Translations under genes and position numbers: made by a program | Shown here: positions 1-64,000 of the stretch, piece after piece | How the letters are laid out: each line of letters starts with the position of its first letter | Numbering within the stretch: position 1 is the stretch's first letter | From: Rippkaea orientalis PCC 8801 | GTDB taxonomy: Bacteria > Cyanobacteriota > Cyanobacteriia > Cyanobacteriales > Microcystaceae | Direction of reading: 5' to 3' | DNA: 64,000 bases | Assembly: GCF_000021805.1 (NCBI RefSeq) | Contig: NC_011726.1 | Location: 1,302,001-1,366,000, forward strand | Notes under the pieces: model-generated | Seen by the model: the letters and a program-made list of their open reading frames with translations, nothing else | What the model was told of the DNA's origin: nothing | The model's database searches: none

Positions 1-99
1 TTCTATCAACATTTCGATCTTTTCTGGCAAGGTAGCTGTGTCAGATTCAATGGCATTTAAGGCAGCTTTTACGTTTAAATCACTGAAGGTTGTCGTCAC
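1..99 (-). CDS. N-terminal fragment of an unrecognised protein, cut by window edge
   Basis: An open frame starts at a GTG at 99 and runs off the left edge of the window, 33 codons in all. It begins VTTTFSDLNVKAALNAIE and reads like ordinary helical protein. An in-frame TGA lies about 10 codons upstream, and a GAGA lies about 10 bases before the GTG, so this is a plausible start. The family is not recognisable from so short a piece. The frame could be fortuitous, but the composition is protein-like. Confidence 0.4.
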   Translation of the reverse strand, partial: MTTTFSDLNVKAALNAIESDTATLPEKIEMLIE

Positions 100-682
100 T
101 GGTTTAATGTCTCGTAATCAGTTAACAAAAGAGCGATATTCTTACTCCAACATAGGAAAAATAACTAATGAAAATTTAAAAATTCTGTAGCGGTTGAATC
201 GCTTAATTTTGATCCAGACTTAAATGGTATGATTCTTCGGTAAGTAACGGACTCAAGTTAATGGGTATATCTTCATTCATTCAACCAATAAGTTTAGGTT
301 TAAGGGCTGTTTCTTTGTCTTTTTTTAATAGTTAACTCCAGACGCATGATTTTGTTTAATTGTCAACTCGCTTCAAGAATCTTCATACACAATTTAGTAC
401 ATTTGCTCAAATTAGTCCTCAGGTGGCACTCAATTAGGTAACAAACGCTTAAAAAATAGCAATTTTATAGTTATTTTGTACTTAATATTCAGACAAAACA
501 AGACTTTTGGCTTGTTTTTGAATTTTAGACAAACGTACTGAAGATTTTTATTTTACCAGATTGGGGTCAAATGGCGCAATCTCGTTACTTATTGAGAATA
601 ATTCTTAGACATTGCGTTATGTAAAGGGTGAGGATTAATCGAAATTTTTCAAGACAAAGACTTTTAATATAAGTTTTATTGA
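100..682. other. Gene-free AT-rich interval with one Fur-box-like palindrome
   Basis: About 580 bases without a convincing open frame on either strand. The only structured element is at 583-603: CGTT, two bases, then TTATTGAGAATAATT. The core resembles the Fur/Zur operator type of cyanobacteria (A/T-rich, centred on TTGAGAA). A near-identical 21-mer (19 of 21 bases) occurs in opposite orientation at 7247-7267. Confidence 0.5.
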
Positions 683-1267
683 TTACAGGGAGTCAAAAGT
701 GATATCTTCATAAATCTCACCCAAAGGTATCTCTAAGTCAAAAGAAGTCAACTTCAACGTATCAGTTGCAGAATAATAATTCGTTAACAACCAAGATTGT
801 TGATCTTGCTTGATATAATGTTTGACATGATAACGATATTGATCGACTAAAATATATTCTTGAAATGTTGGAATTGAGCAATAGTAATTAAACTTATCTC
901 CTTGATCATAATTGTTTGTACTTTTGGATAAAACTTCAATAATTACGGTGGGATTAATAATAGTGTCCTTTCGATTATCCACTAAAATAGGCTGTCCCTT
1001 AATAACCATAATATCAGGATAGGTATAGACTTGAACGGCTGGAATCCATAAGCGTAAATCTACCAGATAAACCTTATAATCTTGTCCCCGCAAACCCAAT
1101 TTAAGGTAACTAGCAACATTAAGGGTAATGGCATTATGGTTAGGAGTACCACCTGTCATAGGGATAATTTCTCCCTTAATATATTCATGCCTAATCTCAG
1201 CCGTTTCTTCTTGGGCTAAATACTCTTCCGATGTATAATAACTGGTTGGAGTAGCAGATACCATCAC
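683..1267 (-). CDS. Uma2 family endonuclease-like protein (DUF820)
   Basis: A 194-residue protein of the Uma2/DUF820 family, which has a restriction-endonuclease-like PD-(D/E)xK fold and is hugely expanded in cyanobacteria. Visible signatures are the N-terminal YTSEEYLAQEE and RHEYIKGEI segment, the acidic strand YPDIMVIKG around residue 84, and the IEVLSKST strand around residue 110 that carries the catalytic Glu. The later YILVDQ strand is also typical. The precise biological role of the family is unknown. It lies 3 bases downstream of the gene at 1271-1702 on the same strand, so co-transcription is likely. A second, diverged family member is at 16539-17168. Confidence 0.88.
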   Translation of the reverse strand: MMVSATPTSYYTSEEYLAQEETAEIRHEYIKGEIIPMTGGTPNHNAITLNVASYLKLGLRGQDYKVYLVDLRLWIPAVQVYTYPDIMVIKGQPILVDNRKDTIINPTVIIEVLSKSTNNYDQGDKFNYYCSIPTFQEYILVDQYRYHVKHYIKQDQQSWLLTNYYSATDTLKLTSFDLEIPLGEIYEDITFDSL

Positions 1268-1270
1268 TGT

Positions 1271-1702
1271 TCAATTTTCTCTAGAGCATTGCAATAAGTG
1301 ACATTCATAAGGTTTAGGGGGGATGGCAACAGTATAAGCAAGAAAATTATAGGTTGCTAGGATAGAATATTGATGGTAACTTCCCCCAAAAGTTTCTGTT
1401 AGACTCTGTTGAGAGGGTAATGTTTCTGAGTCTTCTACAATCAAATACTTATCGATTCTTTGACGACTGATAGTAGAATTGGTGTAGAGAGTATGTCCCT
1501 TGTCTAAAATATCCTTACTTTTTCCTTTATTCTCATTAAATAAAGCATAATTTTTGTAGGCTATTCGCGTTAAATTTGCCAATTCCCAAGGGATATCTTC
1601 TTCAAAATCAGAAGAAACTAATAACTTTACCTCTGGTTTCTCTGTTAAATCCTTTTCTAATTGTTCTTCGCCTTTTGTTAAAGGTATTTCAATTCTTTTC
1701 AT
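1271..1702 (-). CDS. Hypothetical protein downstream of ParA
   Basis: A 143-residue protein with no recognised domain. I place the start at the ATG at 1702 (MKRIEIPLTKGEEQLEKDL) because a GGAG lies about 12 bases upstream. The longer reading from a TTG at 1741 overlaps the end of the ParA gene. The N-terminus is charged and helical; the C-terminal half is neutral and includes a QQSLTETFGG stretch. Its position directly after a ParA-type ATPase suggests it could be the ATPase's partner or adaptor, but nothing in the sequence proves that. It is followed 3 bases later by a Uma2 gene. Confidence 0.6.
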   Translation of the reverse strand: MKRIEIPLTKGEEQLEKDLTEKPEVKLLVSSDFEEDIPWELANLTRIAYKNYALFNENKGKSKDILDKGHTLYTNSTISRQRIDKYLIVEDSETLPSQQSLTETFGGSYHQYSILATYNFLAYTVAIPPKPYECHLLQCSREN

Positions 1703-1737
1703 GGCTTTTATTCTCCGGATTTTGATATATTGGGATA

Positions 1738-2622
1738 TCAAGGTAACTTTCTTAAAAATTCCTCGGTCAATTTCATCAACGCTTTAGAGCCTGTAGAACT
1801 AGGCATCGCAGCAACGACTGGCATAAACGTATCCACTGCTTTAGCCACATTAACATCCATCGGGATTGAAGTACTAAACAATTGACGGGGAGTAAAATCC
1901 TGTTCAACCCGTCGCATCACACGATTATAATAACGACTCAATAAACCCCCACCAGAAGCAATAAAAACAATGCCTAATAAATTAAGATTTAAGGGGTCAG
2001 TATGTTGATGACTTTCTTTGAGTTTAGCAATACGTCTTTCTAACAATTGCATTCCCACAATGGATAAAGGTTCAGGACGCGCTGGAATAATATAATAATC
2101 ACTCGCAGCTAGGGCACTACGAGTTAACAGATTATACCCTGGAGCACAATCCATAATGACAAAATCATAGTATTCGCTAACAGATTCAATAATCTTTTTA
2201 ATTAACACCCGTTCAAAATGATTCCAGACCGTTTCAAAGTTTGGATTATTAACAATGGCTGCCTGTTGGTGAAGAGTTTCTGAGACAATATATTCATCAT
2301 ATAATTCTAAATCTCCTGGTAATAAATCCAACCCTTCAATATTACAAATATAGGGTTGAATAATATCATGAATATCCAGTTTACTGTAGGGATTTGGTTG
2401 AATAATATTATCAAGTAAATAACTCAAAGTCCGCCGTTTTTTGCGCGTATTGGCAAATTCATGGGGAGACATTAAACTCAGGGTGGCACTAATTTGAGCA
2501 TCTAAGTCTAATACCAGTACCCGTTTTCCATGATATTTTGCTAAACAAGTCGCTAAATTAACCGTTAGGGTGGTTTTACCCACTCCCCCTTTCATATTAA
2601 CGGTACTAATAACTAATCCCAT
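1738..2622 (-). CDS. ParA/MinD-family ATPase
   Basis: A 294-residue ParA-type P-loop ATPase. The deviant Walker A is MKGGVGKTT at the N-terminus, with the signature lysine. It is followed by the Walker A' strand VLVLDLDAQ (residues about 41-49) and the Walker B region DFVIMDCAPG. I chose the ATG at 2622 because the conserved strand MGLVISTVNMKGG starts there and an AAGGA lies about 11 bases upstream; a TTG at 2724 would add 34 unconserved residues. Such ATPases position plasmids, chromosomes or protein assemblies. There is no ParB gene or visible parS iteron nearby, so its cargo is unknown. It heads a likely operon with 1271-1702 and the Uma2 gene. Confidence 0.88.
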   Translation of the reverse strand: MGLVISTVNMKGGVGKTTLTVNLATCLAKYHGKRVLVLDLDAQISATLSLMSPHEFANTRKKRRTLSYLLDNIIQPNPYSKLDIHDIIQPYICNIEGLDLLPGDLELYDEYIVSETLHQQAAIVNNPNFETVWNHFERVLIKKIIESVSEYYDFVIMDCAPGYNLLTRSALAASDYYIIPARPEPLSIVGMQLLERRIAKLKESHQHTDPLNLNLLGIVFIASGGGLLSRYYNRVMRRVEQDFTPRQLFSTSIPMDVNVAKAVDTFMPVVAAMPSSTGSKALMKLTEEFLRKLP

Positions 2623-2810
2623 TGATACAATCCTTTTTTGATGCAATACACCGCTAGGAGAAAGGCAAAAGTTGACGACAAGATAACTTTCCCCTATTTT
2701 TAGACGGTATGGACGGTGTTTCAACCTGAAAACCTCGCTATCCTAATCATACAAGACCTTTGAGCATTCCTGTCGTTAAGTAGGTGAGCATAATTAAACA
2801 AACAAGATCT

Positions 2811-2837
2811 GTAGGGTAGAGCATTGCCCCACCCTAC
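2811..2837. repeat. Interspersed palindrome, GTAGGGTGG-GCATTGCC-CACCCTAC family
   Basis: Imperfect palindrome GTAGGGTAGAGCATTGCCCC followed by ACCCTAC. Related copies are at 27704-27728 and 39468-39492. All are intergenic. Such short palindromes are common in cyanobacterial genomes and may act as weak bidirectional terminators. Confidence 0.7.
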
Positions 2838-2874
2838 GTTTATTGATAACCACTTACAGGATTCGCATTCTAGA

Positions 2875-2897
2875 TCCCACGACTAAAGCGCGTGGGA
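2875..2897. repeat. Hairpin resembling an IS200/IS605 end remnant
   Basis: TCCCACG, a nine-base loop, then CGTGGGA. Hairpins of this type (CCCACGACTAAAG...CGTGGGAGTGTCAA) often flank IS200/IS605-type elements in cyanobacteria. No tnpA or tnpB is present here, so at most this is a relic. It could equally serve as a simple hairpin. Confidence 0.35.
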
Positions 2898-2904
2898 GTG
2901 TCAA

Positions 2905-3294
2905 TTAACAATCAATGACTTCTTCACGATCGCCCGCTTCTTGCCATAATTGATAGAGGAATAATTCAGCGCGATCGCTCAATTTAGAGACAAACAACCC
3001 CTCGTCTCCATCAGGTTCAGAGGTTAACCAAGTCCCTTGTAAAACCACCTCAACCCACTGGCGATCGCAAACATTCACCGCTAAAATTTCCCCGACTTGG
3101 GTTTGAGAGGCTTTCACCAATTCGTCCAAATGGGTTAAATCAGACGGCAGTAAAAAAGCTGCGGTACTTGGTTGTACTAATAATTCTGTTCCAGATCGCA
3201 CTGCTAATACAACGCGATTGGTTAACCATTCTTCCACCCCTTGGGTTAGCAATTCGAGATCAAATCCATTTTCAGTATAAATTAATTTCAACAT
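2905..3294 (-). CDS. Conserved cyanobacterial hypothetical protein
   Basis: A 129-residue acidic protein starting MLKLIYTENGFDLELL. It looks like a widespread cyanobacterial protein of unknown function. No membrane segment or signal peptide is present. Predicted strands and helices alternate (RVVLAVRSG, AAFLLPSDL, WVEVVLQG). The start is secure: AGGAG lies 8 bases before the ATG. A strong intrinsic terminator ends only a few bases upstream of that ribosome-binding site (3309-3346), so transcription into this gene may be attenuated. Confidence 0.75.
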   Translation of the reverse strand: MLKLIYTENGFDLELLTQGVEEWLTNRVVLAVRSGTELLVQPSTAAFLLPSDLTHLDELVKASQTQVGEILAVNVCDRQWVEVVLQGTWLTSEPDGDEGLFVSKLSDRAELFLYQLWQEAGDREEVIDC

Positions 3295-3308
3295 CGGTAG
3301 TTGCTCCT

Positions 3309-3346
3309 AAAAAACCCCCCGCTTTCGACTAGGGAAAGCGGGGGGT
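3309..3346 (-). terminator. Strong intrinsic terminator or attenuator just before the 3294 start codon
   Basis: On the minus strand, ACCCCCCGCTTTC pairs perfectly with GAAAGCGGGGGGT (13 bp, 7-base loop) and is followed by six T residues. The T tract runs straight into the AGGAG of the gene at 2905-3294. It either terminates an upstream minus-strand transcript or regulates the downstream gene by attenuation. Confidence 0.85.
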
Positions 3347-3650
3347 AAAGTAAACCTTGAAAAGTTTGATTTTTACCAGGGAACAGGGTTAAGTTGCCTG
3401 TTATACCCGCTAAGTTGGGTTAGGAATAGATAATGGTTAAGGAAATTATTATTACCCTTTGGGGGATAATCTCGATCTGATTTAGTCTGTAGTCCAAAGC
3501 TTGTCCCATTAGCCGTACCTACGGTCTGTTCATTGCTACCTATTGCTAAGCATTCCCCATTAAGAGTCAAAATTCGCCACGGGAAAGGGCAATTGAAGGT
3601 TAAGTGACCAAGAAAAGAGAAGTGCTGCATAAACATAGGTATTTTCGACC
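3347..3650. other. Gene-poor interval upstream of a terminator; possible non-coding transcript
   Basis: An 87-codon open frame exists on the minus strand (3373-3636). It has no ribosome-binding site and low-complexity, unconvincing composition. One stretch, GECLAIGSNEQTV, recalls a WD40 repeat, so this could be a decayed WD40 fragment. Because a strong minus-strand terminator lies immediately downstream, a small RNA from this interval is an alternative. Confidence 0.3.
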
Positions 3651-3719
3651 GTGCTAAAGCTGACTTTTTTATACTACACTTGTATTACGAAAATGTCTAC
3701 CCTTTTGGAGAAAAAAATT

Positions 3720-4055
3720 ATGGCAACTGTACCACGAACCACAACAACAGAAATGGAAGTCACTAGCATCCGCTTAGAGAGAGTACTCAAAGAGAGACTC
3801 AAAGAACTCTCAGGAAACCAAGGTTATCAGGTGTTAATCAGAGATATTCTTTGGAATTATGTCCAACAGAAGTCAGGAGAGTATCGACCGCAATTTGCAG
3901 CTTCGGATATTCGTGTCACCCTCGAAGCAACGGCCAAAAAGGATGAAAGTTGCGTTTTAACGGGTAAATTAATCCCAGAAAACCAAAAAATGCTACTAGG
4001 ATTAACCATTTATGGAGATTTAGTTCCCTTGAGTCTGGATAGTTTAGCTAGTTAG
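3720..4055 (+). CDS. Probable ribbon-helix-helix protein, conserved in cyanobacteria
   Basis: A 111-residue protein. Residues about 10-45 (EVTSIRLERVLKERLKEL, then NQGYQVLIRDILWNYV) have the strand-helix-helix pattern of Arc/CopG-type DNA-binding proteins. The C-terminal half is a small alpha/beta region without a recognised domain. The start is the ATG at 3720, preceded by GGAG at 9 bases; an in-frame ATG at 3693 is possible but lacks such a site. A TATACT hexamer at 3670-3675 may be its -10 box. Function as a regulator is inferred from the fold only. Confidence 0.65.
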   Translation: MATVPRTTTTEMEVTSIRLERVLKERLKELSGNQGYQVLIRDILWNYVQQKSGEYRPQFAASDIRVTLEATAKKDESCVLTGKLIPENQKMLLGLTIYGDLVPLSLDSLAS

Positions 4056-4065
4056 AAGTTACGAA

Positions 4066-4118
4066 GGTGTGGGGGAGTGGGGGAGGTGGGGGAGATGGGG
4101 AGGGTGGGGGAGATGGGG
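4066..4118 (+). repeat. G-rich low-complexity tract
   Basis: Runs of four and five G separated by AGT, AGAT and AGGGT units cover about 53 bases on the plus strand. Such purine-rich short repeats are typical cyanobacterial intergenic DNA. The run could form a G-quadruplex in single-stranded form. Confidence 0.6.
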
Positions 4119-4154
4119 AAAATGATTGATAACCGACAGAAACGCTAGAAGAGG

Positions 4155-4241
4155 ATGATTTTCCCCGAAGAATTTTTAGAAAATCTCCCCTTTACTCAAG
4201 CGCGTTTTGATTGGCTATTGCGACGGCTTCAAAATCTTTAA
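4155..4241 (+). CDS. Possible 28-residue small ORF or gene remnant
   Basis: Starts ATG and reads MIFPEEFLENLPFTQARFDW, then LLRRLQNL, stop. AGAAGAGG lies directly before the ATG. The sequence is amphipathic and protein-like. It could be the N-terminal stub of a once longer gene. It lies tail to tail with the DedA gene, whose stop is 3 bases further on. Confidence 0.25.
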   Translation: MIFPEEFLENLPFTQARFDWLLRRLQNL

Positions 4242-4244
4242 GAA

Positions 4245-4883
4245 TTATTTTTTTAGATTGAGAACGTTTAAACTCGGTTTACGCGATTCCAACCACCGAG
4301 GCAGAATTAGGGAAATAATCACTAAAATCAGAGCTAAAATCCCAAATTGAGTCGTCCACTCAATAAGTTGATGCAGGGGAATGAGCCGACCACAGAAATA
4401 GGAAAGCGTCACCATAATGGTAGCCCAAATAGCAGCCCCACCAAAATTACAGAGCAAAAATTGACCGTAGGGCATCTGGGCAATTCCGGCCATGGGTCCG
4501 GCGAAAATCCGTAATAAGGTCACAAAACGCCCAAAAAATACGGCTCTAGGCGCGTTTTTACTAAATTGATCCTTAGCGTCTTCGAGTTTTTCTAAAGGAA
4601 TCCTGAAAAAAACCCCAAATTTGACTAAAAAAGGCCAACCCCCTAAGCGACCAAGCCAATAGCCAACATTATCGCCAATTACTGCCCCTGCGATCGCACT
4701 TCCTAAAACTAGCCAATAGTTCAAGTCACCACTTCCGGCCAGAACACCCCCCACAATGGTAATGGTTTCCCCAGGAATGGGGATTCCGGTATTTTCTAGG
4801 GCAATTCCTCCAAACACAGCCCAATAGCCGTATTGATGCGCAATTTCTTGAATATTATCTAACGAGAGCAATTCTAAAGACAT
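4245..4883 (-). CDS. DedA/VTT-domain membrane protein
   Basis: A 212-residue polytopic membrane protein of the DedA (SNARE-associated, VTT) family, which includes lipid scramblases/flippases for polyprenyl carriers and phospholipids. Family signatures are the E-x-G-x-P-x-PGE motif (ENTGIPIPGE around residue 30), GDNVGYWLGR, and FFGRFVTLLRIFAGPMAG around residue 115, with the conserved arginines. About four to five hydrophobic segments follow, ending in a basic tail. Length fits the family. The specific substrate cannot be told from sequence. Confidence 0.9.
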   Translation of the reverse strand: MSLELLSLDNIQEIAHQYGYWAVFGGIALENTGIPIPGETITIVGGVLAGSGDLNYWLVLGSAIAGAVIGDNVGYWLGRLGGWPFLVKFGVFFRIPLEKLEDAKDQFSKNAPRAVFFGRFVTLLRIFAGPMAGIAQMPYGQFLLCNFGGAAIWATIMVTLSYFCGRLIPLHQLIEWTTQFGILALILVIISLILPRWLESRKPSLNVLNLKK

Positions 4884-4972
4884 TGATGCCTAGCTTTACA
4901 AAGATTTACTTTATCTTCATATTCTGACGTAAAACTAGAAATAGTGTCAATTGAAGAGGGGAACAATTTAAC

Positions 4973-4997
4973 GTAGGGGCGTGGTTTCCACGCCCGT
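4973..4997. repeat. Intergenic hairpin GTAGGGGCGTGG-TTT-CCACGCCC
   Basis: Stem GGGCGTGG (4977-4984) pairs with CCACGCCC (4988-4995) across a TTT loop. A same-style element (GTAGGGGCAGGG-TTT-CCCTGCCC) is at 31211-31233. It lies between genes transcribed on the minus strand and may stop or stabilise the upstream transcript. Confidence 0.6.
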
Positions 4998-5084
4998 AAA
5001 CTTCATCAGACTGAGAAATGCTATAAGTCAAAGGCAACGCCAGAAGAAAAAATGATATCTTATGAATCATTTCTGATTGCTATA

Positions 5085-6212
5085 TTAATACAGTTCGTAT
5101 TTCAGTAAAGTACAAGGAAGGGAACCATTATAAACAGTTAGACGGCTAGATGTTCTAAGTCCTATTTGTTTACTTAATGCCTTATTTGCTGTGAGAATAT
5201 AAGCAGTCCAGCCTTTAAAACGCTGTTTAAGAATATCCCCCAATAACTTATACAAAGCTCCCAATTCTTCTGTGTTACCAATGCGTTTACCGTAGGGAGG
5301 ATTACAAATTATGATTCCTTCGGTTGTGGGAGGTTCAATTTTTTCTAAGCTTATTTGAGCTAATTTAATCTCTTTATCAACCCCACAAGCAGTTGCATTA
5401 CTTCGCGCTTGTTGGATAACTGATAAATCTTTATCACTGCCAAAAATCGGGTGTTTAATCTTAGCTAATTGTTGATTTTTAGCTTCAGTAACTATTTTGT
5501 TGTAGAGGGATTGATCAAAATCTTTCCAATGCTGAAAACTAAAGTGATTTCGATATAACCCTGGAGCAATATTTAAGGCTTTTAAAGCTGCTTCTATCGG
5601 TAAAATGCCTGAGCCACACATGGGATCTAAAAAAGGTAAATTACCGTCCCAATTAGCCATCGCTAATAAAGCTGAAGCTAGGGTTTCTTTTAAGGGAGCT
5701 AAACCCATTGCTGGCCGATATCCTCGACGATGTAAACTCTCTCCAGAACTGTCTAAACTCAAAAGACAATGATTTCCATTAATATGAGCATTAATAATAA
5801 TATTAGGAGCATTAAGATCAATATCAGAGCGTTGCTTAAAAACCCTGGTTTGTTGGTCAACAATAGCATTTTTAATCTGTAATGCCGTAAAATGAGTGTG
5901 GTTTAAATTGTTATTACTGCCTGTACAATTAACCCTAAAAGTTTGATCAGGTTCAAGATATTCAGACCAATTGATTTTTTGAACACTTTTATATAATTGA
6001 GTAGCGTTATAACTTTTCACTTCCTCAATGGGAACTAAAACTCTAAAAATAATCCTCGACCACAAATTAATGCGATAAAGTAATTCCTTATCTCCCTGAA
6101 AATGAACCCCCGTAAAATCAGGTTTAACCTCTTTTGCTCCCAAGGTTTCTAATTCCTTAGCTGCAATTTCTTCTAATCCGCTACTAACCGTTGCAAAATA
6201 CGTTTTAGTCAT
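5085..6212 (-). CDS. THUMP-domain class I rRNA methyltransferase (RlmL/YpsC-like)
   Basis: A 375-residue SAM-dependent RNA methyltransferase. The N-terminal THUMP region (TYFATVSSGLEEIAAKEL) binds RNA. The C-terminal Rossmann domain carries motif I LDPMCGSGILPIEAAL and the catalytic motif IV NPPYGKRIG typical of guanine-N2 methylation. It matches the N-terminal half of E. coli RlmL and Bacillus YpsC, which modify 23S rRNA; the RlmK half is absent. I start it at the ATG at 6212, which overlaps the end of the upstream ThpR gene by 8 bases and has AGG just before it; an upstream TTG at 6260 is less likely. The overlap suggests translational coupling. Confidence 0.9.
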   Translation of the reverse strand: MTKTYFATVSSGLEEIAAKELETLGAKEVKPDFTGVHFQGDKELLYRINLWSRIIFRVLVPIEEVKSYNATQLYKSVQKINWSEYLEPDQTFRVNCTGSNNNLNHTHFTALQIKNAIVDQQTRVFKQRSDIDLNAPNIIINAHINGNHCLLSLDSSGESLHRRGYRPAMGLAPLKETLASALLAMANWDGNLPFLDPMCGSGILPIEAALKALNIAPGLYRNHFSFQHWKDFDQSLYNKIVTEAKNQQLAKIKHPIFGSDKDLSVIQQARSNATACGVDKEIKLAQISLEKIEPPTTEGIIICNPPYGKRIGNTEELGALYKLLGDILKQRFKGWTAYILTANKALSKQIGLRTSSRLTVYNGSLPCTLLKYELY

Positions 6213-6768
6213 CCTTAGTATTGAATAAAAATTCTTGATAGATTTCCCACATTTTACCATTATGACTTAGCAACGTGAGGTGATTAATCATAAATTCAAA
6301 TTGGATAGGTTTATGTTGAAATTCTGACCAAGCTTGATGAAAATTAGGTTTAGTTAAATCTCGAAAAGCCACCGTTAAATGGGGAGCAAAAGGACGACTG
6401 TTAGAAACGGGATCAACAATAGCCAAGGATGAGGCTAAATGGGACATTAATGCTTGTTGTAAGGCTAAGAGTTCCGGGGTTTTAAAGACATCAATATAGA
6501 TAACGCGAGGCTTAAACGCAGCAAAACCATCCAGAATCATAGATAAAGACCCATGAGAATAGCAAAAAGCTTGTAATTGCTCTTCTAATCGAGATAAATC
6601 CTCAATATCCCAAATAAAAGGAGGCTGTAAGGTAACATGGGGAGGCGATTTTAAGGCAGCTTTGCTATTATAAATCTTGGCAAAGTATTGCTTAATTTGA
6701 GTAATCTCTTCTTGGACATCTTGAGGAGGAAGTAAAGCAATAAAAAATCTTTGTTTTGAGGCGTTCAT
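6205..6768 (-). CDS. thpR: LigT/2H phosphoesterase family, RNA 2',3'-cyclic phosphodiesterase
   Basis: A 187-residue member of the LigT (2'-5' RNA ligase) family. The two catalytic H-x-T motifs are visible as PPHVTLQPPF near residue 44 and APHLTVAFRD near residue 130. The N-terminal strand RFFIALLPP is also typical. These enzymes open 2',3'-cyclic phosphate ends of RNA; the ligase activity is a weak reverse reaction. The ATG at 6768 is chosen over a TTG two codons upstream. It overlaps the downstream RNA methyltransferase gene by 8 bases, so the two RNA-processing enzymes are probably one operon. It is divergent from the YciI gene with only 12 bases between start codons. Confidence 0.85.
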   Translation of the reverse strand: MNASKQRFFIALLPPQDVQEEITQIKQYFAKIYNSKAALKSPPHVTLQPPFIWDIEDLSRLEEQLQAFCYSHGSLSMILDGFAAFKPRVIYIDVFKTPELLALQQALMSHLASSLAIVDPVSNSRPFAPHLTVAFRDLTKPNFHQAWSEFQHKPIQFEFMINHLTLLSHNGKMWEIYQEFLFNTKDD

Positions 6769-6780
6769 GGACAATTAATT

Positions 6781-7047
6781 ATGGCTTGGTTTGTTAAGAT
6801 TGAACGGGGAATTGTTGATAAAAAACGCTTTGACCGCTATGTACCTGCCCATAAGGCTTATGTCAAAGAACTCATTGCTCAGGGACATCAGGCAAAAACG
6901 GGCTATTGGGGAGATTTTGGCGGGGGAATGCTTTTGTTTGAAGCTGAGTCTGAAGAAGTCGCTAAAACGATTGTAGCAAACGATCCTTTGATTCTTAATG
7001 GTTGTGTTGAATACGAACTTCATCAGTGGTGTATCGTCGTGGATTGA
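6781..7047 (+). CDS. YciI-like protein
   Basis: An 88-residue single-domain protein with the YCII fold (dimeric alpha+beta barrel). It has the characteristic strand MAWFVKIERG, R-x-x-HKAYVKELIAQG (with the conserved His) and LLFEAESEEVAKTIVANDPL, in which the acidic and DP motifs are family hallmarks. The function of most YciI proteins is unknown; some take part in dehalogenation or hydrolysis. Full length for the family. It shares a very short divergent promoter region with thpR. Confidence 0.88.
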   Translation: MAWFVKIERGIVDKKRFDRYVPAHKAYVKELIAQGHQAKTGYWGDFGGGMLLFEAESEEVAKTIVANDPLILNGCVEYELHQWCIVVD

Positions 7048-7087
7048 CGATCTCTCGTCAAGCTAACGCTGTAGATAAGCTATTGTT

Positions 7088-7177
7088 ATAGAACAAGCAG
7101 CGATCGCAATTGGTTCGGTTATCGCAACAAAAGCGTTAGAGAAAACGGGTGAGAAAAAGCAGTTAAGATTGTGTTAA
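7088..7177 (+). pseudogene. Short coding remnant (IAIGSVIATKALEKTGEK)
   Basis: Thirty codons reading IEQAAIAIGSVIATKALEKT then GEKKQLRLC and stop, with no start codon and an in-frame stop just upstream. The phrase I-x-T-x-ALEKTGEK resembles the N-terminus of a family of cyanobacterial repeat or NACHT-type proteins, so this may be a deletion scar. The rest of the 7048-7411 interval holds only a Fur-box-like 21-mer at 7247-7267. Confidence 0.3.
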
Positions 7178-7411
7178 ATTTTATTAACTATTAAAAAATC
7201 ATTAAAGTTGTATCAAAATATACAAAAAAATTAGAGGATTAATCATAATTATTCTCAATAATCAACGTAACAATGCGGGCTTCAGTTAGGTAAAAGAAAA
7301 ACTCTTTTTGTGCTAAAATAATAATGTAACCTGGGGTAGCTTGTGTCTAAATTGAAAACTAAGGGTTAAAGAAATCGAGCAGACACCTAACACCCTTTAT
7401 CCAGCAGGAGA

Positions 7412-9166
7412 CTATCTAACCGTCACAGAAAACATTAAAATAGATTCTTCAATTCCCTTTAATTTGAGCGATTGAACGGGTTGAATTTCTGAGGGGTTTA
7501 AAAACTGCGCCACGGTTTCAGAGACTAAAATTGTATCCGCTTGAGCCACTTCTTGGAGACGATCAGCGATATTCACCGCAGGACCTATCGCAGTATAATC
7601 CGATCGCTGTCCTCCCCCAAACATTCCCACCACCGCATTCCCCTGATGAATACCGCAACGAAAGCGGATGGGTTCCTCAATTAACCCTTGTGCTTGCCAG
7701 CGTTGATTTAAACTATCTAACTGATGGTGCATCCCTCTAGCGGCGGCGATCGCCCGATACACCTGTTCTGCTGGCTCTAAATCCTCTGGTGCCCCAAATA
7801 ACGCCATCACCCCATCCCCCATAAACTTATCCACCGTCCCCCCGTAGTCAAACACCGCCGAAGTCATCCCTTCGAGGTATTCATTCAACAAGGTAGCGAT
7901 TCCTTGGGTTCCCAACTGACTGGCTAAGGGAGTAAACCCCACCAAATCCGTAAATAAAATCGTAACTAAGCGCGGTTCAGGACGCAAATCGAGGATTAAT
8001 TCTCCTGCTGCCACTCGATTGACGATAGAAGCGGGTAAAAACCGTTTTAGCACCGATTCCGTGAGATATTGGTTGAGTTGCTTGACTCGGTGCTCACTTT
8101 GCAACAATTTCGCCGCTTGTCGCCTAGTTTTATCATAGAGTCGGGCTTGTTGGACTGCGATCGCCGCGTGAGAAGCCACCGCTTGGGCTAATTGAATCTC
8201 CGAACTCAACCAATAGCGAGGGCAATCGGTTTGACGGAGGGAAATACTGCCAATAATCTCCCCATCCACGATTAAAGGGACAATTAATAGCCCTTGGGCA
8301 CTTTGTCGCAATGGAAGGTCAAATTGCGTCATTTGTGGATAGTTATCCATATTCTCAAACACCACGGGTTCCAGGGTTTCGAGCAACTTTTGCAGCACAG
8401 GGTTATGCTCAATGGGGACAATGGACTGGGGAAGGGGAAAAATATTGCTTTGCTGGCGATCGTACAAGCCAACACATTCAACAAACTGATCTCCTCTCGT
8501 CCAGAGGGATAAGGCACATCCATCCACCCCCAAAGCTTGTCCCAATTGATGGGTAATTGCCTGAAAAATGGCTTGTGGGTCAAGACTTGAGCGAATAGCA
8601 CCCGTAATGGTGTTAATTAGACTTTCTCGTTGCGCTAAGGCTTTGACTTGTTCGTAGGCTTGTGCTTGGGAGATGGCTAGAATAATTTGCTGAGTCACCA
8701 TCACCGCTAACTGAATTTCTTCTTTACCCCAAAGATGGGACAAACCACAATGATGAAGCCCCAACACACCAATCAATTTATCTTGTTGCTTCAGAGGAAT
8801 CAACAGAGAAGCCCCAATATTCGCCTGTTGATAGGCTTCTCTGCGTTGCTGCCCTTGGAGGGTGTCATCGGTTTGTAGGGGAGTAAAAGTAGCAATAGCG
8901 GCGATCGCTTCGATTTTATCGGTTTTCCAGAGAGTTTGCTCCAAAATTTGTCGAGGAACAGACATTAACTCCTGAGTTAAGGATTTTTCATAAATAATAC
9001 TGTCATTAAGCCAACTTTCTTGGGCAAAAACTCGCAAAATACAGCAATCTACCCTTAATAATTCCCCTAATTGACTGACAATGATCTGTAAGGTTTCTCC
9101 TAAAGAAGAAGAATCAAAGGGAGAAGACCCTAAATCACAGGGACAAGATAATTCCTCATCGCTCAT
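7412..9166 (-). CDS. GAF-GAF class III adenylate/guanylate cyclase
   Basis: A 584-residue signalling protein with two GAF domains (about residues 22-170 and 190-345), a short coiled linker, and a class III nucleotidyl cyclase domain (about 395-584). Metal-binding aspartates are D407 in LFTDLVGFT and D451 in FMGDGVMALFG. K447 and the RSDYTAIGPAVNIADRL segment (D523, T525, N532, R536) line the base- and transition-state-binding sites. The lysine and aspartate/threonine pattern fits adenylate rather than guanylate cyclase, though this is inference. The GAF domains lack an obvious bilin-binding Cys-His motif, so the ligand is unknown. It is soluble, with no membrane segments, and transcribed divergently from the GNAT gene. 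Confidence 0.92.
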   Translation of the reverse strand: MSDEELSCPCDLGSSPFDSSSLGETLQIIVSQLGELLRVDCCILRVFAQESWLNDSIIYEKSLTQELMSVPRQILEQTLWKTDKIEAIAAIATFTPLQTDDTLQGQQRREAYQQANIGASLLIPLKQQDKLIGVLGLHHCGLSHLWGKEEIQLAVMVTQQIILAISQAQAYEQVKALAQRESLINTITGAIRSSLDPQAIFQAITHQLGQALGVDGCALSLWTRGDQFVECVGLYDRQQSNIFPLPQSIVPIEHNPVLQKLLETLEPVVFENMDNYPQMTQFDLPLRQSAQGLLIVPLIVDGEIIGSISLRQTDCPRYWLSSEIQLAQAVASHAAIAVQQARLYDKTRRQAAKLLQSEHRVKQLNQYLTESVLKRFLPASIVNRVAAGELILDLRPEPRLVTILFTDLVGFTPLASQLGTQGIATLLNEYLEGMTSAVFDYGGTVDKFMGDGVMALFGAPEDLEPAEQVYRAIAAARGMHHQLDSLNQRWQAQGLIEEPIRFRCGIHQGNAVVGMFGGGQRSDYTAIGPAVNIADRLQEVAQADTILVSETVAQFLNPSEIQPVQSLKLKGIEESILMFSVTVR

Positions 9167-9394
9167 TTTTGACCCAAAAATCCTTTTAAAGCGACTCCTT
9201 TACCCAAACAATGACAAGTATAGTCATCTAATGCCAATTTTACAGGAGTTTTCCCCAAGCGAACACAGCAAGTAAAGTCTATTTTTCCCTAGGGTAATTT
9301 TGGGTGGGGACTTCTGCCAACAATTTTGTTAAAATGCTGATTATCTGAGTTGAACATAATGTTATCGCTAATTTAAGTTACGTTGGGAGTGTGC

Positions 9395-10009
9395 GTGGAT
9401 TTTTGTTGGTTTTCTACTGTTTTTTCCTATTCTTCTGCTAAACCGAGCCAGAACAATCTCGAACAGTTTCCTGTGGTTGTCCGTATGGCTCAATTAAAGG
9501 ATCTTAAAGGACTGACAGACCTTCTGATCACAAGCTTTCATCCGTCCCATCCCTGGTTGTCTTGGTTACAACCGATTTTTAAGTTAGGAATTTATGAAGA
9601 TTTGCGAACTCGGTTTAACAGTCGCTCTCCCTATTATTGTTGTTTAGTCGCTACTGTCCTTGTTCAAAGCTCCTGTGAAGCCGAAGAAACAATTATTGGG
9701 ACAGTGGAAGTGACGTTACGCCCTGAATTTAATTCTCAGTCTCTTTATATTAGTAATTTAGCCGTTAGTCTTCCCTATCGACGGCAGGGAGTCGCTCGGC
9801 ATTTACTGCTAAAATGTGAACAGATTGCTCAAGAATGGGGCTATCAATTTCTAAGCCTTCATGTTTTAGAAGATAATCATTCTGCTAGAAAACTTTACCT
9901 CAGTAGTGGATATCAACTGCACTCTACACAACTAACTTGGCAAAGTTTATTGTTTAAAAGTCCTCGACGTTTATTTCTACAAAAAAATCTTAATTCATTG
10001 AATAATTAA
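9395..10009 (+). CDS. GNAT family N-acetyltransferase
   Basis: About 204 residues. The acetyl-CoA-binding motif A is clear: NLAVSLPYRRQGVARHLL (R/Q-x-x-G-x-A) around residue 130, followed by the motif B region LHVLEDNHSARKLYLSSGY. An N-terminal extension of about 30 residues is poorly conserved. The start is uncertain. The GTG at 9395 is favoured because GGGAG lies 5 bases before it; a GTG at 9389 and a TTG at 9383 are alternatives in the same frame. The substrate is unknown. Confidence 0.85.
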   Translation: MDFCWFSTVFSYSSAKPSQNNLEQFPVVVRMAQLKDLKGLTDLLITSFHPSHPWLSWLQPIFKLGIYEDLRTRFNSRSPYYCCLVATVLVQSSCEAEETIIGTVEVTLRPEFNSQSLYISNLAVSLPYRRQGVARHLLLKCEQIAQEWGYQFLSLHVLEDNHSARKLYLSSGYQLHSTQLTWQSLLFKSPRRLFLQKNLNSLNN

Positions 10010-10084
10010 TTTAAAAGGGAACAGGGAACAGAAGGTGTTCACGTTTCATCTAAACTTGCTATATCAAGATGGATAATGAATTGT

Positions 10085-10100
10085 TCTTAAGTACTTAAGA
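10085..10100. promoter_or_regulatory. Perfect 16-bp palindrome before the 10122 gene
   Basis: TCTTAAGTACTTAAGA is a perfect palindrome ending 21 bases before the ATG at 10122. Position and symmetry suggest a repressor operator, but the binding protein is unknown and a chance palindrome cannot be excluded in this AT-rich DNA. Confidence 0.35.
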
Positions 10101-10121
10101 TACTGGATTAAATGAGGGAAA

Positions 10122-10583
10122 ATGCTAGAATATTCTCACAAACCTAAACAACAAATCGCTAATATTCTTACTCAGTTAAGAGAGAAACAGCTATTAATTA
10201 TTAATCCTAAGCGTAAAAATGGGTTAATTCTTTATAAACCCTATCATGCTGAATTTGCAGGACCAGGAGCAGCCATAGGAGCTAAATTTGATGAAGATGT
10301 CCTTCATGTTTTACCCGTTGGTATTCTTTCGTTACTGATTCCTACAACTTCTCAAGAGCGAATTAATGGCTATAAATTGCGACGACAATGGGTTAAGTTA
10401 GCCCAACAAATTAGCACTCATTCTACCCCACAAAAACGCGCTCAAACAATTCTTAATCAATTTGAACACTGGTTTGATGCAGAAACAACGCACCAACTTC
10501 CCGATGAGGCATTTTCTTTATTAGTGGGTGTTTTACCCCAAACCATTAATGCTGTTCGTCATGATATTGAATGGGTATCCTAA
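10122..10583 (+). CDS. Hypothetical protein, cyanobacterial
   Basis: A 153-residue soluble protein with no recognised domain. The N-terminal 30 residues are basic and helical (HKPKQQIANILTQLREKQ). The centre has FAGPGAAIGAKFDEDVLHVL, and the C-terminus is helical. GAGGG lies just before the ATG. It lies 43 bases upstream of the periplasmic-binding-protein gene on the same strand, so the two may be co-transcribed. Confidence 0.6.
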   Translation: MLEYSHKPKQQIANILTQLREKQLLIINPKRKNGLILYKPYHAEFAGPGAAIGAKFDEDVLHVLPVGILSLLIPTTSQERINGYKLRRQWVKLAQQISTHSTPQKRAQTILNQFEHWFDAETTHQLPDEAFSLLVGVLPQTINAVRHDIEWVS

Positions 10584-10626
10584 ATCGTACTATTTCCCAT
10601 TGAAGAAGCTCTAATTTAAGTCTAAT

Positions 10627-12042
10627 ATGTCACAAAAAAATGAAACTTCAGTCTTAATTTTATCCCTCTTAATTACCGCCGGGATTTTAGGAGTAGGTTA
10701 TTGGTGGTTTAGCCAAAAATCTGGGTTAAAATTAGATAATCTGACTGAAAATAATCCCCTCAATTCCGTTGTTTCTCAATCCCTATCAAATCGCTCAAGC
10801 ATAGGAGATAAACTCTTAATAACAGCCGATAGTACCCCCCAGAAAAAAGCCGGAATTGAAGCTTGGAACCAAGGAAAGATAGAAGAAGCGATCGCTCAAT
10901 TCCAAGCCTCCTTACAATTACAACCCAATGATCCCGAAACATTAATCTATCTTAATAACGCCCAAGCTAATCAGAAAAACCCGATTAAAATAGCCGTCGT
11001 TGTTCCCATTGGCACTAACTTAAATATTGCCCAAGAAATCCTCCGGGGAGTCGCCCAAGCACAACATCAAATTAATCAAGCAGGAGGCATTAATAACCAA
11101 TGGCTTCAAGTGCTTATTGTTAACGATGATAATCAACCTGAACTCGCCCAAAAACTCGCTAGTGAATTAGTGAAAGATAGCCATATTTTAGCCGTTGTTG
11201 GTCATAATTCTAGTGATGCAACCTTAGCAGGCGGTCCTATCTATGAACAAGGGCAATTAGTAATGATTACCCCCACCAGTGACGCGCAAAAAATTTCAAC
11301 TTTGGGGGACTATATTTTTCGAGTGATACCGAGTGTTCGTTTTCAAGCCGATCTCCTCTCTCGTTATACCATTAAAACGGCCAAAAAAGCGAATATTGCT
11401 ATCTGTTTTGATTCGAGTAGCGAAGCAAGCAAATCCTTAAAAGAAGACTTTACTTCTGCTATTTTTGCTGATGGTGGTCGCATTAGTGAAATTAACTGTG
11501 ATTTAGCCGAATCGAATTTTCAGTCCATTGATAAAATCTCCCAAGCCTTAGAACAAAAAGCTGACAGTTTGTTATTACTTCCGGCCGTTAATCACATTAA
11601 CATTGCCGTTGAAGTCGCTCAAGCCAATCAAGGACGCTTAGCTTTATTAGGCAGTTCAACCCTTTATACCTTTGACACCCTAAAAGAAGGAAAAGACAGC
11701 GTTAAAGGGATGGTATTAACCGCTTCTTGGCATCCCCAAGGGATTCCTAATAATCCTTTTCCTAAACAAGCCAAACAACTGTGGGGAGGCGATATTAATT
11801 GGCGCACTGCCTTAGCTTATGATGCCACTCAGGCAATTATTACAGGATTTCAACAAGGGGAGATCAGTCGTCAAGGACTGCAAAAAACCCTAGCTAATCC
11901 CAATTTTTTCGCCGAAGGAGCCACCGGAAAGCTTCAATTTTTACCCTCAGGCGATCGCAGTGAAGGACAGATTTTAATTACGATTGTTCCAAGTCAAACG
12001 AATCCCACAGGCTTTGCTTTCGTTCCTCTCAAAAATAATTAA
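10627..12042 (+). CDS. TPR plus periplasmic-binding-protein fold (ABC receptor-like) protein
   Basis: A 471-residue protein with three parts. An N-terminal transmembrane anchor (SVLILSLLITAGILGVGYWW, residues 8-27) is followed by one or two TPR helices (AGIEAWNQGKIEEAIAQFQ and LQLQPNDPETLIYL, about 76-115). From about residue 118 there is a type I periplasmic-binding fold like the branched-chain amino acid receptors (IKIAVVVPIG, AGGINNQWLQVLIVNDDNQP, ILAVVGHNSSDATLAGGPIY). The protein is probably anchored in the plasma membrane with the binding domain outside. No permease or ATPase genes are adjacent, so it may act as a sensor or scaffold rather than a transporter subunit. Confidence 0.85.
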   Translation: MSQKNETSVLILSLLITAGILGVGYWWFSQKSGLKLDNLTENNPLNSVVSQSLSNRSSIGDKLLITADSTPQKKAGIEAWNQGKIEEAIAQFQASLQLQPNDPETLIYLNNAQANQKNPIKIAVVVPIGTNLNIAQEILRGVAQAQHQINQAGGINNQWLQVLIVNDDNQPELAQKLASELVKDSHILAVVGHNSSDATLAGGPIYEQGQLVMITPTSDAQKISTLGDYIFRVIPSVRFQADLLSRYTIKTAKKANIAICFDSSSEASKSLKEDFTSAIFADGGRISEINCDLAESNFQSIDKISQALEQKADSLLLLPAVNHINIAVEVAQANQGRLALLGSSTLYTFDTLKEGKDSVKGMVLTASWHPQGIPNNPFPKQAKQLWGGDINWRTALAYDATQAIITGFQQGEISRQGLQKTLANPNFFAEGATGKLQFLPSGDRSEGQILITIVPSQTNPTGFAFVPLKNN

Positions 12043-12127
12043 GGTTTAAAGACACGACAGCTTACTTTTGTGTTGAATTTGGGAATCCTAAGCAGTAATA
12101 GGCTATTCAACAGAGTCAATTTGCCCT

Positions 12128-14371
12128 ATGTCTCTATCCAACGATTTCGATCAACTGTCCCTATCCCCCTTCAGCAATCAACTGATTCAATCAGGTTATA
12201 TCAGTTTGCCTCGGATGCAACAAGCCCTCATCGAAGCGCGAAACTCTCGCCGTCCCTTCATGAAAATCTTGGAACAGATCACGGGAAATCCCCTTCCACC
12301 GACTCTGTTGCGTCAATACAAAGAGCATCATCTGTTTACCCTCAAAATTCTGCACGGAATCGAATTTATTAACCCCGAAGCAGAACCCGTCGATAGAGAA
12401 CAGATGAGTCAACTCGTTCAACAGTTCATTCCCTTTGAGATTTGCCGACGTTATCAAGTCTTACCCCTAAAAGCCATCGATTCTAACTTGTTAGTGGGTA
12501 TGGTTAACCCTAGTCATACCGAAGCGCAAGAAATGTTAACAAAACTCTTGCGATCGCATCAAATATCCTGGCAACGGGTGGGAATTTCCCAAGAAGATTA
12601 TGATAACTTCATCGAGCAATATATTCCCTCAGCCATCAATTCCGAGAAGGAAGATCAAGGATTTGGGGCTACACTGGTCGATTCTACCGAAATCTTTGAA
12701 CAGCCGCCAGAAACTATCTCCGACCTGTTTAAAGATGAGCCTGACTCTCCCGTCGTTACCTTAGTCAATAAAATTCTAGTGACGGCGATCGAAAGAGAAG
12801 GAACTCACCTAGAAATTGACCCCCAAGAAGATAATGTGATCATCCGCTACCGTCAAACACAGGCTGATACGTTACAACCCCTATTTGATCCCTTGCCAAA
12901 AAAAGTAGCAGCACCGATCACCTCGCGCTTAAAAATCATGGCTAACTTGGATATTAGCCAACGAAAAACCCCACAAAAAGGTCGGATTACTAAAGCCAAG
13001 GGTCAACGGACGCTCCATTTCTTTGTCAACACATTGCCCAGTCTCCACGGGGAAAAAGTTTCCATCCGAATCGTAGATAGTAACGTTAAACCCCCCCCAT
13101 TGGAAACGCTAATCAGCGATCAATCCCTAGTCGAATCCCTACTGACTATGACCGATCATCCCACAGGATTGCTGTTAATTAGTAGTGCCAATCAAAGGAT
13201 GATCTATTCAATGTTATTGAGTTTGTTGGCTCGAAAAAATCCCCAACAACTCAATATAGCAACGCTAGAAGAATCCATAAGCTATCTGCTCCCTGGAGTG
13301 ACCCAAATTGAAGTAGATAACGAAGGAGATAAAGATTATGCGTCAGTATTGCGATCGCTGGCCAGTCAAGATTTAGATATCTTAATGGTGGATCATCTCA
13401 GAGAACCGACGATGGCTCGCATGGTGGTAGAAATGTCCCGTCACTGTTTGATCCTAACCAGTCTTATCGCTCAGGATGGGGCAAGTGCGCTGGCTCATCT
13501 AAGCCAAATGGTGGATCAATCTCTCCTCGCAGATACCTTGATTGGGGGTATTCATCACTATGCCATCCCCCGTCTTTGTCCAACCTGTCTGTCTGTTCAT
13601 GATCCCAGTCCCAAAGAATTAGCCCAATTTGGCATTTCTCCGGCCAAGAAAGCTGAAATTAGCTTTTATCAAGCCCGAACCTTAACGGCTGAGGGAATTG
13701 CTCAAGCCAGGGAACGGGGACGCTTATGCCGAACTTGTAGCGGAACAGGGTATCAAGGACATCAGGCGGTCTATGAAGTGTTACGGGGCACTGCTTCACT
13801 GAAAACAGCGATCGCCCACGGGTCAACCCTGACCCGACTCAAACAAACCTTTTTGCCAGAAAAGTCGGCTTTGACGAGAGCCTTAGACTTAATTTATCAA
13901 GGTCAAGCGAGTTTAGCGGATGTAGCGACACTATTTCCCCATGATCTCCACAATACCTCTAGTCCACCCTCAGTTCCTGCCAAAAATGCTGATTTAACAG
14001 AACGATTAGCCAATTTTGAAAAGCTTCTCCTTGCCTTAACAGAAGAGTTTCAACAACTCAAGGAAGCCATAGAAGCCAATTCCTCCTCCTCTGGTGAAGA
14101 CATTAACTTAACAGTAATGCCCCTCTATGAATCTATGGTACAAGGAGCCAGCCTTGAAGCCTTGGAGCAAGATATTGATCCGAGTAAAGAGACGATCGCT
14201 GGGGATTCACTGTTATACGAAGAATTAACCGATCCAGGGGACTGGGACGCGCTTAAGCGAGAACTTCAACCGGAGCAAGAAACCATCGCCGCCGATTTCT
14301 CAGATCTGAAAAACTCAGATCATCGCCAGGGGTTGAATCCTTTTAACCCCGTTCCTGACCCTTGGTCTTAA
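12128..14371 (+). CDS. Degenerate PilB/GspE-family ATPase-like protein
   Basis: A 747-residue homologue of type IV pilus/type II secretion ATPases. It has the N-terminal MshEN-like region (to about 165), the N2 domain, and the C-terminal ATPase domain including the zinc motif CPTC (484-487) and CRTC. The catalytic motifs are lost. Where GPTGSGKTTTLYS is expected, residues 345-360 read HPTGLLLISSANQRMIYS, with no GKT and about four residues missing. The Walker B Glu is replaced (ILMVDHLREPTMA), and the His box HTND is IAQD. A C-terminal extension of about 120 acidic residues is unusual. It probably does not hydrolyse ATP and may regulate a true PilB or act as an assembly factor. Confidence 0.85.
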   Translation: MSLSNDFDQLSLSPFSNQLIQSGYISLPRMQQALIEARNSRRPFMKILEQITGNPLPPTLLRQYKEHHLFTLKILHGIEFINPEAEPVDREQMSQLVQQFIPFEICRRYQVLPLKAIDSNLLVGMVNPSHTEAQEMLTKLLRSHQISWQRVGISQEDYDNFIEQYIPSAINSEKEDQGFGATLVDSTEIFEQPPETISDLFKDEPDSPVVTLVNKILVTAIEREGTHLEIDPQEDNVIIRYRQTQADTLQPLFDPLPKKVAAPITSRLKIMANLDISQRKTPQKGRITKAKGQRTLHFFVNTLPSLHGEKVSIRIVDSNVKPPPLETLISDQSLVESLLTMTDHPTGLLLISSANQRMIYSMLLSLLARKNPQQLNIATLEESISYLLPGVTQIEVDNEGDKDYASVLRSLASQDLDILMVDHLREPTMARMVVEMSRHCLILTSLIAQDGASALAHLSQMVDQSLLADTLIGGIHHYAIPRLCPTCLSVHDPSPKELAQFGISPAKKAEISFYQARTLTAEGIAQARERGRLCRTCSGTGYQGHQAVYEVLRGTASLKTAIAHGSTLTRLKQTFLPEKSALTRALDLIYQGQASLADVATLFPHDLHNTSSPPSVPAKNADLTERLANFEKLLLALTEEFQQLKEAIEANSSSSGEDINLTVMPLYESMVQGASLEALEQDIDPSKETIAGDSLLYEELTDPGDWDALKRELQPEQETIAADFSDLKNSDHRQGLNPFNPVPDPWS

Positions 14372-14463
14372 TATAAAAAAAGATAACATTGGTAACAATC
14401 ACTCTATCTTACTGATCAAAGACGGTGTTAAACTTACCTTTGCTGCCAATTTGAGGATGTAAA

Positions 14464-14862
14464 ATGGATTTGGAATATCCTGACGATCTCCGATATTTAG
14501 ATTCCCACGAGTATGTCCGCCTAGATGGGGAAATTGCCACTATTGGCCTTAGTGCCTTTGCTATTGAACAACTCGGAGATATTGTTCACTTAGAATTACC
14601 CGAAGTCGGAGAAGCCTTGGAAAAGGGGGAAAGCTTTGGGGCGATCGAATCAGTGAAAGCGGCGGAGGATTTATATCCTCCCGTCTCAGGGACTGTTATC
14701 GATCGCAATGAAGAGATGATCGAAAACCCTGACCAACTTGCTGATGATCCCTACGGAGATGGCTGGTTGATTAAAGTTCGGGTGAGTAATCTTGATGCTG
14801 AGTTAGACGATACGTTATCGGCTAGTGAATATCAAGCTCAATTAGAAGGGGACGACGATTGA
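14464..14862 (+). CDS. gcvH: Glycine cleavage system H protein
   Basis: A 132-residue lipoyl carrier protein that shuttles the aminomethyl group between the P, T and L proteins of glycine cleavage, part of photorespiration in cyanobacteria. The lipoylation lysine is in [15 protein letters not shown] near residue 65. The surrounding fold motifs ([38 protein letters not shown]) are all intact. GAGG precedes the ATG by 8 bases. No gcvT or gcvP gene is near, as is usual in cyanobacteria. Confidence 0.97.
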
Positions 14863-15234
14863 TACTTAGTGTAGCATAGTCAGGGCATAGGATGGCAGGA
14901 TTGTTCCTGCCAAAGTGAAATTATTGACTTTAATTAAAGTTAAATCATCAGCGTTATCTGTCATTTGAGTGTTGACATTTATTGCATGATTTGTGGTATT
15001 GTAACCTTAATATAGAATATTGTCGTGCAACTGCGATACAATTGTCGTTAGGCTTCTTGACTTCTGAGTACAAGTAAATAATACAATTCAAAAATGTCTA
15101 TGTAAATTCAGTTTTGTGTACAACTATGTTTAATATTCTTTGACCACCAGAGCTTGAGATCATTTCCGTGTAAAGTTCCTTAGAAGAGCCGTGTGCGATT
15201 GTAGTTCTAAGTGAAATATAAAAGGAGGTATCTA
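14863..15234 (+). other. Gene-free interval with hairpin and possible promoter
   Basis: A hairpin GGCAGG-ATTGTT-CCTGCC (14894-14911) after gcvH may terminate it weakly; there is no T tract. TTGACA at 14972-14977 followed by TATTGT at 14997 (19-bp spacing) is a possible promoter for the secreted pair downstream. A GTTAGGC heptamer at 15047-15053 matches the integron core-site consensus and is discussed with the attC-like sequence at 16385. No open frame is convincing. Confidence 0.4.
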
Positions 15235-16086
15235 ATGAAAACAAATTTTTTAAAGATTAAGCAATTTTGTGTTTGCTTAATAATAGTTTTGATAATCTCG
15301 TTAACCTTTCTTGGAGAAGCTCAAGCTTATCAGGGTTATAGAACAAATAAGATAGGTCAGGAAAAATTCAATGACATGAAAACTCGAGTTTCTAATTCTC
15401 ATCGGAGTATCAAAGAGTACAAAGCTTCAGATGCTTATAGAGAAATCACAAATGCGTTAGGTAAGCTACAGACAATTCGTACTCTGGTAGAGCGAATCGA
15501 TAACGTTGATAAAGTTGTTGATGAGGTTGCCAATGGACTCGACGAAATTGCTTTTGCTTATGAAAAAATTGCAGATTTTGGTCCAGAGGTCATGCGACAT
15601 TGGAATGAGAAGGTTTACCTTTTAAAGGACATTGATGGACAAACTTTAAAGACAGAATCAGACTTGCTAGAAGAAATCACAGAGCTTGAATCTGTTAGTC
15701 AATTACGCCGAGAGCAGCTTGATAATATAACAAATGAAATAGAGATAAAGAAAATTAATGTAGATCTTAAAGCTAATTCTTCTCGCATCAATTCTTTGAA
15801 AACACAAATTGTAATTTGGGAAAAATTTCATCAGACGCAGGAAAAGTTACTAGGTAAGTTGCAGACACAGCAAGGACAGCTTGATCTGATGATTTACATA
15901 TTAGATGCTAATGCCAAGGTGTATCGAGAGGCGGCAAATACTGCTAGGCTCGCATCGAGTGCAAAGTCTGCATTGCAGGAACTTGGGGACTTGGCAGATC
16001 TTCAAGGTATTGTTATTGAGTTACAAGATAGCTGGTCAGATCTCGATGATATTGTTAATTCGATCGGGAAACTGGAATTGACATAA
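15235..16086 (+). CDS. Secreted coiled-coil protein of unknown function
   Basis: A 283-residue protein. The start is certain: a near-perfect AAAGGAGGT lies 6 bases before the ATG. Residues 1-31 form a classical signal peptide (basic start, hydrophobic CVCLIIVLIISLTFL, then GEAQAYQG). The mature part is almost wholly helical, rich in heptad patterns, Lys, Glu and Leu, with no Cys, so an extended coiled coil in the periplasm or outside the cell is likely. Codon use and richness in AAA, GAA and TCG-type codons look unlike the flanking genes. It is followed 11 bases later by another signal-peptide gene. The family is not recognised. Confidence 0.75.
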   Translation: MKTNFLKIKQFCVCLIIVLIISLTFLGEAQAYQGYRTNKIGQEKFNDMKTRVSNSHRSIKEYKASDAYREITNALGKLQTIRTLVERIDNVDKVVDEVANGLDEIAFAYEKIADFGPEVMRHWNEKVYLLKDIDGQTLKTESDLLEEITELESVSQLRREQLDNITNEIEIKKINVDLKANSSRINSLKTQIVIWEKFHQTQEKLLGKLQTQQGQLDLMIYILDANAKVYREAANTARLASSAKSALQELGDLADLQGIVIELQDSWSDLDDIVNSIGKLELT

Positions 16087-16097
16087 AGTATGAAATT

Positions 16098-16424
16098 ATG
16101 AGGTGGATAAGATTCATGAGTGTTCTAATTCGTTTGAGTTTTACATTTTGTACGCTTTGTTTGATATTTTTACTTGTAAGCTGCCCAATTGCTTATGCAA
16201 AAAGCGGCACAACTTGGAAAGACGTAGGCGCAAAATTTCTTGAATTAGAAAAAGCTCGATCACAAGCTATAGAAGCAATTAGCAAAAAGCCTGAAGCTCC
16301 TACTCTAAATTTAGATACTTCCGTTCCAGCAAGTGAGGAAGAAAGCAATTTAGAAGCTTATCGTTCCTCTGAATTAAATCAGAAGCCTAACAAATCGATG
16401 AAGCGGACGGACGAAAAATCTTAG
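16098..16424 (+). CDS. Small secreted protein ending in an attC-like tail
   Basis: A 108-residue protein. A hydrophobic N-terminus (VLIRLSFTFCTLCLIFLLV, then SCPIAYAKSG) is a signal peptide; LVSC could be a lipobox with Cys as the lipidated residue. The start may be this ATG or the internal ATG seven codons on (MSVLIRLSF). The body is short, charged and Pro/Glu-rich. The last residues, KPNKSMKRTDEKS, are not native-looking. The same phrase appears at the ends of unrelated genes next to integron attC sites, because the left arm of attC is translated in this frame. It probably forms an operon with the coiled-coil protein upstream. Confidence 0.6.
   Translation: MRWIRFMSVLIRLSFTFCTLCLIFLLVSCPIAYAKSGTTWKDVGAKFLELEKARSQAIEAISKKPEAPTLNLDTSVPASEEESNLEAYRSSELNQKPNKSMKRTDEKS
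16385..16413 (+). other. attC-like half site (integron recombination site remnant)
   Basis: GCCTAAC (16385-16391) matches the RYYYAAC core of attC sites. It is followed by AAATCGATGAAGCGGACGG, very close to the usual left arm (AA-TCG-TGAAGC-GACGC). The complementary right arm ending in GTTAGGC is missing downstream, so if this is attC it is broken. A palindromic repeat begins 27 bases further on. Confidence 0.45.
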
Positions 16425-16439
16425 TGCGATCGCTGACTT

Positions 16440-16469
16440 GTAGGGTGCATTAACGAAGTGTAATGCGCC
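16440..16469. repeat. Interspersed palindrome GTAGGGTGCATTA-ACGAAG-TGTAATGCGCC
   Basis: A stem-loop of the widespread cyanobacterial type GGGTGCATTA...TAATGCGCC. It separates the secreted pair (plus strand) from the Uma2 gene (minus strand), so it may terminate both. Confidence 0.65.
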
Positions 16470-16538
16470 AATCTTCTCATAAATCATTGAACCCGACTGA
16501 CACAAGATGAGCGGTAAGAATCGCAAAACTATGTTTTC

Positions 16539-17168
16539 CTAGCAATTGAGGTTAAAAATTTGCTCTGGGGATAGCTTGAATTGGGGAAAAGTAGGAGAAA
16601 CAATCGGACAATTATCGATAAAAGGAGTCATCTGATATTCTCCGTCAACCCAATAACAAATAAAAACCGTAGGTTGTTTGGGGTTGCCGATCAACTTTCT
16701 CGGACCCAATGCTGCATAATCAATAATCCAATATTCCTCAATGCCCATTTCTTCATAATCTCGAAGTTTGTTGTAGTAATCGTCACGCCAATTGGTTGAA
16801 ACCACTTCAACAATTAATTTAATTGACTCACAATTCTGGATAATTGATTCACTTTCCCACCGAGGTTCTGCCCTAATTACTTCTTGATTCAAAATGATAA
16901 TATCGGGTTCGTATCCTGATTTTTCGCCTTTTGGTTTAACAATGGATTCTCTAGGAATAGTCCAAATACCGCCTTTCCCTATCTGCCTAATTGTTATCAA
17001 GAGTTGTTCGATCAAAAACCCTGTTAAATTAGAATGTTTCCCCTTGGGTTTAGGCATTTCAATAATCACTCCCTCGTGCAGTTCGTAGCGAACTTGGGCA
17101 TTTTCAGGATACCAGTGAATAAACTCATCAAAACTATATAATTTGGGTTCATTGTGGGCTTGAATCAT
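16539..17168 (-). CDS. Uma2 family endonuclease-like protein (DUF820)
   Basis: A 209-residue Uma2/DUF820 protein with all usual marks: LYSFDEFIHWYPE and RYELHEGVIIEMP near the N-terminus, the acidic strand YEPDIIIL around residue 87, IVEVVSTNWRDDYYNKLRDY carrying the Glu and the Lys, and GIEEYWIIDY. It is only distantly related to the copy at 683-1267. The stop of this gene and the start of the kinase gene upstream are 3 bases apart on the same strand, so the two may share a transcript. Confidence 0.9.
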   Translation of the reverse strand: MIQAHNEPKLYSFDEFIHWYPENAQVRYELHEGVIIEMPKPKGKHSNLTGFLIEQLLITIRQIGKGGIWTIPRESIVKPKGEKSGYEPDIIILNQEVIRAEPRWESESIIQNCESIKLIVEVVSTNWRDDYYNKLRDYEEMGIEEYWIIDYAALGPRKLIGNPKQPTVFICYWVDGEYQMTPFIDNCPIVSPTFPQFKLSPEQIFNLNC

Positions 17169-17171
17169 AGA

Positions 17172-20100
17172 TTATTTTGCCTGTTTGTTGAGCAAGTTTT
17201 GGGTTAATTGGATAACTTGATCAAAGAGAAAATTATCCGCCCAACCCTTAAGAGTTATGGCTAAAGGTTGACTTTCTGAGGGAATTTTGCTAATTAATTC
17301 TAGTATGCCATCATCGCTGCATTCTACGGCTACTTGATGAAGTTGATTAACCCAGTCAGGAGACATTTGAGATAACAATTTTAAGAGATAATCGGGGTTA
17401 TCGGTTGGGTTTTCTTCTATCTCTCTCCCTTGTGCCTGTTCTAGTTCCAAAGACTCATAAATATAGCGGACTCCTAGATGTTGGGCGATTTTTTCCCAAA
17501 GAACCTCTTCTCGGAAGGGTTTGCGCATAAAATCATCACATCCGGCCGATAATACCATATTGCGTTCCTCTTCAAAGGCACTGGCGGTTAAGGCAATAAC
17601 TACCGTCCCCTGACCTTTAGTAGTAGCTTTGATGCGTTGAGTGGCTTGATAACCGTCGATAATTGGCATTCTCATGTCCATCCAAATTAAATGGGGTTCC
17701 CACGTTTCCCAGATCTCCAAGGCTTCTTTCCCGTTACTGGCTTGACGGACTTCAAACCCCATGGAGGAGAGTAATTTAACCAAGAGTAAACGACTTTCTA
17801 AGCGGTCATCTACGGACAGAATACGGTATTGTGGTTGGCCAGGGGCTAAACCAACGACTTTTCTAATGGGTTTTGGAGTTTTAATGGCACTGGCATTGGT
17901 TAACTTGGCTTTAATGCTAAAAGCGAATAAACTCCCTTGACCGAGAATACTACTAACACTAATATTTCCCCCCATTAATTGGACAAATTTGCGACTAATG
18001 GGCAAGCCTAACCCGGTTCCTTCTTGGGCCTGACGACCGGTTTCTGTTTGTCCAAAGGCTGCGAAGAGTTGATCGACTTCTTCCGGGGCAATTCCGGGGC
18101 CACTATCTTCTACCTCAAAGGTAATCACTATCTGTTCTGAGTCGGCGATTATTGGTGTTAGGGCGGGTTTTTCAAGATCGATGGTTCTTAACGTCGCTGA
18201 CTCACGAAACCCGCCTTTACGACTTCTGACTTCTGACTTCACTCGTAAGGTGACTCCTCCTTCTTCGGTGAATTTGATGGCATTTCCCAATAAATTAATC
18301 AAAACTTGCCTTAATTTTCCTTCATCGGTTTCTAGGTACTGAGGAACCTCTGGAGTGCGTTCAAAGATCAGTTGTAGTCCTTTTTCTTGGGCTTTCAGAT
18401 GCAGCATGGCTTCTAAATTATCCAGCAACCGATAGAGATCGAAGCTATTGCTATGAAACGTGGTGCGACCGGCTTCAATTTTGGACATCTCTAGGATGTC
18501 GTTGATTAATTCGAGAAGATGTTCCCCACTACGGGAAATAATAGAGAGATTTTGCTGGTGTTCTGGGTTAAGGGTGCGATCGCGTCGCATGACTTGGGTA
18601 AACCCTAAAATAGCATTCAAGGGAGTCCGCAATTCATGACTCATGCTGGCGAGAAATTCGCTTTTAGCGCGGTTGGCAGCATCTGCTGCTTCTTTAGCTT
18701 GTTTGAGGGCTTCTTCGGCTTGTTGACGTTCGGTAATGTCCCTGACAATGGCGGTAAACAGTTTTCGTCCCTTGAGTTGAATTTTAGAAATGGAGACTTC
18801 GGCTAAAAATTCGCTACCATCTTGACGGCGACCAAAAACAGGACGGCGGCCGACCATTTGTCGGGATGTTTCTAAACAGGTACTAAAGTCTTCAACGTAT
18901 TGATAGTGGCTGTCTTGGAAGCGTGGGGGAATGAGTTGGTTAAAGGGTTGTCCTAAAACGTTGACGGCCTGATAGCCAAAGGTTTTCTCGGCAGCATGGT
19001 TAAATAGGGTAATCTGTTGCTGTTCATCAATGGAAATAATCGCTTCATTGGCGTTATCTAAAATACCTGCAAATCTAGCTTCTGACTCTTTGCGATCGTC
19101 TTCGGCTTGGGATCTCGCTTGGGCGATCGCAATAAATTCTCCCACTAATTTTAAGAGGTTAACCTCTTCTTGGGTCCAAATTTTGCTAGAGTTGGCATCA
19201 AACCCTAAATAACCGACGGTTTGACCGGCTGTTACCATGGGAACGACGACTAGGGTGGGGTTGAGACTATTTTTAAAGACCACTCGTTCGGCGATCGCTT
19301 GGGGGGGAAGATCATCGAGGGAGTTGACGCAAATAGGTTGACCGTTGAGGAGTTGGCGAGAGAACCAGGGTAGGTATTCGACGGGGATATTTTGTGACTG
19401 TTGTAGGGTTGAGGGAACCTGATAATTACACCATTCATGGGTCATATTCCAGAGGCGTTGCTGAGGGGAATAGCGGATAATGTAGCCGCGATCGCCATCG
19501 GTAAAGTGACCCAAGGCTTCTAGGGTAAAGTTAACGGCAGTATTAAAGTCTTGATCGATTAATTGCCTAGCAATACTACTGAGTAAACTATCTCGTTTGG
19601 CTTGTTTTTTGACGGTGTTTTCTTTTTGTTTGCGATCGGTAATATCTCGACTAATACCAATCACTCCCATTAACTTCCCTTCGGAGCAACAAAAGGGGGT
19701 TTTCAGGGTATCTAAAAGACGGCGACTCCCATCAGGATAAGTGATCCATTCTTCGTTACGATGGGGGCGTTTTTTTTCCCTCATAATGCGATCATTTTCA
19801 CGAAAAAATAGGGCTTCTTCTGGGGGGAAAAGATCAAAGTCAGTTTTTCCAACAATTTCTTGACTAGGTTTTCCGACAAAGGCTTCAAAGGCGTTATTAC
19901 AAATCTTGTAAACCCCTTGGGCATCTTTACAAAAGATGAGGTCAGGAATAGAATCAATTAGGGAACGTAGTAGGATTTGTTCTTCTTTGCGATCGCTAAT
20001 ATCACTGTGGGAACCGACCATACGGATCGCTTTTCCTGCACTATTCCAAAGGGCTTTTCCCTTGGATAAAATCCATTTATAATTACCGTCTTGACACCTC

Positions 20101-20444
20101 AGTCGAAATTCAATTTGATAATGGTTTGTTTGACCTTCTAGATGGTTTTGTACAGCTTCCATGACTCGTTCTACATCTTGGGGATGTAATAGCTGTTTCC
20201 AGGTATCAAAACGATTGGGTAATTCTTGGTCTTGATAGCCTAACATTTCTTTCCAACGCGGAGAAATGAAAAGCTCATTAGTCCTGAGATTCCAATCCCA
20301 AATTCCTTCATTAGTTGCTTGGATAATTAACTGCCAACGTTCTTGACTTTCTTGTAATTCTTGTTGGATTTTTAGGGTCGCTTGTTGTACCGCTTTTAAG
20401 GTAGCGATTTCTTGTTGAAGTTGCTTAATAATTTGTTCTGACAT
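17172..20444 (-). CDS. Hybrid histidine kinase, PAS-PAS-GAF-PAS-HisKA-HATPase-REC
   Basis: A 1090-residue cytoplasmic sensor kinase. Order: coiled coil (1-35), PAS/PAC (about 35-155), PAS (157-275), GAF (285-445), PAS (455-575), HisKA with the phosphoacceptor H603 in SMSHELRTPLNAILGF, HATPase_c (705-850; N box LLGNAIKF, G1 VEDSGPGIAP, G2 EGTGLGLPISRKF), and a receiver domain (about 872-990) with the acceptor D923 in LIWMDMRMP and the KP lysine in FMRKPF. The C-terminal 100 residues are helical with no phosphotransfer His. About 30 residues (737-767) inside the HATPase domain derive from an inserted repeat. All catalytic residues are intact. The signal and output partner are unknown. Confidence 0.93.
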   Translation of the reverse strand: MSEQIIKQLQQEIATLKAVQQATLKIQQELQESQERWQLIIQATNEGIWDWNLRTNELFISPRWKEMLGYQDQELPNRFDTWKQLLHPQDVERVMEAVQNHLEGQTNHYQIEFRLRCQDGNYKWILSKGKALWNSAGKAIRMVGSHSDISDRKEEQILLRSLIDSIPDLIFCKDAQGVYKICNNAFEAFVGKPSQEIVGKTDFDLFPPEEALFFRENDRIMREKKRPHRNEEWITYPDGSRRLLDTLKTPFCCSEGKLMGVIGISRDITDRKQKENTVKKQAKRDSLLSSIARQLIDQDFNTAVNFTLEALGHFTDGDRGYIIRYSPQQRLWNMTHEWCNYQVPSTLQQSQNIPVEYLPWFSRQLLNGQPICVNSLDDLPPQAIAERVVFKNSLNPTLVVVPMVTAGQTVGYLGFDANSSKIWTQEEVNLLKLVGEFIAIAQARSQAEDDRKESEARFAGILDNANEAIISIDEQQQITLFNHAAEKTFGYQAVNVLGQPFNQLIPPRFQDSHYQYVEDFSTCLETSRQMVGRRPVFGRRQDGSEFLAEVSISKIQLKGRKLFTAIVRDITERQQAEEALKQAKEAADAANRAKSEFLASMSHELRTPLNAILGFTQVMRRDRTLNPEHQQNLSIISRSGEHLLELINDILEMSKIEAGRTTFHSNSFDLYRLLDNLEAMLHLKAQEKGLQLIFERTPEVPQYLETDEGKLRQVLINLLGNAIKFTEEGGVTLRVKSEVRSRKGGFRESATLRTIDLEKPALTPIIADSEQIVITFEVEDSGPGIAPEEVDQLFAAFGQTETGRQAQEGTGLGLPISRKFVQLMGGNISVSSILGQGSLFAFSIKAKLTNASAIKTPKPIRKVVGLAPGQPQYRILSVDDRLESRLLLVKLLSSMGFEVRQASNGKEALEIWETWEPHLIWMDMRMPIIDGYQATQRIKATTKGQGTVVIALTASAFEEERNMVLSAGCDDFMRKPFREEVLWEKIAQHLGVRYIYESLELEQAQGREIEENPTDNPDYLLKLLSQMSPDWVNQLHQVAVECSDDGILELISKIPSESQPLAITLKGWADNFLFDQVIQLTQNLLNKQAK
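18161..18240. repeat. Palindromic repeat inserted in frame within the kinase ATPase domain
   Basis: GGCGGGTTT (18162-18170) and AAACCCGCC (18207-18215) are inverted. They are followed by the repeated string GACTTCTGACTTCTGACTTC, which also occurs in intergenic repeats of this window (32.2, 52.9 kb). It adds residues about 737-767 (SEVRSRKGGFRESATLRTID and following) between two strands of the HATPase domain without breaking the frame. Confidence 0.65.
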
Positions 20445-20447
20445 CGC

Positions 20448-20490
20448 TAGTTAGTAGTTAATAGTTAACTAATATATTAACTACTAACTA
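20448..20490. repeat. 15-bp perfect inverted repeat upstream of the hybrid kinase
   Basis: TAGTTAGTAGTTAAT (20448-20462) is exactly complementary to ATTAACTACTAACTA (20476-20490), with a 13-base loop. It overlaps the leader of the kinase gene and lies just after the plsC gene on the same strand. It may be a transcript-end hairpin or merely one of the TTAACTATT-type repeats frequent in these genomes. Confidence 0.55.
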
Positions 20491-20540
20491 TTAACTATTG
20501 AGACTGACCAAAACCTAACAAAGATTTAATAGACTTAAAT

Positions 20541-21191
20541 TTAACGTCCTAAATCGTGCAGAGCATTAATGGCCGTAGCGCATTTCTGTGTCACTGCTTC
20601 GAGAGCGCCGCGTTTACTTGATGCAGGGGGATCAATTAACTCCCCAATTCGTAAGGTTAGGGGAACGGGAAGGGGAAAGGGAATACCCTTTTGCAAAATC
20701 TTCTGTGTTCCCCATAAACAGACGGGAAGCAGGGGAAGTTGTGCTTTAGCAGCGATCATGGCTGCCCCTAATTTGGGGTCATGAATGCGACCATCGGGGG
20801 TTCGGGTTCCTTCTAGAAAAATGCCGACGATCCAACCCTCTTGGAGTGCCTGTAAAGCTGCCCGAATGGCACCGCGATCGCCTGATCCTCGCTTGACAGG
20901 ATAGGCTCCATATAGCCTAATTCCTTCGCGTAGCCAAGGAACCTCAAATAATTCTTCTTTGGCCATATAGGCAACTGGACGATTCACACTACTTGCTAGT
21001 ATGGGAGGATCAAAATAACTGGCGTGGTTACTTACAATAATTAAGGGATTTTCTACAGGAAGATTTTGGATTCCATGAATCCTTCCTTGGAAGTAAGTAT
21101 GAAAAATTGGCGCAATAATTATCCCTTTAAACAAAAAGTAAGGAATTAAATTAAAGATTGGTTCTCGTGACTGAAATTCATAATCAACCAT
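20541..21191 (-). CDS. plsC: 1-acyl-sn-glycerol-3-phosphate acyltransferase
   Basis: A 216-residue PlsC-type acyltransferase that adds the second fatty acid to lysophosphatidic acid in membrane lipid synthesis. The catalytic NHxxxxD box is SNHASYFDPP (N55-D61), and the substrate box is FLEGTRTPDGR, the usual FPEGTRS. An N-terminal hydrophobic stretch (FNLIPYFLFKGIIIAPIF) anchors it to the membrane. It is one of several possible paralogues in the genome, so which acyl chain it prefers cannot be said. Confidence 0.9.
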   Translation of the reverse strand: MVDYEFQSREPIFNLIPYFLFKGIIIAPIFHTYFQGRIHGIQNLPVENPLIIVSNHASYFDPPILASSVNRPVAYMAKEELFEVPWLREGIRLYGAYPVKRGSGDRGAIRAALQALQEGWIVGIFLEGTRTPDGRIHDPKLGAAMIAAKAQLPLLPVCLWGTQKILQKGIPFPLPVPLTLRIGELIDPPASSKRGALEAVTQKCATAINALHDLGR

Positions 21192-21266
21192 AGCGATCGC
21201 TGTTCTTATTTGGGTATAAAGTCAGGGTCAAGACAGTTATCATTTATCAATTTTTAGTGATAACTG

Positions 21267-21923
21267 TTAATCAAACCAGCCAATATCCTCATTGGTTAGT
21301 ACTTTATCTGGTGTTGGAGGAGCAATATAACGACCTAGCGATCGGGGTTGACTCATTACAGTTTCTTTCTTCTGTAAGACCATTGCTTGGGACTCAGGCT
21401 CTAATTTTTGAGGCTGTTTTGTTTGAGCTAATTCTGTTTTAAGCTCTTCAATTATTTGTTTTTGTTCATCGAATTGAGCGGTCATTTCTTCAGCTTTCTG
21501 CAATTGAATATAGAGTTTTTCAACTAATTGTTTTTGTTCTTCCAATTCCCTTTGAGACTGCTGAGCTTTTTCTAAGTCTAATTGTAAGGTTTTTACTAAA
21601 GCTTTTTGGTCTTCTAATTCCCTTTGAGACTGCTGAGCTTTTTCTAAGTCTAATTGTAAGGTTTTCGCTAAAGCTTTTTGTTTCTCTAACTCATTTTCTA
21701 AACTATTATTGGGTTGATTTGTTGTTTCTAAAGCCTCCATTAATTCTTTGACCTTGGCTTCGAGTTGAGCCTTAGTCATCCGTTTGAGATTCGTCATAGA
21801 ACCCTGTTCTGAAGAAGGATTAGTATCAGGTGTTTCCTGCATTGGATCGCTGTTATTGACTTCTACATCAACATTTTGTGCTGCTTCTTCGCGTAATAAA
21901 TCTGATAAACTTTTTTTAGTCAT
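21267..21923 (-). CDS. mcdB: Probable carboxysome-positioning adaptor McdB (type 2)
   Basis: A 218-residue protein. It has a charged N-terminus (MTKKSLSDLLREEAAQ), a disordered Ser/Asn-rich stretch, a long Gln-rich coiled coil with an internal tandem repeat (QKALAKTLQLDLEKAQQSQR then QKALVKTLQLDLEKAQQSQR), and a short C-terminal tail ending NEDIGWFD. The tryptophan within the last few residues (W216) is the invariant mark of McdB proteins, as are the coiled coil, Gln-richness and position just after a ParA-type gene. McdB links carboxysomes to McdA gradients on the nucleoid so that they are spread along the cell. Recognition rests on architecture, not on an alignment. Confidence 0.68.
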   Translation of the reverse strand: MTKKSLSDLLREEAAQNVDVEVNNSDPMQETPDTNPSSEQGSMTNLKRMTKAQLEAKVKELMEALETTNQPNNSLENELEKQKALAKTLQLDLEKAQQSQRELEDQKALVKTLQLDLEKAQQSQRELEEQKQLVEKLYIQLQKAEEMTAQFDEQKQIIEELKTELAQTKQPQKLEPESQAMVLQKKETVMSQPRSLGRYIAPPTPDKVLTNEDIGWFD

Positions 21924-21931
21924 AATTAACT

Positions 21932-22603
21932 TTATTTACTCCAATCTCGTTGTAATTCTTCTGCGACTCGACGATAATCTGCTTGTGCTTCTTTAGCGTT
22001 TTTTCCCTTCCATTCAGTGATAGGAACCCCTTCTAATACGGCACGTTCATGAGCTTTATACTGACGCACAAAGGCATGACAAGAGGGTATTCCCAACTCT
22101 AGAAGGGTATTTTGTGCCTCTAGGGTTTCCTTGAGACTACGGGAGTCTACTTTGGTTAACAAGACTCGATGGGCTGTTTTCAGGGGAACTACCATCGTTC
22201 GTACCGTTTCAATTAGGGCAGTTAAATCCATCGGTGCGGGAGGTGTAGGCAAAACTAAGTAATCAGCAGAGGTAATGACCGCTTTTAGGGCTTCTGAGCG
22301 CAAAGCGGGGGGAGTATCTACGATAATCAGTTCATAATCATTAATTTCACGAAGTTTCCCCAACAGTTCGGGATTTGTCTCTGCCGTCAAATCAAAATCC
22401 ATCCCTGCTTCACTGCGTTCGGTCCACCAAGTAGCCGAACCTTGGGGATCAGCATCTACGAACAAAACCTCGAGTTTTTCGGCTAAAACGGCTGCTAAAT
22501 TAACCGCCGTCGTTGTTTTCCCCACACCGCCTTTGCCATTAACAATAGCAAGAATTGTTGTCTTAGATGAAGATGTTGTTACGGATTTTTTCCCCTGCTT
22601 CAT
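21932..22603 (-). CDS. mcdA: Probable carboxysome-positioning ParA-type ATPase McdA (type 2)
   Basis: A 223-residue compact ParA ATPase. The deviant Walker A is NGKGGVGKTTTAVNLA (signature lysine K24, P-loop lysine K29), with VLFVDADPQGSATWW and the Walker B strand LIIVDTPPAL. The size and the classical lysine fit type 2 McdA of beta-cyanobacteria, and the 8-base gap to the McdB-like gene supports the assignment. It would oscillate or form gradients on the nucleoid to space carboxysomes. A plain ParA of another cargo is the alternative; it is clearly different from the ParA at 1738-2622. Confidence 0.72.
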   Translation of the reverse strand: MKQGKKSVTTSSSKTTILAIVNGKGGVGKTTTAVNLAAVLAEKLEVLFVDADPQGSATWWTERSEAGMDFDLTAETNPELLGKLREINDYELIIVDTPPALRSEALKAVITSADYLVLPTPPAPMDLTALIETVRTMVVPLKTAHRVLLTKVDSRSLKETLEAQNTLLELGIPSCHAFVRQYKAHERAVLEGVPITEWKGKNAKEAQADYRRVAEELQRDWSK

Positions 22604-22759
22604 GCGCCATCATTGCCACATCGATGATTCTTTTCACCATATCATGTAAGGGGGCAAGGCAGTCAAAGTCTTCCATCTTTCCCACCCTCTCCACGTCCCC
22701 CACCCCTAACACAGATAGATTAGGATAGATAAAGGCGATGAATACCCTAGGAGACTGCT

Positions 22760-23140
22760 GTGAATAATAACTTCCCCAAATTAATCTCAATTAATGACTC
22801 TGGTTTTGGCTGTTTGTTAACGTTAATCCTATTGGGGCTATTTTTGGGATCTGTGGGGTTAGGGTGGGTTGTTAATGGTTTCCTAATTTTGATCGCGTTT
22901 ATTTTAATTGCTCCGGTTATTGCCTTGTGGGGGTTACGTTGGTGGCTCAAACGGAATTTAGTGGAAGATCAGTGTCCGGTGTGTAGTTATCAGTTTACTG
23001 GATTTAATCAAGGTCAATGTCAATGTCCCAATTGTGGAGAACCTCTGAAGGTAGAAGGAGGACATTTTCATCGAATTACGCCACCAGGAACCATTGATGT
23101 TGATGCGATCGAAGTATCTGTCAGGCAAATCGAAGATTAA
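22760..23140 (+). CDS. Two-helix membrane protein with C-terminal zinc ribbon
   Basis: A 126-residue protein. Two hydrophobic segments (residues about 17-37, GCLLTLILLGLFLGSVGLGW, and 40-62) are followed by a cytosolic zinc-ribbon: CPVC, 14 residues on CQCPNC. The GTG start at 22760 has AGGAG 6 bases upstream. It appears to be a conserved cyanobacterial protein of unknown role. It sits upstream of psaC but is separated from it by a strong palindrome, so it is probably a separate transcript. Confidence 0.7.
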   Translation: MNNNFPKLISINDSGFGCLLTLILLGLFLGSVGLGWVVNGFLILIAFILIAPVIALWGLRWWLKRNLVEDQCPVCSYQFTGFNQGQCQCPNCGEPLKVEGGHFHRITPPGTIDVDAIEVSVRQIED

Positions 23141-23146
23141 TCGCAC

Positions 23147-23181
23147 TCACCAGTGATCAGTGATAAACTGATCACTGGTGA
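23147..23181. terminator. 15-bp palindromic hairpin after the zinc-ribbon gene
   Basis: TCACCAGTGATCAGT pairs perfectly with ACTGATCACTGGTGA across GATAA. There is no T tract, so it may be a processing or weak termination hairpin. It lies between the 22760 gene and psaC. Confidence 0.55.
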
Positions 23182-23281
23182 CTGAATCATGGGCTACTGT
23201 TACATAATTTAAAGATCTGTCAACTTTTGGCTAAGGACATTCAGTCTCTGCGGTAAACTAACCCATAATCCGCACTTTTAA

Positions 23282-23563
<282 letters not shown>

Positions 23564-23627
23564 TATACCTGGACTTAAGCGTGTAATCATTAACACACTT
23601 TCAATATTCTCATAAATTTTTCTTTGG

Positions 23628-23653
23628 GAGGGGGCAGTTTGCTCCCTCTTTTA
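23628..23653 (+). terminator. Intrinsic terminator of psaC
   Basis: GAGGGGGCA (23628-23636) pairs with TGCTCCCTC (23640-23648, one G-T pair) across GTT and is followed by TTTTATT. It lies 65 bases after the psaC stop. Confidence 0.85.
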
Positions 23654-23728
23654 TTAGAATAAATATCCTGTTTTTAGTGAAAATAGTTATTTTAGTTAGG
23701 AAGTAAGTGATCATCTCTAAGGCACATC

Positions 23729-25696
23729 ATGATGAAATTACCCCGTCAGCGATGGGAAATTGCTACCCCAAACCCGGAACAAGTCAAACAACTTATTGAG
23801 GCAACAGGACTATCTCCCTTAATTGCTAAAGTAATTATTAATCGAGGGATAGACACAGTTAAATCGACTCAAGTATATCTCGATCCTGAAGTAGAAAATC
23901 TGCCTTCTCCCCTCAAAGAATTTCCCGATTTAGCCACCAGTATTACCCTTTTACAAGAGGCGATCACAACAGGAGAAAAGATCGCTATTTGTGGCGATTA
24001 TGATGCCGATGGGATGACAAGTACTGCTCTATTATTACGCGCTTTTAGTCAATTGGGAGCAGATATTTATTACGAAATTCCTAGCAGAATGAAGGACGGT
24101 TATGGCATTAATGAGCGGATTGTTGAAGCGTTTGCTGATCAAGGGGTAGGTGTTATTCTAACGGTTGATAATGGCATTTCTGCCTATCAACCGATTCAAC
24201 GGGCTATAGAATTAGGACTAACAGTTATTATTACCGATCACCACGATCTCCCTGAAAAATTACCCCCTGCGGATGCTATTTTAAACCCAAAACTATTACC
24301 CGAAAATTCTCCCTATCGGGGATTAGCGGGGGTAGGGGTTGCCTATATTTTAGCGGTAACAACAGCACAAAGTTTAGGGATAACTCAAGGATTTATTGAC
24401 CCTTTATTAGAACTTTTTACCCTAGGAACGATTGCGGATTTAGCTCCCTTAATTGGGGTTAACCGACGCTGGTTAAAACGGGGATTAAGAAGACTTCCTA
24501 AATCTCAATTAGCGGGGGTACAGGCATTAATGCAAGTAGCGGGAGTTAGCGAAGAACAAAAACAATTAAAACCTGATGATATTGGCTTTAGATTAGGTCC
24601 AAGAATTAATGCCATAGGACGGATTGGTGATCCTCAAATGATCATCGAATTACTAACAACAGATGATCCGGGGATAGCATTAGAAAGAGCGATGCAATGT
24701 GAACAGATTAATGCTAAACGTAAGGCAATGTGTGAACAAATCGAACTCGAAGCGGTTCATCTAGTGGAAAATACCCCTATTCCTTGGAAAAAAGATCGCG
24801 TTTTAGTTGTTGTTCAATCTAACTGGCATCATGGTGTTATTGGCATTGTTGCCTCTCGTTTAGTGGAACGGTATGGGGTTCCGGTTTTTATTGGAACCTA
24901 TGAAGAAAATCCTAGTAAAATTAGGGGTTCAGCGCGAGGAATTAAAGAGTTTAATATCTTTGAAGCCTTGGATTTTTGTGGGGATTTATTGGGGAAATAC
25001 GGGGGACATAAGGCGGCTGGAGGGTTTAGTTTATTAGCCAAGAATTTAGATCATTTTAAACAGAGATTAAGCACCTTTGCTCATCAATATTTAGAACCCC
25101 ATCATCTCAAACCATTAGTCAGTATTGATGCTGAAGCTAATTTTGATCAATTAACTCCCCTTTTACATCAATCCATTGATCAACTTCAACCCTGGGGAAT
25201 TGGCAACGAATTTCCTGTTTTTTGGACTCCTAATGTTCAGGTTTTAGAACAAAGAATCGTCGGAAAAAATCACCTAAAATTAGTTTTCTGTCAAGACAAT
25301 AATGAAAACCAGATGAAAGCCGTTGCTTGGCGATGGGGAGAATATTTTCCTCTTCCTAAAAGAGTTGATATTGCCTATAAGCTGAAAGAAAATAATTGGA
25401 ATGGTGAAACGAATATTGAAATAGAGATTATTGGCATTCGTCTACCTTTATTAGAAACCAATAGTAAACCCGTTATGTTTGAATACCAAGGTAAAAAGTA
25501 TTGGTGTAATTTTTCATCGATTAATAATGAATTAAAAATCAAAAATGAACAAGGCAAAGTATTAGCTGTTACGAAGGGACAGCGTAAAGGACTTTTAGGA
25601 ACAAATCGAGAAACTGCTAAAGAAGTTGATATTACTCAACCTCATTATTATCAGTTAATTAAAGCTGCTATGGGAATTTTAGGGTTATCTAAATAA
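23729..25696 (+). CDS. recJ: Single-stranded-DNA-specific exonuclease RecJ
   Basis: A 655-residue DHH-superfamily 5'-3' exonuclease for recombination and mismatch repair. Motif I is ICGDYDADGMTSTALL (residues about 85-100), the DHH motif is TDHHDLP, and the DHHA1 motif is YGGHKAAGGFSL. An OB-type region follows. The C-terminal extension of about 80 residues (ending LIKAAMGILGLSK) is usual for cyanobacterial RecJ. The ATG at 23729 is followed at once by a second ATG. It is convergent with the nuclease-like gene 20 bases downstream. Confidence 0.95.
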   Translation: MMKLPRQRWEIATPNPEQVKQLIEATGLSPLIAKVIINRGIDTVKSTQVYLDPEVENLPSPLKEFPDLATSITLLQEAITTGEKIAICGDYDADGMTSTALLLRAFSQLGADIYYEIPSRMKDGYGINERIVEAFADQGVGVILTVDNGISAYQPIQRAIELGLTVIITDHHDLPEKLPPADAILNPKLLPENSPYRGLAGVGVAYILAVTTAQSLGITQGFIDPLLELFTLGTIADLAPLIGVNRRWLKRGLRRLPKSQLAGVQALMQVAGVSEEQKQLKPDDIGFRLGPRINAIGRIGDPQMIIELLTTDDPGIALERAMQCEQINAKRKAMCEQIELEAVHLVENTPIPWKKDRVLVVVQSNWHHGVIGIVASRLVERYGVPVFIGTYEENPSKIRGSARGIKEFNIFEALDFCGDLLGKYGGHKAAGGFSLLAKNLDHFKQRLSTFAHQYLEPHHLKPLVSIDAEANFDQLTPLLHQSIDQLQPWGIGNEFPVFWTPNVQVLEQRIVGKNHLKLVFCQDNNENQMKAVAWRWGEYFPLPKRVDIAYKLKENNWNGETNIEIEIIGIRLPLLETNSKPVMFEYQGKKYWCNFSSINNELKIKNEQGKVLAVTKGQRKGLLGTNRETAKEVDITQPHYYQLIKAAMGILGLSK

Positions 25697-25716
25697 ACTA
25701 GAATACAACTCATTTT

Positions 25717-26289
25717 TTATAAAAGTCTTTTAAATGTAAGTCCTTTAGGAGATGTAATTTTTAACATTTTCTCTGGACTATCATGAGTAGGATTAGGGGA
25801 ATCATCATCAATTATGTCTTTAGTTATACTAATATCTTTGATGCTAATAAAACGATATTGATAATCATCATTACTCAAAAAATCTAGCTTTTGCCAAAAA
25901 ATTTGACCAATTTTCTGACAATAGGCAATAACACATTGGGCTCCTTGGAGTTGCTGGATAATATGTTTTCGTTTTGCTTTTCCTGCTTTCATTTCAATCA
26001 AAATAATAAATTTTTTTGCGTTAATATTCACTATAATTACAAAATCTGCTCGTTTACATTCCCCTTTAGAACATCTAAATATGTCCTGTGGTGCTTGAAA
26101 ATTATCTATTTTAAAAACAATCACTTCAGCTTTATTAGGTATGCTATCAATCGTAACGGTATACTCAATATTATCAGAAGACTCTTTTAGTATAACTTTC
26201 TTTTTTCCTTTGTAAGAATCTTGTAACGGAATGATACAAGATTCATTGATTAATTCTCTTAAAATCTCAATATCAGAAATAGCAGACAT
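25717..26289 (-). CDS. Putative PD-(D/E)xK nuclease partner of an AAA ATPase
   Basis: A 190-residue protein. Residues 79-105 hold a strand-loop-strand with KRADFVIIVNIN and FIILIEMKAGKAK, where D82, E99 and K101 fit the D-(x)n-ExK core of PD-(D/E)xK nucleases. A conserved-looking QQLQGAQ helix follows, which in this fold often carries a catalytic or structural Gln. No transmembrane segment is present. Its ATG lies 2 bases after the stop of the ATPase gene, so it is the second gene of a tight two-gene operon. Nuclease activity is predicted from motif pattern only. The pair resembles ATPase-plus-effector defence modules. Confidence 0.65.
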   Translation of the reverse strand: MSAISDIEILRELINESCIIPLQDSYKGKKKVILKESSDNIEYTVTIDSIPNKAEVIVFKIDNFQAPQDIFRCSKGECKRADFVIIVNINAKKFIILIEMKAGKAKRKHIIQQLQGAQCVIAYCQKIGQIFWQKLDFLSNDDYQYRFISIKDISITKDIIDDDSPNPTHDSPEKMLKITSPKGLTFKRLL

Positions 26290-26291
26290 TA

Positions 26292-27674
26292 TTACTCACC
26301 CCAGACAATTTCTTCTTGAATGCGATTCATTTCATTAATGGTAGTATCAAAACTACTTGCTTCAATACCAAATTGTTGGGTAATCTTAGCTTCTCTCAGG
26401 GTATGACACTGACTTTTTCTGGTTTTACCATCAAGTTTTATTGCGGCTTTTTCTGCAATATAAACCTTAATTTTTTCAACCGATAAAAGTTCTTCAGATT
26501 TATATCTCTCCCTTTGGGCAATATCTTTAAGATAGGGTTTATCATTCTTAAGCATAATTAAGGTATTCAATTCTTTAACAATATAATCGCTATGGGTAGT
26601 CATATAAACCTTAATCCCTAAATTGACTAAACGAGCAAAAAGTCGCGCCATTTTTCGCTGGTTTTCAGGGTGTAAATTCAATTCGGGTTCATCTACCATT
26701 AATAAATCATTCGGTTGCGCTTCATGTCTTAAATAAAACCCAATATCAAGTAAAGAACGAACGGCACTAGAACTCTCATCCATAGTTAGCTTGACTCGTT
26801 GCCCCTTGGGTATATAATAAAGTTCATCATTGCGGGTAACAGTATATTCTCCCCCAATAATATCAGAAAAATCTGTCAATATATCCGGATATTCTTCTGC
26901 AATAAAACTATTTTTTTTAGATATCGTTTCAAGATTTCTGGTAAATTCAACGTTAGTTTTTATCGCTAAAGCATAATCTTGATACTCTTTAAATAGTAAT
27001 TCAATGGGATCAATATCTTTGTCAAGTTTACCCATTTCTTCTAATAAACGATTACGAGCAAAATTCAATTCTTTACGAAAAATAGCTGCCCCAGTTCGTT
27101 CGGCACTAGCAATAAAAGGGCGGGCTAAAGCTTTGTCAAAAATAATGTCTTTAATACTATCAGAAATCATCCGTTTAAGAATCTCTATAGGGATTTTTAC
27201 TTCTTTTTGCTCAACAAGTAAAGTAACGATTAATTCTGTTGTTTTTTCTTGATTTGAAATATTAAAAATCGATGTCTTTCCCGATCCAATTTCGTGTTTA
27301 ATGATTGTCTCAAGGTTAATATCTTTATCCTCTAAAACAATAGAAAATTCTGCATCTTTAAATAAGGATTCTTGTGCAGCAAAAACCCTTGATAATTTTT
27401 GGCTATAAGCTTGACATCCTTTATTAACAATTTGATTGGCTTGTTTAACATAGTCTTCTACATCAATATGAGTTACACCATCCGTCAGGAGTTCCTCAAT
27501 CTTATTGTCACTAATTTCGATAGATAATATCTGTTTCCAAGTCGATAAAAAGCCAAATAGTGCATAAGTTGCGTAGGTTTTTCCGGTATTATTTTGACCA
27601 CAAATAATCGTCAAATCACCTAGGGTAAATTCAGCTTGTTTTAAAACCCCTAGATTTTTAACTTTAATTTTCAT
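26292..27674 (-). CDS. AAA_21/OLD-like ABC-type ATPase
   Basis: A 460-residue standalone ATPase of the SMC/ABC-like AAA_15/AAA_21 group. Walker A is CGQNNTGKT (G26-T33). A long helical insert separates it from the ABC-signature-like DESSSAVRSL (299-308). Walker B is LLMVDEPELNLHP (D328, E329) and the switch His is TTHSDYIV (H361). No TOPRIM or HNH domain is fused, so the effector is probably the downstream PD-(D/E)xK-like protein. Such ATPases sense phage in systems like Septu, AbiL and PARIS, but this gene is not clearly any of them. The head of the operon is at 27674, and a cluster of palindromic repeats lies upstream. Confidence 0.85.
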   Translation of the reverse strand: MKIKVKNLGVLKQAEFTLGDLTIICGQNNTGKTYATYALFGFLSTWKQILSIEISDNKIEELLTDGVTHIDVEDYVKQANQIVNKGCQAYSQKLSRVFAAQESLFKDAEFSIVLEDKDINLETIIKHEIGSGKTSIFNISNQEKTTELIVTLLVEQKEVKIPIEILKRMISDSIKDIIFDKALARPFIASAERTGAAIFRKELNFARNRLLEEMGKLDKDIDPIELLFKEYQDYALAIKTNVEFTRNLETISKKNSFIAEEYPDILTDFSDIIGGEYTVTRNDELYYIPKGQRVKLTMDESSSAVRSLLDIGFYLRHEAQPNDLLMVDEPELNLHPENQRKMARLFARLVNLGIKVYMTTHSDYIVKELNTLIMLKNDKPYLKDIAQRERYKSEELLSVEKIKVYIAEKAAIKLDGKTRKSQCHTLREAKITQQFGIEASSFDTTINEMNRIQEEIVWGE

Positions 27675-27703
27675 AATTATCTTCCTTTAGTCCCTAAAAA
27701 GCC

Positions 27704-27728
27704 GTAAGGTGGGCATTGCCCACCCTAC
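27704..27728. repeat. Interspersed palindrome GTAAGGTGGGCATTGCCCACCCTAC
   Basis: A nearly perfect palindrome lying between gyrB and the ATPase operon, both on the minus strand. It is the best copy of the family also found at 2811-2837 and 39468-39492. Confidence 0.75.
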
Positions 27729-27749
27729 AATTATTTATAACGCATTATA

Positions 27750-27775
27750 TAGGGGTTAAGGTCGTTGACCCCTAC
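27750..27775. repeat. Interspersed palindrome TAGGGGTTAAGGTCGTTGACCCCTAC
   Basis: A second palindrome family, shared with 40885-40912. It lies 12 bases after the gyrB stop and could act as its transcript end. Confidence 0.65.
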
Positions 27776-27787
27776 TTAACCCTTGCC

Positions 27788-30044
<2,257 letters not shown>

Positions 30045-31214
30045 ATGTCTACTGATAAAAATTATCATGATATCGTTAAAGCTGATCTGGAAAAATTAAG
30101 GCAAAAAGAACAGCAAGAACAACAACGTCGTCAGCAAGAAATGCAAAGCGATCTTGAAAGATTAAGGAAAGAAGTTCAGCACGAAGAACAACGCCGTCAA
30201 CAACAACTAAAACAAGAACAAGAAAGATTAAGACAAGAAGAACTGCGAAAACAGCAAAAACTAGCACAGCAAATCAAGCGACAACAAGAATACGAAAGAT
30301 TAAGACAAAAAAGGCAATTTAAACCACAAGAAAACCTGATAAACTATCAAGACTTAACCCTAGATTTATATAATGATAACTCAGCTATTTATTCCCCAAA
30401 TTATGACAACCTTGCTTATCACCTTCAAGAATTGAATAATCTGATTGGATTGAAGAATCTTAAAGATGAAGTGCGGACGTTTATTAATTTTCTCAAAATT
30501 CAACAATTACGAGAACAACAAGGATTAGCTAAAAGTCCCATTAGTTTACATTCCGTTTTTTGTGGAGCCCCAGGAACGGGAAAAACTACCGTTGCGCGTT
30601 TAATGGGTCAAATTTATCGACAATTAGGACTCTTAAAAAAAGGACATTTAATTGAAACTGATCGTTCAGGAATGGTCGCCGGATATGTGGGACAAACCGC
30701 AACAAAAGTTGATGAATTAGTCGAAGCAGCCTTAGATGGCGTATTATTTATTGATGAAGCTTATACCCTAAAACCGCAAGATTCCGGTCATGATTTCGGA
30801 CAAGAAGCCATTGATACATTACTCAAAAGAATGGAAGATAATCGAGAAAGACTGGTCGTTATTGTGGCAGGTTATGGGGAAGAAATGGAACGCTTTATCA
30901 ACTCTAATCCAGGCTTGAAATCCCGCTTTAATCGCTATTTCCATTTTGAAGATTATACCCCCCAAGAATTATTAGCCATCTTTGAATCAATTTGTCAAAA
31001 AAATAATTATGAATTAACAAACGAAGCAAAAATAAACTTATTAAAGCAATTGATAGAGTTATATCACCAACGAGATAAAAGTTTTGGGAATGGGCGATTA
31101 GTGAGAAATTTATTTGAAAAAACTATCGAAAAACAAGCCAATCGATTAATAACAATCCCTAATCTGAATCCCAATCTTATGCAACAGCTTTTAGCCGAAG
31201 ATCTGCCTCAGTAG
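30045..31214 (+). CDS. CbbX/SpoVK-like AAA+ ATPase with charged coiled-coil N-terminus
   Basis: A 389-residue protein. Residues 1-95 are an almost pure Gln/Glu/Arg coiled coil (repeats of RQQEMQSDLERLRKE type). From about residue 125 there is an AAA+ domain of the CbbX/SpoVK group: Walker A GAPGTGKTT, pore loop SGMVAGYVGQTATK, Walker B GVLFIDEAYTL, sensor 1 and GYGEEMERF, arginine finger segment NPGLKSRFNRYF, and sensor 2 FGNGRLVRNLFE. CbbX proper remodels red-type Rubisco. This organism should have green-type Rubisco, so this homologue has another client. It is probably a hexameric remodelling ATPase with the coiled coil as substrate or partner arm. Confidence 0.88.
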   Translation: MSTDKNYHDIVKADLEKLRQKEQQEQQRRQQEMQSDLERLRKEVQHEEQRRQQQLKQEQERLRQEELRKQQKLAQQIKRQQEYERLRQKRQFKPQENLINYQDLTLDLYNDNSAIYSPNYDNLAYHLQELNNLIGLKNLKDEVRTFINFLKIQQLREQQGLAKSPISLHSVFCGAPGTGKTTVARLMGQIYRQLGLLKKGHLIETDRSGMVAGYVGQTATKVDELVEAALDGVLFIDEAYTLKPQDSGHDFGQEAIDTLLKRMEDNRERLVVIVAGYGEEMERFINSNPGLKSRFNRYFHFEDYTPQELLAIFESICQKNNYELTNEAKINLLKQLIELYHQRDKSFGNGRLVRNLFEKTIEKQANRLITIPNLNPNLMQQLLAEDLPQ

Positions 31215-31233
31215 GGGCAGGGTTTCCCTGCCC
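31211..31233. terminator. GTAGGGGCAGGG-TTT-CCCTGCCC hairpin after the AAA+ gene
   Basis: GGGCAGGG (31215-31222) pairs with CCCTGCCC (31226-31233). It begins within the stop codon region of the AAA+ gene and belongs to the same style as 4973-4997. The following 40 bases are short tandem CTTCTAACC repeats. There is no T tract, so it is a hairpin-type transcript end at best. Confidence 0.5.
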
Positions 31234-31401
31234 TTCTAACCCTTCTAACCCTAGCCCTTCTAACCCTTTTCGCCCTTCTATCGGAACTTTTAGAGAATTT
31301 CCTGGTCTATTGGCATAGACCTAAGATATACTAACTCAGAGCTTGCTTTAGAATAGAGTGTAAGTAGCTAAATCTCATACCCTTGGTGGAGGGACTGAAC
31401 C

Positions 31402-32232
31402 TTGGATGAACTACGATCAGCCTTAGAATTAGCCACAGAGGAGGAACTTCGTCATTTAACCCAAATTCTCTTCTCTCGTAAATTCAACCCCCTAGATTAC
31501 CTACAAACCCCCGATCCGATCGAAGTAGAAAGCCAAGACTGGGGAAGTTGGTTAGACTCACTAGAACAACGATTTCGTTATTTAGCTGCCGATGGCATGA
31601 CCATTTTACAGAGAAAAAGCAATAAAGTCAGTTATCGTCAAATTTTGATTCGTGTCTGTCAATATCTCAAACTCCCCTACTCTACCGAGATGTCTACCAC
31701 AGATATTGAAGCCGAAATTTTCCTGCATTTAGTGGGTAAAGCGTGGCAAAAACTGCCCGATGCTGAACAAAAAAGCTTAACAGCGAAAATTGAGCGATCG
31801 CTAACTCATCCAAGTTTATCCGAACCCCTACCCGACGAATTTCAACGAAACCCCCTCAGTCTCATCCTCAAAGGTAGTAGTGTTTTCGCCGTTAATTCCC
31901 TCCTCAAACCCTGGCTACTCAGACAAATAGCCGAACAATTTGCCCTTCATTTTACCCGCTACCAAGTCGCCAAACAAGCCTTAATTAGCGGTGGGGCGGC
32001 TGCCGCCAATCAAATTGCCGTTAATACCGCCCGACGGAGTATGATGGCAACAGCCGCCCGTTATGGCGCAGTTCGTAGCGTTTTTGCCTTTCTCGGTCCC
32101 GTGTTATGGGGGTGGTTTTTAGCCGATCTCGGTTGGCGGGCGATCGCGACTAACTATGGTCGCATCATTCCTGTAATTTTTGCTTTAGCCCAAATTCGTC
32201 TTACCCGTGGAGAATATTGGGAACCCGCTTGA
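31402..32232 (+). CDS. YaaW/UPF0174 family protein
   Basis: A 276-residue protein of the YaaW family, unknown function. It opens with the family signature DELRSALELATEEELRHLTQILF and has hydrophobic helices near the C-terminus (SVFAFLGPVLWGWFLADLGW and IIPVIFALAQI). The start is a TTG at 31402, supported by GGAGGG 8 bases upstream and by the fact that the family signature begins at once. It is about 40 residues longer than E. coli YaaW. A palindromic repeat follows the stop directly. Confidence 0.8.
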   Translation: MDELRSALELATEEELRHLTQILFSRKFNPLDYLQTPDPIEVESQDWGSWLDSLEQRFRYLAADGMTILQRKSNKVSYRQILIRVCQYLKLPYSTEMSTTDIEAEIFLHLVGKAWQKLPDAEQKSLTAKIERSLTHPSLSEPLPDEFQRNPLSLILKGSSVFAVNSLLKPWLLRQIAEQFALHFTRYQVAKQALISGGAAAANQIAVNTARRSMMATAARYGAVRSVFAFLGPVLWGWFLADLGWRAIATNYGRIIPVIFALAQIRLTRGEYWEPA

Positions 32233-32233
32233 G

Positions 32234-32278
32234 ATCAAGTCAGAAGTCAGTAGGGTCTTAATAATATTAAGCCCGTAC
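32234..32278. repeat. Interspersed repeat GTCAGAAGTCAGTAGGG + CTTAATAATATTAAGCCC
   Basis: A composite repeat: ATCAAGTCAGAAGTCAGTAG followed by the palindrome GTCTTAATAATATTAAGCCC. Related copies are at 48008, 52923 (inverted) and 56941. It starts 1 base after the YaaW stop codon. Confidence 0.7.
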
Positions 32279-32304
32279 AGAAGTTGTTTTTGTAAAGAAC
32301 GCTT

Positions 32305-33561
32305 ATGGTGGAAAATTGCCTAAAATTTGGACTGTTTCTTCTGCCCTTTTCCGCCGATCTTGGAGTAGCATCTCTCGTTATTGCTTTATTTGTCCAGTGG
32401 AAGCAACAGTACCCTAAAATTATCGCCCATCGACCCTATCGTGGGTTAGGGTTATTGAGTCTTTGGCTAATTCTGACCACCCTCTTCGCCGTTCAACCCA
32501 TTCAGGCCTTAGAAGGACTGCCTAATTTGTTACCCGGTATCGCTGTATGGGCAGCTTTTAGTTTATTTTTTACCAGTTTTTCGCGGTTATATTCCCTAGC
32601 TTGGTGGCTAGTGTTAACCGCCATTCCTCTATCCGGGTTAGGATTTCTACAATTAATCTGGGGGTGGGAAAGTCCCCTCTTTTTAAGGGCGATTGGCATT
32701 AAATTAGTCGCCTATGGCAACCCCGATGGACGAATGTCTTCCTTATTGATGTATGCTAACATTTTGTCCATTTATCTGTTGATTACCTTTCTTTTAGGCA
32801 TGGGTTTATGGATTCATACCTACCGTCTTTGGCAAAAGAAAAAGGAAACCGGGTCACTAGGAAAACTGGCAATTCTAACCCTAGGGGTGTTAGGGTCAGG
32901 TATTGGGCTAATTTTAACCAATTCCCGCAGTGTTTGGGGCTTAGCCCTCTTGGGAGTCATGGCATTTGCCCTGTATTTGCGTTGGTATTGGATTTTAGGG
33001 ATAGCTGTGATCGCCGTTGGGGCAGTGTGTTGGTCTGCCTGGATTCCCTGGGGACAGGAAACCATGCGTCAAATCGTTCCGGCCTATTTTTGGGCAAGGC
33101 TAACCGATGAATTATACGATGATCGCTATGTGACGGCCTTGAGAACCACACAATGGTCAGTGGCCTGGGATATGATGTTACAGCGTCCTTGGTTCGGGTG
33201 GGGACTGCGTAATTTTACCCCAGTGTATCAAGAACGGATGAATGTTTGGATGGGACACCCTCACAATTTATTTTTAATGCTACTCGCAGAAATTGGTATT
33301 CCTGGAACCTTACTGTTTTGTGGATTAGTTGCCCAAGTCCTGTTTAAAGGATCTCAGCAATTAATTCCCTGGCCTAACAAAAAAGAAATAGACCCCGATC
33401 ATTTACTCTTATTTACCTATTTAGTCACCTTTAGTGGCTGTATTTTATTTAATATCTTTGATGTGACCATTTTTGATATCCGGGTGAATCTTCTCGGCTG
33501 GTTTCTCTTAGCAGCAATTACAGGCATTGTCATCGTAAAACCGCAACAGGTCATGGGGTGA
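32305..33561 (+). CDS. O-antigen ligase / polymerase family membrane protein
   Basis: A 418-residue protein with about ten to eleven hydrophobic segments. The Wzy_C/WaaL signatures are present: LTNSRSVWGLALLGVM, a long extracytoplasmic loop around residue 250, then RPWFGWGLRNF and GHPHNLFLMLLAEIGIPG. It probably polymerises or ligates surface polysaccharide on the periplasmic side. The cyanobacterial IctB-type proteins, once linked to bicarbonate uptake, belong to this family, so that label may turn up for it. No glycosyltransferase genes flank it. Confidence 0.85.
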   Translation: MVENCLKFGLFLLPFSADLGVASLVIALFVQWKQQYPKIIAHRPYRGLGLLSLWLILTTLFAVQPIQALEGLPNLLPGIAVWAAFSLFFTSFSRLYSLAWWLVLTAIPLSGLGFLQLIWGWESPLFLRAIGIKLVAYGNPDGRMSSLLMYANILSIYLLITFLLGMGLWIHTYRLWQKKKETGSLGKLAILTLGVLGSGIGLILTNSRSVWGLALLGVMAFALYLRWYWILGIAVIAVGAVCWSAWIPWGQETMRQIVPAYFWARLTDELYDDRYVTALRTTQWSVAWDMMLQRPWFGWGLRNFTPVYQERMNVWMGHPHNLFLMLLAEIGIPGTLLFCGLVAQVLFKGSQQLIPWPNKKEIDPDHLLLFTYLVTFSGCILFNIFDVTIFDIRVNLLGWFLLAAITGIVIVKPQQVMG

Positions 33562-33614
33562 CAAGCAAGCGACCAATGGGGATGGGGTGTAGGGGGTGTC
33601 ATCCATCGTCTACT

Positions 33615-33642
33615 TTGAAGTGGGGTGAGAATGTGCTATACT
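33615..33642 (+). promoter_or_regulatory. Possible sigma-70-type promoter of the helicase gene
   Basis: TTGAAG (33615-33620), 16 bases, TATACT (33637-33642), about 125 bases upstream of the GTG at 33768. This is the best match in the 206-base gap; it has not been mapped. Confidence 0.4.
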
Positions 33643-33767
33643 TAAGAAGCCGTAATGCACGTCAAGTATTTTCGGGTGTTTCTTGCCTAGAACATTTCTA
33701 GGATTGTGTCACACCAAAAACCAATAAATAAGCTTGCAGCTTTAGGATAGATAATATTGTAATTTGA

Positions 33768-36671
33768 GTGAATCAACCCTTAGCCCAGTCTCAATTAAAT
33801 TTAGCTACTCTGTTTCCCTTTGAACTCGATGGATTCCAAAAAGACGCGATCGCAGCCCTAGCCAGAGGAAAATCCGTAGTCATCTGTGCCCCCACGGGGT
33901 CAGGAAAGACCGTCATTGGAGAATATGCCATTTATCATGCCTTAGAACAGGGTAAGCGTGTCTTCTATACCACTCCCCTCAAAGCCCTTTCTAATCAAAA
34001 ATTCCGCGACTTTCAGGATAAATTTAGTCAAACAGAAGATAACAGCCTAGTCGGGTTAATCACAGGGGACACGGTAATTAATGCCAACGCTGCCATTGTG
34101 ATTATGACCACGGAAATCTTCCGAAATATGCTCTACGAAACCCCCATTGGTCAGGTGGGAACCTCCCTAGAGAACGTAGCCACGGTTATCTTAGATGAAT
34201 GTCATTATATCAGCGATCGCGGTCGGGGAACGGTTTGGGAAGAGTCGATTATTTACTGTCCCCCCAATATTCAATTAGTCGCCCTTTCTGCCACCATCGG
34301 CAACCCCGAACAACTCACCGACTGGATTAACCAAGTTCGCTTAACTGCCCCTGGAGTTGACCCAAAATCCGATGCTGTAAGTCTTTGTGAGTTAATTAAT
34401 TCCGATTTTCGACCCGTCCCGCTTCGTTTCTTTTTTAGTACCAAAAAAGGACTAGCCCCCCTACTCAATCCCAAACAAACAGCCCTTAACCCTCGGCTTA
34501 AATTTAAAGGAAATCCTAACAAAAAACGCCGACTCAAACGGGAAGACTGTCCGAGTTTATTAACAGTCATTAAACAATTAGAAAAACAAGATTTATTGCC
34601 CGCTATTTATGTGATTTTTAGCCGTCGCGGCTGCGATCAATCAGTACAACGACTTGAAGGGATCACCCTAGTCAACCCAGAAGAAGCCCATGCCCTACAA
34701 TACAATTTATTAACCTTTTTCTTAGCGGAAAATCCCCGGTTACAAGAAAGTCTGCTGGAGGCTGTAAAAACCGAAAATCCTCCCTTATATCAACCCCTTT
34801 TAGACTTTTTATCCAGTCCTATCCCTGATGCTGATTTATTTGATTATTTAGCCAGAGATCAAGAAACAAAACTTCATTTATTTCAATTATTAGCCACCAC
34901 TTCCCAATTAGTCAGAAGTGATCAATTAGAACCTCTCACCAGAGGCATTGCCGTCCACCATGCAGGGATTCTTCCCGTTTGGAAAGAATTGGTCGAACAA
35001 CTCTTTGAAGCCGGATTAGTCAAAGTCGTCTTTGCCACCGCTACCCTATCGGCCGGCATTAATATGCCAGCGCGGACGACGGTTATTTCTGCCTTGTCTA
35101 AACGTACCGATACCGGACACGGGATGTTAACGCCCTCGGAGTTCCTACAAATCGCTGGACGCGCTGGAAGACGAGGGATGGATGAAGTGGGTTATGTGGT
35201 GACAGTTCAAACCCCCTTTGAAGGAGCCCAAGAAGCTGCTTTCTTAGCAACAGCCGGGTCAGAACCCTTAAAAAGCTGTTTTACCCCTTCCTACGGGATG
35301 GTGTTGAATTTATTACAAAAACATACTTTAAATGAGGCAAAACACTTATTAGAGCGCAGTTTTGCCGAATATCTGGCAAAACTGAAGATCGAACCTGAAC
35401 AACAAGCGATCGCAGCCTTAACCACGGAACTGACCCAACTCGATATGGCTTTAGCAGGACTCTCCGAAAGCGAACTGTTTGGCTATGAGAAACTAAAAGC
35501 CCGCCTTAAGGAGGAACAGCGATTGCTGAAACTGCTTGAAGAACAGGCAGAAGAAACCAGAAAACAGCAAATTTTACCCCTATTAGCCAAGCTCAATACA
35601 GGAGATCTTTTGTATTTAAAGGGAAAACACCTAAAAGTCGCTACCCCTCAATTAGCGGTTTTGGTGGGGATGGTTCCGGGTTCGGGTCAGGTTCCTGATT
35701 TTCTGTGTTTAGGAGAAGATAATCGGTGGTATTTGGTCAAAAGAGCCGATATCGTCGAAATAAATTCGGCTTCGTTGCCGCGTGAGAGTCTTCAGTCCTT
35801 AAATTTGCCGGATCTCGAAGCGTGTCGTTTGGGTAAAGGTCCAAAAGGCGATGAAACGTCAAGGCAAATTTGTCAACAAATGGGCGATCGCGCTGTTTCC
35901 CTAAAAATTGCCCCTGAAGTCATGGCACAACAGCAGCGTTTAGACGAAATTCAACGAACCCTAGAGCAGCATCCTCTAGAAAACCGCAAAAATCCAGCCC
36001 GATTATTGAAATTACACCATCAAAGACTGAGATTGCGCGAACAACTCCATATTAGTCAGGTTCGTTTTCAAAAGCTTCAGTCAAGTCAATCCTATTATTG
36101 GGAAGAATTTCTCAATTTAATCGAAATTTTACGGGAATTTGAAGCTTTAGAGGGCTATCATCCTACTCCCCTTGGCCAAGCTTGTGCAACGATTCGCGCC
36201 GAAAATGAACTCTGGTTAGGATTAGTAATGATGTCGGGTGCTTTGGAACGGTTAGAGTCTCCCCAACTCGCGGCCGCGGTGAGTGCCTTAATTACCGAAA
36301 GTCTGCGGCCTGATACTTGGACAAATTATCTCCCTTCCCCAGAAATTATCGCGTTATTTACGGAAAGTCACCCCCAAGGAGTGAGTTTACAAGAAATTCG
36401 CCGCCTTCTCTATCAAACTCAATCTCGCTATCATATCACCATTCCCGTTTGGTTAGAATTGGATTTGATTGGTATGATCGAGCAATGGGCTTTAGGGGCA
36501 GATTGGCAGGAATTATGCGAGAATACCAGTCTCGATGAGGGAGATGTCGTGCGGTTGTTAAGAAGAACAATTGATCTCCTCTGGCAAATTCCCCAAATAC
36601 CCGCAGTTTCTGATTATTTAAAAGACACTGCCAAAGAGGCAGTGACTCGGTTAAAACGGTTTCCGCTATAA
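33768..36671 (+). CDS. Ski2/Mtr4-like DEAD/DEAH-box RNA helicase
   Basis: A 967-residue superfamily 2 helicase. Motif I is CAPTGSGKTVIGEYA near residue 40, motif Ia TTPLKALSNQKF, motif II LDECHYISD, motif III ALSATIGNP, and motif VI FLQIAGRAGRRGMDE. A long C-terminal part (from about 780) fits the DSHCT domain of Ski2-type exosome helicases. The family in cyanobacteria and plastids (ISE2-like) works on RNA processing. The start is a GTG at 33768; the protein begins MNQPLAQSQLNLATLFPFEL, directly before the conserved Q-motif-like FELDGFQKDAI. It is convergent with the next gene, with 5 bases between stop codons. Confidence 0.92.
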   Translation: MNQPLAQSQLNLATLFPFELDGFQKDAIAALARGKSVVICAPTGSGKTVIGEYAIYHALEQGKRVFYTTPLKALSNQKFRDFQDKFSQTEDNSLVGLITGDTVINANAAIVIMTTEIFRNMLYETPIGQVGTSLENVATVILDECHYISDRGRGTVWEESIIYCPPNIQLVALSATIGNPEQLTDWINQVRLTAPGVDPKSDAVSLCELINSDFRPVPLRFFFSTKKGLAPLLNPKQTALNPRLKFKGNPNKKRRLKREDCPSLLTVIKQLEKQDLLPAIYVIFSRRGCDQSVQRLEGITLVNPEEAHALQYNLLTFFLAENPRLQESLLEAVKTENPPLYQPLLDFLSSPIPDADLFDYLARDQETKLHLFQLLATTSQLVRSDQLEPLTRGIAVHHAGILPVWKELVEQLFEAGLVKVVFATATLSAGINMPARTTVISALSKRTDTGHGMLTPSEFLQIAGRAGRRGMDEVGYVVTVQTPFEGAQEAAFLATAGSEPLKSCFTPSYGMVLNLLQKHTLNEAKHLLERSFAEYLAKLKIEPEQQAIAALTTELTQLDMALAGLSESELFGYEKLKARLKEEQRLLKLLEEQAEETRKQQILPLLAKLNTGDLLYLKGKHLKVATPQLAVLVGMVPGSGQVPDFLCLGEDNRWYLVKRADIVEINSASLPRESLQSLNLPDLEACRLGKGPKGDETSRQICQQMGDRAVSLKIAPEVMAQQQRLDEIQRTLEQHPLENRKNPARLLKLHHQRLRLREQLHISQVRFQKLQSSQSYYWEEFLNLIEILREFEALEGYHPTPLGQACATIRAENELWLGLVMMSGALERLESPQLAAAVSALITESLRPDTWTNYLPSPEIIALFTESHPQGVSLQEIRRLLYQTQSRYHITIPVWLELDLIGMIEQWALGADWQELCENTSLDEGDVVRLLRRTIDLLWQIPQIPAVSDYLKDTAKEAVTRLKRFPL

Positions 36672-36676
36672 AGAGA

Positions 36677-37399
36677 TTACCAATTACTATAGTCTGCGTT
36701 GCTCATAGCATTGCTCGAAGATAACGTCAGACTTGATTGTAAAGTAATCGTTAAATCTTGGTTAGGATCAATAGAGATCAGTTCAGTTTCGCCACCACCG
36801 ATAATTCCGGCTTCTGGTAGACCCCAACCTGCCAAAGTTCCTACCGCAGCACCCGCTAATACTTCTAAGGCATCAATGCGCTTATCCCCTGTGGTTCCGG
36901 CAATAATCGCCGCCGCCGCCGAACCCGCTAACGTCCCCCCTAAAATTTCTAGGGTACTGGCTCCTTCTTTAATCACTTCCGTACGAGTTACCACATTAGA
37001 ACTGGCATAGAGGGGATAACGTTGGTTATTAATGATAACTTCTTGAGCGACAAACTGTGAACCCCCATTAGCTGGCCGAATTTGACCAACAACTTGACTA
37101 CCTGCCGGGATTAAAACCTGACCATAACTATCCTTAATATTGGCAGCCGTTTGTAGGGTAACAGAGACGGTTTCTTCCTTGGTGACCAGAATTTTTTCTG
37201 CGTCTGAATGTCTCAGAGGAATTTGAGTTCCTGCCGGGATAGAAACGTTATTAGCAATAGGTCTAGAGTTATTTTCAGGGGGAAATAAAAATTGAGCCGC
37301 AGCTGGTTTAATGGAATAGATGGGAGCTACTGTTGTGATTCCCATTAAAACAGCGATCGCTGTACAAATTCCTGATTTATTATCCTTAGTATTCAACAT
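36677..37399 (-). CDS. Exported glycine-rich protein, conserved in cyanobacteria
   Basis: A 240-residue protein. The ATG at 37399 has AAGGAG 9 bases upstream; a longer reading from 37426 is less likely. An N-terminal signal sequence (ICTAIAVLMGITTVAPIYSI, cut near AAAQF) leads into a beta-rich domain (IPAGTQIPLRHSDAEKILVT, VLIPAGSQVVGQIRPA) that resembles TrbI/VirB10-like beta barrels. A Gly/Ala-rich, possibly membrane-inserting segment follows (LGGTLAGSAAAAIIAGTTGD and LEVLAGAAVGTLAGWG). The function is unknown. It may sit in the envelope. Confidence 0.7.
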   Translation of the reverse strand: MLNTKDNKSGICTAIAVLMGITTVAPIYSIKPAAAQFLFPPENNSRPIANNVSIPAGTQIPLRHSDAEKILVTKEETVSVTLQTAANIKDSYGQVLIPAGSQVVGQIRPANGGSQFVAQEVIINNQRYPLYASSNVVTRTEVIKEGASTLEILGGTLAGSAAAAIIAGTTGDKRIDALEVLAGAAVGTLAGWGLPEAGIIGGGETELISIDPNQDLTITLQSSLTLSSSNAMSNADYSNW

Positions 37400-37646
37400 A
37401 ATGTAGTCTCCTTGCGACTCTCGCAAAAAAGTATTTATCCCTTACTCTATTCTTATCCTAACCCTCGTTAGATGGGATGTCAGTCCCTAATAGAGTGAAC
37501 TTTATGCTTTACCTAAGTAGAAAAAAGTGGAATTTGCAAACGCTAAAGACTGAACTTACTGATATTTTGTTCCCTATTTCAGTAAATACCAGCAAGAATG
37601 AAACTCAGTCTTGATTTTTCTAAAAATAATCTTGAATTTTTTTGTT

Positions 37647-38573
37647 TTAACCTTCTAGTATCTCTCTGCGTCTCTGTGCCTCTGCATCAAATTTAAAAAC
37701 AATTTTCGGACTCAAAACCTGATAACTATCATGTTTAACCAGGTTTCCTATTCCAATTAAGTCCCCTCCTTTGTCATAAACCCTGACAACATCAGACAAT
37801 AAAGATAAATCTTGAGCAATTCTTTGTCCATGAAACCATCGTTGAGTATCGGTTTCTGATAAACTAATTTGACCTAAATGTTGTAACGCAATATCTGGAG
37901 AAATTAAGGAAAAAGTTCCTTGATCAATCTCTATTTTTAACTGTTCTAAACTAATACTATCCAATAGCTTCATCCCGCAACTTTCGGTACGGGTTAAACT
38001 GGCCAAAGTCCCCCCGATATTGAGCATAGCACCTAAATCACGGGCGATCGCTCGAATATAAGTCCCTGCACCACAGGCAATATCTAGCTCTAATTCAGGA
38101 AATTTGCTAGAATACCAGTTAATTACCTTAATATCATCTATTCTAACCTCTCTACTTGGAACCTCTGGCGTTTCTCCTTGTCTGGCCAACTCATACAACC
38201 GCTTACCATCCTTTTGAATAGCACTATACATCGGCGGAATTTGTTGAATGCTTCCGAGAAACTGACTTAATAAGGGTTCAACCTGTTCTAACGTTAAATT
38301 AGGTGCAGTTTGAGTCCGAATTACCTCTCCTTCGAGATCGTCGGTAGCAGTTTGGACTCCTAGGCGAATTTTAGCGCGGTAGGCTTTATTTTCGGGCAAA
38401 AAGGCTAAAAGACGGGTTGCTTGTCCCACCGCGATCGGTAAAACTCCGGTTGCCGCAGGGTCTAACGTTCCCCCGTGACCAACTTTTTTCTGTTTAATAA
38501 TCTTTCTCACTCTAGCCACGCAATCATGGGAAGTCATCCCTGATGGCTTATTTAAGGCAATAAATCCAAACAT
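37647..38573 (-). CDS. truB: tRNA pseudouridine-55 synthase
   Basis: A 308-residue enzyme making pseudouridine 55 in the T loop of tRNAs. The catalytic Asp is D38 in GHGGTLDPAATGVLP. KPSGMTSHD, YSAIQKDGKRLYELAR and IACGAGTYIRAIARDLG are the other family motifs. The final residues, FDAEAQRRREILEG, are not part of the TruB fold: they are translated from an interspersed repeat of the type CTCTGCGTCTCTGTGCCTCT that runs across the end of the gene. The enzyme should be unaffected. Confidence 0.96.
   Translation of the reverse strand: MFGFIALNKPSGMTSHDCVARVRKIIKQKKVGHGGTLDPAATGVLPIAVGQATRLLAFLPENKAYRAKIRLGVQTATDDLEGEVIRTQTAPNLTLEQVEPLLSQFLGSIQQIPPMYSAIQKDGKRLYELARQGETPEVPSREVRIDDIKVINWYSSKFPELELDIACGAGTYIRAIARDLGAMLNIGGTLASLTRTESCGMKLLDSISLEQLKIEIDQGTFSLISPDIALQHLGQISLSETDTQRWFHGQRIAQDLSLLSDVVRVYDKGGDLIGIGNLVKHDSYQVLSPKIVFKFDAEAQRRREILEG
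37651..37690. repeat. Interspersed repeat forming the truB 3' end
   Basis: TCTCTCTGCGTCTCTGTGCC followed by TCTGCATCAA is a common cyanobacterial repeat unit. It supplies the last 14 or so codons and leads to the stop codon of truB. Confidence 0.65.
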
Positions 38574-38638
38574 TCGATCCTAAATTATGGGAGTTTGCTA
38601 TCATAACCTTAGACGATTATGAAGTTTTATTAAGAGCC

Positions 38639-39244
38639 GTGGTAGCAACGTTGAAACCTAATCACAACACTACTTTAATCCGTCCCTGGCACACCCTCGA
38701 TATTCTTTGGGAAGGGGGGGAAGACATTGTTAAGCAGGGACTCCCCCATGATAAACTATCCCCGGCGTGGCAAATTTTACTATTAGGGGATGGTTCCCCA
38801 ACACGCCATTTACAACTGTTAACCACGGAAAAAACGGAAGTTGATCTTATTGATATGTCTCCCATCGGTAGCGAGGATGATGGTGCACCTCCGCAAATTG
38901 AAAGCGTCCCTGAACCCCGTTTAAGACGACAGGTATGGTTACGGACTGCATCGGGACAACGACTCGCTTATGCTACGTCTTGGTGGGACGCGAATCATGT
39001 GGATGAGTATTTACAGAACCGTTCTCTGCCGATATGGGACAGTTTATCACGGTTACATACGGAATTATACCGCGATATTCAAGGGATTTATTATGGTCAT
39101 TCGACGGTGTTAGAAGAAGCTTTTCAGGAAAAGGGACCCTTTTGGGGAAGACATTATCTATTTTGGCACGATCGCAAACCCTTAACCCTGATTTATGAGG
39201 TATTTTCTCCCTATCTACGCAAGTATTTAGGACCGATGAGTTAA
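38639..39244 (+). CDS. Cyanobacterial chorismate lyase-like protein (DUF98)
   Basis: A 201-residue protein of the DUF98/chorismate lyase family. Cyanobacterial members (type: Synechocystis Sll1797) release pyruvate from chorismate to give 4-hydroxybenzoate, the head-group precursor of plastoquinone. Family features seen are RPWHTLDILWEGG, RLRRQVWLRTASGQRLAYAT, LHTELYRDIQGIYYG and GPFWGRHYLFWHDRKPL. The start is a GTG at 38639; no in-frame ATG lies near. It is transcribed divergently from truB, with 65 bases between the two starts. Confidence 0.85.
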   Translation: MVATLKPNHNTTLIRPWHTLDILWEGGEDIVKQGLPHDKLSPAWQILLLGDGSPTRHLQLLTTEKTEVDLIDMSPIGSEDDGAPPQIESVPEPRLRRQVWLRTASGQRLAYATSWWDANHVDEYLQNRSLPIWDSLSRLHTELYRDIQGIYYGHSTVLEEAFQEKGPFWGRHYLFWHDRKPLTLIYEVFSPYLRKYLGPMS

Positions 39245-39250
39245 TTTATA

Positions 39251-39285
39251 GCAACAGGCAACAGGCAACAGACAACAGGCAACAG
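39251..39285 (+). repeat. Tandem heptamer repeat (GCAACAG)n
   Basis: Five GCAACAG-type heptamers (one is ACAACAG) follow the chorismate lyase gene. This short tandem repeat is typical of cyanobacterial spacers. Confidence 0.7.
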
Positions 39286-39385
39286 TAAAACCTTTGTCAT
39301 TGCTGGGTTTGAGCTTTTTAAAATGTCCTAATTGCCTTGGCTATTGCTTTAACTTTCGGTGGGTTCTATTCTCAACCCTTGTAAA

Positions 39386-39439
39386 AGTTTTTAAAAACTA
39401 ACTATGGTTTTTAAAAATCAAAACGAGTTTTTAAAAACT
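39386..39439. promoter_or_regulatory. Three palindromes phased exactly 20 bp apart
   Basis: AGTTTTTAAAAACT at 39386-39399 and 39426-39439 and GGTTTTTAAAAATC at 39406-39419 start exactly 20 bp apart, that is about two helical turns. They lie about 170-220 bp upstream of the glycine-zipper gene pair. The arrangement suggests a cooperative operator or an iteron-like site; the binding protein is unknown. Confidence 0.45.
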
Positions 39440-39467
39440 GATTGACTGTTTCACAAAAAGAAACCCC

Positions 39468-39492
39468 GTTAGGTAGGCATTGCCCACGCCAC
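39468..39492. repeat. Interspersed palindrome GTTAGGTAGGCATTGCCCACGCCAC
   Basis: A diverged copy of the family at 2811 and 27704, lying in the leader of the glycine-zipper genes. Confidence 0.6.
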
Positions 39493-39611
39493 AATTTTTG
39501 TGTAATTAATTTTGTGTAGGTACTTATCAAAAATCAGTATTTTCTCTATGTTGATTTTTACTAGATTCTTTGATAATGGATAGTTGTTTATTGTTTTTTT
39601 CAATCATTAAA

Positions 39612-40118
39612 ATGTCTAGTAGCTCTTTATCTGTGCCACAGGCTAAAATTGATTTAACATTATGGCAAGTAGAAGCAGATTATATCTCTAGTAGTGATTT
39701 ATATGTTTGGTTAATTGATATGGGATTACCAAATGATGTTGCTTCTCGATTACATGAACTTATTAGCTTCACCAAAAAAGTTGGCAATAAAGTGTTTAAT
39801 ATTGGCAAAATCGTGCTAATAAAAATTCTTGATTTTGTCAAAGCTAATCCTTTTTTAGTTTCGGGAATAGGAATTGGTGCTGTTGTTGGAATAGCTATTA
39901 CTACCCTAATCACGTCAATTCCTTTTCTGGGTCCTTTATTAGCTCCCATCGCTACTGTTTTAGGAATTACTATTACAGTTGCTGGAGCAGTAGTTGGTTA
40001 TAAATTAGATCAAAAGTTCTCAGGAGTTGGGGAAGATTTAGCTGAAATTGCCAGAAAGTTTTTTAGTTTAATCACTGAAGTCTTTAACACTATTTTTCGT
40101 AACGTTGTGACTGCTTAA
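39612..40118 (+). CDS. Glycine-zipper membrane protein, unknown function
   Basis: About 168 residues from the ATG at 39612 (MSSSSLSVPQAKIDLTLW); an ATG at 39576 would add 12 residues. Neither start has a clear ribosome-binding site. Residues 15-60 look soluble and helical (ADYISSSDLYVWLIDMGLPN). Residues about 80-135 form two hydrophobic helices rich in small residues (GIGIGAVVGIAITTLI, then LAPIATVLGITITVAGAVVG). The C-terminus is amphipathic (FFSLITEVFNTIFRNVV). Glycine-zipper helices of this type occur in pore-forming and membrane-remodelling proteins. It is followed 62 bases later by a second glycine-zipper gene. No family is recognised. Confidence 0.6.
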   Translation: MSSSSLSVPQAKIDLTLWQVEADYISSSDLYVWLIDMGLPNDVASRLHELISFTKKVGNKVFNIGKIVLIKILDFVKANPFLVSGIGIGAVVGIAITTLITSIPFLGPLLAPIATVLGITITVAGAVVGYKLDQKFSGVGEDLAEIARKFFSLITEVFNTIFRNVVTA

Positions 40119-40180
40119 TTAGATATTTATTGAGGTGGGGAGTTCCTACCTAAAAAACCACAAAAAAATTGGAGAATGTG

Positions 40181-40843
40181 ATGACAACTGCTCAAAAAGT
40201 AACGAAAGAACAACTACTAAAAGCAATAAAAAAGCTAGAAAATGACGATAATCTAGGCGGATTTCTAACTGAGATTGGACTAGGTGCAATTGGTGCAGGT
40301 GCGGCAGGTGCGGCGGCTGCTACTTTGGGGACTACTACAGCCTTATTTGGATTAATCACAGTTGCTACCCCTGTTGGGTTAGTTGTCGGTGCTGGAGTTT
40401 TAGGTGCTACTGCACTTGTTGGAGCTAAAAGAATATTGGAGGGAACATATTCTGAAGGAAAAAAAGCTGAATTACTGAGACAATTACAAGATAAACTTAG
40501 AGAAGTAGAAGCAAAAGAAAAAGCCTCTCGTGGACTCTCCCGTAACTGCGGTGATAAGCTTAACTTATCATTCCTGAAATCCTCACTCTGTAAGAATATC
40601 AGGAATATATTTTCAGCGAACCTATCAAAAATACCCTGGTTTCCACTACAACTACAGGAGAGTCCCTCTAGTGTTACAGAACAAGATAAAAGAAAATTGA
40701 TTATTCTCCTAAAAGAACCAATTCAGTATAATCTAATTAGTCCAGAGAAAGCACAGCAATTAATTGACGCGGTAACTAATGGCAAACTACCCATAACAGA
40801 AGCTTATAAATTAGTTCAAGACTTAATCAAGTCTAGCAGTTGA
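40181..40843 (+). CDS. Second glycine-zipper membrane protein
   Basis: A 220-residue protein; the ATG at 40181 has GGAG 6 bases upstream. A helical head (EQLLKAIKKLENDDNLGG) is followed by long Gly/Ala-rich hydrophobic helices (LGAIGAGAAGAAAATLG, LITVATPVGLVVGAGVLG). Then come a charged coiled coil (KKAELLRQLQDKLREVEAKE) and, after a Cys- and Ser-rich stretch (residues about 114-164, SRGLSRNCGDKLNLSFL and on) that looks foreign, a helical end (LIILLKEPIQYNLISPEKAQ). It is likely co-transcribed with 39612-40118. The pair could be a membrane-acting toxin or effector set; nothing confirms it. Confidence 0.6.
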   Translation: MTTAQKVTKEQLLKAIKKLENDDNLGGFLTEIGLGAIGAGAAGAAAATLGTTTALFGLITVATPVGLVVGAGVLGATALVGAKRILEGTYSEGKKAELLRQLQDKLREVEAKEKASRGLSRNCGDKLNLSFLKSSLCKNIRNIFSANLSKIPWFPLQLQESPSSVTEQDKRKLIILLKEPIQYNLISPEKAQQLIDAVTNGKLPITEAYKLVQDLIKSSS

Positions 40844-40884
40844 AGCAAGGTTTAAGACATTGGTATAAGCTACAACCTTGATGT

Positions 40885-40912
40885 GTAGGAGTCAACGGCC
40901 GTTGACCCCTAC
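40885..40912. repeat. Interspersed palindrome GTAGGAGTCAACGGCCGTTGACCCCTAC
   Basis: Nearly perfect palindrome between convergent genes, so probably a bidirectional transcript end. Related to 27750-27775. Confidence 0.7.
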
Positions 40913-40926
40913 TTTTGACTTTGCCC

Positions 40927-42189
40927 CTAAGCATGAGCTACTTTATCTTCAGGGTTAACTAAGCGCAGGAGTTTTTGTTTGATTTGAGCGTCAAAGACTT
41001 CCCATTTGAGTTTAGTATATTCGGTATTATCGTTAGTTCCGCCCAAGAAACCGATAGGAATTTCAAACCCTCCGGCCATTTCCCGTCCTCCCCCATAGTA
41101 ACGGCCTTGGGAATCTTTCCCCAAGGCTTCTTTGAGAAATTCATCGGGGTCGAGGGTTAACTTATTGGTTCTTAAAGACCCGATAACCACTTCAAGGTCA
41201 TTATCTTGATCATGAATGATTCCGTAAACAACAGCCGTGTGGATGTTTTCTTCGGTTACGAGAAAGTCTGCTGCTTGGGGAATAGCGTCTCGGTCTTCGT
41301 AGCGTAAATAACCGACTCCAGCAATGGAGAAATTATTTTTAATTTGACGATTTTTGAGCGATCGCTCGATAATATCCATCACGCGACGCGATCGCGCTGA
41401 TTGTAGCACAGCATTGAGTAATTGAGGATCATAGATCCGCGATAAATAGGCGGCCGCGAGTAAGTCTTCTTCTTGAGCTTGGAGTAAATTATTAGTATCA
41501 GACCGAATACCGTGCATTAAAGCGGTGGCGCATTTAACGTGAGTGTTATTGCTACTATTAAAATCGAGGAGTCCTGCTTGCAGGTACTGGGTAATAATCG
41601 TCGCGGTTGCCCGAATTTGGGGGCGTAAATCGGTAAATTCTGCGTTAACGTCTCCCTGTTTGCTATGATGGTCAATAACAACCACAATGGGAATTTTAGC
41701 TTGTTTGACGAGGGGCATTAATTGACTGGTATTCCCCTGACTATCCACTAAAACACAGCTTTGATAAATAGAGAGATCTCGTTCTTTAAGGGTATTAACA
41801 CTCCACCGTTTAGCAGGAAGTCCCGTTAGCTTAACTAGGGCAATATTTTCTTGATGGGATAGCGTCCCTGCATAAACAATATCACACTGAATATCATAGG
41901 GTTGGGCAATGAGTTGATATGCCCAAGCACTAGAGAGAGCATCAGGGTCAGGAAAATCCTGAATAACGACGATTTGACGCTCTCCTTGATGATGTTCTAG
42001 GGTATGCTTTAGTTTTTGGGCTAGTTTACCCGGAGGAAGTGAGAAACTGCGTGGTTCTTTAGCCGAGATTATACTGCTTTTAGTCTCTTGCTCTGTTTCA
42101 AGTGTTTCTGGAGGGACTTCAGCTAATCCCGATCTTAACTTAGTTGGGGGGGTTTGGTTAGGGGTGGGAGTAAGTACCGTTGATTTCAT
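40927..42189 (-). CDS. DHH/DHHA1 family phosphoesterase (NrnA-like)
   Basis: A 420-residue protein. After a 55-residue disordered Thr/Pro/Glu tail, the DHH domain shows VVIQDFPDPDALSSAWAYQL (the DxD metal site), VLVDSQGN and VVIDHHSKQGD. The C-terminal DHHA1 domain has GGGREMAGGFEIPIG. Such proteins are manganese-dependent phosphoesterases of the NrnA type (nano-RNA and 3'-phosphoadenosine phosphate) or c-di-AMP/pApA hydrolases. Which substrate applies cannot be read from sequence. It stands alone, convergent with the glycine-zipper genes. Confidence 0.85.
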   Translation of the reverse strand: MKSTVLTPTPNQTPPTKLRSGLAEVPPETLETEQETKSSIISAKEPRSFSLPPGKLAQKLKHTLEHHQGERQIVVIQDFPDPDALSSAWAYQLIAQPYDIQCDIVYAGTLSHQENIALVKLTGLPAKRWSVNTLKERDLSIYQSCVLVDSQGNTSQLMPLVKQAKIPIVVVIDHHSKQGDVNAEFTDLRPQIRATATIITQYLQAGLLDFNSSNNTHVKCATALMHGIRSDTNNLLQAQEEDLLAAAYLSRIYDPQLLNAVLQSARSRRVMDIIERSLKNRQIKNNFSIAGVGYLRYEDRDAIPQAADFLVTEENIHTAVVYGIIHDQDNDLEVVIGSLRTNKLTLDPDEFLKEALGKDSQGRYYGGGREMAGGFEIPIGFLGGTNDNTEYTKLKWEVFDAQIKQKLLRLVNPEDKVAHA

Positions 42190-42549
42190 CTGTAAATGGG
42201 TAATAGGCAGGTGGAGTAGATGATCGAGATGACGTTAAGGAATTTTAGACCATAATTTAACCTAAGTTCGGGGTTCGGGGTTCGGAGTTGGAGCCTTAGA
42301 ATTAGCCTTTGAGGTTATTCCGAACTCACGTTAATTTAAGGTTAGAGTTTAACACTTTTTTTAGAAACTTGAGTAGATCTGAAGAGATAACCCTGGCTAA
42401 GTGTAAAAGCTAATTCAGAGGTTTAACCGTATCCTTGACTACGGTTATGGATTTTTATCGACAAAATCAATTCCTTTGTTATTAATAAACCTTCAAAAAC
42501 TTGATATAAAAGACTCACTCCTACTATGAATATTATACCCCTAATTAAT
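42190..42549. other. Gene-free interval with short GGTTCGG repeats
   Basis: About 360 bases between two minus-strand genes. The only feature is a three-fold GTTCGGG/GTTCGGA direct repeat near 42268-42290. No open frame, terminator with a T tract, or RNA gene was recognised. Confidence 0.5.
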
Positions 42550-43344
42550 TTAAACCACCCGGGGATGTAAACTCACTTGCTCTCCCCAATCAACTTGTAA
42601 TTTTTTTTGGGCATTTCCTCCATTAACGGCGATTTCTACCCACCCATGACTGCCGATTAACGTGATTAACTCTCCTAGTTCAACGTCGCTATAGGTTAAT
42701 CCTTTTTTGATTGTTTGATGATTAACCATTACTGTCCAATCTTTCTGTTTGAGTAAATTTCCTGAAATATTAGTAATCAGATTACCAAAATAATCAATAT
42801 ATTGAATAGACCCTATGATCTGATTATCGGTTATTTCTAAAGAATCAAGGGGTAATTTAACTAAACTCTCGGGATCAATCAACAGGCCTAATTTTTCTAA
42901 GGGAACCCCACTAGCGAGATGGGCTCCCACCGGGGCAAAAATATCTCGGCCATGAAAAGTAGTACTGGGATCGCTGACTCGCCAATAGTCAGGATTAGTT
43001 AACATTACCGCAGCAATGGGTTCAGATAAGCTGAGAACCCCGCTAAATAACCCATTATCAGGTCCAACTAGATACCCTCTGTCAAATTGGATAGCCACTC
43101 CCCGTCGCTGACTTCCTACCCCTGGATCAACAACAGCCACATAGACGGTTCCTGGGGGAAAGTAGGGATAGGCATTCATCAGACAAAACCGCGCAGCAGC
43201 AATGTTTTGAGGGGGGAGCTCATGGGTGATATCAATGACGGTGAGGTGGGGGTTAATGGTAGCGATCGCCCCTTTCATGATCCCTCCATAGCCATCTTTG
43301 AGTCCAAAGTCCGTTAAGAGTGCGATCGCTTGAGTTGTTGACAT
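42550..43344 (-). CDS. SAM hydroxide adenosyltransferase (DUF62 family)
   Basis: A 264-residue protein of the DUF62 family, which splits S-adenosylmethionine to adenosine and methionine using water and is related to fluorinase and chlorinase. Marks are ALLTDFGLKDGYGGIMKG (SAM-binding Asp), YVAVVDPGVGSQRRGVAI, GYLVGPDNGLFSGVL and TFHGRDIFAPVGAHLASG; the Asp-Arg-His trio is present. The start is placed at the ATG at 43344 (MSTTQAIALL), where the fold begins. An upstream in-frame reading to 43479 adds 45 residues that look untranslated. The physiological role is unclear. Confidence 0.88.
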   Translation of the reverse strand: MSTTQAIALLTDFGLKDGYGGIMKGAIATINPHLTVIDITHELPPQNIAAARFCLMNAYPYFPPGTVYVAVVDPGVGSQRRGVAIQFDRGYLVGPDNGLFSGVLSLSEPIAAVMLTNPDYWRVSDPSTTFHGRDIFAPVGAHLASGVPLEKLGLLIDPESLVKLPLDSLEITDNQIIGSIQYIDYFGNLITNISGNLLKQKDWTVMVNHQTIKKGLTYSDVELGELITLIGSHGWVEIAVNGGNAQKKLQVDWGEQVSLHPRVV

Positions 43345-43458
43345 TTTCCGAGCGGGGATCAACTTATGTGAAGATTTAGTAACAAAAAGGACAACCCTAT
43401 CTCTAAATGTTAGCTTAGAAATATAGACAGCACAAAACATTGCAAAGGAATGTCCACC

Positions 43459-43620
43459 ATGAACAAAATTAGTCAACAAAGCTTAAGCCAAGCCTCTCAA
43501 ACCCATCGGGAAAGCCTCCGTAGAAGTTTGCAACACCGCTTAGAAGTGGCCAGAGCATCGGGGAATGAAAAATTAGTCCATCAACTCGAAGCAGAAGCAG
43601 CTTATCTCCATATTGAATAA
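43459..43620 (+). CDS. Small conserved cyanobacterial protein (53 residues)
   Basis: ATG at 43459 with AAGGA 9 bases upstream. The protein begins MNKISQQSLSQASQTHRESL, continues as a basic helix (RRSLQHRLEVARASGN), and ends HQLEAEAAYLHIE. It is entirely helical and amphipathic. I believe similar about-50-residue proteins are widespread in cyanobacteria, but no function is known. A good intrinsic terminator follows at 43707. It is divergent from the SAM hydrolase gene. Confidence 0.75.
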   Translation: MNKISQQSLSQASQTHRESLRRSLQHRLEVARASGNEKLVHQLEAEAAYLHIE

Positions 43621-43706
43621 CCTACTATTGTTTTGTCTAATTAAGGTCATTTTGGGGAAACGTTTAATTATCGTCAACGTACGAGGGTTGGGTTTTTTGG
43701 AGAAAG

Positions 43707-43738
43707 CGGATGGTTTAAAAAAAGCCATCCGTTTTGTT
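43707..43738 (+). terminator. Intrinsic terminator after the 53-residue gene
   Basis: CGGATGG (43707-43713) pairs with CCATCCG (43725-43731) and is followed by TTTTGTT. It lies 87 bases downstream of the 43620 stop and before rsmE. Confidence 0.8.
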
Positions 43739-43837
43739 AATGTCTCCACAAACCAAGGTTAAGATAGAGAGAGAAACTGTTAAACTAAAAACGTTACGTT
43801 TGATTATGATTTTTTCAGGAAAATTTGACTCAAATTG

Positions 43838-44557
43838 GTGTATCGCTTAGTTATTGAATCCATCCAAACTCTCGATCAAAGCGTCAGGTTAACCCCCGAA
43901 CAACAGCATTATTTAAAACGGGTTTTGCGCTTGAAAAACGGCGATCGCTTTGTCGCTATGGACGGACAAGGCAAGTCATACCTAGCACAATTAGAAGAAG
44001 ATTCGGCGAAAATTTTAGAAAATTTAAAAGAATGCACCGAGTTACCCCTGGCGATCACCTTGATGGTAGCCTTACCGAAAGGGAATGGCTTTGAGGAAAT
44101 AGTCCGTTGTTGCACAGAATTAGGGATAACAACCCTAATACCCATCATCAGTCAGCGAACATTACTGAAACCCAGTCCCCATAAACTTGAACGATGGCGA
44201 AAAATTGCCACTGAAGCAGGAGAACAGTCGGAACGTCAACTCATTCCGACTATTGTTGACCCCATTGTTTTTAACGAAGCCTTAAGAAATATAGACAAAA
44301 TCCCTAGCGATCGCTATATTTGTGTTACTCGTAAAAAAGCCCATCATTTACTGACTCACTTGTCCGAGACTTCCCAAAATCCTCTAGTGATTGCGACGGG
44401 ATGCGAAGGAGGATGGACTCCTGAAGAAATAGAAACAGCGATCGCGTTTGGGTTTCAACCCGTCACCCTCGGTCCTCGTATTCTTAGGGCTGTGACTGCT
44501 CCTATTGTTGCCCTATCCCTAGCCGTTTCTGTCATTGAACGTGATACAATCTCCTAG
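43838..44557 (+). CDS. rsmE: 16S rRNA m3U1498 methyltransferase
   Basis: A 239-residue SPOUT methyltransferase acting on U1498 of 16S rRNA in the assembled small subunit. It has the N-terminal PUA-like part (LTPEQQHYLKRVLRLKNGD) and the trefoil-knot motifs ATEAGEQSERQLIP, IATGCEGGWTPEE and LGPRILRAVTAPIVAL. The start is either the GTG at 43838 (giving MYRLVIE, typical of the family) or the TTG directly before it; the nearest AGGA is rather far upstream. It lies 6 bases upstream of the next gene, so they form an operon. Confidence 0.93.
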   Translation: MYRLVIESIQTLDQSVRLTPEQQHYLKRVLRLKNGDRFVAMDGQGKSYLAQLEEDSAKILENLKECTELPLAITLMVALPKGNGFEEIVRCCTELGITTLIPIISQRTLLKPSPHKLERWRKIATEAGEQSERQLIPTIVDPIVFNEALRNIDKIPSDRYICVTRKKAHHLLTHLSETSQNPLVIATGCEGGWTPEEIETAIAFGFQPVTLGPRILRAVTAPIVALSLAVSVIERDTIS

Positions 44558-44563
44558 GTTTCT

Positions 44564-45655
44564 ATGTTTGAGCCAATTAACGACGCAATCCATAGCCAAG
44601 ATTATGCCAAAGCTCACCAACTTCTGCAAGAGCTAACCCAAGAGGAAGCCGATAACCCCTGGATCGGATTTTATACAGCCCGTCTACAGGAGCTAGAAGG
44701 CGATTTAACGGCAGCCAATGAAGGCTACCATCAATTATTACCTAACGTCGTAAATCCTAAGCTTATTGCTCAAATACGCCAGGGTCTTCAGCGCATCACA
44801 GAACAACAGGAAGCGCAACGTCAAGCAGCCTTAGACCGTGCGATGCAAGGTTCTGATAGCCAACAAATGGGAATGCTCATTTTAGAACCCATTGCCCCAG
44901 AATTGAAGCAAGCAGCCGCTCAAAAATTTGGGCAAATTATGGAAATTGATGCCTATAGTGCTCGTCTTCAATTACCGAGTCGTTCTTGGCGATTATATCG
45001 CACGGGAGCATTAGGAAAATTGCGCTTTTATGCTGAAAAATTGCGTCAAGCAGAGATTCCTTGTTTTACCGTTGCTGTCGGAGATATTACGCCTTTAAAC
45101 GTTTATAATGTTTTGTATATTCAAGGGATTAATTCTCAGGTAACAGTTGTTTATGAAGTCCAAAAAGGACAGCGGGATATTTTAACATTTCAATGGTCGG
45201 ATATCGCGCAACGAGTCACAGGAATGCTGCCGATTTTTGAGGAATGCGTAGATATTGGCGTAGGACGAAAATTAGAACGCAAAACGGAAACCTTAGACTA
45301 TGCTAAATTCTGTGATTTGCACTTACCCCAAAGCCAAAGTATTATTCGATTTTGTGATCAAACCTATCATTTTTTAGATGGGATTTCTTTTTCAGAAACC
45401 CAACAAGTGACTGACGGAAGAGCAACAGCTTATGATAGTTGGAATCATCTCATAGAATTTATGAATCAACAATTACCTAATACCTCGATTTGGTCAGAGT
45501 TTACCCCTTTTGGAGAGTCTGCTATTGAGTTTCAAGAATTACTTAAATTGATTAATTCTCATATTGACTTACTGCGGTGGGAAGAGACCCCTTGGGATGC
45601 AGCTTTTCAACTTTACAGTGGGTTAGCTTTTATTAAAGCCTTTAAGTCATCTTAA
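44564..45655 (+). CDS. Conserved cyanobacterial protein with TPR-like N-terminus
   Basis: A 363-residue soluble protein. Residues 1-85 are paired helices of TPR type (AIHSQDYAKAHQLLQELTQE, WIGFYTARLQELEGDLTAAN). The remaining 270 residues are an alpha/beta region (LQLPSRSWRLYRTGALGKLR, FYAEKLRQAEIPCFTVAVGD) that I do not recognise. Such proteins appear to be specific to cyanobacteria. The 6-base gap to rsmE suggests a common transcript, and perhaps a role in ribosome assembly, but that is guesswork. Confidence 0.7.
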   Translation: MFEPINDAIHSQDYAKAHQLLQELTQEEADNPWIGFYTARLQELEGDLTAANEGYHQLLPNVVNPKLIAQIRQGLQRITEQQEAQRQAALDRAMQGSDSQQMGMLILEPIAPELKQAAAQKFGQIMEIDAYSARLQLPSRSWRLYRTGALGKLRFYAEKLRQAEIPCFTVAVGDITPLNVYNVLYIQGINSQVTVVYEVQKGQRDILTFQWSDIAQRVTGMLPIFEECVDIGVGRKLERKTETLDYAKFCDLHLPQSQSIIRFCDQTYHFLDGISFSETQQVTDGRATAYDSWNHLIEFMNQQLPNTSIWSEFTPFGESAIEFQELLKLINSHIDLLRWEETPWDAAFQLYSGLAFIKAFKSS

Positions 45656-45694
45656 AGAGCCGATATTTTTATGCGTTAGAAATGCACCCTAAAA

Positions 45695-46915
45695 TTATTC
45701 GTTTTTGGTTACTATTTCCCACAACCAACCTAATAATAGGGTGACTAAGGTAGATAGAAAGGTAATTAAGGCAATAACCGCATCTCTGGGGAAAAATCTT
45801 TCTAACCAACTTGCTTGAAGCGTTGCTACGGGTAATCTTTCATTTAAACCAATTTCTATCTTTTTAGTCTTTCCAGAAATATCAAGTTTTAACCCTCGAA
45901 AAGGTTCGTTAATTTGCAGGATTTTATTATCGCTGGTGTTTAAGGTTGGGGTACTTTCATCAGTTATTTTTAACCCTAATAAAGAACTGATACTATCTTC
46001 GGTTTTAAAGGTTAAAAATTGTCCGACTTCAAGGGTATAATTTTTGTCAGCTAATCTTACTGTTCCCCCAGAAATCGCTGATTCTTTGTAATAATCTGCA
46101 TAGTCTTTTGGATTAATAATCGGTTGATTGAATAATTTGACGTTTTCTACTGCTAATCTCCCCCAAAAAAGTCTATTATTAGGACTTTCTTGAAATTGTA
46201 CTTCTAGTTTAACGGGTTGATTTAGCGTTAATGTGATTTGGTTATTGGGTTGCCAAGTAAACGAGGTAATATCAGGAAATTGAGGAATTTCATACCCTTG
46301 AAAAGTGACTGTAAATTTGTCTGAGGATGACGCATCAATAATTAAGCTTAAGGGATGTTTTTGGGGGATAATATTATTAATAGATAGACGTTTATTTGTG
46401 CTGTCGTATTCTAAATGTTCGAGGGTAGTTTCGGAGGTTAATTTGAGTTCTTTGATCTCTAAGGTAGCGTCAGCTATTGCCTCAATTTGCCACCAGGATT
46501 CTTGATTTTTGATCGGGTTTAATGTTATGGTATTTAAAGCTTCTATTTTAGGATCACTGTCGCTAAATTGGCCAGTCAGGATTAAAGGTAAGGCATTTTC
46601 AGCGTAAGTTTGGGTTATTTGGGTAATAGCATCGGCATTTTTAATAAACGGTTGATCACTCTTACTGGTAAAGGTGAGACTATTCAGTTGAAGGGTTCCT
46701 TCAAAGGGTTGTATACTAGGAGTTAAAGTCCCAATAATAATAAAAAGCATTAACCCGATAATACTTGATAACAATACGGTAAAACGGCGATTAATGTTAG
46801 CTAAATACCACAGAAGTACCCAGATATTACTCAATAATAACCAGAGGAAATAAACAATATTTTTAACTAAATTTCCTAGGGATTTAACTAACTTTCGCAG
46901 TATTATTTTAACCAT
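45695..46915 (-). CDS. Membrane-anchored hypothetical protein
   Basis: A 406-residue protein. Two hydrophobic segments near the N-terminus (NIVYFLWLLLSNIWVLLWYL and RFTVLLSSIIGLMLFIIIGT) and one at the C-terminus (DAVIALITFLSTLVTLLLGWLW) flank a 300-residue beta-rich region without Cys. The beta-rich part is probably periplasmic. No family is recognised. Its start overlaps the end of the upstream gene by 13 bases, so translation of the two is coupled and their products may interact. Confidence 0.65.
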   Translation of the reverse strand: MVKIILRKLVKSLGNLVKNIVYFLWLLLSNIWVLLWYLANINRRFTVLLSSIIGLMLFIIIGTLTPSIQPFEGTLQLNSLTFTSKSDQPFIKNADAITQITQTYAENALPLILTGQFSDSDPKIEALNTITLNPIKNQESWWQIEAIADATLEIKELKLTSETTLEHLEYDSTNKRLSINNIIPQKHPLSLIIDASSSDKFTVTFQGYEIPQFPDITSFTWQPNNQITLTLNQPVKLEVQFQESPNNRLFWGRLAVENVKLFNQPIINPKDYADYYKESAISGGTVRLADKNYTLEVGQFLTFKTEDSISSLLGLKITDESTPTLNTSDNKILQINEPFRGLKLDISGKTKKIEIGLNERLPVATLQASWLERFFPRDAVIALITFLSTLVTLLLGWLWEIVTKNE

Positions 46916-47631
46916 GAGGGATTATGTTCAAATTGTTGAGTGATTTTGCGTTCTTTAGGAGAATCATTTTTTCTTTCAATTAACGCATTAACGGTTAAAA
47001 TATAACGACCCGCAGGAACAATTTTACCCTGTTGATTTTTACCATTCCAAGAGAATTTTACTTCATTCCCTGGTTGATTAGTCAAGGTTTTACTATAAAC
47101 TTGATTGCCATTAGTTTGTTGAATGGTAAGGGTAATATTTTTAGTACGATTTCCTGTATAAATGCTAATATCATAACCAGAGGTATTCGCTTGTCCAAAC
47201 CGTACCGGAATAATCACATTATTTGCCTTAGCTACACCGCGAAGCGTATTAGGAGAAATACTCGCTTTAGAGAGAACATTATTATCCCATTCAAATGTCC
47301 ATTGATTAGCTGTTTTTTTCAATTCCAGGGGATCAAGTTGATAATACTTAATTCGTGATTGAATACGCACTTTAGGTTCACTAAGATTAGCAATTATAGG
47401 AATTTGTATTTTTAATTTTTGGGTTGGTTGCAGTTGACCAATAGCAAAGGAAATCAAAGTAAAGTCATTGCTAACGTCAGGGTTAATGATCCCTTCACAA
47501 CGTTTATCATTTTCGCGTAAAAGACAAGTCGTATTTTGAGTGTTACCCGATGAACAATTTTGTGCTTGGGTAATGGGATTTATTGACAAAATACTCAACA
47601 AGAAAAAGCCTAAAAAAGCTAGACGATTCAT
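46903..47631 (-). CDS. Exported protein with FlgD/Ig-like repeat
   Basis: A 242-residue protein with a signal peptide (MNRLAFLGFFLLSILSINPI, cut after TQAQ). The mature part is beta-rich. Near the C-terminus, VKFSWNGKNQQGKIVPAGRY and ILTVNAL match the FlgD-type Ig-like domain often used in bacterial surface proteins. Cysteines near the N-terminus (C26, C36, C45) may form disulfides. It is the first gene of a two-gene operon with the membrane protein at 45695-46915 and could be its periplasmic partner. Confidence 0.7.
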   Translation of the reverse strand: MNRLAFLGFFLLSILSINPITQAQNCSSGNTQNTTCLLRENDKRCEGIINPDVSNDFTLISFAIGQLQPTQKLKIQIPIIANLSEPKVRIQSRIKYYQLDPLELKKTANQWTFEWDNNVLSKASISPNTLRGVAKANNVIIPVRFGQANTSGYDISIYTGNRTKNITLTIQQTNGNQVYSKTLTNQPGNEVKFSWNGKNQQGKIVPAGRYILTVNALIERKNDSPKERKITQQFEHNPSWLK

Positions 47632-47738
47632 GGTAATTCTTAAGGGAGTTGAGGCACAAGATAGAATTTGTGATTGAAAATATTAGCTTAACATGATAGA
47701 CTTAAAATGGACAAGTAATGTTTTTAGGTTAACTAATT

Positions 47739-47966
47739 ATGTTAATTCATTGGAGAGATCATATTGTCACGACACCAGATACGCTTAAAGGAAAACCTCG
47801 CATTAAAGGAACTCGTATTCCTGTGAGTTTAATTCTGGGATATTTAGCAGCAGGAAACAGCTATGATGAAATCATTCAGGAATTTCCTGACTTAACTAAA
47901 GAACATATCTATGCTTGTCTTGATTATGCAAGAGATTTGTCAGAATTTGAGACAATAGCTTCATGA
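47739..47966 (+). CDS. DUF433 antitoxin-like protein
   Basis: A 75-residue DUF433 protein of VapB45-type fold. The typical segments are GKPRIKGTRIPVSLILGYLA, SYDEIIQEFPDLTKEHIYAC and LDYARD. Members usually act as antitoxins next to a PIN-like DUF5615 toxin, with the two genes overlapping by ATGA. Here the overlap is kept (ATG at 47963) but the toxin is only 17 codons long. The antitoxin is therefore an orphan. Confidence 0.9.
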   Translation: MLIHWRDHIVTTPDTLKGKPRIKGTRIPVSLILGYLAAGNSYDEIIQEFPDLTKEHIYACLDYARDLSEFETIAS

Positions 47967-48016
47967 GTTTAAGATTTTTTGTCGATCAATTCCTCAACAA
48001 AACAAAACGGGTTTAA
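47963..48016 (+). pseudogene. Truncated DUF5615 PIN-like toxin
   Basis: The frame starts in the classical ATGA overlap with the antitoxin gene and reads MSLRFFVDQFLNKTKRV, stop. MSLRFFVDQ is the usual start of DUF5615 PIN-like toxins and holds the first active-site Asp. The remaining 90 or so residues are gone. The break coincides with an interspersed palindrome at 48008-48046, suggesting repeat-mediated loss. Confidence 0.7.
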
Positions 48017-48046
48017 TAATATTAAACCCCTACGAGTTCTGACTTT
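48008..48046. repeat. Interspersed palindrome CGGGTTTAATAATATTAAACCCC
   Basis: Copy of the family at 32234, 52923 and 56941, with the trailing TACGAGTTCTGACTT arm. It supplies the stop codon of the toxin remnant and abuts the end of the TPR-protease gene. Confidence 0.7.
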
Positions 48047-50681
48047 ATTTAATTCCCCAAGTTTCTATCTGTCTCATTACTCGACTGATAGGAATTGCAT
48101 AGCCAGTTCCCTCTTGATCGATTCGATAAATAATACCAATAACCCCATTATTTTCTGCTAGAATAGGACTGCCTGAACTGCCCACAGCTAGGCTTATTTC
48201 TAATAGTAATCGTTGATCAGAGACATTAACAACTTTTCCCTCATCTCGCTTCCAAGTATTACCTTCTGGATGACCAATGGTTGTCACTTTCATGTTATCG
48301 CTAGGGCTAGAAATAGGCAAGGGTTGAATATCCGAAGGGAGGTTAGGAGCTTCCATTTCAATAATAGCGAGGTCGGGATCTTCTAGGGAAGAAATAACAC
48401 GACCTTTTATCACCTGAGTCCGCGCATTACTCGGTTTAGTTCCTAGATAGATTTGCACTTCCACATAGTCACAGAGGCGCGGTGGTGTACTGTAGTAGGC
48501 ATCAACGACGATATGACGGTTAGTAACTATCCAGAGTTTGTCCCCACTGCGCTTAATAATAAAGCCTGTACCGTCCTTATTTCTTCCTTGGGGGAAAATA
48601 GGAGTTAGCACCACAACAGACCGTTTAGGGGCAATGAAAGGGTCATCTGAGGGCAGATAATTGTTAGTAGTATAGGCTAGTTCCGTAGGTTGTTTGAGGA
48701 GTGCAAGCACCGCATCTCGGTTCTTTATGGCATACTCGAACTTGGGATCAATTTTCAAGGCTGCCTCATATTCCCGCAAAGCTTCCTCTAACTTTCCCTG
48801 TGGTTGATAAACTAAGCCTAAATTATTATGTGCCAAGGTATGAGCAGTGGTTGGAGTTACTGAAGTATCTTCGGGCAAACTTAGGGCTTTTTGATAAGCT
48901 GCGATCGCCTCGTTTAGTTTTCCTTGGTCTTTCAGCGCATTACCTAGATTGTTGTAAGCTAAAGCAAAGTTGGGGTTAAGTTGGATCGCTTTTTGATAAG
49001 TTGCGATCGCCTCGTTTAGTTTTCCTTGGTCAGACAGCGCATTACCTAGATTGTTGTAAGCTAAAGCAAAGTTGGGGTTGAGTTGGATCGCTTTTTGATA
49101 AGCTGCGATCGCCTCGTCTCGTTTTCCTTGGTCAGACAGCGCATTACCTAGATTGTTGTAAGCTAAAGCAAAGTTGGGGTTAAGTTGGATCGCTTTTTGA
49201 TAAGCTGCGATCGCCTCCTCTCGTTTTCCTTGGGAATACAGCGCATTACCTAGATTGTTGTAAGCTAAAGCAAAGTTGGGGTTGAGTTGGATCGCTTTTT
49301 GATAAGCTGTGATCGCCTCGTCTCGTTTTCCTTGGTTTCTCAGCGCAAGACCTAGATTGTTGTAAGCATTAGCATCGTTGGGGTCAAGTTGGATGGCTTT
49401 TTGATAAGCTGCGATCGCCTCGTCTCGTTTTCCTTGGTTTCTCAGCGCAACACCTAGATTGTTGTAAGCTAAAGCAAAGTTGGGGTTGAGTTGGATCGCT
49501 TTTTGATAAGCTGCGATCGCCTCGTCTCGTTTTCCTTGGTCAGACAGCGCAACACCTAGATTGTTGTAAGCTAAAGCAAAGTTGGGGTTGAGTTGGATCG
49601 CTTTTTGATAAGCTGCGATCGCCTCGTCTCGTTTTCCTTGGTCAGACAGCGCAACACCTAGATTGTTGTAAGCTAAAGCAAAGTTGGGGTTGAGTTGGAT
49701 CGCTTTTTGATAAGCTGCGATCGCCTCGTCTCGTTTTCCTTGGTCAGACAGCGCAACACCGAGATTGTTGTAAGCTTCAGCTAAGTTGGGGTTGAGTTGG
49801 ATCGCTTTTTGATAAGCTGCGATCGCCTCGTCTCGTTTTCCTTGGTCAGACAGCGCAACACCGAGATTGTTGTAAGCTTCAGCTAAGTTGGGGTTGAGTT
49901 GGATCGCTTTTTGATAAGCTGCGATCGCCTCTTCTAGTTTTCCTTGCTTGTACAGTGCAGCACCTAGATTGTTGTAAGCATTAGCATCGTTGGGGTCAAG
50001 TTGGATGGCTTTTTGATAAGCTGCGATCGCCTCGTCTAGTTTTCCTTGGTCAAACAGCGCATTACCTAGATTGTAGTAAGCATCAGCATAGTTGGGGTTG
50101 AGTTGGATCGCTTTTTGATAAGCCGCGATCGCCTCCTCTAGTTTTCCTTGGTCAGACAGCGCAATACCTAGATTGTAGTAAGCTTGAGTAAAGTTGGGGT
50201 TGAGTTGGATGGCTTTTTGATAAGCTGCGATCGCCTCCTCTAGTTTTCCTTGGTCAGACAGCGCAATACCTAGATTGTAGTAAGCATCAGCATAGTTGGG
50301 GTTGAGTTGGATGGCTTTTTGATAAGCTGCGATCGCCTCCTCTAGTTTTCCTTGGTCAGACAGCGCATTACCGAGATTGTTGTAAGCATCAGCATCGTTG
50401 GGGTTGAGTTGGATGGCTTTTTGATAAGCTGCGATCGCCTCGTCTAGTTTTCCTTGGTAATACAGCGCATTACCGAGATTGTTGTAAGCATCAGCTAAGT
50501 TGGGGTCTAATTCAATTACTCGACGGAAGATAGCTTCTGCTTCGGTATATTTTCCCATCTTTCCGGCTGTTCTGCCTTGTTGAAATAATTGATCGATACT
50601 TTGTGACAAGACCACTGAAGGGGTAAAAACCCCTACCAGGGACAGAGTTAACAACAAAGGTAACAGCGATCGCAGTTTCAT
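48045..50681 (-). CDS. TPR-array protein with C-terminal trypsin-like protease domain
   Basis: An 878-residue exported protein. A signal peptide ([20 protein letters not shown], cut near SQS) leads into about 18 tetratricopeptide repeats (residues 28-650), of which 16 are near-identical 34-residue units ending in [15 protein letters not shown]. The last 200 residues are a trypsin-like serine protease: H723 in [12 protein letters not shown]770 in DPDLAIIE, S838 in GSSGSPIL. The full triad suggests activity. It is probably a periplasmic or surface protease whose TPR array recruits substrates. The repeat number probably varies between strains. Confidence 0.88.
48864..50495 (-). repeat. Tandem 102-bp repeats encoding 16 TPR units
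   Basis: Sixteen 102-bp units, several almost identical at DNA level. Nearly all units carry the HIP1 octamer GCGATCGC in the codons for AIA. The homogeneity points to recent unequal recombination. Confidence 0.9.
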
Positions 50682-51150
50682 GAATCGGATTATGCCTCAA
50701 TTGTCCCTATTTTAACCCAAGGGTTAGACACAATTCTTGATTAAAAGCTTGTCATGCTAAAGCAAGCGGTGTATGACAACGAATCCGTTTATCAGATGAA
50801 GTCCGCTTAATAACCCATCACTAAAATCATGAGTGTAAAGCATACACCTGAAGCCCCCTGCTCACCTTATTTTGAAGGTATTTCAATGCACCAGCGAAAA
50901 TATCCATAAAATTATCCATCGGATACACAATCTTGAACATTTATGCTTTAATATGTATCAGTAAAGCATCAGTCATAAACAACAAAAGCTTGATTTTGAA
51001 GTGAGTTATCTGATTTTTGCCTAAAAAACCATAAAAAAACAGAAATTTTAAGTTTAAAGGTGAATGACTTTGCTGGTAGAGGTTCATGGGGGTTAGGGAT
51101 TTCCTAACCCCTTTTAGTTGTTTAACAGTGTTAAACCCCGAATAACTGAT
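50682..51150. other. Gene-free interval with a lone plus-strand terminator
   Basis: About 470 bases without a convincing ORF. GGGGTTAGG (51089-51097) pairs with CCTAACCCC (51103-51111) and is followed by TTTT, a plus-strand intrinsic terminator, yet no plus-strand gene lies upstream. A small RNA transcribed from about 50750-51090 is possible. ATGCTTTA and TAAAGCAT (50943-50969) also form a hairpin. Confidence 0.4.
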
Positions 51151-52782
51151 TTAATCTTGTTTGAGATGATTTAACCACTCGCGTAACTGTTCAGCCGCCA
51201 CATCGCGTCCCCCTAACCCGAAAGCAAGGGCGATCGCTGCTGCAATACCGCCAACCAATAAACCAAAAGCTAAATTAACGATATTTGTCGCCAGTCCCAT
51301 CTGTTGTAAAGCCATAGCCGAAACCAGAATTAAAATGGAAATTCGAGCCGTATGGCCTAAAAATTTTGCCTGACGAGTTCCTGAACTGGTAATCAAATTA
51401 AAGGCTAAATTAGCCAAATACAGCCCCAAAGCCAAAACCACCAGGCCGACTAATACTTGAGCGGCGATCGCTAATAACGTCCCCACGACGGTTTTTAGGG
51501 CTTCAATTTTCAGGATATCCACCGCCGTCAACGCAGCAACCAACATCACCGCCACTAAAACAATCATCCCCACCAATTGGGAAGGGGTGCGAGTTGCGAT
51601 CGCGTCAGAAGAGTTCTCTGTGGCTGCAAATTCCGTCGTTTCTTCCTTTGGGGGAGAACTAACCTGAGATAACCCTAACCATTGCAGAATATTATTAAAG
51701 CCCACACTGGTTAGAATATTGCTGACCATTTCCGAGAGATATTGTCCAGCCCCGTAGGCAATACCCAGAACCGCCGTAGCAGCAAACAATTTCGGCAACA
51801 GATTCAACACTTGATTAAGCATTTCCGTGGCCGGTTGAGAAATGGCTTGAATTTTCAGCGCGTCTAAGGCTGTAATGGCGACGGGAATCAAAATGAGCGC
51901 ATAAACAATAGTTCCTAAAATTTGCGACAAAGATTGACTACCTCTGGCGGTAGACAAGCCCAATTTAGTTCCAATTTGATCGACTCCAGTTGCGGCCAAA
52001 AGATTCGTGACCACTCGTTGAACAATCTGGGCGATCGTCCAACCCACAGCCCCAATCAAGACAGCCGCTAAGATATTCGGTAGAATCCCTAAAATATCGT
52101 TCAGGAGTTGCTGTATAGGAACTAAGGTTCCTTGTAAATTGAGGGTACTCAGGATAGACGGTAAAAACAGGAGAAAGATAAACCAATAAAGGGCATTACC
52201 GATGGTTTCTTGGAGAGAAACTTGGTTTTCTGACTCGGTTTCTCCGACCTGTTGCCTGAGTCGTTCATCAACCCGTAATCCTCCCAAGAGGCGAACGACA
52301 ATCATTTTGGTCAAGGTAGCTAACAGCCACGCTACCCCCAAAAGAACCCCTGCACCTAGGAGTTTAGGCACAAATGCGGTGATTTGTTGCAGTAAAGCAT
52401 TCAGGGGTTGAGACGCGGCTTGTAGATTGAGGGTGTTTAAAACCGCAACAATCGTAAAGAGAATAATGAGCCAATAAACAAAATCAGCGATCCATTTTTC
52501 AATGGGAAAGGAATCTTCGTCTTCGGTTTGTCCACTAATCCATTGGGCAATTTGGTTATCAATTTGAGTTTGATTGAGGACTTGGTGAATCACTCTCCTA
52601 ACAATAGAGGCAACAATCCAACCAACGACCAAAATAAAAATGGCTTTGATTAAGACAAAAACATCTTGTCCTAGGATAGTCAGAATTTGATTGATAGGAG
52701 ATTGAGAAGGTAGTCCCGTCGAGGAGGTTCGTGACGGGAAGGATTCAAGCTGGGCGATAACCCAGGGTGATAGTTGAGACAT
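51151..52782 (-). CDS. Mechanosensitive-channel-related 'conserved TM helix' protein
   Basis: A 543-residue integral membrane protein built of about five repeats of a helix pair found in MscS-related proteins (GAGVLLGVAWLLATLTKMIV, LAAVLIGAVGWTIAQIVQRV, AATAVLGIAYGAGQYLSEMV, VGLVVLALGLYLANLAFNLI). Each repeat is followed by a loop such as GLRVDERLRQQVG. The C-terminal glycine-rich segment FGLLVGGIAAAIALAFGLGG, then RDVAAEQLREWL, resembles the pore helix of MscS, but the MscS beta domain is missing. A role in osmotic or ion homeostasis is inferred from the family. Confidence 0.8.
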   Translation of the reverse strand: MSQLSPWVIAQLESFPSRTSSTGLPSQSPINQILTILGQDVFVLIKAIFILVVGWIVASIVRRVIHQVLNQTQIDNQIAQWISGQTEDEDSFPIEKWIADFVYWLIILFTIVAVLNTLNLQAASQPLNALLQQITAFVPKLLGAGVLLGVAWLLATLTKMIVVRLLGGLRVDERLRQQVGETESENQVSLQETIGNALYWFIFLLFLPSILSTLNLQGTLVPIQQLLNDILGILPNILAAVLIGAVGWTIAQIVQRVVTNLLAATGVDQIGTKLGLSTARGSQSLSQILGTIVYALILIPVAITALDALKIQAISQPATEMLNQVLNLLPKLFAATAVLGIAYGAGQYLSEMVSNILTSVGFNNILQWLGLSQVSSPPKEETTEFAATENSSDAIATRTPSQLVGMIVLVAVMLVAALTAVDILKIEALKTVVGTLLAIAAQVLVGLVVLALGLYLANLAFNLITSSGTRQAKFLGHTARISILILVSAMALQQMGLATNIVNLAFGLLVGGIAAAIALAFGLGGRDVAAEQLREWLNHLKQD

Positions 52783-52922
52783 AATTCAACCTATTGAAGA
52801 TTTTCTGGGTTTGTTTTTGGCTTCAATATAGCGAACTCCCAAATTATCTTCAAAATCCTTAAGGTGGATTTTCCTTTCACACAAGAGTAGTATTTATTCG
52901 CTCCCCACCTTCCCCTAACTTC

Positions 52923-52976
52923 TGTACGGACTTAATATTATTAAGCCTCTACTGACTTCCGACTTCTGACTTGATT
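52923..52976. repeat. Inverted copy of the CTTAATAATATTAAG repeat forming a gene's 3' end
   Basis: GTACGGACTTAATATTATTA followed by AGCCTCTACTGACTTCCGAC and TTCTGACTTGA. It encodes the last 11 or so residues (QVRSRKSVEA) and the stop codon of the gene at 52941-53654. Confidence 0.7.
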
Positions 52977-53654
52977 TAAGCGGGGTTGTTGACTGATGCA
53001 GTTCCAATAGTGGGCGAAAAGATCTCCTTGGGGATGACCTAACGATGCGATCGCTGGGGCGGCCGGAAATGGCCAAAGTCGGTCAAACACAATTTCAGTT
53101 TCAAGTAGACGAAACTGTAGCAAATAAACCGAAGGGACAGCCTCAAGGGACTTTAACAACTGATCTCCGAGAAAGTGAAGGGACTTGTAGACCTTCTGCG
53201 GTAGATTAATGGGTTGATAATAGGAATTAGGCACAATTCCTTCGCCAATGACTTCGCCATAGAGGGTTTTTGACGGGGTTAAGATGATCGGCAACCACAA
53301 ATCCCCTAACCAAGTATCTGCCATACTGGTTTTGTAGCCTAGGGTTTCTTCTACCCAGTGTCGCTGTCCCTGAATATTTTTACAGGCTTGATAGATCTTT
53401 TGGCCAGGAAATGGCAATTGGTAGGGAAGGTCAATGGTCAGGGGACAGTAGATCGGATGTTCGTGAGACTCTCGAAGGGTAAACGCTTTTGACCAGGCAG
53501 AAGCGGCGGCCATGACTTCTACTAGGGTCGTAGGAGAATTAGCCGATATAGCCCGTTTAAGGGCTGTGACCATTGTGTTCGTTGCGGGTGAAGCTAGGGT
53601 AATGGTTCCTGCGGTCGTCACCTCAGCGTTGACAATAATGATAACTTTTTCCAT
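52941..53654 (-). CDS. Conserved cyanobacterial hypothetical protein
   Basis: A 237-residue soluble protein without a recognised domain. I start it at the ATG at 53654 (MEKVIIIVNAEVTTAGTITL); the longer reading to 53699 has no support. It is mainly alpha/beta, with conserved-looking aromatic motifs (KTLYGEVIGEGIVPNSYYQP, VFDRLWPFPAAPAIASLGHP). The C-terminal tail QVRSRKSVEA comes from an interspersed repeat. It lies on the same strand downstream of sasA, 87 bases away, and could be co-transcribed. A link to the clock is not shown. Confidence 0.65.
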   Translation of the reverse strand: MEKVIIIVNAEVTTAGTITLASPATNTMVTALKRAISANSPTTLVEVMAAASAWSKAFTLRESHEHPIYCPLTIDLPYQLPFPGQKIYQACKNIQGQRHWVEETLGYKTSMADTWLGDLWLPIILTPSKTLYGEVIGEGIVPNSYYQPINLPQKVYKSLHFLGDQLLKSLEAVPSVYLLQFRLLETEIVFDRLWPFPAAPAIASLGHPQGDLFAHYWNCISQQPRLNQVRSRKSVEA

Positions 53655-53741
53655 TGGCAAAAGATAAGTGTAGGGATATTTTCCTTGACATCGGGGCAAT
53701 GCCCCAAATCCTCACAAACTGTCCCCCATTTTTTGGGAGAT

Positions 53742-54863
53742 TTAACGACAGACAGGCAATGTAAAATGAAAACAACTGCCTTGATCGGGGACACTATCGA
53801 CCCATATTTGGCCATAGTGGGTGCGGATGATTTTGCGGCATAGGGACAATCCTAGGCCATAGCCTTCTTTTTCTTGATCGCGTTTAAGGCGAAAATGACC
53901 TTCAAAAATGCGTTCTTGCTTTTCTTCAGGAATGCCAGGGCCTGTATCACAGATACTTACCTGAACTTTCTGAGTTGTGCGGTGCAAAATTGAAACGGTG
54001 ACTTTCCCTCCTGACGGAGTGTATTTAATTGCATTATCTAACAAATTGACAATCACTTGACGAATTAATTCTTCATCGGCATAAACGGTCGGAATATCTT
54101 GGGGAATATCTTTGACTAGGGTTAGGCTTTTTTCCTTGAATATCTCCCGATACTCATCAAGAATATCTTGGCATAACACAGGCAAAAATAGATCATGATA
54201 GTAGACAGATAACTGAGCGGTCATGGTTTTGGAAGCTTGAAGAATGTCTGTGATCAAGCGGTTCATCACCCGGAATTGCTTCCGTGCCTGGTGGTAAAGC
54301 TGTTCTCTTAGTTGGGCACGACGTTCGGTATCTTCCTGTTTTTGAGTCAATTCTAAGGTTTCAACCGCGATGGAGGCGGCTGTTAAGGGACTGCGGAGAT
54401 CATGAGCTAACATGGCTAGGACTTGATCCTTAAATTTCAACTGCTGTAGGAGTTCGTCTTTTTCTTTCTTGAGGCGAAAAATTTCATCGGATAATTTCAT
54501 CAATTCAGCCGAATATCCTACCGAATTAAGGGATTCAGCCTTGGTTTGCTCTGTCTGTCTGTTGTTTGTGTTCTCAGTTTGGCTTTCTTCGAGATCTAAT
54601 TGCCATCGTGGCCACCATTTCTTGAGTTGGTTAACGATATTGCTCCCCGCTAAGGTCTGTCGCGGTTCAGGGAAGACTTTAACTAAAGCTGGAGCAGCCA
54701 CTAGGCGAAAATGCTCAACTAAATGGGGTTGTTCGTGAATTTCGATGATTTGCAGTTCATAGGGATAATCTGGCTTGAGGCTGTTGAGATAGTGCTGAAT
54801 TTGCTCAATGTGTTCATGGGAACTCGGACGCTCATCAACAAACAACAAAAGCTGAATTGACAT
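53742..54863 (-). CDS. sasA: Circadian clock-associated histidine kinase SasA
   Basis: A 373-residue kinase. Residues 1-95 form the thioredoxin-like KaiB-homologous sensor domain (MSIQLLLFVDERPSSHEHIE, VAAPALVKVFPEPRQTLAG) that binds KaiC. A linker coiled coil leads into HisKA with H154 in AMLAHDLRSPLTAA, and HATPase_c with LLDNAIKYTPSGG, CDTGPGIPEE and GYGLGLSLCRKI. SasA autophosphorylates on KaiC contact and passes the phosphate to RpaA, driving clock-controlled gene expression. The ATG at 54863 starts exactly at the KaiB-like strand with GGAG just upstream; a GTG at 54917 would add 18 residues. The kai genes are not in this window. Confidence 0.95.
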   Translation of the reverse strand: MSIQLLLFVDERPSSHEHIEQIQHYLNSLKPDYPYELQIIEIHEQPHLVEHFRLVAAPALVKVFPEPRQTLAGSNIVNQLKKWWPRWQLDLEESQTENTNNRQTEQTKAESLNSVGYSAELMKLSDEIFRLKKEKDELLQQLKFKDQVLAMLAHDLRSPLTAASIAVETLELTQKQEDTERRAQLREQLYHQARKQFRVMNRLITDILQASKTMTAQLSVYYHDLFLPVLCQDILDEYREIFKEKSLTLVKDIPQDIPTVYADEELIRQVIVNLLDNAIKYTPSGGKVTVSILHRTTQKVQVSICDTGPGIPEEKQERIFEGHFRLKRDQEKEGYGLGLSLCRKIIRTHYGQIWVDSVPDQGSCFHFTLPVCR

Positions 54864-55071
54864 CGCTCCACGATGCTCAGATCCAGACGTTGTTTTGAGA
54901 TTAGAGGGTTCTAGCACTGTAGATTTTAAGACTAAACACTTACAAGAGAGGGAGAGTTGATTCGTTAATCCATCACCGAGTCAGGCAATTGGATTGATTT
55001 TAATGCCTATTGCAACAATTAGACAATCTAACGAGTCCTGAGATTCAACTCAGATTAATGCTGAGTTTCTT

Positions 55072-55224
55072 CTATTTTAGCTTTTGTTTAAGGAAACCCC
55101 TGGACTTTCGCGCACCAAAAGCAGCTTTAAGGGCTGCCAAAACAACAGATACCAACAGTGGTACAATGCCATTATGTTGATCATCTGACGGGGTTGTTAT
55201 TCGAGTCAACAGTTGGTTGATCAT
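55072..55224 (-). CDS. Small hydrophobic protein (50 residues)
   Basis: ATG at 55224 with AGGA 7 bases upstream. It begins MINQLLTRITTPSDDQHNGI, followed by a single hydrophobic helix (VPLLVSVVLAALKAAFG) and a basic tail (ARKSRGFLKQKLK). The clean protein-like pattern and ribosome-binding site argue for a real gene. It would be a one-helix membrane protein with the basic end in the cytosol. The function is unknown; it lies between sasA and the GH57 gene. Confidence 0.6.
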   Translation of the reverse strand: MINQLLTRITTPSDDQHNGIVPLLVSVVLAALKAAFGARKSRGFLKQKLK

Positions 55225-55348
55225 AATATTCCTAGTCTTAGCCTATATAAGCAACAATCTAAAAATATTATAAAGTCTATGATACTTAAAGTTAGGTACA
55301 ATTCAACCTTAAAAAAACTTCCATCCTAAAATCATCTTCGGAACTATT

Positions 55349-56968
55349 ATGGCTCTTGGCTATGTCGCCCTTGTCCTTCATGCTCACTTACCCTTCGTTC
55401 GGCATCCAGAAAGTGACTATGTACTAGAAGAAGAATGGCTCTATGAAGCGATTACAGAAACCTATATTCCTCTGATCCAGGTCTTTGAAGGACTAAAATG
55501 GGACGGCATCGACTTCAAGATGACCATGAGTCTTACGCCACCTTTGATCTCAATGCTGCGAGATCCCCTCCTTCAAGAACGGTACGATAACCATTTAGCT
55601 AAGTTGCAAGATCTTAGTGTTAGAGAAATTGAACATAATCAACACCACGGACACCTACGCTATTTAGCGGAATATTATGCTCAACATTTTGCTCAAATTC
55701 GGGAAGTCTGGGAACGCTACAACAGAGATTTAATCGTTGCGTTTAAACAATTCCTCGATAGCAATAACCTAGAAATTATTACCTGCGGTGCAACCCATGG
55801 CTATTTGCCCTTGATGAAAATGTACCCCCAAGCGGTTTGGGGACAAATCAAAGTCGCTTGCGAACATTATGAGGAAAACTTTGGCCGCCCCCCTCAAGGC
55901 ATTTGGCTGCCCGAATGCTCCTATTATGAAGGGGTAGAACGGATGTTGGCCGATGCGGGGTTGCGCTACTTTTTAGTGGATGGTCATGGGGTTTTATATG
56001 CTCGTCCTCGCCCTCGCTATGGAACCTATGCTCCCATCTTTACCGAGACTGGAGTAGCAGCCTTTGGTCGAGATCATGAATCATCTCAGCAGGTCTGGTC
56101 GGCTAAAGTAGGGTATCCAGGAGACTCCGAATATCGGGAATTTTACAAGGATTTGGGTTGGGAAGCAGAATACGAGTATATTAAACCCTATATTATGCCC
56201 GATGGTCAGCGTAAGAATACAGGCATCAAATATCACAAAATTACTGGTCCTGATGCCGCACTTTCCGATAAGGCTTTCTATGACCCCTATTGGGCACGGG
56301 AAAAGGCAGCCGAACACGCTGGCAATTTTATGTACAATAGAGAGCAACAAATCGATCACTTGGCGGGGATGATGCAGCGTCCTCCCCTGGTTGTCTGTCC
56401 CTATGATGCAGAATTGTTCGGTCACTGGTGGTACGAGGGTCCCTGGTTTATTGATTATCTGTTCCGTAAGGCTTGGTATGACCAAGATATCTTTGATATG
56501 ACCCACTTAGCGGAGTATTTACAGCATAATCCTACTCAACAGGTTTGTCGTCCTTGTCAGTCGAGTTGGGGATACAAGGGGTTCCATGAATATTGGTTAA
56601 ATGATAGCAATAGCTGGATTTATCCCCATCTGCACAAAGCCACAGAACGGATGATCGAGCTCAGTCTTGTTGAAGCGTCTTCGCAATTGGAAGAAAAAGC
56701 GTTAAATCAAGCAGCGCGGGAGTTGTTATTAGCTCAATCTTCAGATTGGGCTTTTATTATGCGAACAGGAACCATGGTTCCCTATGCGGTTCGTCGTACA
56801 AAATCCCATTTATTACGCTTTAATAAGCTTTATGAGGACATAAAATCTCATAATATTGATGCTGGTTGGCTAGATAAAGTGAGTACAATTGATAATATTT
56901 TTCCTAACATTAATTATCGCGTTTATCGACCTTTTTTGAAGGAAGTCGGAAAGTCAGTAGGGGCTTAA
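55349..56968 (+). CDS. GH57 family 1,4-alpha-glucan branching enzyme-like protein
   Basis: A 539-residue glycoside hydrolase family 57 protein with the C-terminal DUF1957 helical domain. Motif 1 is LVLHAHLPFVRHPE, and motif 3 holds the nucleophile Glu in GIWLPECSYYEG. Motif 4 holds the acid/base Asp in CPYDAELFGHWWYEGP, and motif 5 is around LAEYL. This layout fits branching enzymes of glycogen metabolism (Thermococcus/Thermus type), which coexist in cyanobacteria with GH13 GlgB. The last residues GKSVGA appear to come from an interspersed repeat. Confidence 0.9.
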   Translation: MALGYVALVLHAHLPFVRHPESDYVLEEEWLYEAITETYIPLIQVFEGLKWDGIDFKMTMSLTPPLISMLRDPLLQERYDNHLAKLQDLSVREIEHNQHHGHLRYLAEYYAQHFAQIREVWERYNRDLIVAFKQFLDSNNLEIITCGATHGYLPLMKMYPQAVWGQIKVACEHYEENFGRPPQGIWLPECSYYEGVERMLADAGLRYFLVDGHGVLYARPRPRYGTYAPIFTETGVAAFGRDHESSQQVWSAKVGYPGDSEYREFYKDLGWEAEYEYIKPYIMPDGQRKNTGIKYHKITGPDAALSDKAFYDPYWAREKAAEHAGNFMYNREQQIDHLAGMMQRPPLVVCPYDAELFGHWWYEGPWFIDYLFRKAWYDQDIFDMTHLAEYLQHNPTQQVCRPCQSSWGYKGFHEYWLNDSNSWIYPHLHKATERMIELSLVEASSQLEEKALNQAARELLLAQSSDWAFIMRTGTMVPYAVRRTKSHLLRFNKLYEDIKSHNIDAGWLDKVSTIDNIFPNINYRVYRPFLKEVGKSVGA

Positions 56969-56985
56969 TAATATTAAGCCTGTAG
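56941..56985. repeat. Interspersed repeat at the 3' end of the GH57 gene
   Basis: GGAAGTCGGAAAGTCAGTAG followed by GGGCTTAATAATATTAAGCC and TGTAG. It provides the stop codon of the GH57 gene and forms a hairpin right after it. Same family as 32234 and 52923. Confidence 0.7.
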
Positions 56986-57013
56986 GGAAGGTAGGGAAAA
57001 TCCAGAGAAACTA

Positions 57014-57110
57014 TTATAGTCATTTCAATTTAAAGTGAGACACCTAGTTTCTTGTTGTGATAGCTTTCGTCGCTCAATCTTTGTCGCATTCTTACTTGAA
57101 ATGACTATAA
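57014..57110. mobile_element. MITE-like element with 15-bp perfect terminal inverted repeats
   Basis: A 97-bp element bounded by TTATAGTCATTTCAA (57014-57028) and its exact complement TTGAAATGACTATAA (57096-57110). The similarity extends imperfectly to about 29 bases. The TA-rich tips are as in IS630/Tc1-type elements. It has no coding capacity, so it would need a transposase in trans. It lies 34 bases upstream of the 57145 gene. Confidence 0.65.
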
Positions 57111-57144
57111 CTATTAACTATCCACTATTCACTATTCACGACCA

Positions 57145-58044
57145 ATGGTTAATAATCAATTACAAAAAGCTGCGTTTCTCGGACTGGGTTTGATGGGGTC
57201 AGCAATGAGTGCTAATTTAGCCCGTCAAGGGTTTTCAGTCAAAGGATGGAATCGTACTAGCGATCGCCCCGGAATTACAATTGCTAAAGAAGCCGGAGTA
57301 AGGATTGTTTCTTCTCTCAAAGAAGCCGTAGAATCAGCCGATTTTATTTTTACTTGTGTGGGGGATGTTCCCGATGTTGAAGAGGTTATTTTAGGGGAAA
57401 AGGGAGTTATTAATTATGCTCAATCTGGGGCTTTAATTGTAGATTTTAGCACCATTGGGAGTGAGGCAGCGCGTCACATTGGCAGTAAACTAAAAGCCCA
57501 TCATTTAAGGTTTCTTGATGCTCCTATTTCGGGGGGAGATATTGGGGCTAAACAAGGAACTTTAACTATTATGGTGGGCGGTGAAATAGCTGATTTTGAA
57601 GCCTGTTTACCCTATTTTCAAGCAATGGGTAAAACCATCCGTCATTGTGGACCCGTTGGCAGTGGACAAGCGGTTAAAATGTGTAATCAAGCCCTTTGTT
57701 CGGTTCACATGGTCGCTTTATGTGAAGCAATTTTAATGGCACAAAAACAAGGAATTGACCCCAATTTAATGATAGAAGTTTGTAGCACAGGAGCGGCTGG
57801 TTCTTGGGCTTTAAGCAATTTAGGATCTAAAATTATTAATCAAGAATATGATCCTGGATTTGCGATTAAACATATTTTAAAAGATTTACGTCTACTTCAA
57901 CAAACGATTAATAATTCAGGAGAACAATTACCGGGAGTTGAATTAGCAAGTCATTTGTTTAAATTAGTCTCTGAAATGGATAACGGGGAAGGAAAAGAAC
58001 AGGGAACTCAAGCGATGATTCGGCAATATATTAAGGAGAATTAA
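57145..58044 (+). CDS. NAD(P)-dependent beta-hydroxyacid dehydrogenase family protein
   Basis: A 299-residue enzyme of the 3-hydroxyisobutyrate dehydrogenase family. The Rossmann motif is AFLGLGLMGSAMSANLARQG, and GWNRTSDRP suggests NADP preference. The substrate motif is FLDAPISGGDIGAKQGTLTI, the catalytic Lys is in GSGQAVKMCNQ, and the C-terminal helix holds DLRLLQQ. Possible substrates are succinic semialdehyde, glyoxylate or tartronate semialdehyde; the subgroup cannot be fixed here. A MITE-like element sits in its promoter region. Confidence 0.9.
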   Translation: MVNNQLQKAAFLGLGLMGSAMSANLARQGFSVKGWNRTSDRPGITIAKEAGVRIVSSLKEAVESADFIFTCVGDVPDVEEVILGEKGVINYAQSGALIVDFSTIGSEAARHIGSKLKAHHLRFLDAPISGGDIGAKQGTLTIMVGGEIADFEACLPYFQAMGKTIRHCGPVGSGQAVKMCNQALCSVHMVALCEAILMAQKQGIDPNLMIEVCSTGAAGSWALSNLGSKIINQEYDPGFAIKHILKDLRLLQQTINNSGEQLPGVELASHLFKLVSEMDNGEGKEQGTQAMIRQYIKEN

Positions 58045-58047
58045 ATC

Positions 58048-58152
58048 ATGAAAATCCTTAAGGGAACGATTACTGAACTATCAGAAACCACCAAACTTGT
58101 CGAAACGTTTAATCAATTATTACCCGCGATCGCAATTTGGTGGAATTTTTGA
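58048..58152 (+). CDS. Possible 34-residue ORF after the dehydrogenase
   Basis: The ATG is 3 bases after the dehydrogenase stop and AAGGAG lies 10 bases before it. It begins MKILKGTITELSETTKLVET and ends FNQLLPAIAIWWNF. It is either a real small gene or the stub of a truncated one; no relative is recognised. It contains a HIP1 octamer. Confidence 0.4.
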   Translation: MKILKGTITELSETTKLVETFNQLLPAIAIWWNF

Positions 58153-58158
58153 TAATTA

Positions 58159-58509
58159 CTAAGCATCAACCCAGATGCTACCCTCTTCTACTTTAATGGG
58201 AAACACGGGAAGGGGTTTTTCTGGGGAAAGCTTGCCGATCATTTTACCAACAACCGGAGGAAAGGGAGTCCATTCCTTAACGCATCCCGTCTTGAGATCA
58301 AAAGAACTGCGGTGCATAGGACAGACGATAGTCCCATCTTCGGTAATTTTGCCCCTAGTCATTTTAATATTCATGTGGGGACATCTACGGGCAACGGCGT
58401 AGATTTGTCCTTCGTGGTTCAATAAAAGAATGTTGCGCTCTCCTACTTTCACGACTTCGCGCTTTCCTGTGGGAAGTTGATCAGCCGCAAGAACTTTTGT
58501 CCAACTCAT
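58159..58509 (-). CDS. Rieske-type 2Fe-2S ferredoxin
   Basis: A 116-residue soluble Rieske protein. The cluster ligands are C-x-H in RRCPHMNIKM and C-x-x-H in IVCPMHRSSFDLKTG. It has no membrane helix, so it resembles the ferredoxin component or the small NirD-like type rather than the cytochrome b6f subunit. The partner enzyme is unknown. It is convergent with the dehydrogenase gene region. Confidence 0.93.
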   Translation of the reverse strand: MSWTKVLAADQLPTGKREVVKVGERNILLLNHEGQIYAVARRCPHMNIKMTRGKITEDGTIVCPMHRSSFDLKTGCVKEWTPFPPVVGKMIGKLSPEKPLPVFPIKVEEGSIWVDA

Positions 58510-58765
58510 ATCTTATTCCTAATTGACGCTCTCCTTACTAGACGTAAGGAAATTTATAGGGTAGTGTACCATATTTAGGGCATTGGACACCATTAAGGAT
58601 TGAAGCAGTGCCATCATATTAAATCTGCTTTTAAACCCTTTCAAAGCGACATTAAAAAATCAAAATTTGGTAGGGGTTAATGATCGCTATTTTTGGTTCA
58701 AATCATCCCCTAGAAAGATACACTAGATTAGGCAAGATAAGTTGATAAATAGCATAACCGAGGAT

Positions 58766-60304
58766 ATGAGAGGGACATTAACGGCGATCGCATCTAAAAA
58801 TAAAACCAATAGTCCAAACTATGATGTCATTGTCATTGGCTCAGGGATGGGAGGGTTAGTCACCGCTACCCAATTAGCGGCTAAAGGTGCTAAGGTCTTA
58901 GTCTTAGAAAAGTATCTCATCCCTGGCGGTAGTGCGGGATATTTCGAGCGAGAAGGCTATCGTTTTGACGTGGGTGCCTCGATGATTTTCGGGTTTGGAA
59001 CCCAAGGAACCACCAATTTACTCACCCGTGCCTTAGAAGCGGTTAATGTTAGCCTAGAAACGATTCCTGACCCGGTACAGATTCATTATCATCTTCCCCA
59101 AGGATTAGATCTCAAAGTCCATCGAGACTACGAAAAATTTTTAGAGGAACTAATCGCTAAATTCCCCCAAGAAAAAGCAGGGATTCGTCGGTTTTACGAT
59201 GAATGCTGGCAAGTCTTTAACTGTCTCAATGCCATGGAGTTACTCTCCCTTGAAGAACCTCGCTATTTGATGCGGGTCTTTTTTCAACATCCTTTTGCCT
59301 GTTTGGGGTTAGTTAAGTATTTACCCCAAAATGCCGGAGATATTGCACGACGCTACATCCGTGACCCGGAATTACTGAAATTTATCGATATGGAATGCTA
59401 CTGTTGGTCAGTGGTTCCGGCTGATCGAACCCCAATGATCAACGCCGGGATGGTTTTTTCTGACCGCCATTATGGGGGAATTAACTACCCTAAAGGGGGA
59501 GTCGGACAAATTCCCCAAAAATTGGTGGAAGGACTCGAAAAAGCCGGGGGAGAAATTCATTATAAAGCGAGAGTTACCAAAATTTTGCTCGAAAAAGGCA
59601 AAGCAGTGGGGGTGCAATTAGCCAACGGTCAACAATTCTACGCTAAACGCATCGTGTCTAATGCCACTCGTTGGGATACCTTTGAGAAGCTATTACCTCC
59701 GGAAATGATGCCGAAGTCCGAACAAAAATGGCAACAGCGTTATCAAAAGTCCCCCAGTTTCCTCAGCTTGCATTTAGGGGTTAAAGCCGATCTTTTGCCG
59801 CCAGGAACGGAATGTCACCATATTCTCCTAGAAGATTGGGACAATATGGAAGCAGAACAGGGAACGATTTTTGTTTCCATTCCGACCTTACTCGATCCGA
59901 GTTTAGCTCCCCCAGACCACCATATTATCCATACGTTCACCCCAAGCTGGATAGAACAGTGGCAAGGACTTTCTCCCCAAAATTATCAAAAACAGAAAGA
60001 TGAAGCGGCCAGTCGCTTAATAGAACGCTTAGAGCGGATTTTTCCAGGGTTGAATCAAGCGTTAGACTATGAAGAGGTGGGAACTCCCCGAACCCATCGA
60101 CGCTTTTTAGGACGGGATGGGGGAACCTATGGACCCATTCCTGGCCGCAAATTAGCGGGGTTGCTCGGAATGCCATTTAATCGGACGGCGATCGCAGGAC
60201 TCTATTGTGTTGGAGATAGTACGTTTCCCGGTCAAGGGTTAAATGCGGTGGCTTTTTCGGGGTTTGCCTGTGGCCATCGTATCGCGGTTGATCTAGGCTT
60301 GTGA
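58766..60304 (+). CDS. crtH: Prolycopene isomerase (CrtISO)
   Basis: A 512-residue FAD-dependent carotenoid cis-to-trans isomerase, the step turning prolycopene into all-trans-lycopene. It is related to CrtI-type desaturases. The dinucleotide-binding motif is [20 protein letters not shown] followed by [17 protein letters not shown]; the C-terminal FAD motif is [20 protein letters not shown]. It has the usual CrtH length. I favour the ATG at 58766, though GAGG is very close to it; a TTG at 58742 would add 8 residues. The upstream gap holds no clear promoter. Confidence 0.95.
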
Positions 60305-60467
60305 TAGCTTCACGAAAAGCTCCGTTGGAAGTCAACCCATAAAATATACTAGAAGTTAACGAAAACTTAACTAATTAGTGGTAATTCTGAGTAAACTGGT
60401 GAGGTAAGGATTGTCTAATTCCCTAAATTGAGCCGTTCAATTGATCAAAACACCCATATCAATTATA

Positions 60468-61850
60468 ATGTCGGATTTTAAAGCGTCCCCTGATTTAGAA
60501 CAACGCATCATTCAGGCTATTCAATCAATTCCTGATGAAATGATGATGCTATCAGACGTTGCTAGTATCCTTGGACAAGAATTTAAGACAGATATTTGTC
60601 TGATTATTGCGGGTGTTAACCATCAACATCCTTTTGAGTCTGCTTATTGGACGGGAAATCATTTACAAGAGTTACCTCAAGAAATTGTCCCTCAACTATT
60701 GTCTCAACCTTGGATAAAAGCGTTGTTGCAAGATTTAGCTATCTTGGTGATCGCTGATTTATCTCAACCGTCCTACGACAGTATTGCCAAGAGTTTTAGT
60801 GGGTTTTCCTTGGGGTCGCTGTTGGTTATAACAACACAATTTCATGGACAAGCTAATGGAATTATTTTACTAGGAAAACAGCAATCTTATCAATGGAATA
60901 CTGATGAAAAAACGTTATTAGAAACCGTTAGTAATGTCGTGGCGATCGCTTGTTATTTGATGTCCCTCAAACTATCGGTTGCTGAGGAATTAACGGCTCA
61001 CGACGCATCGATTCATTCTTCTTTAAATCAACTTCCTAAAGTCTTAGAAAATAATCCGATCCTTAAGCTTTGGTGGGGAGCAACTCGTAAGCAATTAGAT
61101 CAACAACTTGATTGGAATAAACAACTAATTAGTAATATTATTACCATTATGAGCGATCAGACTCGTAATCCTCTAGCGAGTATTAAAATGGGTCTGACCA
61201 TGCTACGCAAAAAGCAATTTTCTCCTGAAGTTTTAGAACAACGTTTAGATATTTTAGAGCAAGAATGGCAAAAGCTCAATGAAATTAACGAAAAAATACT
61301 GCAACTTAAACTCGTTAAATCAGAGCAGTTAACGGTTTATCCTACTGAATTTAATTTAGAAAGATTGATTGAAGAATTGAGTGGCAATTTTCAGCAGCAA
61401 TGGCAACAGAACAAGCGTCAATCTTTATCTTTAGAATACTCCTTTGATCCCTGTAATGGTAACGCTTGGAAAGTTTATCTAGATGAAAATCATTTAAAAA
61501 ATATTTTAACAGAACTCTTGAATAATGCGAGTAAGTTTGCCATCCCTAATTCTACAATTTGCTTAAATGTTAGTCAAGATAATTCTCTAGAAACCCCGCA
61601 AATTGTGATCACTTTAACCAATTTGAGTCGCTTTGTTAGTTCTCGAAACTTACGGGACTTTTTTGAGCCATTTTATCGAGAACAATGGGTGATTGATACC
61701 GCTATTCCAGGGATCGGTTTAGGATTAACGATTATTAAAGAGTTAGTTGAACTGCTTAATGGTACAATTGAAATTAGCAATCAATCAACCGATAATTCTG
61801 AACATTGCATCGTTACGGTAAAATTAACCTTTCCTCTATCGTCACTTTAG
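60468..61850 (+). CDS. GAF-domain histidine kinase homologue with degenerate catalytic motifs
   Basis: About 460 residues from the ATG at 60468; a TTG at 60441 would add nine. An N-terminal GAF-like domain (about 25-175) is followed by dimerisation helices and an ATPase-like region. The phosphoacceptor box reads IIMSD-QTRNPLASIKM pattern (TIMSDQTRNPLASIKMG): the usual His-Glu is Asp-Gln, so no phosphoacceptor His. The N box LTELLNNASKFA and the G2 box GIGLGLTIIKEL are kept, but the DxGxG G1 box is replaced by TLTNLSRFV. It is therefore probably a pseudokinase that binds or regulates another kinase. It lies 18 bases upstream of the AarF kinase gene. Confidence 0.82.
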   Translation: MSDFKASPDLEQRIIQAIQSIPDEMMMLSDVASILGQEFKTDICLIIAGVNHQHPFESAYWTGNHLQELPQEIVPQLLSQPWIKALLQDLAILVIADLSQPSYDSIAKSFSGFSLGSLLVITTQFHGQANGIILLGKQQSYQWNTDEKTLLETVSNVVAIACYLMSLKLSVAEELTAHDASIHSSLNQLPKVLENNPILKLWWGATRKQLDQQLDWNKQLISNIITIMSDQTRNPLASIKMGLTMLRKKQFSPEVLEQRLDILEQEWQKLNEINEKILQLKLVKSEQLTVYPTEFNLERLIEELSGNFQQQWQQNKRQSLSLEYSFDPCNGNAWKVYLDENHLKNILTELLNNASKFAIPNSTICLNVSQDNSLETPQIVITLTNLSRFVSSRNLRDFFEPFYREQWVIDTAIPGIGLGLTIIKELVELLNGTIEISNQSTDNSEHCIVTVKLTFPLSSL

Positions 61851-61868
61851 TATGTTTATTGAAGTTTT

Positions 61869-63557
61869 ATGCTCACTTACAGTGTACCCCCTAAATCCCT
61901 ACGCTGGCAACGAGCAACTGCTTCTCCCTTAGTCCGTCAATGGGAGATTTTTGGGTTTACTTTTCAATTTATTTTCGCTTTAGGATGGGATAAACTCGTT
62001 GGGAATTATTCTCCTAAACGGAGACATTCTCGTGCTCGATGGTTAGTCAAAAAGTTGTTAGAATTGGGGCCTACTTTTATTAAAATTGGTCAGTCGCTTT
62101 CAACTCGTGCTGATTTAATTCCCTTAGAATATATTCAAGAATTGAGTCAACTGCAAGATCGGGTTCCTCCCTTTAGTTCAGAAGAAGCGATCGCGGTTAT
62201 CGAAAGCGAATTAGGCAAGTCCATTAATGACTTATTTCTATATTTTGAAGCCACTCCGTTAGCATCAGCAAGTCTCGGTCAAGTTCATCGCGCTAAACTA
62301 TACACGGGACAGGAGGTTGTTGTCAAGGTTCAACGTCCAGGGTTAGAGAAAATTTTTAATTTAGATTTTGAAGTTTTACACCGATTAACTCGCTTACTAA
62401 ACCGACATTTTACTAATTTCAAAAAATATGATTTAGAAGCCATTTATGAAGAGTTTTTTGAGCTTTTATTTCAAGAAATTGATTATATCCATGAAGGAAA
62501 AAATGCAGATCGTTTTCGCAACAATTTTAGAAGCTATGCTCAAATCAAAGCTCCTAAAGTTTATTGGCAATATACCACTCGAAAGGTTTTAACTTTAGAA
62601 TATTTACCAGGGATAAAAATTGATGATAGAACCAGTTTAGAAGCCAACAATATTAACTTAGATAGAATTATTCAATTAGGAATTTGTTGTTATTTAAAGC
62701 AATTATTAATCGATGGTTTTTTTCAATCTGATCCCCATCCAGGGAATATGGCAGTTGGCCAAAAAGGGGAATTAATTTTTTATGATTTTGGCACGATGGC
62801 AGAAGTTAAAATTGTCGCTAGAGATCAGATGATAGAAACCTTCTTTGCTGTCATTAAAAATGATACAGATAAAGTTGTTGAAACCTTAGTCTATATGGGA
62901 TTAATTGAACCCCTAAAAGACATGAGTTCAATCAAGCGAATTATTGCCTTTTTATTAGAAAACTTTCGAGATAAACCCGTTGACATTAGAGCCTTTGAAG
63001 CGATTAGTGATGAAGTCTATTTAATGTTTAAACAACAACCCTTCCGTTTACCGCCGCAAATGACCTTTATTATTAAATCCTTAACTACTCTTGATGGTAT
63101 TGCGCGTGTGCTAGATCCCGAATATAATTTGTTAGCAGCAAGTCAACCTTTTGTCAAGAGTTTAGCTCTCAGTAGTGCCCAAGGAAAGACCTTTAGTATC
63201 ATAGCAAAACAAGCCAGAGAAATCATTCAACATACTTGGCAAAAACCCAATTCAACCCTAAAATCAATCAAGCATTTAGAAGATAGAATTGAACGAGGAG
63301 AATTACAAGTTAGAACTCGTTCTTTAGAAAGCGAAAGAATTTTAAAGCGTATTCATCTAGCCATTAAAACTTTAATTTATGCTTGTTTAACAGGATTTAG
63401 TATTCTGTCTAGTTCAGTGCTATTAACCACCATTTACGTTAAATTTGCTGTGATTGGGTTTGGATTATCAGGGTTGTTTAGTTTGTTTTTAATGCGTTCT
63501 TTAATTGCTTTGATGATTCAAGAAAAAGTAGACAAAATGATTGATAAAAATTCTTAA
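61869..63557 (+). CDS. AarF/ABC1/UbiB family atypical kinase
   Basis: A 562-residue UbiB-type protein. The KxGQ motif is FIKIGQSLSTRADLIPLEYI; the Ala-rich loop is LASASLGQVHRA; the catalytic motifs are SDPHPGNMAVG and YDFGTMAE. Two C-terminal hydrophobic segments anchor it to membrane. The family supports quinone or isoprenoid lipid metabolism. Cyanobacteria carry several copies, so a role in plastoquinone or tocopherol homeostasis is likely but not certain. It follows the pseudokinase closely and may be co-transcribed. Confidence 0.92.
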   Translation: MLTYSVPPKSLRWQRATASPLVRQWEIFGFTFQFIFALGWDKLVGNYSPKRRHSRARWLVKKLLELGPTFIKIGQSLSTRADLIPLEYIQELSQLQDRVPPFSSEEAIAVIESELGKSINDLFLYFEATPLASASLGQVHRAKLYTGQEVVVKVQRPGLEKIFNLDFEVLHRLTRLLNRHFTNFKKYDLEAIYEEFFELLFQEIDYIHEGKNADRFRNNFRSYAQIKAPKVYWQYTTRKVLTLEYLPGIKIDDRTSLEANNINLDRIIQLGICCYLKQLLIDGFFQSDPHPGNMAVGQKGELIFYDFGTMAEVKIVARDQMIETFFAVIKNDTDKVVETLVYMGLIEPLKDMSSIKRIIAFLLENFRDKPVDIRAFEAISDEVYLMFKQQPFRLPPQMTFIIKSLTTLDGIARVLDPEYNLLAASQPFVKSLALSSAQGKTFSIIAKQAREIIQHTWQKPNSTLKSIKHLEDRIERGELQVRTRSLESERILKRIHLAIKTLIYACLTGFSILSSSVLLTTIYVKFAVIGFGLSGLFSLFLMRSLIALMIQEKVDKMIDKNS

Positions 63558-63580
63558 AAATCTCAACAAGATTTATGATA

Positions 63581-64000
63581 TTATTTATCATCTTGAAAAA
63601 ATCGATAAAATAAATAACTATCTTGAAAAGGATGCTGATCTAAAACATGACAAATAATGCCTTTTTCCATTAAGATCTGACCTACTTCAACGGCTTCTTC
63701 CCTAGTGTACTTATAACGTTGTACTAACCAATTAACTGCTTCAGAACCAATAAAACAATTAGGATAAAGATGAAGACGATAACGACGATTTTGAATATCC
63801 AATCCTTGAGGCGATCGCATTTCATGAACCAACCGTTCAAGATCCCTATCTGTTAAAAGATCTTCTAAAGATTCTAACTCAGGTTCTTCCTCAAAATCTG
63901 GTATTTCTAAAGGCTGTTTATCAATCATTTCTGTGGATGTTAAGATGTTTTCAATCAAGGGTTTTAAGTGAGGCGATCGCAAATTTAGATCCCGTTGAGG
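63581..64000 (-). CDS. DEP-domain protein, N-terminus cut by window edge
   Basis: 139 codons that stay open to the window edge, so the true start lies outside. The visible C-terminal part has an acidic linker (EIPDFEEEPELESLEDLLTD), then a DEP domain (residues about 55-139): LVHEMRSPQGLDIQNRRYRL, NCFIGSEAVNWLVQRY, TREEAVEVGQILMEKG, FYRFFQDD. DEP domains bind membranes or partners in signalling proteins. An internal TTG at 63982 has no ribosome-binding site, which supports a longer protein. It is convergent with the AarF gene. Confidence 0.85.
   Translation of the reverse strand, partial: PQRDLNLRSPHLKPLIENILTSTEMIDKQPLEIPDFEEEPELESLEDLLTDRDLERLVHEMRSPQGLDIQNRRYRLHLYPNCFIGSEAVNWLVQRYKYTREEAVEVGQILMEKGIICHVLDQHPFQDSYLFYRFFQDDK

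Follow-up and report, generated by a model that had tools for sequence, protein, structure and literature searches.

The window analysed here, a stretch of 64,000 nucleotides of the closed 4,679,413-bp chromosome of Rippkaea orientalis PCC 8801, contains a pair of genes for exported proteins (15235-16424) that is most probably a fossil integron gene cassette or else the final stretch of a short array in decay. Integrons of Cyanobacteria are already known, and the locus is a decayed example. That the pair came in as an integron cassette had been proposed in an initial annotation made from the letters of the window, and the proposal is supported by the assignment of the attC-like end of the second gene (attC-A) to a family of cyanobacterial sites, by a second attC remnant downstream (attC-B), by the other attC sites and the integrase pseudogene (intI) of the genome, and by the patchy distribution of the pair. 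All the sequence elements that the annotation named are present, namely GTTAGGC at 15047, gene 1, the end of gene 2 and GCCTAAC at 16385 (Table 1).

Table 1. Features of the window and integron-related features elsewhere in the genome (coordinates without a prefix are window positions).
Feature	Coordinates	Strand	Description	Remark
GTTAGGC	15047..15053	+	candidate left cassette boundary, R'-type core site	weak
AAAGGAGGT	15221..15229 (about)	+	near-perfect Shine-Dalgarno sequence of gene 1	sequence
Gene 1	15235..16086	+	283-aa exported protein, hydrophobic N-terminal leader	ORF
Gene 2	16116..16424	+	102-aa putative lipoprotein, LVSC lipobox	ORF
attC-A, left half	16385..16426	+	R'' 16385-16391, L'' 16397-16404	right arm missing
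Palindromic repeat AGTGCGATCGC...GTAGGGTGCATTAACGAAGTGTAATGCGCC	16423..16471	+	replaces rest of attC-A
attC-B	16475..16531	+	left two-thirds; R'' decayed to TTCTCAT	right arm not recognisable
PIN + short-ORF cassette	L115 872-1587 = own genome C3:~4,093,000-4,093,716
Right-half attC relic	C3:497,684-497,768 (L097 7685-7769)	minus
intI pseudogene	C3:499,620-500,068 (L097 9621-10069)	plus		next to grpE
Palindromic repeat copies near attC	window 16423-16471; L115 1616; L116 1392; L097 8121

The DNA at the end of gene 2, GCCTAACAAATCGATGAAGCGGACGG, consists of the heptamer GCCTAAC followed by AAATCGATGAAGCGGACGG, and agrees with an R'' box of the form RYYYAAC and an L'' box with its extrahelical base (GCCTAAC AAATC GAT(G)AAGCGG(A)CGG). 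The extrahelical positions are G 16400 and A 16407, and the half-site includes the start of the variable terminal region. The element covers the final 12 codons of gene 2 in the same orientation, as expected for the attC of a cassette. What the initial annotation had described as nearly an attC left arm thus turned out to be a real attC left half, with homology that runs past the classical arm to position 42 of the site.

An exact search for the pattern GCCTAACAANTCGNTNAAGCGGACG (22 fixed bases) on both strands of 84,980 genomes, or 257 Gb, gave matches at seven loci where about 0.03 would be expected by chance. Each of the seven proved to be a complete attC whose right arm matches, and the two cyanobacterial ones (L048 and L053) resemble the window beyond the left arm too. 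With up to three mismatches allowed, matches were found in 12 of the 386 genomes of the phylum, the strain's own included; most of the others are attC sites of about 86 nt, and a few have a broken right arm. The 13 sites that were aligned share R'', L'' with the extrahelical G, the second extrahelical A, L' and R'. A covariance search for attC, which the annotation had recommended, recovered the window site: the model, built from 13 cyanobacterial attC sites with the window left out, detects 16385-16455 at 28.3 bits (E 3e-6 in the window, 2.5e-4 genome-wide). Scored over 42 attC positions, attC-A reaches 52.6 bits against 9.7 bits for the runner-up in the window, a comparison in which the left arm is not independent evidence, because it served to collect the sites. 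Positions 27-42, which were unused in choosing the 13 sites, give 14.9 bits by themselves, the top score in the window, and with a matrix of 63 sites they rank fourth of about 128,000 window positions. Moreover, the local alignment score of attC-A is 60 against a shuffle maximum of 26, and its identity to several cyanobacterial attC sites is up to 90%. Judged by its sequence, attC-A belongs to a family of cyanobacterial attC sites that are about 86 nt long. Hardly any weight can be given to the alternative that a C-terminal coding sequence merely resembles an attC arm by chance: single heptamers like GTTAGGC are indeed common, with seven in the window, but the outcome of the exact search at all seven loci, the distance between the 42-position score and its runner-up, a second attC 90 nt further on, and the other attC sites and intI pseudogene of the genome all contradict it, and the covariance model together with the extension test already refutes it.

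The right arm of attC-A (L' and R' GTTRRRY) is absent, as the annotation had noticed, and the palindromic repeat stands in its place from about 16423. Therefore, attC-A is a remnant and not a functional attC. Directly behind the repeat lies attC-B, the runner-up of the 42-position scoring, which is identical to the complete attC of the own genome at C3:4,093,630 at 43 of 57 positions (75%) in a gapless alignment; the alignment score is 58 against a maximum of 30 in 2000 shuffles, and the blastn E value against the fetched loci is 3e-5. Folding predictions gave no attC-like bottom-strand hairpin for 16385-16471 or 16474-16560, whereas complete sites fold, and the corresponding z-scores are -0.5 for attC-A with the repeat and +0.6 for attC-B as against -1.6 and -1.7 for two complete sites.

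The search for further attC sites and an intI gene in the genome, also recommended in the annotation, was productive on both counts, with two significant further attC sites and a right-half relic near intI. The covariance model finds a complete attC at C3:4,093,630-4,093,716 (47.4 bits) and another, decayed at its right end, at C3:3,041,444-3,041,531. The complete one follows a PIN-domain gene and then a 69-aa ORF, for which it supplies the final codons; the decayed one is 77-85% identical to other cyanobacterial attC sites, including some at loci with an intact intI. The half attC relic is not significant in the model (E 3.3 genome-wide), but over the 52 nt of its right part it shares 92% identity with another attC. 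The intI pseudogene lies about 2 kb from this relic, in the usual divergent layout that an intact cyanobacterial integron (L101) shows as well. Compared with the intact 346-aa integrase of a cyanobacterium from another family, it has 91% identity over 96 aa and 72% over 53 aa, lacks residues 56-147 and has lost its C-terminus. The pseudogene, about 0.82 Mb from the gene pair, is the only trace of an integron integrase in the own genome, where an intact one was not found. It is very improbable that the cassette is still mobile through an integrase in trans that recombines attC-A or attC-B. In favour of such mobility, attC-A retains R'', L'' and both extrahelical bases; against it, the missing right arm leaves the predicted bottom strand without an attC hairpin, and an intact integron integrase was not detected in the genome.

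Several side observations concern these other integron traces. A PIN-domain gene followed by an ORF of 60-70 aa is a widespread cyanobacterial integron cassette in which the attC encodes the end of the second gene; it is also present in L108, L121, L124, L125, L126, L133, L138 and L142. The half attC relic near intI is fused to a fragment of a PIN gene. In four genomes of the same family, from four species of one genus (G025, G029, G030 and G035), there is an open 134-aa frame that matches positions 8-105 only of the integron integrase, possibly a retained N-terminal domain rather than a product of ordinary decay.

The products of the two genes both open with a hydrophobic leader, and residues 20-23 of gene 2, for which a further in-frame ATG lies upstream at 16098, form the lipobox-like LVSC. 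Gene 2 ends in KPNKSMKRTDEKS, of which the last 12-13 residues are encoded by the attC-A remnant. Gene 1 is predicted to be all-helical and coiled-coil-like, on a single-sequence AlphaFold2 model that is itself unreliable (pLDDT 42.5). The near-perfect ribosome-binding site that the annotation had seen, AAAGGAGGT before gene 1, is there, and from this strong site of its own the pair is probably still translated into an exported helical protein and a small lipoprotein. A composition unlike that of the neighbours, which had been claimed as well, did not hold up: at 36.2% G+C, gene 1 is only the 14th lowest of the 52 ORFs of the window, below gcvH (46%) and near the 38% of the Uma2 gene. The pair matched no family of Pfam, NCBIfam or PHROG above cut-off, an Rfam scan gave no match, and the weak matches in PADLOC, Pfam and PDB resemble coiled-coil artefacts.

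Relatives of the pair are scarce. Neither gene has one among 49 genomes of the same family or in the plasmid collection, and gene 1 has none in the genome contigs or the viral collection. An order-wide search of 391 genomes with the two proteins joined end to end as the query gave a clear match in two, the own genome and that of a distant cyanobacterium (G502), and only a weak partial match (E 1e-4) in one more. The distribution is thus patchy, with none of the 49 family genomes and one other of the 391 order genomes carrying the pair. The gene 1 homologue of G502 has 284 aa and is 40% identical over 274 aa; it is followed by a lipoprotein-like protein of 67-69 aa with the lipobox LLTGC, in which the TW..V..KF.ELE segment of gene 2 is conserved. 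The adjacency of the homologous genes in G502 indicates that the window pair is a real two-gene unit.

The G502 homologue of gene 2 has no tail and ends about 40 residues before the end of its counterpart in the window, and there is no attC directly behind the G502 pair, the nearest lying about 4.9 kb downstream. The annotation would have counted relatives with an unrelated C-terminus against a cassette. Such a relative was seen this once; since a gene 2 that ends before the tail fits an extension encoded by attC, it is no argument against the cassette. We do count against the cassette that the stretch from gcvH to gene 1 carries, apart from the heptamer, no trace of an attC, that the G502 pair has no adjoining attC, that an empty-site relative was not found and that composition gives no support. 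One alternative is that the attC remnants are real and the pair is not their cargo, having come in otherwise or being native, with a deletion or the repeat fusing gene 2 to the leftover attC of a lost cassette. The shorter gene 2 homologue of G502 without an adjacent attC and the weak left boundary of the cassette favour this alternative, which we nevertheless consider unlikely: attC-A has the expected place and orientation, reaching slightly into the last gene from its 3' end, exactly the arrangement that the PIN cassette shows in the own genome and in its relatives, and an exact complement of R'' is present upstream.

That complement is the heptamer GTTAGGC at 15047. Of all places in the intergenic region upstream, ATTGTCGTTAGGC at this heptamer agrees best with the final 13 positions of attC and, with 12.4 bits, ranks fourth of 127,976 window positions; a match of this quality in that intergenic stretch has a chance of about 1-2%. 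GTTAGGC or its complement occurs in seven copies in the window, and no attC homology extends further upstream of 15047 (score 20 against a shuffle mean of 21.9); nor was an attC remnant found upstream of gene 1, on the gcvH side beyond the heptamer, or between the genes. From its sequence, GTTAGGC at 15047 may be a plausible left boundary, although a statistically weak one. Of the annotation's view that the pair is framed by core sites, the attC left half behind the genes stands and the upstream heptamer taken alone is weak; the exact left boundary at 15047 and the sharing of one cassette by both genes are uncertain. In the comparison of the locus with close relatives, which the annotation had suggested, the pair was absent from the 49 family genomes; no relative that keeps both flanks, and hence no empty site, was found, because the same-genus genomes differ downstream of gcvH.

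On the preferred reading as a fossil cassette, an integron integrase would have inserted a circular cassette of two exported-protein genes and an attC by recombination at the cassette core site G^TTRRRY. It would have gone either into a former array or into an attG-like secondary site of the genome, downstream of gcvH; attG sites are reportedly a subject of work by Loot and co-workers from 2024. The left junction may be the heptamer at 15047, and downstream there would once have been one further cassette or more, carrying the attC type of the strain itself. Mobility would have been lost later through truncation of attC and the death of intI, and the reading frame of gene 2, which now runs into attC-A, would thereby have gained the tail PNKSMKRTDEKS. 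As the right arms are gone and the single strand cannot form the hairpin on which the integrase acts, the cassette would be frozen.

The palindromic repeat at the break has 13 further matches in the own genome and is scarce: 464 kb of sampled sequence, the window among it, hold two copies, of which one is that at attC-A. Its boundary, taken from aligned copies, places its first bases within the stop codon of gene 2. Each of the four attC loci of the own genome has a copy of the GCGATCGCYGATCTTGTAGGGTGC repeat no more than about 400 bp away, at distances of 0, 29, about 80 and about 350 bp, and behind the repeat at one of them (L115) the end of the short ORF is duplicated with a bare GTCTAAC box. 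Near other copies in the own genome, attC remnants did not exceed the control. It is conceivable, though rather improbable, that the GTAGGGTGC repeat prefers attC as a landing place and so locks cassettes in the chromosome; with only four loci, the closeness may simply reflect gene-poor accessory regions. An AATCTT target-site duplication around the repeat was considered and finds no support in the other copies.

In the phylum as a whole, an attC match is present in 88 of 386 genomes and an integron integrase over the family cut-off in 22, of which 19 also have an attC match. The attC matches far outnumber the integron integrases, and the added value of the locus lies in this and in showing that truncated attC halves can be recognised. 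Given that truncated sites are probably missed by tools that need both arms, the past reach of cyanobacterial integrons may be underestimated. Furthermore, the decay of an integron can be traced here within one sequenced chromosome, and the remnant points to a route by which genes without close relatives, and odd C-termini such as PNKSMKRT, could enter a genome.

A literature search found no paper that describes the locus. Boucher et al., as cited in PMC2426708, reported integrons from Cyanobacteria, an attC model specific for Cyanobacteria exists (PMC8352920), and pseudogenes made up about a third of the intI genes in one survey (PMC2426708). Like the attC sites of cyanobacterial chromosomal integrons, the window site has R'' and L'', two extrahelical bases, a variable terminal region and a position at the 3' end of the cargo gene; unlike them, it has lost its right arm, with a palindromic repeat at the break, its integrase is dead and about 0.82 Mb away, and its cargo is two genes. 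Clusters of attC without an integrase are known as CALIN (PMC9024848), and insertion of cassettes at genomic attG sites is among the reports cited in PMC12444791. As in CALIN and in single attC or attG cassettes, attC remnants are scattered here over the chromosome, singly or in twos and far from a functional intI; in contrast to these, both window sites are truncated. Fused cassettes (PMC4670013), in which a gene is linked to the following cassette through an attC that is partly lost, share with the window the partial loss of attC at the end of a cassette gene, but the break is followed here by a repeat and not by the next gene. Finally, the cassette of a PIN-domain gene and a short ORF differs in its complete attC, its probable toxin-antitoxin function and its unrelated proteins, and yet has the same arrangement as the window, two genes followed by an attC that supplies the final residues of the second.
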